Assembly (NCBI GenBank): GCA_903834765.1
Contig: CAILKE010000048.1
Span: 1-41,827, forward strand
Origin: an uncultured Bacteroidota bacterium
GTDB taxonomy: Bacteria > Bacteroidota > Bacteroidia > B-17B0 > Aurantibacillaceae
DNA: 41,827 nt
Direction of reading: 5' to 3'
Below are positions 1 through 41,827 of this stretch, one piece after another. Position numbers and translations under genes: made by a program. Each line of letters opens with the position of its first letter. Position 1 is the stretch's first letter. The notes below the pieces were generated by a model. That model was not told the origin of the DNA. It saw only the letters and a list, made by a program, of their open reading frames with translations, and did not search any database.

Positions 1-120
1 TGGTGTCTTCGAATGAAAAAGCATTTGGCCGCCAAAAGTTTAAAAGAAAAAATTACTTAAATCTGATAGCTATCGGATTTTGTTCTTTACTTCAAGACAA
101 AGAACATATAAATATGATCT
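1..120. other. Left edge, no gene assigned
   Basis: No gene can be named here. Two plus-strand frames are open from the edge: frame 1 ends at a TAA at 58-60, and frame 3 stays open to a TAA at 156-158, running into the repeat that starts at 78. Either could be the tail of a gene lying outside the window, but neither short peptide is recognisable. Positions 61-78 hold a near-perfect palindrome around GATAGCTATC. Confidence 0.3.
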
Positions 121-165
121 ATGGAAAAAGATATAAAGAAAGCTTACCTATGTTTTAATGCCTTT
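78..165 (+). repeat. Dispersed repeat, copy A
   Basis: This 88-base stretch matches 2084-2172 with, by eye, six substitutions and one single-base indel. Its first part forms a hairpin (GTTCTTT at 82-88 pairing with AAAGAAC at 99-105). A reading frame ending at TAA 156-158 is shared by both copies, but the four substitutions inside it are all amino-acid changing, so it does not look like a conserved protein. The copy supplies the first about 15 codons of the open frame at 121-555. Confidence 0.75.
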
Positions 166-555
166 GGACACGCTGTGCTTCAGGCTCGTGCCTTATTAAA
201 TATGTTGAGTTATACCAACCTTGACTATATCGATAGTTGTGGTACTGAAAAATCATCGGCAAGATTAGCCAATACCTCAGACACAAATGGTGTGAGTATA
301 GAAAATGTAACGGTTAAATTATATCCTAATCCAAACAACGGAGAATTTACCTTAGCGTATGATTTAAAACAAACACCCGAAGCTACTATAAACATATCTG
401 ATATTACAGGTAACATAGTCTATACGGTTCAAATAACGAATGAGAATAATTTAATCAACATCAATACAACCGATTTAGGAAGTGGTTTATATTTTATCAA
501 ACTCCAAAATAACGACCGCTTATTATGGACTGATAAAGTAATGATTAGTAAATAA
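121..555 (+). pseudogene. Orphan T9SS type A sorting domain, probable gene remnant
   Basis: The open frame encodes 144 residues. Residues from about 65 to 144 are a typical T9SS C-terminal sorting domain (type A): the LYPNPNNGEFTL entry, an ISDITGNIV strand pair and a GLYFIKL strand before a short basic end. Such domains carry cargo across the outer membrane and are normally preceded by a signal peptide and a large passenger. Here there is no signal peptide, and the first about 15 codons lie in the dispersed repeat (copy A). I infer that an older secreted-protein gene lost its 5' part, with the repeat now at the junction. A strong terminator follows directly at 571-596, as expected for the end of a once normal gene. 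A short but functional protein cannot be excluded; the true start, if any, is unclear. Confidence 0.55.
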
Positions 556-570
556 ATTCATACATTTAAA

Positions 571-600
571 AAACGCAGAGCAAAAGCTCTGCGTTTTTTT
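571..600 (+). terminator. Rho-independent terminator
   Basis: An 11-bp perfect stem (AAACGCAGAGC with GCTCTGCGTTT), a four-base AAAA loop and a run of seven T. It closes the transcript of the T9SS remnant and sits just before the promoter-like box of the next gene. Confidence 0.85.
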
Positions 601-602
601 AT

Positions 603-610
603 TATCTTTA
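603..610 (+). promoter_or_regulatory. Bacteroidota -7-like box for the type B T9SS gene
   Basis: TATCTTTA matches the Bacteroidota -7 consensus TAnnTTTG at all but the last fixed position. It lies only 5 nt before the GTG start at 616 and right after a terminator, so the transcript would be nearly leaderless. No clear -33 TTG was seen at the usual spacing. Confidence 0.35.
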
Positions 611-615
611 AACTT

Positions 616-1878
616 GTGAAACACTTCGTTTTAATATGTATGATGTTATGTTGTTTTGTTCCTATAAAACAGCAAGCACAAAACTTAGTGCCAAATCCTT
701 CTTTTGAGCAACATACAGATTGCATAAATAATGGCATAAGTAATACAGTTCCTTGGAATACTATATGTAATGGTTCGGCTGGGGGTTGTTCTTTTTTACA
801 TCCTTGTAAATTAGACCCATATACTCAAGTACCATTTCAATTTTATGATGCTTGTTTACAAAGTTATCAAGTCCCACATTCAGGATTAGCTTATATAGAA
901 TTTGGGTCATTTGTAATGAGTTCTATTCAACAAGAGAACAATACTCCATTTGTAAAATTAATTGATACTCTAAAAGTTGGAAAAAACTATTGCGTTACTT
1001 ATTATGTTAGTATGTGGAATAATGCTCGTTATAGTATAGATAAATTAGGGGCATTATTTACTTATACTGCATTTCCTATACGTATGCCAATAGCCTGTAA
1101 TTCATCAAATACTGTCTCTGTTGTTGGATTATATACCCCGCAAGTCATAACGCCAGCAGGAGTTGTATTTGAAGACACGTTGAATTGGATGGAAGTAAGC
1201 GGTTCATTTATTGCTAATGGCAATGAAGTCTACTTATCTTTAGGTGATTTTTTTAAACAATCCCAGCATTTTATTAAAGATAGTTATCCAACCAATTGTA
1301 ATGGATTAGCAGAATATTATGTAGATGATGTGAGCGTAGAAGAAGTGCAATTGGCTATGTGTAAAAACGATACAAGTATTTGCCCAACAGATAGTGTGCT
1401 ATTAGGAAACAATATAAGCGAAGCCACATCCTATACTTGGTTACCCAATATAGGATTGAGTTGTAATACCTGTGCTAATCCCAAAGCAAGCCCTAATAGA
1501 ACAACAACGTACACATTAACAAAAACACAGTGCAAAGCAGTGACAAAAGCAAGCATTACTGTAACTGTAAAAACAGATTGCACACCTAAAGTTACTATTA
1601 GCGAGATCCCTAATGTATTTACACCTAACGGAGATGGCATTAATGATACATTTAATTTTAGTATTGTAGGTGCAAGTAATGTGAGTTTTACTATTTATAA
1701 TCGCTGGGGTAACATTGTTAAAAACTCAACACTTGCCACACACACATACATTTCATGGGATGGCAGAACTACGAGTGGCGAAGCGTGTAGCGAAGGCATT
1801 TATTTTTACACCTTGCAATATACCGATGCAAAAGGTGATACTCAAAAGAAAAATGGGTATGTGAGTTTGTTTAGGTAA
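616..1878 (+). CDS. Secreted protein with T9SS type B (gliding motility-associated) C-terminal domain
   Basis: Starts at GTG. A signal peptide (about residues 1-22, ending near QQAQ) is followed at NLVPNPSFE by a roughly 215-residue domain of the carbohydrate-binding-like type often found in Bacteroidota surface proteins. Residues about 248-316 look like a Cys-containing Ig/PKD-like module (SICPTDSVLL, then a YTWLPNIGLSC strand). The last about 90 residues are the gliding motility-associated domain: IPNVFTPNGDGINDTF, then YNRWGNIV, the WDG turn and the terminal GYVSLFR. The protein is therefore exported by Sec, moved by T9SS and held at or released from the cell surface. The ligand is unknown. 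It stands alone between a terminator and a noncoding repeat region, so it is probably monocistronic. The family call is firm; the N-domain function is inferred. Confidence 0.88.
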   Translation: MKHFVLICMMLCCFVPIKQQAQNLVPNPSFEQHTDCINNGISNTVPWNTICNGSAGGCSFLHPCKLDPYTQVPFQFYDACLQSYQVPHSGLAYIEFGSFVMSSIQQENNTPFVKLIDTLKVGKNYCVTYYVSMWNNARYSIDKLGALFTYTAFPIRMPIACNSSNTVSVVGLYTPQVITPAGVVFEDTLNWMEVSGSFIANGNEVYLSLGDFFKQSQHFIKDSYPTNCNGLAEYYVDDVSVEEVQLAMCKNDTSICPTDSVLLGNNISEATSYTWLPNIGLSCNTCANPKASPNRTTTYTLTKTQCKAVTKASITVTVKTDCTPKVTISEIPNVFTPNGDGINDTFNFSIVGASNVSFTIYNRWGNIVKNSTLATHTYISWDGRTTSGEACSEGIYFYTLQYTDAKGDTQKKNGYVSLFR

Positions 1879-1949
1879 CTTAAAGAGACAAAAGAGATTT
1901 AAGGGACAGCAGAGACAAAACAGATGACTCGGAGTACACATGACCTTTT

Positions 1950-2070
1950 AAAATTTAGCGTAAAAAAATGAGTTTATCAAATGCGAAGGAATGTGCGAAG
2001 ACGATTTGCTGTTTGAGCGCAGCGAGTTCAAATCGTCAGTTTGATGAACGATATTTTTTAGCGAAATTTT
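1950..2070. repeat. Large imperfect inverted-repeat element
   Basis: Nested complementary segments fold this noncoding stretch on itself: AAAATTT at 1950-1956 with AAATTTT at 2064-2070, TTTATCAAA at 1973-1981 with TTTGATGAA at 2040-2048 (one wobble), and GACGATTT at 2000-2007 with AAATCGTC at 2030-2037. The centre is GC-richer than its surroundings. It lies directly upstream of dispersed repeat copy B and may be part of one larger interspersed element. From memory it resembles a noncoding sequence that recurs in Bacteroidota genomes, which I cannot check here. Confidence 0.6.
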
Positions 2071-2083
2071 AAGCAGTCTTGAA

Positions 2084-2172
2084 TTTTGTTTCTTTGTTTC
2101 AAGACAAAGAAAAAATAAATATGATCAATGGAAAAAGATATAAAGAAAGCTTAACTATGTTTTAATGCCTTT
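2084..2172 (+). repeat. Dispersed repeat, copy B
   Basis: Matches copy A at 78-165. Its hairpin is one base pair longer (TTTCTTTG at 2089-2096 with CAAAGAAA at 2105-2112, 8-nt loop). At the position where copy A has a G-C pair this copy has a T-A pair, so the stem is preserved. In-frame sequence ends in TAA as in copy A but is preceded by a stop at 2070-2072 and has no convincing start. Confidence 0.75.
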
Positions 2173-2335
2173 ACATTATGCCGCGGCATTACAAATGCAG
2201 CGGAGCGGGGGGCGTGTATAGCCATCAAATAATTATTAAACAGACTCTAAGAAATACTGAAGAATTTATAGTTCTAGTTTCCTATAAATCCATTTCTTTT
2301 TACAATATTTGCATACTATCATCGTTATTAAACCT

Positions 2336-4831
2336 GTGCTGCAAAAAACTGTTTATACCTTTTTATTTATCATTTCTGTCTTTGCCATGTCGGCACAAAC
2401 AGCCACGGTTACGGGTATCGTAAAAGACTCTGATGGTGTGGTAATTAGCGGAGTAGAGGTAGCGGTTTTAGAAGATGGTGCCAGGCATACTACCACCGAT
2501 GAAAGTGGTTTTTATAGCTTGGAAATACCTGCTAATAAAGCAATTACGGTATCTATCTTTAACTTAAGCTACAAGCAACTCAATAAAAAAATAAATGCTA
2601 AAGAGGGTGAAAAAATAAGTTATAACCCCCGTTTAGATGTTAAAAATGTGATAGCCGTAAACGTTGTTTACGAAACCAAACGCGATGTGGAAATGACCAC
2701 CATCGATCCCAAAAACATCTTTCAAATTCCTAGTCCTTCTGGTAATTTAGAGGATATTATTAAAACACAAATGGGAGTGAGCAGTAATAACGAACTCACC
2801 AGTGGCTATTCGGTTCGTGGTGGTAACTTCGACGAAAATTTAGTGTATGTAAATGATATAGAAGTCTATCGTCCGTTTTTGGCTCGCAGTGGGCAACAAG
2901 AGGGCTTAAGTTTTGCTAACCCCGATATGGTTAGCAATATTAATTTTTCGGCAGGTGGTTTCGAAGCCAAGTATGGCGATAAAATGTCGTCGGTATTAGA
3001 TATTACCTACAAAAAACCGCAAAAGTTTGGAGGCACTGTTAGCGGTAGTTTATTGGGTGGTGCATTGCATTTACAAGGCGTTTCTAAAAACAGAGTATTA
3101 GCATGGAGCATTGGTTCTCGTTACAAATCAAACTCCTATTTGCTAAAAAGCCTTGATACCAAAGGCGAATACAAACCTCGTTTTTATGATGTACAGGCAT
3201 TCTTAACCTTTACCCTAAATGAAAAATGGACGATTGAATATTTAGGAAATATCTCCAGTAATCAATATTTGGTTATTCCCGCTAATCGCGAAACAACCTT
3301 TGGAACAGTTAATAACGCTGTAAAGCTTAGTATCTATTTTGATGGACAAGAACTTACTCAATATACTACTTTCATGAGTGGGATATCCACCACTTTCCGA
3401 CCAAATTCCCGCACCAAATTAAAATTAATTACATCAGCTTATAACGCTCAAGAAGAAGAAAAGTACACGGTGCAAGGTCAATATTACATTGATCAGTTGG
3501 AAGCGGATTTTGGAAAAGATAATTTCGGACAAGTCGCTTTTAATAGGGGAGTGGGAACCTTTTTAAATAACGGAAGAAATAGTATTAATGCCACCGTAGT
3601 AAATGTTGAGCACAAAGGAACGCGTCAAATTCGAAAAAACTCAGAACTATTATGGGGACTTCGTTACCAGCACGAATCCATTCAGGATAAATTAAGTGAG
3701 TGGCGAACCATTGATTCAGCCGGATATGTTAGCCCTTATAGTCCAACTGAAATTAATTTGATAGATGTTGTTAAAACAAAAATTAATTTAGAAAGTAACC
3801 GTGTACAAGGTTATTTACAATACAAATTTTCTAAGTGCTTTAGAGACTCTTCCATTGTGGCTGTGACGGGAGGAGTTCGTGCTAATTACTGGGATTACAA
3901 CAAACAAACCGTTTTGTCTCCCCGAGTTACCTTAACATATAAGCCAAACTGGAAACGCGATATATTAGTGAAAGCTTCTTGGGGCTATTACTATCAACCG
4001 CCATTTTACAGAGAGATGAGAGGTTTTGATGGGCAACTCAATCCAAACATACAAGCACAACAATCCATTCATTATTTATTATCGTTCGATTATAACTTCA
4101 GAGCTTGGAATCGTCCTTTTAAATTAATAGTTGCGGGTTATTATAAAGACATGAAAGATCTAATTCCATACGAAATTGATAATACCCGTATTCGTTACTT
4201 CGCAAAAAACAATTCGGTAGGTTATGCCGAAGGTATTGACTTAAGAATTAATGGTGAGTTTATAAAAGGCGTAGAATCTTGGGCAACGATTGGTTTTTTA
4301 AAGACCATGGAAAATATTTCGGATGATCGGAAAGTGACGTACTTTAACAGCACTGGCGATACTATTATCAAAGGTTATACCTTTAATAACAAAGCTGTTG
4401 ACAGCAGTGTAACCTATCCAGGTTACATTCCTCGCCCAACTGATCAGCGCGTTACCTTTGGTATGTTCTTTCAGGATTACATTCCAAAATTACCAAACTG
4501 TAAAATGTATTTGAATTTACAATTTGGGACTGGTTTACCATTTGGACCTCCCGGACATGACCGTTGGAAACAGGTTTTTAGAATGCCACCATACCGAAGA
4601 GTTGATATAGGATTTGCGTATCAGATCATCAAAGAAAATCATCACATTCCCAAACATAATCCGTTTCATCATTTGAAAGGTATGTTTTTGAGTTTAGAAG
4701 TATTTAACCTATTACAAATAGATAATACAGTTTCATATACGTGGATTACCGATGTAACCAACCGCCAATATGCCGTTCCCAATTATTTAACAAAGAGGCA
4801 GTTGAATATTAAATTGCAAGTGAAATTTTAG
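2336..4831 (+). CDS. TonB-dependent outer-membrane receptor
   Basis: An outer-membrane active transporter driven by TonB; the substrate cannot be read from sequence. From the GTG at 2336 the protein has 831 residues: signal peptide (MLQKTVYTFLFIISVFAMSA), a carboxypeptidase-regulatory-like beta domain (about 22-105), a plug domain (about 130-230, with SGYSVRGGNFDENLVYVND) and a long beta-barrel ending in an aromatic residue (QVKF), the usual insertion signal for the BAM machinery. The frame extends upstream to a TTG at 2309, but that start would overlap the promoter-like TATTTGC and would add nine residues before the signal peptide, so GTG 2336 is preferred. There is no adjacent SusD-like lipoprotein, so this is not a SusCD polysaccharide locus. 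It appears monocistronic. Confidence 0.9.
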   Translation: MLQKTVYTFLFIISVFAMSAQTATVTGIVKDSDGVVISGVEVAVLEDGARHTTTDESGFYSLEIPANKAITVSIFNLSYKQLNKKINAKEGEKISYNPRLDVKNVIAVNVVYETKRDVEMTTIDPKNIFQIPSPSGNLEDIIKTQMGVSSNNELTSGYSVRGGNFDENLVYVNDIEVYRPFLARSGQQEGLSFANPDMVSNINFSAGGFEAKYGDKMSSVLDITYKKPQKFGGTVSGSLLGGALHLQGVSKNRVLAWSIGSRYKSNSYLLKSLDTKGEYKPRFYDVQAFLTFTLNEKWTIEYLGNISSNQYLVIPANRETTFGTVNNAVKLSIYFDGQELTQYTTFMSGISTTFRPNSRTKLKLITSAYNAQEEEKYTVQGQYYIDQLEADFGKDNFGQVAFNRGVGTFLNNGRNSINATVVNVEHKGTRQIRKNSELLWGLRYQHESIQDKLSEWRTIDSAGYVSPYSPTEINLIDVVKTKINLESNRVQGYLQYKFSKCFRDSSIVAVTGGVRANYWDYNKQTVLSPRVTLTYKPNWKRDILVKASWGYYYQPPFYREMRGFDGQLNPNIQAQQSIHYLLSFDYNFRAWNRPFKLIVAGYYKDMKDLIPYEIDNTRIRYFAKNNSVGYAEGIDLRINGEFIKGVESWATIGFLKTMENISDDRKVTYFNSTGDTIIKGYTFNNKAVDSSVTYPGYIPRPTDQRVTFGMFFQDYIPKLPNCKMYLNLQFGTGLPFGPPGHDRWKQVFRMPPYRRVDIGFAYQIIKENHHIPKHNPFHHLKGMFLSLEVFNLLQIDNTVSYTWITDVTNRQYAVPNYLTKRQLNIKLQVKF

Positions 4832-4834
4832 AAT

Positions 4835-4928
4835 CGTCATTGCCATCACACCATAGCGTGAGAAGCAATCTCATTTTTATGATACGATGTTTGAGATTAC
4901 GTTGTCGTACCTTCTCGTAATTACTCGC
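4835..4928. repeat. Degenerate inverted interspersed repeat
   Basis: Two arms in opposite orientation, 4835-4872 (CGTCATTGCC to AGAAGCAATCTC) and 4893-4928 (GAGATTACGTTGTCG to TACTCGC), are separated by about 20 bases. Both resemble degenerate forms of an interspersed motif running roughly from CGTCATTGCGAG to GAAGCAATCT. A related single arm lies at 38897-38930. It fills the gap between the receptor gene and folD and may act as a weak hairpin between these convergent genes. Confidence 0.45.
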
Positions 4929-4964
4929 AGTATAATAGAGAGACCGAAGCGCCAAATAAAAACC

Positions 4965-5840
4965 TTAAAACTCCTTTTTAGCAGCAATTAACGTGTTTTT
5001 TAATAAAGAGGCAATTGTCATAGGACCTACACCACCCGGTACAGGCGTAATGTAAGATGCTTTTTGAGATACTTCGTCAAACTTTACATCGCCTACTAAT
5101 TTAAATCCTTTTGGTAAACTAGCATCATCTACACGATTAATTCCCACATCAATAATCACAGCGCCTTGTTTTACCATATCAGCCGTTACAAAGTTTGGTT
5201 TACCAATGGCAGCAATAATGATATCTGCATTAAGCGTGTGTTCTTTTAAATTTTGAGTGTGGCTATGACATAGTGTTACCGTGCAATTACCAAGATTAGT
5301 GTTTTTAGCCATTAAAATACTCATAGGCGAACCTACAATGTGGCTGCGACCAATCACAACACAATGCTTGCCATCAGTAGGTATTTGGTAACGCTCTAAT
5401 AGTTGCACTATACCAAAAGGAGTAGCACTCACGTATGTTGGCAAGTTTAATACTAAACGTCCCACATTAATAGGGTGGAAGCCATCGACATCCTTACTTG
5501 GCTTAATGGCTTCAATAATTTTTTGTTCAGATATATGACGTGGTAAAGGCAATTGCACAATGTACCCATCTATATCATCATCATTATTTAGTTCGTCTAA
5601 TTTGGCTAATAATTTTTGCTCGGATATATAAGCTTCAAAACGAATCAAACTTGATTTGAAACCAACATTTTCACAGGCTTTTACTTTATTTTTTACATAG
5701 GTTTGAGATGCCGGATCATCACCCACTAAAATAGCTGCTAAATGTGGTTGTTTTTTGCCCTTAGCTAATAGTTCCTTTACTTCGATAGCTATTTCAGCTT
5801 GCAGATCAAGTGATATTTTTTTTCCATCAATTATTATCAT
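4965..5840 (-). CDS. folD: Bifunctional methylenetetrahydrofolate dehydrogenase/cyclohydrolase
   Basis: Interconverts methylene-, methenyl- and 10-formyl-tetrahydrofolate in the cytoplasm, feeding purine and formyl-methionine synthesis. The 291-residue length is normal. Tyr48 and Lys52 of the YVKNK motif match the catalytic pair of FolD enzymes; [10 protein letters not shown] (about 91-100) forms the substrate cleft; GRSHIVGSP (about 164-172) begins the NADP-binding Rossmann part; PGGVGPMT starts near 268. ATG start. It lies 74 bases after the ffh stop on the same strand, with an AT-rich hairpin between them, so the two may be cotranscribed. Confidence 0.97.
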
Positions 5841-5860
5841 AATTAAGATTTAAATATTGA

Positions 5861-5901
5861 GATTTTAGAATTAAGATTTTTTTAATCTCACTTCTAAAAT
5901 C
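5861..5901 (-). other. Intergenic hairpin between ffh and folD
   Basis: GATTTTAGAA at 5861-5870 pairs perfectly with TTCTAAAATC at 5892-5901, and a smaller stem (AGATT with AATCT) sits in the loop. No run of T follows on the minus strand, so it is not a convincing terminator. It may be an mRNA processing or stability element. Confidence 0.4.
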
Positions 5902-5914
5902 TTAAATCATAGTT

Positions 5915-7255
5915 TTACATTTTTGGCATACCGCCTGGCATATTCTTCATCAATTTTGCCATTTGGTTTTTATCACCCATCATGCGCATCATTTTACGAG
6001 TATCTTCAAACTGTTTCAATAATTTATTCACTTCTTGTATAGTTTGTCCGCTTCCCTTTGAGATACGCTGACGACGAGATCCATTGATTAACTCAGGTTG
6101 AGAGCGCTCTTTAGGTGTCATCGAACCAATGATGGCTTCAATACCTTTAAAAGCATCCTCGTTTATTTCGGCATCCTTCATTGCTTTACCCACACCTGGT
6201 ATCATTCCTACTAAGTCTTTGATGTTACCCATTTTTTTAATTTGCTGTAACTGACCTAAAAAATCGTTAAAGTCAAATTGATTCTTTGCAATTTTTTTAG
6301 ATAATTTTCTGGCTTCAACTTCGTCGTATTGTTCCTGAGCACGTTCTACTAAGGAAACTACGTCGCCCATTCCTAAGATTCTGTCAGCCATACGTTCTGG
6401 ATAAAAAATATCCAAGGCTTCCATTTTCTCACCAGTACCAATAAATTTAATTGGTTTATTCACAACTGATTTAATCGATAAAGCGGCACCACCACGGGTA
6501 TCGCCATCTAATTTGGTTAAGATAACACCATCAAAATCTAGTCGATCATTAAAGGCTTTTGCTGTATTTACAGCATCTTGCCCAGTCATAGCATCAACAA
6601 CAAATAAAATTTCGTTGGGTTTAATAGCTGCTTTTAAATCAGCTATTTCGTTCATCATTTGTTCATCAACCGCCAAACGACCAGCAGTATCTATCAATAC
6701 GATGCTATTTCCATTTTCTTTAGCTTGCTTAATAGCAGCTTCGGCAATTTTAATAGGATTTTTTTCGTCTCTGTTTGAGAAAACATCAACGCCAATTTGT
6801 TCACCCAATACATGCAATTGGTCAATAGCGGCCGGACGATAAACGTCGCACGCAACTAATAATGGTTTTTTACCTTTTTTAGTTTTTAAGAAGTTGGCTA
6901 ATTTCCCTGTAAAGGTTGTTTTACCTGAACCTTGCAAACCACTCATTAATATAATGGTTGGATTTCCTCCTAAGAAGATTTCTTCCATTTTACCACCCAT
7001 TAATTGAGTTAACTCATCGTGGGTAATTTTAATCATCAACTGCCCTGGTGAAACGGAGGTTAATACATTTTGTCCAAGTGCTTTTTCTTTAATACTATCA
7101 GTAAACGTTTTCGCTACTTTATAGTTAACATCGGCATCTAATAAGGCTTTACGAACTTCTTTCAACGTTTCAGCAACGTTAATTTCAGTTATTTTACCTT
7201 GACCTTTAAGGGTTTTGAAGGCTCTGTCGAGTTTATCGGATAAATTATCAAACAT
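5915..7255 (-). CDS. ffh: Signal recognition particle GTPase (Ffh/SRP54)
   Basis: Binds signal sequences of nascent membrane and secreted proteins together with 4.5S RNA and docks at FtsY. The 446-residue protein has the N-bundle (1-85), the G domain with P-loop GLQGSGKTT (106-114), DTAGR (189-193) and TKLD (247-250, followed by GDTRGG), and a C-terminal Met-rich M domain (about 300-446) ending in MRMMGDKNQMAKLMKNMPGG. ATG start. A -7 box lies 24 bases upstream. The 4.5S RNA gene itself is not seen in this window. Confidence 0.97.
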   Translation of the reverse strand: MFDNLSDKLDRAFKTLKGQGKITEINVAETLKEVRKALLDADVNYKVAKTFTDSIKEKALGQNVLTSVSPGQLMIKITHDELTQLMGGKMEEIFLGGNPTIILMSGLQGSGKTTFTGKLANFLKTKKGKKPLLVACDVYRPAAIDQLHVLGEQIGVDVFSNRDEKNPIKIAEAAIKQAKENGNSIVLIDTAGRLAVDEQMMNEIADLKAAIKPNEILFVVDAMTGQDAVNTAKAFNDRLDFDGVILTKLDGDTRGGAALSIKSVVNKPIKFIGTGEKMEALDIFYPERMADRILGMGDVVSLVERAQEQYDEVEARKLSKKIAKNQFDFNDFLGQLQQIKKMGNIKDLVGMIPGVGKAMKDAEINEDAFKGIEAIIGSMTPKERSQPELINGSRRQRISKGSGQTIQEVNKLLKQFEDTRKMMRMMGDKNQMAKLMKNMPGGMPKM

Positions 7256-7278
7256 GTTTTTTTATTTTTTTGAAGTTG

Positions 7279-7286
7279 CAAAGATA
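7279..7286 (-). promoter_or_regulatory. -7 box for ffh
   Basis: On the minus strand TATCTTTG is a full match to the Bacteroidota TAnnTTTG element. It would give a leader of roughly 15-20 nt before the ffh ATG. A TTG at the expected -33 distance was not found, so this is a one-element call. Confidence 0.45.
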
Positions 7287-7342
7287 ATACATAATTGCAT
7301 AAATTCGGTTGGCTAATCTTGATTGTTGAAGGGATTTTTAGT

Positions 7343-8656
7343 TTAAACTAAATCGCCATACAAATCAAAATCGCTGGCATCATTGATTTTTACTTTAGCA
7401 AAATCACCTATACGCACATAGTTATTATCAGTAGCTTTTACAAGGACTTCGTTATCTACGTCAGGGCTATCAAATTCGGTGCGACCAATAAAATAATCAT
7501 TTTCTTTACGATCGAATAAGACATTATAAGTCTTACCAATTTTTTCTTGATTTAATGAATAAGAAATTTCTTGCTGCACTTTCATCACAGCATCGGCTCG
7601 TTCTTTTTTCACCTTCTCCTTCACATCATCTTTCAATAAGTATGCATGTGTGTTTTCTTCGTGAGAATAGGTGAAAATGCCTAAACGCTCAAATTTCGAA
7701 TCAGAAACCCATTGTAACATCTCTTCATGATCTTTTTGGGTTTCTCCAGGATAACCAGCAATTAGAGTTGTTCTGATAGCTATGCCCGGGACTTTATCTC
7801 TTATTTCATTTACAGTGTTAATGGTTTTTTGTTTGGTAATACCACGTCTCATACTCTTGAGCATGTTATCACTAATGTGCTGCAATGGCATATCTAAATA
7901 TTTACAAACATTATTTCGCTTATTCATCACATCTAACACATCCATTGGAAAACCGCTAGGAAAGGCATAATGTAAACGAATCCAATCAATACCTTCTACA
8001 TCGCTTAATTTATCTATTAAAGACGCAAGCTCACGTTTTTTATAAATATCCAATCCGTAATAAGTTAAATCTTGTGCAATTAAGAGCAACTCACGTGTAC
8101 CTTTACTGGCAAGAAGTTTAGCACGTGTTACTAATTCTTGTTGATCAACCGATACGTGTTTGCCACGCATTAATGGAATAGCACAGAAAGAACAAGGTCG
8201 GTCGCACCCCTCACTAATTTTAAAATAAGCATAATGGTGCGGAGTTGTCAATAAGCGTTCGCCTACTAATTCTTTCTTATAATCTGCTTTAAGTGTTTTT
8301 AATATTTTAGGTAATTCACGTGTGCCGAAGTAAGCATCTACATCAGGTATTTCTTTTTCCAGATCAGCTTTATAGCGTTCGCTCAAACAACCTGTTACAT
8401 ATAGCTTTTCGATGCTTCCTTCTTTTTTTGCTTCTACATAACGTAAAATGGTATCAATACTTTCTTGCTTTGCATTCTCTACAAAACCACAGGTGTTAAT
8501 AATAACGATGTTATGTTTGTCTTCTGTACTTTCGTGTTCTACGTTAAAGTTATTGGCTTTTAATTGCCCCATTAATACTTCACTATCTACGATATTTTTG
8601 CTACAACCTAAGGTCACAACATTAACACTGTTTTTCTTTTGAGTTTTAGTTTTCAT
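7343..8656 (-). CDS. rimO: Ribosomal protein S12 methylthiotransferase
   Basis: A radical-SAM enzyme with two iron-sulfur clusters that methylthiolates an aspartate of ribosomal protein S12. With the ATG at 8656 it has 437 residues. The N-terminal MTTase domain carries Cys18 (LGCSKN), Cys56 (NTCGF) and Cys90 (VTGCLSE); the radical-SAM triad is Cys151, Cys155 and Cys158 in CDRPCSFC; a TRAM domain ends the protein. The LGCSKN motif and SAM-site context favour RimO over MiaB. The frame is open back to a TTG at 8677, but this lies beside a promoter-like TATCTTCG (8666-8673), so the ATG is preferred. Confidence 0.95.
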   Translation of the reverse strand: MKTKTQKKNSVNVVTLGCSKNIVDSEVLMGQLKANNFNVEHESTEDKHNIVIINTCGFVENAKQESIDTILRYVEAKKEGSIEKLYVTGCLSERYKADLEKEIPDVDAYFGTRELPKILKTLKADYKKELVGERLLTTPHHYAYFKISEGCDRPCSFCAIPLMRGKHVSVDQQELVTRAKLLASKGTRELLLIAQDLTYYGLDIYKKRELASLIDKLSDVEGIDWIRLHYAFPSGFPMDVLDVMNKRNNVCKYLDMPLQHISDNMLKSMRRGITKQKTINTVNEIRDKVPGIAIRTTLIAGYPGETQKDHEEMLQWVSDSKFERLGIFTYSHEENTHAYLLKDDVKEKVKKERADAVMKVQQEISYSLNQEKIGKTYNVLFDRKENDYFIGRTEFDSPDVDNEVLVKATDNNYVRIGDFAKVKINDASDFDLYGDLV

Positions 8657-8739
8657 TTGTGGGTGCGAAGATACCAATTTACCTTCGTTTTTGGTTAGAA
8701 AAAACTATTTTTTACAAATAGAATTCTTCCCAAAAAATC

Positions 8740-9813
8740 TTAAGGCACTTGAAAGTTAATAGCCGCATTAACAGTGGTTGTTGAAATAGCACCTAATGTA
8801 AACGGAGTGCTTGTAGCGCTAAACCAATCGCCACTATTTATTGAACCATTCCCATCAGCATCATACATAGCATAAGCATAGTAAGTGCCTGGGTGCATGT
8901 AATTAAACGTAAATTGAAGATCGTTTGCCGTTAAAATAACATAACGAGATCTGTTTTTTAAGTTAAGTGTTGTGCCACTGTATAATGGTTGAGTAGATAA
9001 TAATAAAAACACTTTATGACTCGTAATAGGCGTATAAGAAGTTGAATGGGAATAGTTAACGGTTGTTTTTCCTAAATAAGGCTGGGCAGTTTCAGGATAA
9101 GGATCTCCAGCAGGAACACCCGAAGTTGCATAATAAATACTTTCTGTTTGACCAACGAAGGTTGACGAGAAATCCTTAGTAAGTGATTTTACTGGGAAAC
9201 TAAAATGACTAATTGCTGATTGACATGATGTCGAATCTTGAAGCTTCGATAACCATGTCATGTGAGGAGTTGCAGTGGTTTGCGTATTGTATTTATTGGT
9301 ATAAGATTTAATAATCAAACTATCATTTTTAGTGATTACTTCTGTATACGCTCTTGATTTTCCTTTTAAGATTTCCGAAAAACGGTAGTAAGAAAATGTA
9401 CCAGTTTCTGATACACTATCTGCTAAAAAGTAGGAAACACGCTCCATACCAACAAACGAACCACCATTTCGGAATGCGACTTTATAATCGTTATTATATT
9501 TTACGATAAAAAACGACATGAAAATATCATTCAATGTATCTAATTCATTTTTAGCAGAAATTTGATTTTCGGAAATAGGTCTAAAATCGACTATCCATTC
9601 AGGATAAGAACCTAAGCCGGTAGTTGAATTAACAGGACCATCCCAAATACCTTTTATTTTATTTAAAATCCCAAATCCTAATGTATTATCTATACTAGGA
9701 CCAGTAACACCAGAAGTGGTTGTGCCTAGAGGCGCTTCCTGAGGTGATTTTTTATTTTCACAAGAAAAGATGAAAAGTACAGGAAATAACAATAGAAAGT
9801 AAATGAATTTCAT
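8740..9813 (-). CDS. Lipoprotein of unknown function
   Basis: Not recognised as a named family. The 357-residue protein begins with a lipoprotein signal peptide (lipobox FIFSC, acylated Cys18) followed by a polar linker (about residues 19-40). The middle, about 50-190, reads like a beta-rich lipocalin-like or META-like fold (NKIKGIWDGPV, then alternating strands with many Tyr and Phe). The C-terminal third has a PETAQPYLGK segment and a YAMYDADGNGSINSGDW loop with calcium-binding, dockerin-like spacing, as also seen in DUF2141-like secreted domains. It is probably anchored in the outer membrane. It stands alone between rimO and a glycosyltransferase. Function open. Confidence 0.8.
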   Translation of the reverse strand: MKFIYFLLLFPVLFIFSCENKKSPQEAPLGTTTSGVTGPSIDNTLGFGILNKIKGIWDGPVNSTTGLGSYPEWIVDFRPISENQISAKNELDTLNDIFMSFFIVKYNNDYKVAFRNGGSFVGMERVSYFLADSVSETGTFSYYRFSEILKGKSRAYTEVITKNDSLIIKSYTNKYNTQTTATPHMTWLSKLQDSTSCQSAISHFSFPVKSLTKDFSSTFVGQTESIYYATSGVPAGDPYPETAQPYLGKTTVNYSHSTSYTPITSHKVFLLLSTQPLYSGTTLNLKNRSRYVILTANDLQFTFNYMHPGTYYAYAMYDADGNGSINSGDWFSATSTPFTLGAISTTTVNAAINFQVP

Positions 9814-9891
9814 AGTGAAAATTTTTACTATAAAAATACAATTTTTTATAATACTAATTAGCTTAGGTTAAAGCACTATAAAGGCTAATTC

Positions 9892-10641
9892 TTATTTTCT
9901 TTTTTCGTAAATTTTGCTTTTAGCTAACCCTAATTTATTGAAAAAGTGTGTAAAAGAAACACCTAATACACCCATTCCATAAGTAGCGCTTCGTTTAAAA
10001 TTAATAGAACTTGCTTCTGGAAAGTATTTAGTAGGGCAAGTAACTTCTGCAATTTGGAAATCAGCATAAAAAATTTGAGAAATCATTTGATTATCAAATA
10101 CAAAATCATCAGAGTTCGCATGATAATTAATGGTTTCTAAAATATCTCGGTTGAAAGCTCTATAGCCAGTATGGTATTCGCTTAACTTTTGATTAATTAA
10201 AATATTTTGAGTTAAGGTAAGCATACGGTTAAAAATATACTTATACATTGGCATACCACCTTTTAATGCGCCTTTACCAAGGATTCGCGAGCCAAATACT
10301 GCTGGATATAAATCGTTAGCAATAATATAACTCATACTTTGTATCAATTTTGGTGTATATTGATAATCTGGGTGAAGCATAATTACTATATCACCACCAA
10401 GCTCTAATGCTTTGTCGTAACATGTTTTTTGATTACCGCCATATCCTTTATTTTGTTCGTGACGAATAATATGTTTGATGCCAATTTCTGCACCTACCTC
10501 AGCAGTATTGTCTTTACTATGGTCATCTACTAATACAACTTCATCCACTATATCAAATGGAATTTCGTCGTATGTTCTTTTTAAGGTTAGAGCTGCATTA
10601 TACGCTGGTAACACAACAACTATTTTTTTGCCATTTATCAT
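9892..10641 (-). CDS. Family 2 glycosyltransferase (polyprenyl-phosphate type)
   Basis: A cytoplasmic, inverting GT-A glycosyltransferase that probably moves a sugar from a nucleotide to a polyprenyl phosphate or a glycan. The GT2 hallmarks are VVLPAYNAA (about 9-17), VLVDDHSKDNT (about 37-46) and the acidic LHPDYQYTP metal site (about 89-97); SEYHTGYRAFNRD follows as the acceptor region. At 249 residues with no membrane helix it is of the short Dpm1-like kind. Donor and acceptor are unknown. ATG start; a consensus promoter abuts it. It is divergent from the LptF/G-type gene, which suggests an envelope or polysaccharide role. Confidence 0.9.
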   Translation of the reverse strand: MINGKKIVVVLPAYNAALTLKRTYDEIPFDIVDEVVLVDDHSKDNTAEVGAEIGIKHIIRHEQNKGYGGNQKTCYDKALELGGDIVIMLHPDYQYTPKLIQSMSYIIANDLYPAVFGSRILGKGALKGGMPMYKYIFNRMLTLTQNILINQKLSEYHTGYRAFNRDILETINYHANSDDFVFDNQMISQIFYADFQIAEVTCPTKYFPEASSINFKRSATYGMGVLGVSFTHFFNKLGLAKSKIYEKRK

Positions 10642-10648
10642 AATCTCA

Positions 10649-10680
10649 CAAAAATAACAAAGTTTCTATAATTAGCACAA
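10649..10680 (-). promoter_or_regulatory. Consensus promoter of the GT2 gene
   Basis: On the minus strand TTG (10678-10680) is followed after 21 nt by TATTTTTG (10649-10656), a full -7 match. The box ends only 7 nt before the A of the ATG, so the message should be leaderless or nearly so. Confidence 0.5.
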
Positions 10681-10719
10681 CATCATTTAAAAATATACTT
10701 TAAATTTAGCTTCTCAATA

Positions 10720-12144
10720 GTGAAAATTAAAACGCTCCATATCTATTTATTAAAGGCTTATTTACCGCCTTTCTTTTTAACATTATTCATAGGTAATTTT
10801 GTATTTTTTTTAATTCATGTATTTACTTATATGGATGATATTATTGGCAAAGGTATGAGTAATTGGGTACTGACACAGTTCTTCACTTATTCATTTATTT
10901 CGTTTATTCCAGCATCATTACCTTTAGCAGTGTTGCTTTCAGCTATTATGAGTTTTGGAAGTTTAGCCGAAAATTATGAATTAGCTGCGATGAAATCTTC
11001 CGGATTATCTCTTTTTAAAATCATCCGTCCTCTTTTTATATTTATTTTATTCTTGGCTGGTTTTTCTTTTATATTTAATAATTATATTTTGCCTAGTATC
11101 ACATTAAAATCTTCACGTTTATTATGGGATATACGACAAGCAAAGCCGACATTAAGTATTAAAGAAGGAGTATATTATAATCAATTAGATGGTTATAGTA
11201 TTAAGGTTGGTAAGAAAAATCCAGACGGTCAAACGCTATATAATTTAAGTATATACGATCATAGCGCTGGTTTAGGTAATAATGTTCAGTTGTATGCAGA
11301 TAGTGGTTTCATGAAAACATCAGCTGATACAAATTATTTGCAAATACAACTAAATAGCGGAACCCGTTATGAGGATGTGATGCAGACTGATAAAGATAAA
11401 ATTAGAAGACCACTGATGCAGTTATTATATAAAGAACTGAATGTGAATATAGATATGACTGGTTTTAAAATGAAAAATACAGAAGAGAGTTTATTTAAGG
11501 GTCATCATGAAATGATGGGGATCTCTCAAATTAACAGAGAAATTGACACGTTTAATTTACAAATAGACAATAAAAAAAGTATAATAAAAAACCAATTTAA
11601 TTCTTATTTTATTCCCAGAACTCTTCATACCATTAGTCTTTCAGGTCAGCATTTAAACTTAGTGAAATTTTATTCTAAACTTAATACAGGCGAGTTTAAA
11701 CGGAGTGTTGAAAATGCTCAAAATTTAGTTCGCAGTTCAAGCTCATTTATCGATACAATGATTGATGAAATAGCAGGCAAAGAAATACAAAAACTCGATT
11801 ACCAAGCTGGTTGGCACAAAAAAATAAATATGCCTTTTGCATGTATTGTTCTCTTTTTTGTTGGCGCATCGCTTGGAGCCATTATACGAAAAGGAGGTAT
11901 GGGATTACCAGTAGTTGTCGCAGTTATGTTTTTCTTAATGTATTATATGATTTCTATTGTTTTCGAGCGATTCATTTATAAGAGCATTTATCCGGTTTTT
12001 GTGGGAATGTGGTTTCCTATATTTATATTTTTACCTATAGGCATTTTCTTGACCTATAAAGCTGCCAAAGACTCAGCATTGTTTGATATTACAGCCTATA
12101 CTGAGCCTTTTAAAAAACTTTTTAAAAAGAAAGTGAAAAATTAA
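10720..12144 (+). CDS. LptF/LptG-family permease (YjgP/YjgQ)
   Basis: An inner-membrane subunit of the LptB2FG machine that extracts lipopolysaccharide and passes it to the periplasmic bridge. The 474-residue protein starts at GTG. It shows three N-terminal membrane helices (about 14-34, 50-78, 98-120), a large periplasmic beta-jellyroll region (about 125-365, beginning KPTLSIKEGVYYN) and three C-terminal helices (about 370-460), the family layout. The LAENYELAAMKSSG coupling-helix motif (about 86-99) is clear. Whether it is the F or G subunit cannot be decided here, and its partner is not in the window. A GT4 gene follows after 21 bases and RNase HI after that, so a three-gene transcript is likely. 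Confidence 0.93.
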   Translation: MKIKTLHIYLLKAYLPPFFLTLFIGNFVFFLIHVFTYMDDIIGKGMSNWVLTQFFTYSFISFIPASLPLAVLLSAIMSFGSLAENYELAAMKSSGLSLFKIIRPLFIFILFLAGFSFIFNNYILPSITLKSSRLLWDIRQAKPTLSIKEGVYYNQLDGYSIKVGKKNPDGQTLYNLSIYDHSAGLGNNVQLYADSGFMKTSADTNYLQIQLNSGTRYEDVMQTDKDKIRRPLMQLLYKELNVNIDMTGFKMKNTEESLFKGHHEMMGISQINREIDTFNLQIDNKKSIIKNQFNSYFIPRTLHTISLSGQHLNLVKFYSKLNTGEFKRSVENAQNLVRSSSSFIDTMIDEIAGKEIQKLDYQAGWHKKINMPFACIVLFFVGASLGAIIRKGGMGLPVVVAVMFFLMYYMISIVFERFIYKSIYPVFVGMWFPIFIFLPIGIFLTYKAAKDSALFDITAYTEPFKKLFKKKVKN

Positions 12145-12165
12145 TTAGTAGAGTTTAAATACCAT

Positions 12166-13374
12166 ATGAAAATACTACAATTATGTAATAAAGCGCCTTA
12201 CCCAGCAAATGACGGAAGCTCTATTGCTATTTGTAACTTAGCAGAAGGTATAGCTGATGAAGGTATAGAATTACATATTTTATCTGTTAACACTAAAAAA
12301 CATTTTAAATCAGATAATACCATCCCTGTTTCATTTATAAAAAAAACAAATTATCAATCTGTTTATAAAGATACCAATACCAGTTTATTAGGTGCATTTA
12401 CCAATTTATTTTCTCCTACATCTTATTTCGTAAGTAGATTTTTTTTTAAAGAATACGAAGAAGCCTTAATTAAAAAATTAACCGAAACTTATTTTGATGT
12501 TATTCAGTTAGAGGGTGTTTTCATGGCAACTTATATTTCTACAATAAGAAAATACTCTAATGCAAAAATTACCTTGAGGGCTCATAACATTGAACATCAA
12601 ATATGGGAAAGACATTTACCTCACGAAAAAAATTGGCTTAAAAAACAATACCTCAACATACAAAGTAAGCGATTGAAAACATTTGAATTAGATGTTTTTT
12701 CTTTAGTAGATGCTGTTATAACTATTACAGATGAGGATAAGAAAGGTATTCAAAAATTTGCGCATCAACAAAAAATACATACTTGTTTAACAGGAATTAA
12801 TTTAGAAACCTATAATCAAGTTCATCAACCTACTCAACCTAACACTGTTTTTCATTTTGCATCTATGGATTGGCTTCCAAATATTGAAGCTGTTGAATGG
12901 CTATTATCAAATGTTTGGAATGAAGTACTAATAAAAATACCTGATGCTCAATTAATACTGGCGGGTAGGGGAATGCCCGAAAAAATAAAGCAAGCTTCTT
13001 CTAAAAATATTACTATAATAGAAGATGTTGCAGACTCAGTACTGTTTTATGCTACTTATGATATTATGTTAGTGCCGTTATGGTCTGGTAGCGGACTTCG
13101 AATTAAATTGGTAGAAGGGTTAGCCTACGGTAAGGCAATCATTACAACTAGTATTGGAGCAGAAGGAATTCCTTACACTAAAAATAAAGAATTGTTAATT
13201 GCTGATACGCAAGAAGATTTCGTAAAGATGATAGTTGACCTATTATCTAATTCAAGCAAAAAACAACAGTTGCAGATTAATGCACGTGCATTAGCTGAAA
13301 CTCATTTCGAATATAGAAAGTTAGCGTCCGAATTAATTCTATTTTATAATCAACTAATTTCAAAAAAATCGTAA
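12166..13374 (+). CDS. GT4-family glycosyltransferase
   Basis: A retaining GT-B glycosyltransferase. The N-terminal Rossmann half has NKAPYPANDGSSIAICNL (about 8-25) and RAHNIEHQIWERH (about 141-153), typical of sugar-transfer enzymes of the WcaI/PelF-like group. The C-terminal half has FHFASMDWLPN, LAGRGMPEKI, and the donor-binding region VPLWSGSGLRIKLVEGLAYG (about 302-321) followed by KAIITTSIGAEGI. The 402-residue length is normal. The substrate is unknown. Placed 21 bases after the LptF/G-type gene and 6 bases before the RNase HI gene, it probably shares their transcript. Confidence 0.92.
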   Translation: MKILQLCNKAPYPANDGSSIAICNLAEGIADEGIELHILSVNTKKHFKSDNTIPVSFIKKTNYQSVYKDTNTSLLGAFTNLFSPTSYFVSRFFFKEYEEALIKKLTETYFDVIQLEGVFMATYISTIRKYSNAKITLRAHNIEHQIWERHLPHEKNWLKKQYLNIQSKRLKTFELDVFSLVDAVITITDEDKKGIQKFAHQQKIHTCLTGINLETYNQVHQPTQPNTVFHFASMDWLPNIEAVEWLLSNVWNEVLIKIPDAQLILAGRGMPEKIKQASSKNITIIEDVADSVLFYATYDIMLVPLWSGSGLRIKLVEGLAYGKAIITTSIGAEGIPYTKNKELLIADTQEDFVKMIVDLLSNSSKKQQLQINARALAETHFEYRKLASELILFYNQLISKKS

Positions 13375-13380
13375 ATATCT

Positions 13381-13854
13381 GTGAACGTTATAATTAATGC
13401 TGAAATTTATACCGATGGTTCATGTCATACTCAGCATTGTATTGGAGCATGGGCATCTATTGTATTTATTGGAAATGAGAAAATAATATTAAGCGGTAAA
13501 GAAATCAACACCACTCATAATCGTATGGAGTTACTTGCCGTTATTAATGCTGTTCAGTATATACAAAATAACCATCCATTAATAAAAGAAATAAGGCTTG
13601 TATCTGATAGTCAATATGTAATTGGGTTAATTGATCGCCAATTTAAATTTATTAAAAGTAATTTTAAAACAAAATCAGGTAATGATATCCGAAATATAGA
13701 TTTGGTTAAAGTTTTATTGGAGTTAGCAAATAGGACGAATCTGCAATTTGTTAAAATCAAAGCACACCAAAAACAATCTGAAGTTATAAATTATAACCTA
13801 GAAGTAGATAAAATTTGTAGAAAATTGGTTAGAGAAGCTGTTAAGATTGCATAA
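13381..13854 (+). CDS. rnhA: Ribonuclease HI
   Basis: Cleaves RNA in RNA-DNA hybrids, removing primers and R-loops. The 157-residue protein starts at GTG. The four metal-binding acidic residues are visible: Asp12 (YTDGSC), Glu50 (NRMEL), Asp76 (VSDSQYV) and Asp143 (LEVDKICRKL), with the helper His129 in KIKAHQ. The loop around His129 is AHQKQSEV rather than the usual GHAG form, so it is a somewhat diverged member. It starts 6 bases after the GT4 stop. Confidence 0.9.
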   Translation: MNVIINAEIYTDGSCHTQHCIGAWASIVFIGNEKIILSGKEINTTHNRMELLAVINAVQYIQNNHPLIKEIRLVSDSQYVIGLIDRQFKFIKSNFKTKSGNDIRNIDLVKVLLELANRTNLQFVKIKAHQKQSEVINYNLEVDKICRKLVREAVKIA

Positions 13855-13992
13855 TTTAGTTTTCAATAAAAAACTAAGATTCATACACTCATTAACATCC
13901 CCACTTTAATAGTTTTTAGGAATTTCATATACTAAACTCCTGTAATTTTCGTTTCTTTGTAGTTCATTAACAATCAATTAGTATTTTATTTT

Positions 13993-16011
13993 TTGAATAA
14001 ACGTTTTTTATATTTTTTAATATTCATTTCTGTCATAGGTTCTATTCGAATCTATGCTCAGCTAAACCCTCCATCTCTTCGTTGTGCTTCAGTTAGTAAT
14101 GTAAATGATGTGATTTTAACTTGGGTTATCCCAGCCGATCCTTCAAACACATTTTCGAGTTATGATATTTATTATTCCCCTGCAGGTATTGGATATTCGT
14201 TGTTAGGAACAGTAAATACATATACTCAAAATACCTTTACGCATGTTGGAGCAAATGCTAGTGCCCAGTCCAGATACTACTATATTATTACTAAAAGTAA
14301 CGGAGGAACTTTATCTTCTGCTACTTCTAATACCTTACAATCGGTTTTTATGAATTTAAATGCCCCTCCAAGCGGGATAAATACATTAAGCTGGAATACA
14401 ACAGGAACTCCTTTAGTGCCATCTGCCTCAACTACCTTCACTGTCAGTCGAGAAAATCCACCAACAATTTGGACAACTTTATATACAGGATCGGGGCAAA
14501 GTATAAAAGATACTATATCAGTTTGTAGCATTTTTTATAACTATAAAGTTCAAACATCTGATGTTCAAGGTTGTGTTTCTCAATCAAATATTAATGGTGG
14601 GCTTTATCACGACGGACAGTCACCTCTTTTGCCTTTATTAGATTCAGTATCGGTTAATTCAAGTGGAATATCTTCCTTAGGTTGGCAATCTTCTGCTAAT
14701 TCTGGAGCTACCCGTTATGTTATTTATAAATTTATTAGTGGATTATGGATTGCTTGTGATACTATTAATGGAGGAAATAATACAGCATATACATATACTA
14801 ATGTCGCAGTAGGATCAGAAACATTTTGTATAGCAGCATTAGATAGTTGCAAAAACATCACAATTCTTGGTCAAGGTCAATCGTCAATTTTTTTATCGGC
14901 TTCGTATGATTTATGCTCGCGAACAGCAAGTTTAAGCTGGACACCTTATGGTAATTTACCACAAGGTATTTTAAAATACGAAGTATATTGTTCTATAAAT
15001 TCAGGAACCTTTAATAAGATTGGTGTTTCGAATAGCTCAACATATACTCATCCAAATTTAAATCCGGGAGACACCTATTGTTACTTTATAAGAGTAAAAA
15101 ACGGTGATCAAACCATAACAGCAAGTTCTAATCAAACATGTCTTTTAGCTAAAGCACCTTCAGGCCCTGCTTACGTATATATCAATTCAGTGAGTGTTAA
15201 CGCCAGTAATCAAGTAGAAATTACTTATTCTATTGATAATACAAAGGTTTATAAAGGTGCTGTTATTTTTAAATCAGTTGATAATGGATTAACTTATAGG
15301 CAGTTATCTTATCAAGCATATTCACTTGCGCCCTTTATTACTTTCGTTGATAAAGACGTAAAACCAAAAGAAAATAAATATTATTATAAAATTCAATTAT
15401 CTGATAGCTGTGGAAATCCTGGCGTTTTTAGTGATTCCTCAAAAACAATTGTTCTTCATGTCAGTAATGATAATTCAAATATATTTTATAATACGCTCAC
15501 TTGGGATGATTATGCTTATTGGTCTGGTAATGTTAATTCATATAATATTTACAGAGCAATTAATGGAGTTTTTGATCCTACACCTATAACTAATGTATTT
15601 TATGGCATTAGAACTTATGTGGATAATGTTGAGGGATTTGTAAGCGATCAAGGAAAGTTTTCCTATTATGTTGAAGCAGTTGAGGGAATGGGTAACATTT
15701 ATGGGTTTAAAAACTCTTCTAGATCAAATATTGATGATGCTTATGTTGAAGCGGATGTATTTGTACCTAATGCTTTTGCTCCAAAAGGTATTAATAATAT
15801 TTGGTTGCCTATTGCACAATATGTTGAAAAAACCGATTATAACGTGAAGGTTTTTGATCGTTGGGGAACAATTGTGTTTGAGACTAATAGTGATACAGAA
15901 GGCTGGAATGGAGCAAATACAAGCGATGAAGTTTATGTATATTTGATAGAATACAAAAATGCGCGTGGCGAATATATCCAACTTAATGGACATTTGAATT
16001 TGGTCAGATAA
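13993..16011 (+). CDS. Fibronectin-III-rich secreted protein with T9SS type B domain
   Basis: A 672-residue protein beginning at TTG, with a signal peptide ending at YAQ (about residue 23). Several fibronectin type III-like modules follow, recognisable by recurring patterns such as WVIPADPSNTFSSYDIYYSP (about 44-63), LKYEVYCSINSG and ITYSIDNTKVYKGAV. The last about 85 residues are the gliding motility-associated sorting domain: VFVPNAFAPKGIN, VFDRWGTIVFE, the GWNG turn and the terminal GHLNLVR. Sec export followed by T9SS translocation to the cell surface is expected, with an adhesive or scaffolding role inferred. An ATG-free start region and an AT-rich leader make the exact start less certain. 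Its stop touches the stop of the convergent next gene with no spacer. Confidence 0.88.
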   Translation: MNKRFLYFLIFISVIGSIRIYAQLNPPSLRCASVSNVNDVILTWVIPADPSNTFSSYDIYYSPAGIGYSLLGTVNTYTQNTFTHVGANASAQSRYYYIITKSNGGTLSSATSNTLQSVFMNLNAPPSGINTLSWNTTGTPLVPSASTTFTVSRENPPTIWTTLYTGSGQSIKDTISVCSIFYNYKVQTSDVQGCVSQSNINGGLYHDGQSPLLPLLDSVSVNSSGISSLGWQSSANSGATRYVIYKFISGLWIACDTINGGNNTAYTYTNVAVGSETFCIAALDSCKNITILGQGQSSIFLSASYDLCSRTASLSWTPYGNLPQGILKYEVYCSINSGTFNKIGVSNSSTYTHPNLNPGDTYCYFIRVKNGDQTITASSNQTCLLAKAPSGPAYVYINSVSVNASNQVEITYSIDNTKVYKGAVIFKSVDNGLTYRQLSYQAYSLAPFITFVDKDVKPKENKYYYKIQLSDSCGNPGVFSDSSKTIVLHVSNDNSNIFYNTLTWDDYAYWSGNVNSYNIYRAINGVFDPTPITNVFYGIRTYVDNVEGFVSDQGKFSYYVEAVEGMGNIYGFKNSSRSNIDDAYVEADVFVPNAFAPKGINNIWLPIAQYVEKTDYNVKVFDRWGTIVFETNSDTEGWNGANTSDEVYVYLIEYKNARGEYIQLNGHLNLVR

Positions 16012-16566
16012 TTAAGTATTTGCTTTTAACTCTTTGATTTGTTTTTTTAGTGTTTGAAATAATTCAGGTGTTTTTTGAGATCCAATTCGGTAAGTAAAAC
16101 CAGAGTTATCTTTTAATTCGATAAATTCATCTCCACTTGTAAAAAATCTAATGATGCCTCTGCTATGCAGGTTATATACTGCTCTCCTGAAAATATTTTT
16201 TTTATACTTACTTTTTCTAATATGAGTGATAGTATCTAAATTAATTTTTACTCGACGAGCCGTCCAAAAACCATCAATAACTATATAGGTTGAAAAAACT
16301 TTAATATGTGTATGAAGCACATAAATTAGAGTAGTTGAAAGAATTAACATAAACATTCCTAATAAAAAAAATATTTTACCAGAATTCTGGATATCTATGG
16401 CAGGATAGTAGCCTATTCTAAATACTGCTACCTGAATGGGTTTTGGGTTTTCACTCCAATAATAACCAATAAAACAAAATAATGTAATTATTGTGCGCCA
16501 AATAATACTGAGCCGATTATGTCCCATGTATTGCTTCTCATTAAATAACGGTTTTTCTATTTGCAC
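16012..16566 (-). CDS. Small membrane protein with PH-like domain
   Basis: Not a named family with confidence. The 184-residue protein has two membrane helices (about 23-42 and 66-86) joined by a short loop, and a cytoplasmic C-terminal half (about 90-175) whose strand pattern (STYIVIDGFWTARRVKINLD, then GDEFIELKD and FTYRIGSQ) suggests a bacterial PH-like domain. The ending is Lys-rich and helical. Such proteins are often envelope-stress or lipid-binding accessories, but no role can be assigned. ATG start. The terminator of the barrel gene lies just upstream, so it has its own promoter. Convergent with the T9SS gene, zero bases apart. Confidence 0.75.
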   Translation of the reverse strand: MQIEKPLFNEKQYMGHNRLSIIWRTIITLFCFIGYYWSENPKPIQVAVFRIGYYPAIDIQNSGKIFFLLGMFMLILSTTLIYVLHTHIKVFSTYIVIDGFWTARRVKINLDTITHIRKSKYKKNIFRRAVYNLHSRGIIRFFTSGDEFIELKDNSGFTYRIGSQKTPELFQTLKKQIKELKANT

Positions 16567-16643
16567 ATTTTTTTATTAAAGGTACAAAAATGATTTAATA
16601 TTTTAAGAGTCTGATCTAATTACAAGGAAAAAGTATAAAAAGC

Positions 16644-16673
16644 GAAAGTCTCGGCCACTACCCCGAGACTTTC
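16644..16673 (-). terminator. Terminator of the lipoprotein/FadL-barrel unit
   Basis: An 11-bp perfect stem (GAAAGTCTCGG with CCGAGACTTTC) and an 8-base loop. On the minus strand it is followed by GCTTTTTATACTTTTT, so it ends the transcript running from the Tyr-rich lipoprotein through the barrel gene. Confidence 0.75.
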
Positions 16674-16701
16674 TAACCAATTAATCTAGAACAAAACTTT
16701 A

Positions 16702-18252
16702 CTAAAACTTACTACCTATTGTTATACCAATAGTCGTGCCGGAAATTTTTAAAGTTGATTTATCCACGTAATTTGGGTTATACATATAGTAATTTTCGCT
16801 ACTTAAACTTTTGGTAAATGAAATATCAGCGTAAATTTTATTTTTCCTAATTCCTATGCCTCCTGTAAAAAATGTTTTGACAAAATCCCCACTAAATTTA
16901 TCTCCAAAAGGGCTACCATACATGGCATAACCTAAACGAATAAACAATGGTTTTATATTTAATTCGCCGCCAACTCTTAAATTGGAACTTTGACTGTATT
17001 TACTTTTAATGGTTTCGTTAACCCCAATAAAAGTTGCTTGTCCAGTTTGTAAAGAATTTGACGAGGCATTTTGTAAAGATGCACTGCTATAATTAATAAA
17101 ATCATAATCCACATTTAATGCACCTATTTTTTTGTATAGAAAGGCAATACTCCCTGTTAATTTTAATGGTGTATAAATTTTATAATTAAACTTTCCTCCA
17201 GGAGAAGGTGGATATTGAGAAGTGTATGAACCAGCATTATCAAATTCAGTTTTCATCGAATAGGTATAGGTATCTGTTAAATTATAAACGGTTGGAGAAA
17301 CAAAACTTACTCCTAAGCGCATAAAATCAGCAGCTCTATAAATAACCCCTAATTTTAAATTATAGCCCGTACCAGTTGTTTTATAAGTTTCCTGATAATT
17401 TAAGTCTTTAAATCCACCAAGTAACGCTCCTGTTTGAGTATCTGTATAAATATTAATTGGGTAATTGTAAGTGGTGTTGTATAAACTTCCATTTTTTTTA
17501 ATTCTCATTGAATCGTTTACATCAGATTCGCTATATACAGAATTATAACTATAAGATACAGATTCAATACCAATAGCTGCTCCTATGTATAATTTATCTT
17601 TATAACCATAGGCATAATTAATGTTCCAATCATTTAATCTTCCTGTTGTTTGTATACTTTTGGATTGTTTTAAATCATATTTTGTATTAACAAAACTATA
17701 ATACTTACCGTTAAGCGTATCTAATACATAAGTTTCATAACCTAAGCCTGCAAATCCTCCATCTAAATTAGATACTGACACATTTTTTGTTGTTGCTAAC
17801 ATATCTTGTGTAATGCTTTTGTTTTTACTCATCCCCTCAATTAAGGTATTATTACTGAAATTTACAACCTGATTACAACCTAAGCCTAACGCATGATGAT
17901 TATCTTTATTTGTTTTACTATCCCAAGCCCCAACTAATGTTAAACCATTAAAATTGACATTTGCTTTTAAATTATTATTAATTTCGCCATTATGAGTGGC
18001 ATCAACTGAATTAAAAAGTAAGCCTAATGATAAATTAATGTCTCCCTTTTTGTATAAACCTATACCCGCTGGATTTATACCCATACATGAGCCGTCAGCT
18101 CCTAATGCCCCAAAAGAACCAGCCATAGCCTTACTTCGAGCCGTTCCTCCAAAATAAGTTTGAGAATAGCGCATAGCGTCAATATCATTTTGGGAAAAAA
18201 GTTGGATAGATAAAAGCAAGCTAAATGCCGTTATGATAATTAAAGTTTTCAT
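16702..18252 (-). CDS. FadL/OmpP1/TodX-like outer-membrane transport protein
   Basis: An outer-membrane beta-barrel of the kind that lets hydrophobic compounds pass. From the ATG at 18252 (516 residues) it has a signal peptide (MKTLIIITAFSLLLSIQLFS) and then the family's N-terminal stretch, YSQTYFGGTARSKAMAGSFG, with GADGSCMGINPAGIGLY. The rest alternates amphipathic strands and ends in IGSKF, an aromatic BAM signal. The frame extends seven codons further to 18273, but that start precedes the signal peptide needlessly. The substrate is unknown. It follows the Tyr-rich lipoprotein gene by 76 bases on the same strand and is closed by a terminator, so the two probably form an operon. Confidence 0.88.
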   Translation of the reverse strand: MKTLIIITAFSLLLSIQLFSQNDIDAMRYSQTYFGGTARSKAMAGSFGALGADGSCMGINPAGIGLYKKGDINLSLGLLFNSVDATHNGEINNNLKANVNFNGLTLVGAWDSKTNKDNHHALGLGCNQVVNFSNNTLIEGMSKNKSITQDMLATTKNVSVSNLDGGFAGLGYETYVLDTLNGKYYSFVNTKYDLKQSKSIQTTGRLNDWNINYAYGYKDKLYIGAAIGIESVSYSYNSVYSESDVNDSMRIKKNGSLYNTTYNYPINIYTDTQTGALLGGFKDLNYQETYKTTGTGYNLKLGVIYRAADFMRLGVSFVSPTVYNLTDTYTYSMKTEFDNAGSYTSQYPPSPGGKFNYKIYTPLKLTGSIAFLYKKIGALNVDYDFINYSSASLQNASSNSLQTGQATFIGVNETIKSKYSQSSNLRVGGELNIKPLFIRLGYAMYGSPFGDKFSGDFVKTFFTGGIGIRKNKIYADISFTKSLSSENYYMYNPNYVDKSTLKISGTTIGITIGSKF

Positions 18253-18271
18253 AAATATGTTTTTGTATTTC

Positions 18272-18291
18272 AATTACACGGGGATGTAATT
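18272..18291 (-). other. Hairpin between lipoprotein and barrel genes
   Basis: AATTACA at 18272-18278 pairs with TGTAATT at 18285-18291 around a CGGGGA loop. There is no T run, so it is not a terminator. It could protect or process the message between the two genes. Confidence 0.35.
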
Positions 18292-18328
18292 TCTATAAAT
18301 CAAAAAGGTGTTAATGTTAAATATTTTT

Positions 18329-19744
18329 TTATCGCGGTCTATGTCCAGCCCCACCGCCATTATTTATTGGAGTTGAACCACCATTATTATTATTTGGGGT
18401 AGGTGTATTATTATGCTGCTGATAATTATTATTTCTTAAAGGTTCTTGATAATTTGGTTTTGTTTCAATAGGTTTTGTTTCATATTGATTTCTTGTTGGT
18501 CTTGTATCAATGTTATTATTATTATTAATGTTATTGATTGGCTGTTGTTCGTAGGTATTGTTATTTTGTTGTTGATGATATGAATTGTTATTTCTTACTC
18601 CATTATTACCATTTGTGTTTCCATTCGAATTAGTTGGTGTAGTATAAATATCAGCACTTGGCTCTATTTTATGTGTACCTTGGTTGACTCTTGTAGGTTT
18701 AGTATTTCCGTTATTATCATAAATAACGGATGATTTAATGTTATTTGTATTCTCAATCACATTACCTTTGCTGTCAACTCTGATAGGATTATTTTCATTT
18801 ATGATTTTAACATGAGATAAAGGTTCGAATTTTACAGCTTGATTTTGATGTTCATTAACAGAACTAACAAATCTATTATAGTAGCTGTTGTCATTTGAGT
18901 TAGATGTCATTCCAGCACTAGATGTTCTATGTGCGTTACCTCCTCCGTGAGATCCACGAGGTCCATAAGTATATTGACTGTTGTTATCATAACTGTTGTA
19001 ATAGCCCCAACCATTATTATAACCATTACCATAATAATTTCCATAATATCCACCGTAAGGATTATAACCTCCATATCCATAAGAATTATAACCATAAGCA
19101 CCATATCCATAATAATTTCCATACCCGTATGGATAGTTATTCCATCCGTTATTATAGCCATTATAATAACCATTATAATAACCATTGTAATATCCATAAC
19201 CATAAGAGTTGTTATAGCAATAAGGATTATAGCCATTATAGCCGTAGCTAGGATAGCTATTCCATCCATAACTATTATAAAAATTTGCTTGAGGATTGTA
19301 ACTATAATTATTGTAACTATTTCCCCACCAACTATAACCATTATAAACACTCACGCCATAACTATAAGGGTTTTGGTTGTACCAATAAGAATTTGTGTAA
19401 TAATTATCGTAATAGCTTAATCCGTTGATATTGTTATTGAAACGCTTAACACGCGTTGCGTATTCGTAATCATAATAATCGTCGTATTTAAACTCTCTGT
19501 CTTTGTATGCAGGATTAGCCTCATCTTTTGCTTTCTGAGCAAGCATTATGTTTGACAAAGAATCTGAATAACGTTTGTCGGCTATATCTTTTTGTTTCTT
19601 GCGAATATCTGCAATACGAGCTTCTTCTTTTTTATCTTCAGTTGGATTTGCATACATGTCGTCATTGAAAGAAACTATTTTTTGAGTCGCACATGACGAC
19701 ATTAGCAGAATAGCTAAGCCTGATATTATAACAAACTTGTTCAT
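18329..19744 (-). CDS. Tyr/Asn/Gly-rich low-complexity lipoprotein
   Basis: From the ATG at 19744 (471 residues) it begins with a lipoprotein signal peptide (lipobox LMSSC, acylated Cys18). A charged helical stretch (about 35-80) is followed by a low-complexity core (about 109-260) with near one third Tyr, by my count about 52 of 152 residues, in units such as YYNGYYNGY and YGNYYGYGAYGYNSYGYGG. A last part (about 280-470) is Asn/Thr/Pro/Gln-rich. No catalytic domain is visible. Weakly conserved proteins of this look are, from memory, found near FadL-like genes and proS in Flavobacteriia. It is probably anchored at the outer membrane, and a matrix or adhesive role is only inference. The frame upstream to 19780 adds 12 residues before the signal peptide and was not used. 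Confidence 0.82.
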   Translation of the reverse strand: MNKFVIISGLAILLMSSCATQKIVSFNDDMYANPTEDKKEEARIADIRKKQKDIADKRYSDSLSNIMLAQKAKDEANPAYKDREFKYDDYYDYEYATRVKRFNNNINGLSYYDNYYTNSYWYNQNPYSYGVSVYNGYSWWGNSYNNYSYNPQANFYNSYGWNSYPSYGYNGYNPYCYNNSYGYGYYNGYYNGYYNGYNNGWNNYPYGYGNYYGYGAYGYNSYGYGGYNPYGGYYGNYYGNGYNNGWGYYNSYDNNSQYTYGPRGSHGGGNAHRTSSAGMTSNSNDNSYYNRFVSSVNEHQNQAVKFEPLSHVKIINENNPIRVDSKGNVIENTNNIKSSVIYDNNGNTKPTRVNQGTHKIEPSADIYTTPTNSNGNTNGNNGVRNNNSYHQQQNNNTYEQQPINNINNNNNIDTRPTRNQYETKPIETKPNYQEPLRNNNYQQHNNTPTPNNNNGGSTPINNGGGAGHRPR

Positions 19745-19771
19745 GTTATTAGTTTTTAAATTATGAGATGA

Positions 19772-19800
19772 TTGAAACATCTAATAAAAGTTTAAATTTG
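19772..19800 (+). promoter_or_regulatory. Promoter of proS
   Basis: TTG (19772-19774), 18 nt, then TAAATTTG (19793-19800), a full -7 match. It predicts a leader of about 70 nt before the ATG at 19880, containing the palindrome at 19814-19827. Confidence 0.55.
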
Positions 19801-19813
19801 CACGGGAATGCAC

Positions 19814-19827
19814 TTGTAAATTTACAA
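19814..19827. promoter_or_regulatory. Palindrome in the proS leader / lipoprotein promoter region
   Basis: TTGTAAATTTACAA is a perfect 14-bp palindrome, flanked by CACTT (19811-19815, overlapping it) and AAGTG (19831-19835). It sits between the divergent proS and lipoprotein starts and could be a regulator site or simply AT-rich chance symmetry. Confidence 0.3.
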
Positions 19828-19879
19828 AATAAGTGCCATCAATTTTATAATAATTTTATTTTAACATTTGTTAATAAAT

Positions 19880-21358
19880 ATGAGTAAAGAACTTACAACA
19901 CGCGCTGAAGATTATAGTAAGTGGTATAATGATTTAGTAGTAAAAGCAGATTTAGCTGATCACTCTGCCGTAAGAGGCTGTATGGTTATTAAACCACACG
20001 GATATGCAATTTGGGAAAATATACAACAAACGTTAGATAAAATGTTTAAGGATACAGGACATGTTAACGCTTACTTTCCATTGTTTATTCCAAAAAGTTT
20101 ATTTGAAGCTGAAGAAAAAAATGCGGAAGGTTTTGCAAAGGAATGTGCTGTTGTTACTCATTATCGTTTAAAAACAAATCCAAATGATAAAACAAAGTTA
20201 ATTGTTGATCCAGAAGCGAAGCTAGAGGAAGAGCTTATTGTTCGTCCTACAAGCGAAGCTATTATTTGGAATACATACAAAGGTTGGATACAATCCTATA
20301 GAGATTTACCTTTATTAATTAATCAATGGGCTAATGTAGTTCGTTGGGAAATGCGTACTCGTTTGTTTTTGCGTACAGCCGAATTTCTATGGCAGGAGGG
20401 GCATACAGCTCATGCTACTAAAGAAGAAGCGATAATAGAAACAAAACAAATGTTAGATGTATATGCTGATTTTGTTGAAAATTGGATGGCTGTGCCTGTT
20501 GTAAAAGGAGTAAAAACAGCTAACGAGCGCTTTGCTGGAGCAGATGATACGTATTGTATTGAAGCATTAATGCAGGATGGCAAAGCTTTACAAGCTGGTA
20601 CATCACACTTTTTAGGACAAAATTTTGCTAAAGCATTTGATGTTAAATTTGTAACTAAAGAAAATAAACAAGAATTTGTTTGGGCAACTTCTTGGGGAGT
20701 ATCTACTCGTTTGATGGGCGCTTTAATTATGAGTCATAGTGATGATAACGGATTGGTAATACCTCCAAAATTAGCGCCTAATCAGGTAGTGATTATCCCC
20801 ATTTATAAGGGAGACGAAGGATTAGCTAAAGTAAATGAAGTGGCTTTGCAAATAAAATCAAAATTAAATGCCAAAGGTATTAGTGTAAAATACGATAATA
20901 GAGATACTCAACGTCCAGGTTGGAAATTTGCAGAATATGAATTAAAAGGTGTGCCTGTCCGTATAGCAATAGGAGAGCGTGATTTGGCTAATGGAACAGT
21001 TGAAGTTGCCAGAAGAGATACTTTATCAAAGGAAACAGTTAGTATTGATGGTATCGATTCATTAATTGAAAAATTATTGGTAGATATACAGACTAATTTA
21101 TTAGAACGTGCAAAGCAACGTACACAGAATTTAACTACAAAAGTAAATTCGTACGAAGAATTTAAAAAAGTATTAGATGAAAAAACTGGCTTTGTATTAG
21201 CTCATTGGGATGGTTCTTCAGAAACAGAAGAAAAAATTAAAGAAGAAACAAAAGCAACTATTCGATGTATTCCTTTGAATAATGAACAGGAAGTTGGTGT
21301 TTGTATATATAGCGGAAAGCCTAGTACACAAAGAGTTTTGTTTGCAAGAGCTTATTAA
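19880..21358 (+). CDS. proS: Proline-tRNA ligase (archaeal/eukaryote-type)
   Basis: Charges tRNA-Pro with proline in the cytoplasm. From the ATG at 19880 it has 492 residues, the length of the short ProRS class that lacks the inserted editing domain and is usual in Bacteroidota. Visible parts are the N-terminal [20 protein letters not shown], class II motif 2 region ([20 protein letters not shown], then [20 protein letters not shown]), [10 protein letters not shown], motif 3 ([20 protein letters not shown]) and an anticodon-binding C-half. A TTG start four codons upstream (19868) is possible but not preferred. Divergent from the Tyr-rich lipoprotein gene. Confidence 0.97.
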
Positions 21359-21383
21359 TTCCTTATTTTTTTAGTTACATTAA

Positions 21384-21402
21384 AAATGCTCTTGAAGCAT
21401 TT
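21384..21402 (-). terminator. Weak terminator after the beta-helix lipoprotein
   Basis: AAATGCT (21384-21390) pairs with AGCATTT (21396-21402) around a 5-base loop; on the minus strand TTTTTAATG follows. It lies about 100 bases beyond the stop at 21506. The stem is short. Confidence 0.4.
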
Positions 21403-21505
21403 AAAAAAAAATTGGAATTTAAATTAGTACGAGTTTTAATACTAGCCCAGGATATGAAAGATATTTAAATGATAGTAATAATTAACTATTTATTTACAAA
21501 TACTT

Positions 21506-22987
21506 TTATTCATAAGCTCCAGCGCTTGGAGGAGATGAACGAGGAACATTAGATATATCTGAACTGAGTATCGGATAGATGGATATGAAAGTTGTATTAC
21601 CAATACCCTTAGCTGCAGATGATGTATTACTCAATTTAAAATTATAAGTTGATGGATCGACAAACTGAGCGGATTGATTAAATACATTACTAACTGAAGT
21701 TGTTCCAGTAAAAGCTGCAGTTTTAATTAAACAGCTATTAAATTGATATATTTTTGGTATGTAGGGATTGGGATTTCTAACATCAACCTCTAGTTCATTG
21801 CCCGCAGAGCCATCAATGATACAGTTTCCAAAATACAGGCTATCATATTGCGAAATATTGGTACCATCGTAATTATCGAGATGCACGCAAGGTTGAGAGC
21901 CTCTGCCACCATCTTTATTGAAATAATTAGCAAAGGTGTTGTGGAAGAAAACAGCATTACCTCCATTTGTAATGGCTGCGCAATATTCTTTACAATTACT
22001 AATGACATTATTGGCTGCCCAAATATTAAAAAATGAGGTGTAAAGTCCCCATTTAGAACAGTTTTTGATAATGGTGTTTGTTAATTTTACTTTGGTTGGC
22101 TGAGAAGCATTTAATAAAATATCAGCTTGTAAGCCAATAAATCCATTTTTGATGATTGCGTAATTGATGTAATTATCGGTATGACCTTCGTTTATCCAAA
22201 TACGATCCCATTGTCCCGGTAAATCAGTATAATCGGCTTCTCTTCTGTCTCCTTGAAAGGTAACTTCATTACCATAAGTGCCATTTACTTGTAAGGTCCC
22301 GTACCTATATACCCATAAACCAGCATTTTGATGAAAGTATACTTTGACACCTGGATTAATCACTAATTTTTGAAGCGAATCAACTACTAACCAACCATAT
22401 ATAACATGTGGCTTATCGTCGTCAGGTTGACCCAACGCTCCACCTCCCCATGTAACAGTTACGGCAGTTGTTAGAGAAGATACCGTAGAGTATGGTAAAA
22501 AGCCTGTTTGATATTGAATAGCCTTATTTGGATAATGGTAGTGTGCATCTTGTCCCCATGCTTCGAGGGCAACTGATTGTTGATTACCATTAACGTCAAA
22601 TAAAATTTTATCTTGAATAATTAAGGGGCTTAAAGCATTTGTAGGATTTACATTGACTTGAATAAAAATAAAAACACTATCGTTTGCTAATATCTCCACA
22701 TTTGTAACTTCTTTGCCGGATACTCCATCTACATTCATAATGAATTGTGAAGAAGAACCCTGTTCTAATCTTACAGATGATATATTTATTTTTTGACTAT
22801 TCAAGTTTCTAACTCTGATTTGGCGGGTAGCAGAGCCAATGGTTGTAAAAACGGTGTCAAATAACACTGAATCTTGGGAAAATGAAACGCTAGCTGAAGG
22901 GTCGGTTAATAGTTTGTCTTTTTTACAAGAAATAAAGCAAAAAGATAAACACAAAGTGGAAATTAGTATGATAATTAGGCGAGTCAT
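21506..22987 (-). CDS. Lipoprotein with right-handed beta-helix domain
   Basis: A 493-residue lipoprotein (lipobox CFISC, acylated Cys21). Residues about 30-130 look like an Ig-like ASH/choice-of-anchor module (SVLFDTVFTTIGSATRQIRV, then NDSVFIFIQVNVNPT). Residues about 190-400 show a parallel beta-helix pattern with repeated short strands and Asn ladders (GYGTLQVNGTYGNEVTFQGD-like, then NYAIIKNGFIGLQADILLN and KLTNTIIKNCSKWGLY), as in pectate-lyase-fold proteins. The end, SPPSAGAYE, is common for this family in Bacteroidota. It is probably on the outer-membrane surface. Carbohydrate binding or cleavage is a family possibility, but no active-site residues can be assigned. ATG start, monocistronic. 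Confidence 0.85.
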   Translation of the reverse strand: MTRLIIILISTLCLSFCFISCKKDKLLTDPSASVSFSQDSVLFDTVFTTIGSATRQIRVRNLNSQKINISSVRLEQGSSSQFIMNVDGVSGKEVTNVEILANDSVFIFIQVNVNPTNALSPLIIQDKILFDVNGNQQSVALEAWGQDAHYHYPNKAIQYQTGFLPYSTVSSLTTAVTVTWGGGALGQPDDDKPHVIYGWLVVDSLQKLVINPGVKVYFHQNAGLWVYRYGTLQVNGTYGNEVTFQGDRREADYTDLPGQWDRIWINEGHTDNYINYAIIKNGFIGLQADILLNASQPTKVKLTNTIIKNCSKWGLYTSFFNIWAANNVISNCKEYCAAITNGGNAVFFHNTFANYFNKDGGRGSQPCVHLDNYDGTNISQYDSLYFGNCIIDGSAGNELEVDVRNPNPYIPKIYQFNSCLIKTAAFTGTTSVSNVFNQSAQFVDPSTYNFKLSNTSSAAKGIGNTTFISIYPILSSDISNVPRSSPPSAGAYE

Positions 22988-23050
22988 AAGGCAAATTTAT
23001 AATATTAATAACGGTAATTGAGGAATTTTATTTTATTTTAAAAATAATAG

Positions 23051-23079
23051 TTGTGTTTTAGAGTTTTTTACTATATTTG
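23051..23079 (+). promoter_or_regulatory. Consensus promoter of rpmE2
   Basis: TTG (23051-23053), 18 nt, then TATATTTG (23072-23079), a full match to the Bacteroidota -33/-7 pattern. The predicted leader is about 33 nt. Confidence 0.7.
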
Positions 23080-23118
23080 CATTCCAAATTTTTGAATAAT
23101 AAATAAGATTAAAATAAA

Positions 23119-23370
23119 ATGAAAGCAGAAATTCACCCAGAAAACTACAGACTTTGTGTATTTAAAGATATGTCTAACGGATACTCATTTTTAACTAAGT
23201 CATGTTCAGATACTAAAGATACTATCGTTCATGAAGATGGTATAGAATATCCATTAGTAAAATTAGATATTTCAATGACATCTCATCCGTTTTATACTGG
23301 TAAACAAATGTTAGTTGATACAGCGGGTCGTATTGATAAATTTAAAACTCGTTACTCTAAAAAAGCTTAA
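23119..23370 (+). CDS. rpmE2: Ribosomal protein L31, type B
   Basis: A protein of the large ribosomal subunit. The 83-residue sequence begins KAEIHPENYRLCVFKDMSNG and contains SHPFYTGKQ and the VDTAGRIDKF ending of the type B (zinc-free, CxxC-lacking) form; the two Cys (in YRLCVF and TKSCSD) are not in a zinc-binding CxxC arrangement. ATG start, with its own promoter and a strong terminator, hence monocistronic. Confidence 0.97.
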   Translation: MKAEIHPENYRLCVFKDMSNGYSFLTKSCSDTKDTIVHEDGIEYPLVKLDISMTSHPFYTGKQMLVDTAGRIDKFKTRYSKKA

Positions 23371-23392
23371 TTATTTTTTAGTTATACTATTT

Positions 23393-23428
23393 AAAATCCA
23401 TTCGTTTATGCGAATGGATTTTTTTTAT
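23393..23428 (+). terminator. Rho-independent terminator of rpmE2
   Basis: A 12-bp perfect stem (AAAATCCATTCG at 23393-23404 with CGAATGGATTTT at 23411-23422), a 6-base loop and a T run. Confidence 0.88.
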
Positions 23429-23446
23429 TATATTACCTTAGCATAA

Positions 23447-24481
23447 ATGAAGTTTTTGTTTTTATATACTGAAATAGCTGAATATTTTTTAGCGTGTTGT
23501 CATGAATTAACTAAGCATGGAGAGGTTCATATTGTTAGATGGGCTGTCAACAAAGAAGCTCCATTTAAATTTCAATTTAATGAACATATTAAAATTTATA
23601 ATAAGGAAAACTATAATATCAAGGAATTACAAGAGTTAGTAAAGACAATTAATCCTTCAATTATAATTTGTAGTGGTTGGATTGATAGGGATTATTTAAA
23701 AATTACAAAAACGTATTACGGAAAAATACCAACAGTTATGACTTGCGATACGCATTGGACCGGAAGTTTGAAGCAGCAAATTGCAAGAGTACTTAGTAGA
23801 TTTACTTTATTAAAAACATTTTCGCATGCTTGGGTTCCAGGTCAATCGCAAAAACAATATGCGCTGAGATTGGGATTTAAAGTTGGAAAGATACTCACTG
23901 GTTTTTACAGTTGTGATTTAATGCGTTTTGAATCAATTTATCAAAATCAGTTTCAGCAAAAACAAAAACAGTTTCCTAAACGATTTTTATTTGTTGGAAG
24001 ATATGTTGAATTAAAAGGCATAAAAGAATTATGGAAAGCATTTATTGATTTAAATGATGAACAACCAAATGATTGGGAATTGTGGTGTTTAGGTGTTGGA
24101 GATATAACTCCAATCAAACACCCTAAGATTAAACATTTTGGTTTTGTGCAACCTTCTGATTTATCATCATATGCAAAGCAAACTGGTGTTTTTGTGTTGC
24201 CAAGCCGTTTTGAACCATGGGGTGTTGTTGTGCATGAATACGCTGCTTCTGGTTTTCCGCTTTTGTTAAGCAACCAAGTAGGGGCGAAAGAGCAGTTTTT
24301 ACATGTAGATAAAAATGGTTTTGAATTTGAAGCAGGAAATATGGAATCAATTAAATTAGCATTAAAAAAAGTAATGGCTTTAAAGGATATTCAATTGCTT
24401 GATATGGGAGCAACATCAAATAAATTATCAAAATCTATATCGCCAAAAACTTGGGTAGATAGTTTACTTAGGATTTTGTAA
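23447..24481 (+). CDS. GT4-family glycosyltransferase
   Basis: A GT-B glycosyltransferase of 344 residues. The N-half is short (MKFLFLYTEIAEYFLACC, then IIICSGWIDRDYLK and TCDTHWTGSLKQQ, about 99-111), and the C-half shows RFLFVGRYVELKGIKELWKA (about 180-199), LWCLGVGD, and the donor-site region VLPSRFEPWGVVVHEYAASG (about 251-270). The acceptor and donor are unknown; a role in surface or exopolysaccharide synthesis is suggested only by the polymerase-like gene 1.4 kb away. ATG start. Its stop is 2 bases from that of the convergent purC. Confidence 0.9.
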   Translation: MKFLFLYTEIAEYFLACCHELTKHGEVHIVRWAVNKEAPFKFQFNEHIKIYNKENYNIKELQELVKTINPSIIICSGWIDRDYLKITKTYYGKIPTVMTCDTHWTGSLKQQIARVLSRFTLLKTFSHAWVPGQSQKQYALRLGFKVGKILTGFYSCDLMRFESIYQNQFQQKQKQFPKRFLFVGRYVELKGIKELWKAFIDLNDEQPNDWELWCLGVGDITPIKHPKIKHFGFVQPSDLSSYAKQTGVFVLPSRFEPWGVVVHEYAASGFPLLLSNQVGAKEQFLHVDKNGFEFEAGNMESIKLALKKVMALKDIQLLDMGATSNKLSKSISPKTWVDSLLRIL

Positions 24482-24483
24482 AA

Positions 24484-25419
24484 CTAAAGTGCGGCTAAAA
24501 TGTTTTTTTCAACGCGCTCCAATAAATTATCTGTAGGATATTTTATAAACTTATCGCCTGTTACTTTTTCGTATAGTTCGATGTAACGTTCGGAAATTTC
24601 ATTTACCCAAGCATCACTCATTTCAGGAATTTGTTGTCCTTCTTTACCTTGAAAACCATTGTCAATTAGCCAACGACGAACAAACTCTTTACTAAGTTGT
24701 TTTTGTTCTTCGTTATTATCTTGTCGTTTTTGGTATCCTTCTAAATAAAAATAACGTGAAGAATCTGGCGTATGAATTTCGTCCATTAAATATATTTTAC
24801 CATCACATAATCCAAATTCATATTTTGTGTCAACTAAAATAAGCCCCATTTTATTTGCTATTTCCTGACCACGAGCATACAATTTGCGAGTATAATCTTC
24901 TAATTGGTTGTAATGCGCTTCAGATACTATACCTTGCTTTAAAATTTCTTCTCTACTAATATCTTCATCATGCCCTACAGAAGCCTTTGTAGTTGGTGTA
25001 ATAATTGGTTCTGGAAATTTATCATTTTCTTTTAATCCGTCTGGTAAGATAACACCACATAATGTTCTTAATCCGTTATTATAAGTTCTTGCAGCATGCC
25101 CTGCTAAATAGCCACGAATAACCATTTCAACTTTAAATGGCTGGCAAACTCTACCTATACTAACTACTGGATCTGGCACAGCTATTACCCAATTTGGGAT
25201 AATATCTTTTGTTGCTTCTAAAAACTTAGATGCAATTTGATTTAATACTTGTCCTTTGTAAGGTATTCCTTTAGGTAAAACTACGTCAAAAGCACTTATA
25301 CGATCACTTGCCACCATTACTAATAATTTATCATCAATATTATAGACATCTCTTACTTTGCCTTTATAATAACTTTTTTGTTTTGGAAAATTAAAATGAG
25401 TAACAGTTAATGCTGACAT
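24484..25419 (-). CDS. purC: Phosphoribosylaminoimidazole-succinocarboxamide synthase
   Basis: Joins CAIR and aspartate with ATP in purine synthesis. The 311-residue length is that of the longer, yeast ADE1-like form. Visible motifs are YKGKVRDVY (about 18-26), [10 protein letters not shown] (about 37-46), the [10 protein letters not shown] segment, [12 protein letters not shown] and the conserved [11 protein letters not shown] (about 213-223). ATG start. The upstream neighbour on the same strand is the O-antigen ligase-like gene, whose stop is 36 bases from the purC start; cotranscription is possible but functionally unexpected. Confidence 0.97.
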
Positions 25420-25454
25420 AATTATTTATTTTGAGATCGTAAATATAGAAAATA

Positions 25455-26840
25455 TTAAAGGATGTTATTCTGATTCATTGTTTTAATGGATGAATTTTCA
25501 ATAGCTGCTGCTTCTTTTTTAAGATGATATTCTTCAGTTTTTTTTAAGTAATCTTCTTTGGTGTAGTAATATAACCACATATAGGCCATAAAGCCACCAT
25601 ACGTGTAATTTCCTTGCCTAGCTAACTGTAATAAAATAATTATTAATACAGCGTTAGAAATAAGCCAATGATAATCACTTATTTCATTCTCAGCATCTTT
25701 TTTGATGTAATAATTTTTGATAAACAAAAACATAAATATAATGCCAAATAAACCAGTTTCTGAAACAATTCGTAAGAGCATAGAATTTGCATCAGATGAA
25801 TTATTTTTATATTCATTACCCATATAAGAATTGAGATTATATTTTTCGAATGCAATACCATGAGATCCTAATCCTGAACCAAATAAAGGATTACGAATAA
25901 AGTTTTCTTTAGCAACCACAAAATTGTTGTACTGCACAAAACTAGAACCGTGAATTTTTCCTAAGATATTTATTTTATGAGTCATCTGTTGCATGGCTCC
26001 TCCTTGGGATTGTATTGTTCCTTCTTTTTCTAAAATACCTTCAATATAAAGAGCACTTACTCCATCTATTCGTGATTTAAACTCATCTACATTATTATAT
26101 AAATAATAAAAAATAATGAAAATTGCAGGTACGGCAAATATTAAATACCTTACTATACCATAGTTGATTAATAATAAAATTACTACGAATAATATCCCTA
26201 AATATGCTACAGAGGAAAATGTTAATAAATATGTTATAGCAATTAAAATAGATTTATTTCTATTTATAAAATAAGAAGTTCTGAAAAATAAATTATAAAT
26301 TGAAATAAAAAAGGCAGGACCAATTGTAGACGCTACATAAGAAGGCTCACTAAAAAAACCATTAACACGCAGCCCAAAAAAACCTCCATCAGCTAATCCC
26401 CATTTATTTAATCCTAAATAGCGATAATCAAAACCATACTTGAAACCAATATTAAATGAAATCAGCTGAATAAGGCATATAACGCAAGATATTAAACAGA
26501 AATTTATATAAATAGAGAAGAATTTTTCAATATCTCTATCGTAATATTCAAATACATAATAAAAGAATAATACACCTATAAAAATATTTACATATATCTT
26601 TAAAAAGTCCGAAAATGTATCATTTTCAAAAAAAATATTTATAAACCCGAATATTAATAACGGAACGAAAATGTAAAATATTTGTGTCGGAAATCGATAC
26701 TTAAAACTAAAAATTAATAATAGTATAATTAATGGGATATAATTAACATAAAATTCAAAAGCAAATTGTCTTTTAAATATGATGATACTGCTGAAAAATA
26801 AAATGGAAAAAATACCAAAGTCTATGAGCCTTTTTAACAT
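25455..26840 (-). CDS. O-antigen ligase/polymerase-like membrane protein
   Basis: From the ATG at 26840 it has 461 residues with about 10-12 membrane helices and a long loop (about 215-335) that contains GSGLGSHGIAFEKYN, the region found in Wzy/O-antigen ligase-like proteins. It therefore probably polymerises or ligates a surface glycan in the inner membrane. Glycan type unknown; no flippase lies nearby. The frame is open to 26912, but the extra 24 residues (rich in Ile, Lys and Tyr) precede the natural first helix and were not used. It is strongly AT-rich, which may simply reflect a membrane protein in this genome. Confidence 0.8.
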   Translation of the reverse strand: MLKRLIDFGIFSILFFSSIIIFKRQFAFEFYVNYIPLIILLLIFSFKYRFPTQIFYIFVPLLIFGFINIFFENDTFSDFLKIYVNIFIGVLFFYYVFEYYDRDIEKFFSIYINFCLISCVICLIQLISFNIGFKYGFDYRYLGLNKWGLADGGFFGLRVNGFFSEPSYVASTIGPAFFISIYNLFFRTSYFINRNKSILIAITYLLTFSSVAYLGILFVVILLLINYGIVRYLIFAVPAIFIIFYYLYNNVDEFKSRIDGVSALYIEGILEKEGTIQSQGGAMQQMTHKINILGKIHGSSFVQYNNFVVAKENFIRNPLFGSGLGSHGIAFEKYNLNSYMGNEYKNNSSDANSMLLRIVSETGLFGIIFMFLFIKNYYIKKDAENEISDYHWLISNAVLIIILLQLARQGNYTYGGFMAYMWLYYYTKEDYLKKTEEYHLKKEAAAIENSSIKTMNQNNIL

Positions 26841-26971
26841 TAGATAAATGTAAGCTTTTAAAATTATTTTAGTATTGATCTTGTAAAAAAAATGAATAAA
26901 ATATATAATCAAACAGAGTGTTTTCGTTCATGAAAAAACTGTAATTTCGCTTATCTTAAAAATCTAAAATT

Positions 26972-28603
26972 ATGCCTAAAGGAATTTATAAAGTACCCGT
27001 TGCGGTAAATGAACCTATTAAGAATTATGCTTCAAAAAGTATAGAAAGACTTGAATTACAAGCTATGTTAAAAGAATTACGTAGTAAGGAAATAGACATA
27101 CCTATGTATATTGGAGATAAAGAAGTGAAAAGTGAAACTAAGGTTAGGTTATCTCCTCCTCACGACCATAAACATACGTTAGGTCATTTTAATAAAAGTG
27201 ACAAAATACATGTAGAACAAGCAATTGCTGCTGCACTTGCGGCTAAAGATAAATGGGCTAGTTTAAGTTGGGAACATCGTGCCAGTATATTTTTGAAAGC
27301 AGCTGAATTAATAGCTGGTCCTTACAGAGCTAAATTAAATGCAGCGACTATGTTAGGTCAAAGTAAAAATGCTTATCAGGCAGAAATTGATAGTTCGTGT
27401 GAAATAATTGACTTTTTAAGATTTAATGTTCAGTACATGACTGAAATCTATGCTGATCAACCTGTTTCTGGGCCTGGTGTTTGGAATCGTTTGGAATGGC
27501 GACCTTTAGAGGGATTTATTTATGCATTAACTCCATTTAATTTTACAGCAATTGCAGGTAATCTTCCTACAAGTTGTGCTATGATGGGTAATGTGGTTGT
27601 ATGGAAACCAAGTAATACTCAGGTATATAGTGCAAATGTTTTGATGGAAATATTTAAAAAAGCAGGTGTTCCAGATGGTGTTATTAATTTAATTTATCCA
27701 AGTGGACCTGATGCTGCAGATGTTGTGTTTAATCATAAAGACTTTGCTGGTATCCATTTCACAGGCAGTACTGAGGTTTTTCAAAATATTTGGCAAACAA
27801 TCGGAAATAATATTCATAAGTATAAATCTTATCCTCGTATTGTAGGTGAAACGGGTGGTAAAGATTTCATCATGGCTCATAAATCGGCTGATGTTAAGGT
27901 TTTATCAACAGCTTTATCTCGTGGCGCATTTGAATATCAAGGACAAAAATGTTCTGCATGTTCTCGTGCTTATGTACCTTCAAATATTTGGGGCGAAGTA
28001 AAGGAATTGGTATTGGCTGATTTGAAGTCAATGAAAATGGGTCCTACAGAAGATTTCACCAACTTTATTAATGCAGTAATTGATGAAAAAAGTTTTGATA
28101 AACTCACTAAATATATTGATGCTGCAAAAAAAGATCCGAATGTAGGAATTATTGCAGGTGGAAATTATGATAAAAGCAAAGGGTATTTTATTGAACCGAC
28201 TATTATTGTTGCAAAAGACGCCAAATATGTAACTATGTGCGAAGAATTATTCGGACCTGTATTAACATTATTTGTTTATGATGCAGAAAAGTTTGAAGAA
28301 ACCTTAGCTTTAGTGGATTCAACTTCTATTTATGCATTAACTGGGGCTATTATAGCACAAGATCGTTATGCGATTGAAGTTGCGACTAAAGCGTTAAGTA
28401 ACTCTGCAGGTAATTTTTACATTAATGATAAGTGTACGGGTGCGGTTGTTGGTCAGCAACCATTTGGTGGTGCAAGAGGCAGCGGTACAAATGATAAAGC
28501 AGGTGCAAAAATAAATTTATTGCGTTGGGTTTCTCCTCGTACGATTAAAGAAGTGTTTACGCCACCAACAGATTATAAATACCCGTTTTTACAAGCGGAT
28601 TAA
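26972..28603 (+). CDS. pruA: L-glutamate gamma-semialdehyde dehydrogenase (P5C dehydrogenase)
   Basis: Oxidises glutamate semialdehyde to glutamate with NAD+, the last step of proline catabolism. The 543-residue protein is of the stand-alone type similar to human ALDH4A1, not the fused PutA type. Visible are TPFNFTAIAGNLPTSC (about 187-202), the FTGST cofactor loop (about 263-267), general base Glu293 (VGETGGKD) and catalytic Cys327 (GQKCSACSR). ATG start. Proline dehydrogenase is not in the window. A bidirectional terminator follows. Confidence 0.96.
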   Translation: MPKGIYKVPVAVNEPIKNYASKSIERLELQAMLKELRSKEIDIPMYIGDKEVKSETKVRLSPPHDHKHTLGHFNKSDKIHVEQAIAAALAAKDKWASLSWEHRASIFLKAAELIAGPYRAKLNAATMLGQSKNAYQAEIDSSCEIIDFLRFNVQYMTEIYADQPVSGPGVWNRLEWRPLEGFIYALTPFNFTAIAGNLPTSCAMMGNVVVWKPSNTQVYSANVLMEIFKKAGVPDGVINLIYPSGPDAADVVFNHKDFAGIHFTGSTEVFQNIWQTIGNNIHKYKSYPRIVGETGGKDFIMAHKSADVKVLSTALSRGAFEYQGQKCSACSRAYVPSNIWGEVKELVLADLKSMKMGPTEDFTNFINAVIDEKSFDKLTKYIDAAKKDPNVGIIAGGNYDKSKGYFIEPTIIVAKDAKYVTMCEELFGPVLTLFVYDAEKFEETLALVDSTSIYALTGAIIAQDRYAIEVATKALSNSAGNFYINDKCTGAVVGQQPFGGARGSGTNDKAGAKINLLRWVSPRTIKEVFTPPTDYKYPFLQAD

Positions 28604-28616
28604 TAATTTATTTAAC

Positions 28617-28658
28617 AAAAAAAGAGTCTAATATTTTTATATTAGACTCTTTTTTTTT
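28617..28658. terminator. Bidirectional terminator between pruA and the reductase gene
   Basis: A 14-bp perfect stem (28621-28634 with 28639-28652, core GAGTCTAATAT), a TTTT loop, T run after it on the plus strand and an A run before it, so it works in both directions for these convergent genes. Confidence 0.9.
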
Positions 28659-28672
28659 GATTTAAGAATCAT

Positions 28673-29683
28673 TTAAAATTCATTAATACCATTTACTGTT
28701 GTGTACTTCATGGTATACTTAACACCTGGATTAATATATTTATAGGCGCTATGAGTCATAAGAGCCGCTTCATGAAAACCACATAAGATTAATTTCAATT
28801 TATTTTTATAAGTATTGATATCGCCAATTGCATAAACACCTTCTATGTTCGTCGAGTAATCTTCTGTATTTACTTCAATGGCGTTTTTATCAATGTTCAA
28901 ATTCCAATTTTCAATTGGCCCTAATTTAGGGCTTAAACCGAATAAAGGAATTAAATGATCTGTTTCAATAACCGTATTTTCTCCCGTTTTTGGGTTAGTC
29001 ATCGATACTTTTTCTAATTTATCTGAACCAGAAACAGATGTTAAATTAGTGTTTAATAATAATTTTATTTTCCCTTCTTCAGCTAGTTTCATCACTTTGT
29101 TAACGCTATCTGGCGCGCCTCTAAAGGATTCTGAACGATGAACCAATGTTAATTCCGAACAAATATCACTTAAGAAAATAGTCCAATCTAATGCACTATC
29201 TCCACCACCTGCAATTACCATACGTTGTCCGCGGTATTTCTCAGGATCCAAAATCATATAATTAATTCCTTTACCATTTTCAAAGTTGGTTAATCCTTCA
29301 CATTCTGGTTTACGAGGTTCAAAACATCCCAAACCACCAGCAATAACTACCACTTTTGCATGAACTTCGGTTCCCAAATTAGTAACTAATACAAAATCTC
29401 TATCACCTCTTTTCTCTAAGGTTTCAATACGTTCGCCAAAAGTATAAGATGGATGAAACGGTTCTGCTTGCTTCAACAAATTATCAACTAATTCTTGAGC
29501 TAAAACACTTGGATATCCGGGTATATCATAGATCGGTTTTTTAGGATAAATTTCAGATAACTGACCACCGGCTTGAGGTAAATAATCAATTAAATGACAA
29601 CGCATTTTTAATAAACCTGCTTCAAATATGGCAAACAAACCTACAGGACCTGCTCCTATAATCGCTAAATCAGTTGTAATCAT
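28673..29683 (-). CDS. Ferredoxin-NADP(+) reductase, thioredoxin-reductase-like type
   Basis: A flavoprotein passing electrons between NADPH and ferredoxin. The 336-residue sequence has the FAD fold LAIIGAGPVGLFAIFEAG (about 6-23), GGQLSEIYPKKPIYDIPGYP (about 40-59), the NADPH fold VIAGGGDSALDWT (about 155-167) and the FAD-closing GVYAIGDINTY (about 287-297). It lacks the CxxC redox pair of thioredoxin reductases, which is what separates this YumC-like FNR class. ATG start. Monocistronic, convergent with pruA. Confidence 0.93.
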   Translation of the reverse strand: MITTDLAIIGAGPVGLFAIFEAGLLKMRCHLIDYLPQAGGQLSEIYPKKPIYDIPGYPSVLAQELVDNLLKQAEPFHPSYTFGERIETLEKRGDRDFVLVTNLGTEVHAKVVVIAGGLGCFEPRKPECEGLTNFENGKGINYMILDPEKYRGQRMVIAGGGDSALDWTIFLSDICSELTLVHRSESFRGAPDSVNKVMKLAEEGKIKLLLNTNLTSVSGSDKLEKVSMTNPKTGENTVIETDHLIPLFGLSPKLGPIENWNLNIDKNAIEVNTEDYSTNIEGVYAIGDINTYKNKLKLILCGFHEAALMTHSAYKYINPGVKYTMKYTTVNGINEF

Positions 29684-29739
29684 TTTTTGTCTTTAAATAA
29701 ATTTCGTGCAAAAGTAATCATTACAACAATATAATCACC

Positions 29740-29898
29740 TTAAAGTTTATCAACTGGTGTCAGCAATAAAATTCCAATTTCTTCGTTATATTCGTCATAA
29801 AAATGGTCATTTGCGAAAAGCAAACTCCCATTATTTAAGACTTCGTAAGCCTCGAACTTGAAGTTTTCTTGTCCGACACTCTGTTTTTTCTGGGAAGA
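29740..29898 (-). pseudogene. In-frame coding-like relic behind the AcpH stop codon
   Basis: Directly after the TAG of the AcpH-like gene the same minus-strand frame stays open for 52 codons to a TAA at 29740-29742. The encoded peptide looks protein-like (GQENFKFEAYEVLNNG, then NDHFYDEYNEEIGILLLTPVDKL) with balanced composition, but it contains no ATG or GTG and only an internal TTG. It is not a family I know. It may be the 3' end of a lost gene, or an extension reached only if the TAG is read through or is recent. Confidence 0.4.
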
Positions 29899-30486
29899 CT
29901 AACCAAACGCTTCAATCTCTTTTTTACAAAAATCAATAAGATCATCAAAAAATACAAAAAATTCTTCTTCTATTTCAGTATTGTGCTTTTCAATCAAAGG
30001 AATAGCTTCATTTAATTGATAACGATGCCTAATGCGATGATTTAAGTGCGTTAATATAGTATTCATACCTTCCAGAGATGAATAATTAAATAAGGCATTG
30101 TGTTCCGTCATATAACCATAAAATCGTTTGGCAGGCTCTGGTAAATAGTGATTGTTTTGATCTAATATTTTATATAAATCGGAGCAATAATTTTGTAAAG
30201 ATAGGGTGGAGTATAGGGAGAAATTTTTAGCCAAATAATGATCATAAATCATATCCATTAATACGCCACTATATTTCCCAAAGTCTTTGCTAAATCTATG
30301 TTTGCTAGTTAAGTAAATTGGATGAACATCAGTATATGAATCAATTTTTCTATGCAAATAAATACCTTTGATAATTCCATCGGTTAATCCTTCAAATTTG
30401 TTTCCTTGAATAGAGTCTGCAATAAAATTTCCAATAATTAAGTCGGGTTTATTAAAAGACAGGAAGCTATGTGCTAAATAATTCAA
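29899..30486 (-). CDS. Acyl-carrier-protein phosphodiesterase-like (AcpH family)
   Basis: AcpH enzymes remove the phosphopantetheine arm from acyl carrier protein. The 195-residue protein has the family N-terminus NYLAHSFLSF (2-11), IGNFIADSIQGN (about 18-29), the LHRKIDSYTDVHP metal-binding stretch (about 44-56) and LMDMIYDHYLAKNF (about 76-89), all within the HD-like fold. ATG start. Divergent from the TonB-domain gene. The frame continues past the TAG as a 52-codon relic. Confidence 0.88.
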   Translation of the reverse strand: MNYLAHSFLSFNKPDLIIGNFIADSIQGNKFEGLTDGIIKGIYLHRKIDSYTDVHPIYLTSKHRFSKDFGKYSGVLMDMIYDHYLAKNFSLYSTLSLQNYCSDLYKILDQNNHYLPEPAKRFYGYMTEHNALFNYSSLEGMNTILTHLNHRIRHRYQLNEAIPLIEKHNTEIEEEFFVFFDDLIDFCKKEIEAFG

Positions 30487-30536
30487 TGATTAACAAGTAT
30501 GATGAGTTATGATTATTATAAGTAAATTTACGGAAC

Positions 30537-30544
30537 TAATTTTG
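30537..30544 (+). promoter_or_regulatory. -7 box before the TonB-domain gene
   Basis: TAATTTTG fully matches TAnnTTTG and ends 11 nt before the ATG at 30556, giving a leader of only about 5 nt. No -33 TTG was found. Confidence 0.35.
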
Positions 30545-30555
30545 AAAAACTAACA

Positions 30556-31074
30556 ATGATAAAAATTATAATAATAGCAGTTTTATCAATGTTTGCTAGC
30601 ACTATGTTTGCATCACATTTAGCTCCTTTAGATACAACTAAAAAAATAGTTCATCATCCTAAAAAAAAGGTGAAGAAAAAAACGATTAGTAAAAATACCA
30701 CAAAGGGTGCAACCGCATCAACTTTAATTAATACAGCCCAAAATAATGAGACGAATACTCATCAACACCCTAATCCGCTGCCCATAGCGCCGTCTTATAA
30801 GGACGGGCAACAAGCCATGTTGGATTTTATTAAAGCGAATGTGATTGTTCCTTCAGAAGTAAAAAAAAGTGGGATTACCATTACTGTTAATGTTGCATTT
30901 ACGGTTGGTGTTGATGGTCAATTAAAAGATATAAAAGTTTTAAAAAAGGTTGGTATGGGCTGTGATGAAGAAGCGCTTCGTGTTGTTAAATTAATGCCAA
31001 ATTGGAATCCAGGGAGAGTTGGACGAGTTAATACAGAAATGCCTTTTGCTATTGGAATAGAATTTAAAAACTAA
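30556..31074 (+). CDS. TonB C-terminal domain protein
   Basis: A 172-residue protein with a hydrophobic N-terminal segment (about 2-20) that could be a signal peptide or an anchor, a Lys- and Thr/Asn-rich linker (about 28-75) with KKKVKKK, and a TonB C-terminal domain (about 80-171): VNVAFTVGVDGQLKDIKVLK, GCDEEALRVVKLMPNWNPGR and a final strand. TonB domains contact the periplasmic face of receptors. The linker is much shorter than in a classic TonB and it lacks a Pro-rich rod, so an energy-transducing role is not proven. The stop overlaps the rsmE start (TAATG), so the two are translationally coupled. Confidence 0.85.
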   Translation: MIKIIIIAVLSMFASTMFASHLAPLDTTKKIVHHPKKKVKKKTISKNTTKGATASTLINTAQNNETNTHQHPNPLPIAPSYKDGQQAMLDFIKANVIVPSEVKKSGITITVNVAFTVGVDGQLKDIKVLKKVGMGCDEEALRVVKLMPNWNPGRVGRVNTEMPFAIGIEFKN

Positions 31075-31772
31075 TGAATACATTTTTCGGAATTATACAA
31101 AACAATTCAGCTATCTTAAATGAAGATGAGTCGTTGCATTGTGTGAAGGTATTGCGACACAAAGTAGGCGATACAATACAAGTTATTGATGGTTTTGGTA
31201 TTAGGGCTGTAGGAACAATTGTTGCTGCTCATGCTAAACAATGTGCTGTTGCTTTAACCAATAAAGAAATGGTAAATAAAACACGCAATTACTATTTACA
31301 TGTCGCTATTGCGCCTACTAAAAATATTGAACGGATTGAATGGTTTGTAGAAAAAGCGATTGAAATTGGCGTTGATGAAATTACATTTTTACGTTGCAAA
31401 AATTCTGAACGAACTGTTGTAAAAGATGATAGAATGCGTAAGGTGTCTGAAAGTGCTTTAAAACAAAGCAAACAAACCTATTTGCCAAAATTAAATTCAG
31501 TTACTGATTTCAATGCATTTATAAAAAGTGCAACAGCTGATGTAAAATTAATTGCTCACTGCGAAGAACACACCAAAAAACAATTGAAGCAATATATTTC
31601 CAAAAATAAAACAACGCTTGCTTTAATTGGTCCAGAGGGCGATTTCAGTAAAGAAGAAATTACTTTAGCTACTTCGTTAAACTATCTTCCGGTTGCTTTA
31701 GGCGATAGCCGCTTGCGCACTGAAACAGCAGGTCTTTACGTTTGTAATGCTTTTTCGGTAGTTAACTCCTAA
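31074..31772 (+). CDS. rsmE: 16S rRNA m3U1498 methyltransferase
   Basis: Methylates N3 of U1498 in 16S rRNA using SAM. The 232-residue length and the SPOUT-knot motifs fit: VEKAIEIGVDEITFLRC (about 92-108), ALKQSKQTYLPKL (about 137-149), LIGPEGDFSKEE (about 182-193) and LGDSRLRTETA (about 207-217). The ATG overlaps the previous stop. Confidence 0.96.
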   Translation: MNTFFGIIQNNSAILNEDESLHCVKVLRHKVGDTIQVIDGFGIRAVGTIVAAHAKQCAVALTNKEMVNKTRNYYLHVAIAPTKNIERIEWFVEKAIEIGVDEITFLRCKNSERTVVKDDRMRKVSESALKQSKQTYLPKLNSVTDFNAFIKSATADVKLIAHCEEHTKKQLKQYISKNKTTLALIGPEGDFSKEEITLATSLNYLPVALGDSRLRTETAGLYVCNAFSVVNS

Positions 31773-31788
31773 TCCATGTAAAAAGAAA

Positions 31789-31824
31789 AACCCCATCAAC
31801 TATGAGTTAATGGGGGTTAATATT
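31789..31824. terminator. Bidirectional terminator between rsmE and rpoZ
   Basis: AACCCCAT (31789-31796) pairs with ATGGGGGTT-side sequence (31810-31818), with an inner AACT/AGTT stem. TTTTT-rich sequence follows on both strands, cleaner on the minus strand (TTTTTCTTTTT), so it closes the convergent rsmE and rpoZ transcripts. Confidence 0.75.
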
Positions 31825-31850
31825 TTTATTTAAAAATATTATTTAAACAT

Positions 31851-32174
31851 TTATTTTTCTTTTGAAGGATTACGGTAATACGTTTTATCTTCTAAAAATT
31901 CTTGTATCGCTATTAAAGCTGGTTTAGGCATTTTTTCATAGTGTTTAGAGATTTCGATTTGTTCTCTGTTTTCAAAAATTTCTTCTAAATTGTCTGAATT
32001 ACTAGCAAACTCAGCTAACTTAGCAGATAATTCTTCTTTTATTTCTGAGCTAATTTGATTAGCACGTTTAGAAATAATAGAAATTGATTCGTATAAATTA
32101 CCCGTTGGTCCATCAAAATTTCTGATGTCGCGAGTTACTGTACTTGGTTCTGCGTTGCTTTTTTTGAAATCCAT
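31851..32174 (-). CDS. rpoZ: RNA polymerase omega subunit, Bacteroidota type
   Basis: A small subunit that helps assemble RNA polymerase. The 107-residue protein has the pattern TVTRDIRNFDGPTGNLYESI (about 12-31) and ISKRANQISSEIKEEL (about 34-49), then FENREQIEISKHYEKMPKP, as in the omega (RPB6-like) proteins of Bacteroidota. ATG start, one base after the bamD stop, so they are cotranscribed. Confidence 0.93.
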   Translation of the reverse strand: MDFKKSNAEPSTVTRDIRNFDGPTGNLYESISIISKRANQISSEIKEELSAKLAEFASNSDNLEEIFENREQIEISKHYEKMPKPALIAIQEFLEDKTYYRNPSKEK

Positions 32175-32175
32175 C

Positions 32176-32979
32176 TTACTGTGTTTTTATATTACTTTTC
32201 ATTTTCTTACAACTTTCATAAATGCTTTCGGCTTTTAATGAATAGTTGCTATTGGGGTACAAATCTACTAATTTTAAATAACTTTCTATAGATAAATTTA
32301 ATCTTTCTAACTTTTTGGTTTCCAAGCTGTTAATTGCTAATAAGTAATAAGAGTTAACTGTCGTGTACATTAACTCATCAATATAACGAGACTCAGGAAA
32401 GTCTTTCGCAAAATTATTACTAGAAGCTATCGCTGCTTTATAATCTCCAATATTAAAATATTGAATGGTAATATCGTGTTCTTTTCTTTCTAATTTTCCT
32501 CTCAATAAATCTGAAATTTTATTACAAGAATCTATACGAGAACTTTCAGGATATTGATCAATGAAATTTTGTAATTCAGCCATCGCATTCTTAGTGTCTG
32601 TTTGATCTAAATGATAGGCTGGAGAATTAAGATAATAGCAATAAGCATTTAAGAATAGGCATTCTTCGGCATGTTTACCGTTAGGAAAACTGCGTGCATA
32701 ATTTTTGAAATGGTATTGAGATAAACCGTAATCTCCTTGGTAATAATTACAATACGAATAGTAGTAATAAATCTCTTCTGCTTTATCAGTTCCTTTATAT
32801 ACAGGAATTAATTCTTCAAATAAAGCCATAGCTTTCACGTAATTCCCTTTGGCATAGTATTGTTGAGCTCTTTCAAGTTTTAACTCATAGTTAGAACTTT
32901 TTAAAAGTTTGTTATAGCCATCACAACTTGTTAAAGTAATTGCTACAATTAAAATAAGGTATGTACTAATTTTTTTCAA
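32176..32979 (-). CDS. bamD: Outer-membrane assembly lipoprotein BamD
   Basis: Part of the BAM machine that inserts beta-barrels. The 267-residue lipoprotein (lipobox LTSC, acylated Cys19) starts YNKLLKSSNYELKLERAQQYY (split here at about 22-42) and carries five TPR-like repeats, among them KGNYVKAMALFEELIPVY, YCNYYQGDYGLSQYHFKNY and YPESSRIDSC. The bamD-rpoZ order is a known Bacteroidota arrangement. ATG start. Confidence 0.92.
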   Translation of the reverse strand: MKKISTYLILIVAITLTSCDGYNKLLKSSNYELKLERAQQYYAKGNYVKAMALFEELIPVYKGTDKAEEIYYYYSYCNYYQGDYGLSQYHFKNYARSFPNGKHAEECLFLNAYCYYLNSPAYHLDQTDTKNAMAELQNFIDQYPESSRIDSCNKISDLLRGKLERKEHDITIQYFNIGDYKAAIASSNNFAKDFPESRYIDELMYTTVNSYYLLAINSLETKKLERLNLSIESYLKLVDLYPNSNYSLKAESIYESCKKMKSNIKTQ

Positions 32980-33063
32980 AGAGGCTGTAAAGGTAATTTT
33001 TTTAATGAAAAAACACCTATTTATTTGTTAAAGAAAGTTATTTGATTTTTTAAATAAAAGATC

Positions 33064-33477
33064 TTAATTCAAATGATAGAAGAAAAAGAAAACAGCTGCT
33101 GCAGCCCATTTTTTATTGATATTTTTAGCATAACCAATTGTGCTATAGTTAGAGTTTTGCAACGTACCATTTTCTTTAATATAACCAATCGTTGAGTAAT
33201 TAGAATTTTGAACGGTGCCATCTTGTTTGATATATCCTATGGTTGAGTAGTTTGAGTTTTGGATTGTTCCATCAGACTTAATATATCCCACGGTTGAATA
33301 ATTAGAATTTTGAACGGTTCCATCTGATTTAATATATCCAATAGTAGAGTAATTGGAATTTTGAACAGAGCCATCATCCTTTATATATCCAACGGTAGAA
33401 TAATTACTGTTTTGCACAGTTTGTGAGAAACTTAACTGCGTTATTACTATGAATAGTGAAAATAAAAAAAGTTTCAT
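33064..33477 (-). CDS. Beta-flower-type repeat protein with six 17-residue repeats
   Basis: A small secreted or surface protein of 137 residues. A signal peptide (about 1-18) is followed by six tandem 17-residue units of the form QNSNYSTIGYIKSDGTV (about residues 21-122), then a short hydrophobic tail (WAAAAVFFFFYHLN). Units of this type resemble the 5-fold beta-flower proteins annotated in Bacteroidota, a recollection I cannot verify. The unit sequence is nearly invariant in protein but the DNA copies differ at many silent positions, so selection acts on the protein. The tail could be a membrane anchor or a barrel end. Downstream of murI by 38 bases on the same strand; ligand and role unknown. 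Confidence 0.8.
   Translation of the reverse strand: MKLFLFSLFIVITQLSFSQTVQNSNYSTVGYIKDDGSVQNSNYSTIGYIKSDGTVQNSNYSTVGYIKSDGTIQNSNYSTIGYIKQDGTVQNSNYSTIGYIKENGTLQNSNYSTIGYAKNINKKWAAAAVFFFFYHLN
33112..33417 (-). repeat. Six tandem 51-bp coding repeats
   Basis: Six in-frame 51-base units encode the 17-residue repeats of the beta-flower-type protein. They share the spacing and the conserved protein pattern but differ at many third-codon positions. Confidence 0.85.
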
Positions 33478-33515
33478 AAAAAAAGTTTTTAAGATAATTA
33501 TATAAAGATAAAATA

Positions 33516-34358
33516 TTATTTTAAACTTAGGTGATTAGATTTTATTTCATTTCCGTAAAATAAACTCGCTTGTTTATCAAATAATTCTGCAGAATCTGTT
33601 GTCAAAAATTGTACGCTTCCATTTTTTGAAATTAATGTCTCCATTTCTGGATGCCTCATTAAGTAATCTTTCAAACCATCAGCAACTATATGTCCTTGTG
33701 TTAATATGTTAACTTGTTTGGGCAAATGTTTTTCTATCAAAGATTTTAATAATGGATAGTGGGTACAACCTAAAATAATGGTATCAATATTTGCTGATTG
33801 TGAAAATAAATGATCTATATGTTTTTTTACAAAATATTCTGCGCCCGCACCACTCAATTCATTATTTTCAATTAAGGAAACCCACATAGGACAAGCTTCT
33901 TGAAACACTTTTATATCTGGATAAAACTTTTCTATTTCAATTACATAAGATTGAGAGGAGACAGTTCCGCTTGTTGCAAAAATGCCAACATGGTTGGTTT
34001 TAGTATAGTTTCCTACGATTTCGGTTGTAGGTCTTATTACACCAAGAACTCTTTTTTTAGAATCTATTAAAGGTAAATCTTTTTGTTGTATGGTTCTTAA
34101 CGCCTTTGCTGAGGCGGTATTGCATGCAAGTATCACTAATTCACAACCATTATCAAAGAGTTGATTAACACATTGTAAGGTGTATTCGTACACTGTTTCA
34201 AAGGATCGAGATCCATAAGGAGCGCGTGCGTTATCGCCTAAATATAAGTAATCGAAGTGGGGGAGTGAACTTACTAATTCTTTTAAAATTGTTAGTCCGC
34301 CGTATCCTGAATCAAATACGCCTATAGGAGAATATGTTTTTTGCTCTTTTATAATCAC
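33516..34358 (-). CDS. murI: Glutamate racemase
   Basis: Makes D-glutamate for peptidoglycan. The 280-residue protein starts at GTG and shows PIGVFDSGYGGLTIL (about 11-25), GDNARAPYGS, the first catalytic Cys79 in LACNTAS and the second, Cys198, in LGCTHYPLL. The promoter-like CAAAATTA box (minus-strand TAATTTTG) abuts the start, so the message may be leaderless. Confidence 0.96.
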   Translation of the reverse strand: MIIKEQKTYSPIGVFDSGYGGLTILKELVSSLPHFDYLYLGDNARAPYGSRSFETVYEYTLQCVNQLFDNGCELVILACNTASAKALRTIQQKDLPLIDSKKRVLGVIRPTTEIVGNYTKTNHVGIFATSGTVSSQSYVIEIEKFYPDIKVFQEACPMWVSLIENNELSGAGAEYFVKKHIDHLFSQSANIDTIILGCTHYPLLKSLIEKHLPKQVNILTQGHIVADGLKDYLMRHPEMETLISKNGSVQFLTTDSAELFDKQASLFYGNEIKSNHLSLK

Positions 34359-34360
34359 CT

Positions 34361-34391
34361 CAAAATTAACTTATTATAATAAATTTAACAA
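34361..34391 (-). promoter_or_regulatory. Consensus promoter reading into murI
   Basis: On the minus strand TTG (34389-34391), 20 nt, then TAATTTTG (34361-34368). The -7 box ends 2 nt from the GTG start, which implies a leaderless message or a start somewhat further in. Confidence 0.45.
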
Positions 34392-34400
34392 TTATTTTAA

Positions 34401-34422
34401 ATTAGATGTTGTAACATCTAAT
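34401..34422. promoter_or_regulatory. Palindromic operator between murI and yceI
   Basis: ATTAGATGTT and AACATCTAAT form a perfect 10-bp inverted repeat with a 2-bp spacer. It covers the -33 TTG of the yceI promoter and lies 10 bp upstream of the -33 TTG of the murI promoter. The form suits a dimeric repressor, for example of the MarR type often linked to YceI genes; no regulator gene is in the window. Confidence 0.6.
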
Positions 34423-34438
34423 TTTATACATACATTTG
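34409..34438 (+). promoter_or_regulatory. Consensus promoter of the yceI-family gene
   Basis: TTG (34409-34411), 19 nt, then TACATTTG (34431-34438), a full match to both Bacteroidota elements. The leader would be about 34 nt. Confidence 0.72.
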
Positions 34439-34478
34439 TGAACGAAATTTAATTCAACTTAAAAATAAAAAACAAAAA

Positions 34479-35093
34479 ATGAAAACAACGTTTAAAACAT
34501 TATTAGCTGTTGCAGCTATTTCGTTAAGTGCAAAAGCACAGACAAATCCGATAGCTATCGGATGGAATGTAGATGCTTCTCATAGTAAAATGGGATTTGC
34601 TGTAACTCATATGATGGTAAGTGAAACTGAGGGTAAATTTAAAATTTATGAAGGTAAAGTATCTTCTAAAACTGAAACAGATTTTACGGATGCGTCTATT
34701 GATTTTAAGATTGATGTAAACAGTGTTAATACTGATGATGAAAAACGCGATGGTCACTTAAAAAGTCCAGATTTTTTCGATGTTGCTAATTTCCCGAACA
34801 TGACTTTTAAAAGTACTTCAATGAAAGCTAATCCTAAAATAAAAAATTCTTATATTTTAACTGGAGACTTGACTATGCATGGTGTTACTAAAAAAGTAAC
34901 TTTAACTGCAATCGGAGCTTCAAAAGTTGTTAAAGATCCTTACGGGTTAATGCGTTATGCATTTAAAGTAACAGGTAAATTAAACCGTAAAGATTTTGGT
35001 TTAACCTGGAACGCAGCTTTAGAAGCAGGTGGTGTGGCAGTAAGTGAAGATGTTCGAATTGACTGTACAATCGAATTAACAAAAGCAAAATAA
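34479..35093 (+). CDS. YceI-family secreted lipid-binding-like protein
   Basis: A 204-residue protein with signal peptide MKTTFKTLLAVAAISLSAKA and the lipocalin-like YceI fold: WNVDASHSKMGFAVTHMMVS (about 29-48), then VNSVNTDDEKRDGHLKSPDF and TGDLTMHGVTKKVTL (about 128-142). YceI proteins bind amphiphilic, often isoprenoid, molecules in the periplasm; the exact ligand is unknown. An 18-bp perfect palindrome lies inside the coding region just after the signal peptide (34546-34563). ATG start, own promoter with an operator, and a strong terminator. Confidence 0.93.
   Translation: MKTTFKTLLAVAAISLSAKAQTNPIAIGWNVDASHSKMGFAVTHMMVSETEGKFKIYEGKVSSKTETDFTDASIDFKIDVNSVNTDDEKRDGHLKSPDFFDVANFPNMTFKSTSMKANPKIKNSYILTGDLTMHGVTKKVTLTAIGASKVVKDPYGLMRYAFKVTGKLNRKDFGLTWNAALEAGGVAVSEDVRIDCTIELTKAK
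34546..34563. repeat. 18-bp palindrome inside yceI, related to 61-78
   Basis: ATCCGATAG followed by CTATCGGAT is a perfect palindrome in codons 23-28 (NPIAIG region). A one-mismatch version lies at 61-78 next to dispersed repeat copy A. It may be a recurring genomic motif or the trace of a small insertion. Confidence 0.7.
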
Positions 35094-35114
35094 TTTAAAT
35101 TTTATATAATGATT

Positions 35115-35156
35115 CAAACCCCTTATGAGTATAACTTTATAAGGGGTTTGTTTTTT
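35115..35156 (+). terminator. Rho-independent terminator of the yceI-family gene
   Basis: A 12-bp perfect stem (CAAACCCCTTAT with ATAAGGGGTTTG), a 12-base loop and a run of six T. Confidence 0.87.
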
Positions 35157-35272
35157 AATTCAATTTGAATAAAAAAAAATTAACAAGTTATCGTTAGTTT
35201 CTATTTATAAAACTGAGAATTAAAATTGCTTTTTAATATTATATTTATAGAATATATAAGTATATTGATTTT

Positions 35273-36163
35273 ATGGCTAAAAAAGCATTTGTATTCCCAG
35301 GTCAAGGTTCGCAATTTCCTGGGATGGGTAAAGAACTTTATGATAACTCTGATAGTGCAAAAAAATTATTTCATCAAGCTAATGAAATTTTAGGGTTTAA
35401 TATTACAGATATTATGTTTAATGGCTCTGATGAAGCGCTTAAACAAACTAATGTTACTCAGCCTGCTGTTTTTTTACATTCAGTTATATTGGCATCAACT
35501 ATTGGTGATTCTGTTATTCCAGATATGGTTGCGGGGCATTCATTAGGAGAATTTTCGGCATTAGTTGCAAATAAAACATTGAGTTTCGAATCTGCATTAA
35601 CGTTAGTTTCAAAAAGAGCACAAGCTATGCAAAAGGCTTGTGAGATTCAACCATCAACGATGGCAGCTGTTTTAAATTTAGATGATACAATTATAGAATC
35701 AATTTGTAAAGAAATTACTGATGCTGGAGATATTGTAGTTGCGGCTAATTATAACTGCCCCGGACAATTAGTTATTTCGGGCTCTATCAATGGAATAAAT
35801 ATTGCCTGCGAAAAAATGAAGGCAGCGGGAGCCAAACGTGCTATAGTATTGCCTGTTGGTGGTGCATTTCATTCGCCTTTAATGGAACCTGCTCGTGTTG
35901 AATTAGAAGCTGCAATTAATTCAACTTCTTTTAATCAACCAATATGCCCGGTATACCAAAATGTAACAGCTAATGCTGTTTCAAGTCCAGAAGATATTAA
36001 GAAAAATTTAATTTTACAATTAACGGCTCCTGTTAAGTGGACTCAAACTGTTATTCAAATGATAGCCGATGGTGCTTCTCATTTTACAGAAGTTGGTCCA
36101 GGCAAAGTGTTGCAAGGATTAGTTAAAAAAGTGAATCCTACAATTGAAACGATAAGCGCATAA
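35273..36163 (+). CDS. fabD: ACP S-malonyltransferase
   Basis: Loads malonyl groups onto acyl carrier protein for fatty acid synthesis. The 296-residue enzyme shows FPGQGSQFPGMG (about 8-19), nucleophile Ser90 in AGHSLGEFSA, and His200 in GGAFHSPLM. ATG start. A small barrel gene follows after 2 bases and ald after 23 more, so an operon is likely though not functionally obvious. No other fab gene is nearby. Confidence 0.96.
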   Translation: MAKKAFVFPGQGSQFPGMGKELYDNSDSAKKLFHQANEILGFNITDIMFNGSDEALKQTNVTQPAVFLHSVILASTIGDSVIPDMVAGHSLGEFSALVANKTLSFESALTLVSKRAQAMQKACEIQPSTMAAVLNLDDTIIESICKEITDAGDIVVAANYNCPGQLVISGSINGINIACEKMKAAGAKRAIVLPVGGAFHSPLMEPARVELEAAINSTSFNQPICPVYQNVTANAVSSPEDIKKNLILQLTAPVKWTQTVIQMIADGASHFTEVGPGKVLQGLVKKVNPTIETISA

Positions 36164-36165
36164 TC

Positions 36166-36879
36166 ATGATAAAAAAAATAATAATAAGCAGTGTTTTATG
36201 TCATTTGTCATTTCATATGCATGCGCAATTTTTTAGAGGTATAGGTTTATTTATTGGGGTTACTGAATCTAGTCACCGGTATGTAAATACTCATCCTCAA
36301 GATGATACTACATTTTTACATACATATGCTGCGCCTTCGCATCGATCTGCTGAATATTTCAATTTTAGCGTAGGGCTTTTAGGCGAGTTTTTAAAATATG
36401 ATCATGTACGTTGGCAAACTGAAATTGAATTTTGTAATAAAGGAGCTATCGAACGTCCTTTGTTAAACCGTTATACAGGTGAGCGTGGGGCTGCTGTTGC
36501 GAACTCCTATGGTAATTTGCAATGGAATAATTATTTAAAATATTTTTTCAATGAAGGATATAGAGGTACCCCCTACATTATGCTCGGCGCTCGGATAGAA
36601 TATAATATCATGCGTGCTACTCCTGCTTATTCTGAAGTTTCAGGAGCTATTCCAAAATTAAGTGTAACACCTGATGTGGCTATTGGTTTTGAGTTTGTAA
36701 GCTATAATAAATTTAAGCCCTTTGTAGAATTGCATTATAATCCTGATTTAATTAAACTTCATGTAGGTGATGTAACCATGTGGAATCGTACGTTGGAATT
36801 AAGAGTTGGGATTATTTTCAGACCTAAAAAAGCCCTAGATGACTGCAATGCACCTCGATTTAGAGGTAAAAATTATTAA
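36166..36879 (+). CDS. Small outer-membrane beta-barrel protein, function unknown
   Basis: A 237-residue protein with a signal peptide (about 1-20, MHAQ cleavage) and an alternating amphipathic pattern of an 8- to 10-strand barrel: SAEYFNFSVGLLGEFLKY, HVRWQTEIEFCNKGA, TPYIMLGARIEYNI, KFKPFVELHYNPDL and TLELRVGIIF. It resembles PorT- or outer-membrane-beta-barrel (OMP_b-brl) proteins of Bacteroidota in general only. No substrate can be given. It is packed 2 bases after fabD. The C-terminal tail after the last strand is basic (APRFRGKNY), unusual for a BAM signal. Confidence 0.7.
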   Translation: MIKKIIISSVLCHLSFHMHAQFFRGIGLFIGVTESSHRYVNTHPQDDTTFLHTYAAPSHRSAEYFNFSVGLLGEFLKYDHVRWQTEIEFCNKGAIERPLLNRYTGERGAAVANSYGNLQWNNYLKYFFNEGYRGTPYIMLGARIEYNIMRATPAYSEVSGAIPKLSVTPDVAIGFEFVSYNKFKPFVELHYNPDLIKLHVGDVTMWNRTLELRVGIIFRPKKALDDCNAPRFRGKNY

Positions 36880-36902
36880 TAATAGTATTAAACTTTGTAA
36901 TT

Positions 36903-38120
36903 ATGGTAATGACTAAAGATGTATTGTTTTCCTTAACAAAAGGTGCTTATGCTCCTCAAGAAGAAATGTTGGAAGTTGCTCGCAAAAAGGGGAAATTATA
37001 TATTGGTATTCCTAAAGAAACAGCGTTTCAAGAAAATCGTGTTGCGTTAGTTCCCGATGCTGTTGCATTACTAGTAAATAATGGCCATCGTATTATTTTA
37101 GAAACCGGTGCAGGTAAAGCTGCTCATTTTGAAGATTCTGATTATAGCGAAGCAGGTGCCGAAATTGTGTTATCAGCAGAAGATGTGTTCAAAGCCGATA
37201 TTATTTTAAAAATTGCTCCTCCTACTTTGTTAGAAATTGAATTAATGCAAACGAAACAAACTTTGTTTTCTGCATTACAATTAACAGTTCAACCCGAAGA
37301 TTTTTTAAAAAAATTAATTGCTAAAAAATTAAATTGTTTAGCTTATGATATGATTACTGATGATGTAGGTATTTATCCTGTAATCAGGGCAATGGGTGAA
37401 ATTGCAGGAGGCACCTCTATTTTAGTGGCAGCCGAATTATTAAGTAATGCTAATAATGGGGTTGGTTCTATCTTGGGCGGTATTAGTGGTATTTCTCCAA
37501 CAGAGGTTGTGATTATTGGTGCAGGAACAGTTGGTGAGTTTGCTGCTCGTGCAGCTTTAGGTTTAGGAGCAACTGTAAAAGTATTTGATAATTCAACATC
37601 TCGTTTACGTAGGTTACAAAGTCAATTAGGAACACGTATTTTTACTTCGGTGATTGTGCCTAAAGTACTAGAAAAACATTTAAAGACAGCTGATGTTGCT
37701 ATTGGAGCGCTTAGAGCATCTAAAGGAAGAACGCCATGTATTGTATCTGAAAATATGGTATCTGAAATGAAAACGGGTTCGGTTATAATTGATGTGAGTA
37801 TTGATCAGGGTGGAGTGTTTGAAACATCAGCGGTGACTAACCATACAAAGCCTGTGTTTAGAAAACATGGTGTGATTCATTATTGCGTGCCTAATATTCC
37901 ATCACGTGTTGCACGAACGGCTTCTTATGCTTTCAGTAATATATTCTCGCAAATATTAATGAATATGGGTGATGAAGGAGGGTTTGATAGCCTAGTTAGA
38001 AAGGATTCTGGCGTGAGAAATGGTGTTTATATTTATAATGGTATTTTAACTAATCAGTTCTTAGGAGAAACCTTTAATTTACCATTTAAAGACATCAATT
38101 TATTGATGGCTGCAATGTAA
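36903..38120 (+). CDS. ald: Alanine dehydrogenase
   Basis: Interconverts alanine and pyruvate with NAD(H). The 405-residue protein has the family start GIPKETAFQENRVALVPDAV (about 33-52), Lys in a DIILKIAPPT strand (about 98-107), the IGAGTVGEFAARAALGLGA NAD fold (about 205-223) and DVSIDQGGVFETS (about 299-311). It has an N-terminal extension of about 30 residues, as is usual in Bacteroidota members, and could also be called an AlaDH/PNT-family protein. Two ATG choices, 36903 and 36909, differ by two codons. Confidence 0.88.
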   Translation: MVMTKDVLFSLTKGAYAPQEEMLEVARKKGKLYIGIPKETAFQENRVALVPDAVALLVNNGHRIILETGAGKAAHFEDSDYSEAGAEIVLSAEDVFKADIILKIAPPTLLEIELMQTKQTLFSALQLTVQPEDFLKKLIAKKLNCLAYDMITDDVGIYPVIRAMGEIAGGTSILVAAELLSNANNGVGSILGGISGISPTEVVIIGAGTVGEFAARAALGLGATVKVFDNSTSRLRRLQSQLGTRIFTSVIVPKVLEKHLKTADVAIGALRASKGRTPCIVSENMVSEMKTGSVIIDVSIDQGGVFETSAVTNHTKPVFRKHGVIHYCVPNIPSRVARTASYAFSNIFSQILMNMGDEGGFDSLVRKDSGVRNGVYIYNGILTNQFLGETFNLPFKDINLLMAAM

Positions 38121-38127
38121 CCCTTAT

Positions 38128-38144
38128 AAACTAAAAATTAGTTT
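38128..38144. terminator. Short bidirectional hairpin between ald and the DUF4159 gene
   Basis: AAACTAA and TTAGTTT pair around AAA, with T-rich sequence after on the plus strand. The stem overlaps the stop codon of the minus-strand gene. It is short and AT-rich, so weak. Confidence 0.4.
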
Positions 38145-38800
38145 TTGATAAAAGCGTAGCTAATGATATTAGCACCCATCTTCAAGGCTTTTTCGTGGAT
38201 CTCAGGGCTATCTTTGTGAACGTCGTAACTTTCCCAGCCATCACCTAAATCACATTCTGCGTCATAAAAGCAAATTAGGCGACCTTCGTAAATGAGTCCA
38301 AAGCCCTGTGGGGCTTTGTTATCGTGTTCGTGAATTTTTGGTAATCCTTTGTCGAAGTTAAAGCTTTGATGATAGATAGGATGTGAGAATGGGAGTTCTA
38401 CAAATTCTAATTCTGGAAAAACTTTTTTAAGTTGAGTTCTGATAAATTTATCCATCCCATAATTATCAGATATATGAAGGAAACCACCAGATAATAAGTA
38501 TTTACGCAAGTTATCAGCTTCTTGATAAGAAAATACCACATTGCCATGTCCTGTCATATGCACAAAAGGATAATTGAAAATTTCGGAACTGCCAACTTCA
38601 ACTATTGCTTGTTCCGGATCGATGTTGGTTTTTAAATTGGTATTACAAAACTTAATTAAGTTAGGTAAGGATGTTTCGAGATTAGCATACCAGTCGCCTC
38701 CACCGCTATATTTCAATAATCCAATTTGATAGGTTTGAGAAAAAACACTGATTGTTTTTAATAAACAGATTGCAAATATGAAGGCGAATTTTTTATTCAT
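38138..38800 (-). CDS. DUF4159 domain protein
   Basis: A secreted 220-residue protein with a signal peptide (about 1-21) and the DUF4159 pattern: YQIGLLKYSGGGDWYANLET (about 24-43), a PFVHMTGHGNVVFS strand, LSGGFLHISDNYG (about 109-121), and PFSHPIYHQSF with a later CDLGDGWESY. The domain is a Rossmann- or glutamine-amidotransferase-like fold common in Bacteroidota exported proteins, without an assigned activity. ATG start. Monocistronic. Confidence 0.88.
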   Translation of the reverse strand: MNKKFAFIFAICLLKTISVFSQTYQIGLLKYSGGGDWYANLETSLPNLIKFCNTNLKTNIDPEQAIVEVGSSEIFNYPFVHMTGHGNVVFSYQEADNLRKYLLSGGFLHISDNYGMDKFIRTQLKKVFPELEFVELPFSHPIYHQSFNFDKGLPKIHEHDNKAPQGFGLIYEGRLICFYDAECDLGDGWESYDVHKDSPEIHEKALKMGANIISYAFIKN

Positions 38801-38854
38801 TTGATATTAGAAGTTAAAAATTTATTGATGCCTTTTTATCCGATACAAATTTTG

Positions 38855-38930
38855 TTATTGCCAGGCAATAAGCAATTTTAAACAATGTTATACTAAAGAT
38901 TGCTTCGTAAAGGAACACTCGCATTGACGT
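38855..38930. repeat. Short hairpin and single degenerate interspersed arm
   Basis: TTATTGCC and GGCAATAA form an 8-bp hairpin with a 1-base centre (38855-38871). AGATTGCTTCG to CATTGACGT (38897-38930) resembles the arms at 4835-4928. They fill the gap between the DUF4159 gene and the next gene. Confidence 0.4.
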
Positions 38931-38963
38931 ATATAAAGGTATTAACATATTAAATATAATCTA

Positions 38964-40508
38964 TTACTGTTTTGCTAATTTGTAATTCTTTTTTTCTTCT
39001 GAGATCGGAACACCAATATCGGAAACAGTGAGTTTATCTTTTAATTCGGCATAACCATCTGCAGTAACTACAATATCATATTTACCTGCGGGTAATGCCA
39101 TAATTAATTTACCATTGTTAGGGTTGGGAATAAAGCTAAACTCTTCTTTGGTTATTGAATTTATTGCTAAAATGTTAGCGATATAATCTTTAGGCTTATT
39201 TAAGGAATCTCCTAAAGTTATATTTCCTAAATAAATAGTCAGTTTTTGATTGACATCATTAAATCTCAGACGGTATATATCTAAATCTCCTAGTCCACCT
39301 GGTCTTAGAGCGCTAATATATCCAGCTCTGTTGTCATTTGTTAAACTAATGCTTCTGTCATCATCAGTTGTATTAATTGGATATCCAAGGTTTTGGGCAG
39401 GTGTCCATGTATTTTCTTCAGGATTCCAAGTGCTTTTAAATAAATCAAATCCTCCCATAGTATTATGTCCTTCAGATGAAAAATAGAGTGTTACTCCATC
39501 GGGAGAAAGATAAGGGAAATCTTCATTGTATGGTGTATTTATTTCATTTCCTAATTTGAAAGGATTGCTCCAGTTGCCGTTAGGTAATTTTCGGCAAATA
39601 TAAATGTCAGTTGGAGATTCTCTATCCTCGCTTCGAACAAATACTAAAGTATTACCATCTGCACTAATAGAGGCGGAGTGTTCAATTTCTTTATTTATTG
39701 ATTCAGAGAAAGGTACATATTTTACCCAAGTTCCATTTTTCTTTACTGTCGAATAAATGTCACCATACTTATCGATATGATCTATATAAATAAGCATTTC
39801 AGAGCCATCTGCTTTTAATCCAACAACTTGTTCATCTAAGTTTGAATTTATTTTAGTACCCATATTGATTGCTTTGGCCCATTGTCCGTTTTCTAAACTT
39901 GAAGTATAAATATCAGAAGCGTAATAACCATCAACCTCTAAATGATTTGCAGTTTGGCCTTTTCGACGAGTTGTAAAGGCTAAGAATTGCTCATCTTGAG
40001 TTATGAAGGGATAATAATCGGCAAATTCAGAATTAATTTCATTACCTAAATTAGTAAAAGATACGTTAACTGGATTAAGCATTAACTCTTTGGCATTGTT
40101 GCATATTTCAATTTGACGATCAGCTATTTTTTTTTGTTTAGGTACTAGTTGTTTAAATTTCTCAAAAGCTTTGATTGATTCATCTAATTTGTTTGCTAAA
40201 CGGTATGCTTGTCCTAATCTTAAAAATACCTCTGACGAAGGTTTTGGTGCTTCAGCACAAAACTCTAAATGCTTGATAGCCTCCGTTTTATTGATATTAG
40301 TATTTAAATAACATTCCGCAATTTTGAAATGTAAACTAGCATCGTCTTTTTCTATCTTTAAAATTTCTTTATAGATTGGTAAAGCCATTACATAATTTCT
40401 ATGACTCATGTGTTCATCTGCATCAGTTACATCGAAATGCTTAATTGTTTGTGCTAATAAACTAAAGGAGCAGAAGAAACAGCTAATAATATAAGACCTT
40501 AACATCAT
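38964..40508 (-). CDS. Secreted TPR and PD40 (WD40-like) protein
   Basis: A 514-residue protein with a signal peptide (about 1-19), TPR-like helices (about 25-125, e.g. FKIAECYLNTNINKTEAIKH) and a propeller of PD40 repeats (about 150-400) showing the pattern DEQFLAFTTRRKG, GSEMLIYIDH, GNTLVFVRSEDRES and GVTLYFSSEGHN followed by MGGFDLFKS. This is the arrangement of the OmpA/PD40 proteins of Bacteroidota, but it lacks the OmpA peptidoglycan-binding domain and ends in a carboxypeptidase-regulatory-like module (about 430-510). It is probably periplasmic or outer-membrane associated; a role in T9SS or gliding is possible (PorE-like proteins also have TPR and WD40 parts) but not shown. Confidence 0.82.
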   Translation of the reverse strand: MMLRSYIISCFFCSFSLLAQTIKHFDVTDADEHMSHRNYVMALPIYKEILKIEKDDASLHFKIAECYLNTNINKTEAIKHLEFCAEAPKPSSEVFLRLGQAYRLANKLDESIKAFEKFKQLVPKQKKIADRQIEICNNAKELMLNPVNVSFTNLGNEINSEFADYYPFITQDEQFLAFTTRRKGQTANHLEVDGYYASDIYTSSLENGQWAKAINMGTKINSNLDEQVVGLKADGSEMLIYIDHIDKYGDIYSTVKKNGTWVKYVPFSESINKEIEHSASISADGNTLVFVRSEDRESPTDIYICRKLPNGNWSNPFKLGNEINTPYNEDFPYLSPDGVTLYFSSEGHNTMGGFDLFKSTWNPEENTWTPAQNLGYPINTTDDDRSISLTNDNRAGYISALRPGGLGDLDIYRLRFNDVNQKLTIYLGNITLGDSLNKPKDYIANILAINSITKEEFSFIPNPNNGKLIMALPAGKYDIVVTADGYAELKDKLTVSDIGVPISEEKKNYKLAKQ

Positions 40509-40546
40509 TGGGATTACAATTTATAAAATTAATTTAATAATCTTAT

Positions 40547-41374
40547 TTATTTTTTCTGAGAAAGTTTAAACAATAGTTCTTTTTCGGCTTTGGTTAAATT
40601 TTCGTAACCATGTTTGGAAATTTTATCAAGCAACAAATCAATTGTTTGTTGATTGGCGAAATCAGCATTAGATGAGGCTTTTGATTTATTAGAGTAAACT
40701 ACTTTTAAAGTTGTTTTTTTCTCTCGTTTTAAAAAAGATAAATCCGATAAATCTTTTCCATTTTTCAACATGTAACCAAAAAATAATCCGAACAACGCCC
40801 CTCCAAAGTGGGATATTTTTCCACCAGTATTTATATTAAAATCAATAATTGTAGACAAGGCAAAAATAAGCAATGCATAATATTTGTACTTCATTTCAAT
40901 AATACCAAAAATACTTACTGGCAAATTGGGTATATAAACCGCTAAGCTAGCAACTATGCCTATAACAGCAGCTGATGCGCCAAGCAAATAAGAATGAGTA
41001 AAGTTGTTTGGAAATATAGCAGAAAGTATTAATAGTGTGATGCCACCTAATAAACCGCTCATGACATACACATAAACCAATTTTCTTTCATTTAAGAAAT
41101 TTAAAAACGTTCTGGATGTGAAATACAATAGTAGCATATTGTAAAATAAATGACCTAAATCTTTATGAGCAAACATATAGGTTAGGATAGACCAGGGTTT
41201 ATAAATAAACTCTGACAGATTTAAAGGAAGTGTTAAAAAATCAGCTATAACAGTTGAATGAAAGACGCCTGAACTAATGTTAAGAATAAAAAACAACGAA
41301 ACATTTACTATTAATAGTATAGTTAGAGCATTGTGTTTTTGAAGTTCATATTTTAATTTATCGAAAAAAGCCAT
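40547..41374 (-). CDS. Rhomboid intramembrane serine protease
   Basis: Cleaves transmembrane segments in the inner membrane. The 275-residue protein has six membrane helices and the motifs GHLFYN (His75, Asn79), the catalytic Ser134 in LGASAAVIG and His189 in HFGGALFG. The usual GASG motif is GASA here; the second glycine is replaced but Ser and His remain, so it is probably active. The cytoplasmic C-terminal end (about 205-275, with ISKHGYENLTKAEKELLF) is the DUF6576-type tail common in Bacteroidota rhomboids. ATG start. It follows the upstream rhomboid by 28 bases. Confidence 0.9.
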   Translation of the reverse strand: MAFFDKLKYELQKHNALTILLIVNVSLFFILNISSGVFHSTVIADFLTLPLNLSEFIYKPWSILTYMFAHKDLGHLFYNMLLLYFTSRTFLNFLNERKLVYVYVMSGLLGGITLLILSAIFPNNFTHSYLLGASAAVIGIVASLAVYIPNLPVSIFGIIEMKYKYYALLIFALSTIIDFNINTGGKISHFGGALFGLFFGYMLKNGKDLSDLSFLKREKKTTLKVVYSNKSKASSNADFANQQTIDLLLDKISKHGYENLTKAEKELLFKLSQKK

Positions 41375-41402
41375 AATTATTGGAACAAGATCTTATTTAA
41401 TT

Positions 41403-41827
41403 TTAATAGAAAAATGTTTTATTGCGTTTCCAAATCAGCATAATGATGACACCAACAACTAAGCCTCCTAAATGTGCAAAGTGCGCTACATTATCTCCAA
41501 TGTTATTAGAAACCCCTGAAAATAATTCAAATAATCCATATCCAATCACAACGTATTTTGCTTTAATAGGAATTACAAAATAAAGATTAAGATAGGTATT
41601 TGGAAACATCATTGCAAAAGCCACTAATAATCCAAATAAAGCGCCTGATGCGCCTAAGCAAGAACTGTCGTAAATGTGTTGTTTTTGTTCGAGCATCGAG
41701 CTTAAATCCAAGGTATTTAAATAAGCAGAAATTTCAATATCTTGATAAAAATACACGGAGTATTGAGCCAAAGCAGCACCTAATCCACAGAGAATATAAA
41801 AATTAATAAAACGTTTAGCACCCCAAA
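41403..41827 (-). CDS. Rhomboid intramembrane serine protease, 5' end cut by window
   Basis: The frame stays open to the right edge (the sequence before 41771 reads GAKRFINFYILCGLGAALAQ), so the gene starts outside the window. The visible C-terminal part has the canonical GASG catalytic Ser motif (LGASGALFGLL), the HFAHLGGLVVG region with the catalytic His, and a short basic end (IWKRNKTFFY). It lacks the DUF6576-type tail of its neighbour. The stop lies 28 bases before the start of that second rhomboid, so the two are tandem paralogs in one transcript. Confidence 0.9.
   Translation of the reverse strand, partial: WGAKRFINFYILCGLGAALAQYSVYFYQDIEISAYLNTLDLSSMLEQKQHIYDSSCLGASGALFGLLVAFAMMFPNTYLNLYFVIPIKAKYVVIGYGLFELFSGVSNNIGDNVAHFAHLGGLVVGVIIMLIWKRNKTFFY

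Follow-up and report, generated by a model that had tools for sequence, protein, structure and literature searches.

The window, the whole stretch of 41,827 nucleotides analysed here, carries the gene yceI on the forward strand (34,479–35,093). Its product of 204 residues has an apparent signal peptide, as judged by eye, and a YceI domain (Pfam PF04264, 165.4 bits for a cut-off of 23.7); for PRK03757, the equivalog of YceI, it stays below the cut-off, at 112.2 of 232 bits. Behind yceI there is a terminator-like hairpin (35,115–35,150, forward strand), so that in the window yceI is probably transcribed alone. Passages of one study (PMC5350466) describe YceI lipocalins as widely conserved proteins with an unclear physiological role.

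On the reverse strand lies murI, for glutamate racemase (33,516–34,358; TIGR00067, 192.3 bits, cut-off 146.65). Beside murI, positions 33,064–33,477 encode a small protein made almost wholly of repeats of about 15 residues (VQNSNYSTVGYIKDDG and variants), and elsewhere in the window (18,329–19,780) we find a protein with a long low-complexity stretch rich in Tyr, Asn, and Gly.

The palindrome and the yceI promoter

Between murI and yceI, positions 34,399–34,424 form an inverted repeat, AAATTAGATGTT-GT-AACATCTAATTT, with arms of 12 bp, a spacer of 2 nt, and zero mismatches. We call this site O1 and assign it no strand; its core ATGTTGTAACAT, at 34,406–34,417, is conserved in relatives. The first-pass annotation of this DNA had described a 22-bp palindrome with 10-bp arms, which is present and in fact understates the longer repeat that contains it. 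A genome search gives one exact copy of TTAGATGTTNNAACATCTAA in the 3.63-Mb genome, the copy upstream of yceI, and the next best match has 2 mismatches. As one looks for in a MarR operator, O1 is a near-perfect inverted repeat in intergenic DNA.

Another property one looks for is overlap with the core promoter of the target. The Bacteroides promoter consensus, as given in passages of two studies (PMC7366714, PMC2483708), consists of a -7 element TAnnTTTG and of TTTG near -33. The yceI promoter that we predict here by letter match has a -33 TTG (34,409–34,411, forward strand) right at the centre of O1, just as the palindrome had been said to cover the -33 element. The -7 element TACATTTG (34,431–34,438, forward strand) follows 19 nt after the TTG and matches TAnnTTTG (PMC7366714, in the passages on this motif), and the geometry is similar in relatives, with a conserved spacing between the two elements. 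Calling this a consensus promoter was right for the letters TTG, the 19 nt, and TACATTTG, but the window has GTTG at -33 where the published consensus has TTTG, a match of 3 out of 4 letters.

Next to O1 lies ATTTTATACAT (34,421–34,431, no strand assigned), which we interpret as a decayed second operator, O2. When sequences are aligned on the -7 element, most congeners have ATGTTATAACGT or ACAT at this place, and both the window species (G000) and its sister (G001) have lost the G and one base relative to them. O1 is a perfect palindrome in both of these species, although they differ from each other by one inserted base in its left flank and a substitution in its right flank, and the arms still match. 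Judged by this alignment, O1 is the putative remnant of a conserved two-operator yceI promoter. A further conserved element, TTTAAC, is seen about 45 bp upstream of the -7 element, at 34,384–34,389 in the window and at the aligned positions of the congeners.

Conservation of the site and a candidate regulator

We read the upstream regions of yceI orthologs in gene orientation and aligned them on the -7 element. In most of the genus, ATGTTGYAACAT lies over -33, and 15 bp on we find ATGTTATAACGT, or else ...ACAT running into TATATTTG. Of the 17 congeners with a yceI ortholog, 16 carry the strict site TGTWNNWACA before this gene, and the seventeenth (G011) has CGTTGCAACA in its place. Absence of the palindrome upstream of yceI in relatives had been named in advance as the observation that would count against an operator, and what we observe is its conservation. 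Mean information is 1.34 bits in the site block versus 0.70 in the 22 columns farthest upstream, for the 16 congeners with enough sequence. Among other members of the family, two (G035, G020) have a single site placed against the -7 element, five (G022, G026, G029, G032, G034) have two sites, more or less exact, and two (G023, G031) have imperfect TGTA-type sites upstream of yceI. The yceI relatives of another two members of the family (G021 and G024, 55% and 46% identical) have no site upstream.

To cover more loci, the genome contigs were searched with a profile of the MarR alignment (the candidate regulator is described below), which matched at least 592 stretches. The best 80 of those, together with the whole-genome loci, provide 75 rows in which marR and yceI are together, or are split and the yceI upstream region is used; locus L126 entered twice. 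In these rows TGTWNNWACA occurs within 130 bp of the first gene in 63 of 75 (the strict site is absent in the remaining 12), compared with 23 of 203 control ORFs, which are other ORFs of at least 150 residues from the same loci and whose control stretches included non-intergenic DNA. Conservation before the same gene, as expected of a MarR operator, is thus seen both in the 16 of 17 congeners and in this larger set. Within the same set, drawn from the best 80 of at least 592 matches plus the whole-genome loci, successive sites are spaced by exactly 15 bp in 19 of 23 cases, and 49 of the 63 rows with a site have it followed by TAnnTTTG or TAnnTTG, the distance from the centre of the first site to the -7 element being 19–22 bp in 35 of these 49 and 5 bp in 8.

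Searching for the regulator in the MarR family first, as the first-pass annotation advised, leads to a gene for a MarR protein of 149 residues. This gene is found behind yceI, on the same strand and some 60–160 bp away, in 14 of the 17 congeners having a yceI ortholog, and the two genes are split in the window species, its sister, and G015. Both yceI and marR are present in 17 of 20 congeners, and neither is in the other three (G007, G012, and G019, with completeness of 99%, 84%, and 76%), where there are only weaker, other YceI matches. The marR gene of the window species lies outside the window (G000:C21:38835-39281), with a DoxX-like and a pyrR-like gene as neighbours (names judged by eye). 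The 150 bp upstream of the unlinked marR hold no strict site in G000, G001, or G015, and on that ground self-control of the unlinked gene was rejected.

The candidate protein has a MarR domain above both Pfam cut-offs (PF12802, 36 bits for 27; PF01047, 31.8 bits for 24.6), and it reaches no NCBIfam subgroup cut-off (HpaR, 40.5 of 121.2 bits; SlyA, 33.2 of 120). Nor does it have the marks of an OhrR-type peroxide sensor, scoring 24 of 200 bits with NF052638 and showing no invariant cysteine column in the alignment. Cysteine occupies position 62 in 11 of 15 congener rows, and position 96 likewise in 11 of 15; the protein of G000 carries serine at both. The lack of any invariant cysteine rules against redox sensing by cysteine.

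In 10 of the 13 linked congeners examined (G011 left out), we detect a terminator-like hairpin that separates yceI from marR (e.g. L065, L068, L073), and the marR start codon, placed by alignment, is TTG in 12 of 15 congeners and GTG in 3. These features suggest low-level production of marR, through read-through of the hairpin. Hairpin, start codon (TTG or GTG), and shared promoter taken together, marR is presumably low-level and self-regulating in most congeners.

Finally, we asked where else the site occurs. The composite pattern TGTTRYAACATNTAATGTTATAAC, searched with up to 3 mismatches in 60 genomes, gives 40 matches in 23 genomes versus 14 for the reversed control, and in all 11 genomes with a match at 0–1 mismatch this match is directly upstream of yceI. 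Since the pattern was drawn from yceI loci, only the absence of equally good matches elsewhere is informative. Two further matches, in G032 and G026, are found 13 bp ahead of a second marR gene. Matches elsewhere have 3 mismatches and may be due to chance. From these searches yceI appears to be the one main target of the site. The loose pattern RTGTTRYAACRY has 14 forward and 11 reverse matches in G000, versus 5 and 4 for the reversed control, and most of them are inside ORFs. A near copy of the palindrome with 2 mismatches (G000:C23:67986-68005; L037/L053) precedes an ABC exporter gene by about 20 bp. The site is absent upstream of all 11 other orthologs compared (identity of at least 55%; one further locus is cut), so the exporter was left out of the target count and rejected as a further target.

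Recognition helix and half-site

All 75 rows (again from the best 80 of at least 592 matches plus the whole-genome loci) have either Asp or Asn as residue 77 of MarR. In the AlphaFold model of L123, which is 64% identical to the G000 MarR, this residue lies just before helix 78–88 (mean pLDDT 87.7), which we take to be the DNA-recognition helix of MarR proteins; the model matches structures of MarR, MftR, SlyA, and MepR solved with DNA.

The identity of residue 77 goes along with the half-site. In the first set, that is, the rows with a site from the best 80 of at least 592 matches and the whole-genome loci, D77 is found with AACA in 34 of 35 and N77 with TACA in 28 of 28. Rows lacking an adjacent yceI and rows lacking a strict site are dropped from these counts. 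In six split genomes we replaced the marR upstream region by hand with that of yceI, after which two of the six (G031, G023) had no strict site. With the rule fixed beforehand, later loci give D77 with AACA in 13 of 15 and N77 with TACA in 30 of 36, which leaves two D loci (L298, L287) and six N loci as exceptions. This later set has 124 loci, 54 paired and 70 unpaired, and the first set had already included two of the unpaired (G056, G042). The 70 unpaired loci divide into D with 3 AACA, 0 TACA, and 28 without a site, and N with 18 TACA, 2 AACA, and 18 without a site; 1 is unreadable. Fisher values are 4.6e-17 for the first set and 4.3e-6 for the later loci, both of which ignore relatedness.

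How much of this association is due to common descent? On two trees built without the helix columns, residue 77 switches 4 and 3 times, with one switch on well-supported branches, and much of the match between D/N and site could therefore reflect relatedness. The site letter switches 5 and 9 times on the same two trees, more often than the residue, and residue 77 thus does not explain every site. The switches are too few for significance, and we keep the D/N covariation as a correlation only.

Two sets of loci deserve mention beside these counts. L298 is a D-type marR beside a yceI with TGTA sites, and a second marR elsewhere in the same genome (G261), L325, is of the N type; cross-control between these two paralogs is possible. 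In G023 and G031, of a related genus, an N-type marR lies apart from yceI (L026/L204, L023/L203), and yceI is preceded by imperfect TGTATACACA/TGTATAGACA sites. Although outside the strict count, these imperfect sites are in line with the helix correlation.

Readings of the palindrome

Comparison shows that the yceI promoter carries a conserved pair of operators, that marR is linked to yceI, and that genomes have either both genes or neither. Taken together, these observations make it quite probable that the palindrome is the main operator of the 149-residue MarR-family repressor, which would control yceI. The guess of a repressor operator in the first-pass annotation is borne out to the extent that comparison can do so, by the strict site in the congeners, and MarR, its first candidate family, provides the best candidate regulator, by its linkage to yceI there.

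It is unlikely, in our estimation, that O1 serves as the operator of another regulator, such as a second MarR or a TetR protein, with the unlinked MarR no longer controlling yceI. The separation of marR from yceI in the window species and its sister would suit this possibility, and O2 has decayed as if control had changed; moreover, G000 has four PF01047 matches over the cut-off, the candidate included. But the recognition-helix stretch RMLDRMSDASRIVDKL of the unlinked MarR is identical in several linked congeners, several of which also have the same core ATGTTGTAACAT, and the palindrome is perfect in both species although its flanks differ between them by an insertion and a substitution.

Slightly less credible still is that yceI and murI are both under a single regulator at O1, which would link lipid binding with the supply of D-glutamate, as had been proposed. 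Possible murI promoter letters do exist on the reverse strand (34,361–34,391), namely TTG at 34,391–34,389, 20 nt, and TAATTTTG at 34,368–34,361. The TTG is 7 bp from the edge of the palindrome, and G001 has the same layout. So far the claim of a divergent murI promoter near the palindrome holds; the role of these letters as a promoter is doubtful, since the TTG is part of a stretch, TTTAACAATTATTT, that G017 and G005 carry upstream of yceI with murI on another contig. Furthermore, murI adjoins yceI in only 2 of 30 yceI loci, and an operator-like site is found upstream of 2 of 25 murI genes, in both cases those of the window species and its sister; among the 23 murI genes without one, 3 have less than 45 bp of upstream sequence. 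With adjacency limited to two species, the murI-yceI neighbourhood appears to be probably recent, and the D-glutamate link is unsupported, though it may hold in these two species.

A role of the palindrome at the RNA level, where it would form a leader hairpin for attenuation or termination, is very improbable. A perfect 12-bp stem with a short spacer could fold, and the three other such repeats in the window (568–599, 23,393–23,422, and 28,617–28,656), each just behind the end of an ORF, look like terminators. On the other hand, no T run comes after the palindrome, relatives show two sites 15 bp apart and no single long stem, and the palindrome is upstream of both the yceI -7 element and murI and would therefore be transcribed from neither promoter. 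As for chance, an intergenic stretch of 85% A+T might favour it, but we give it practically no weight, as 40 first-order Markov simulations of the whole window produce a mean of 0.075 perfect inverted repeats (arms of at least 12, spacers 0–8) versus the 4 observed, and the site is conserved before yceI in relatives.

We return to O1 as the operator of the 149-residue MarR. A MarR dimer would bind the palindrome, cover the central -33 TTG, and keep RNA polymerase off yceI, until some ligand or stress frees the promoter for production of YceI. We deduce repression from the fact that the site overlaps -33 and -7, and MarR may instead activate yceI. In most congeners yceI and marR stand in a row behind the operator promoter, with marR presumably expressed weakly and under its own control. 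The marR of the window lineage, which lies elsewhere and lacks a strict site upstream, would act on yceI as a distant repressor; because the gene is unlinked there, we infer its pairing with O1 from the relatives.

O1, marR, and yceI probably make a solid but fairly ordinary switch. As in other MarR-family systems (E. coli MarR, SlyA, MftR, MepR, HpaR), the regulator is a winged-helix protein of about 150 residues, the palindromic operator lies over promoter elements, and the regulator is beside its target in most congeners. It differs from those five in its often tandem sites 15 bp apart, in having a YceI lipocalin as target, in the unlinked position of the regulator gene in the window species, and in a protein that falls in none of the NCBIfam subgroups by their cut-offs. 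Passages of PMC4349456 describe MgxR (Bxe_B3018) of Burkholderia xenovorans, whose operon includes a YceI gene. Like the present system it is a local regulator with a palindromic operator and a YceI-family gene under its control; unlike the present MarR it belongs to the TetR family, responds to methylglyoxal, and has an unrelated operator sequence, as far as those passages go (PMC4349456). BcnA and BcnB of Burkholderia cenocepacia are YceI-family lipocalins like the yceI product here, and differ in being in an operon with a cytochrome gene; the passages of PMC5350466 on them mention no MarR regulator or operator. The operator is thus of a known kind, that of MarR, and among the open-licence papers listed by our searches none was seen to describe a MarR/YceI module for Bacteroidota.

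A broader reading is possible, and we put it forward only tentatively. A MarR/YceI module found in Bacteroidota, Ignavibacteriota, and Calditrichota may use two operators fixed 15 bp apart, with residue 77 at the head of the recognition helix setting the TGTT or TGTA half-site. The window lineage would have rewired it: the regulator left the operon and no longer controls itself, and of the two operators one decayed and the other turned into a full palindrome. The D/N helix residue versus the TGTT/TGTA half-site would be a testable specificity code, for instance with the duplexes TGTTATAACA and TGTATATACA. A dedicated, conserved regulator with a defined operator would provide a handle on when YceI proteins are made. 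And the signal that releases MarR, once found, would make the role of YceI in Bacteroidota testable.
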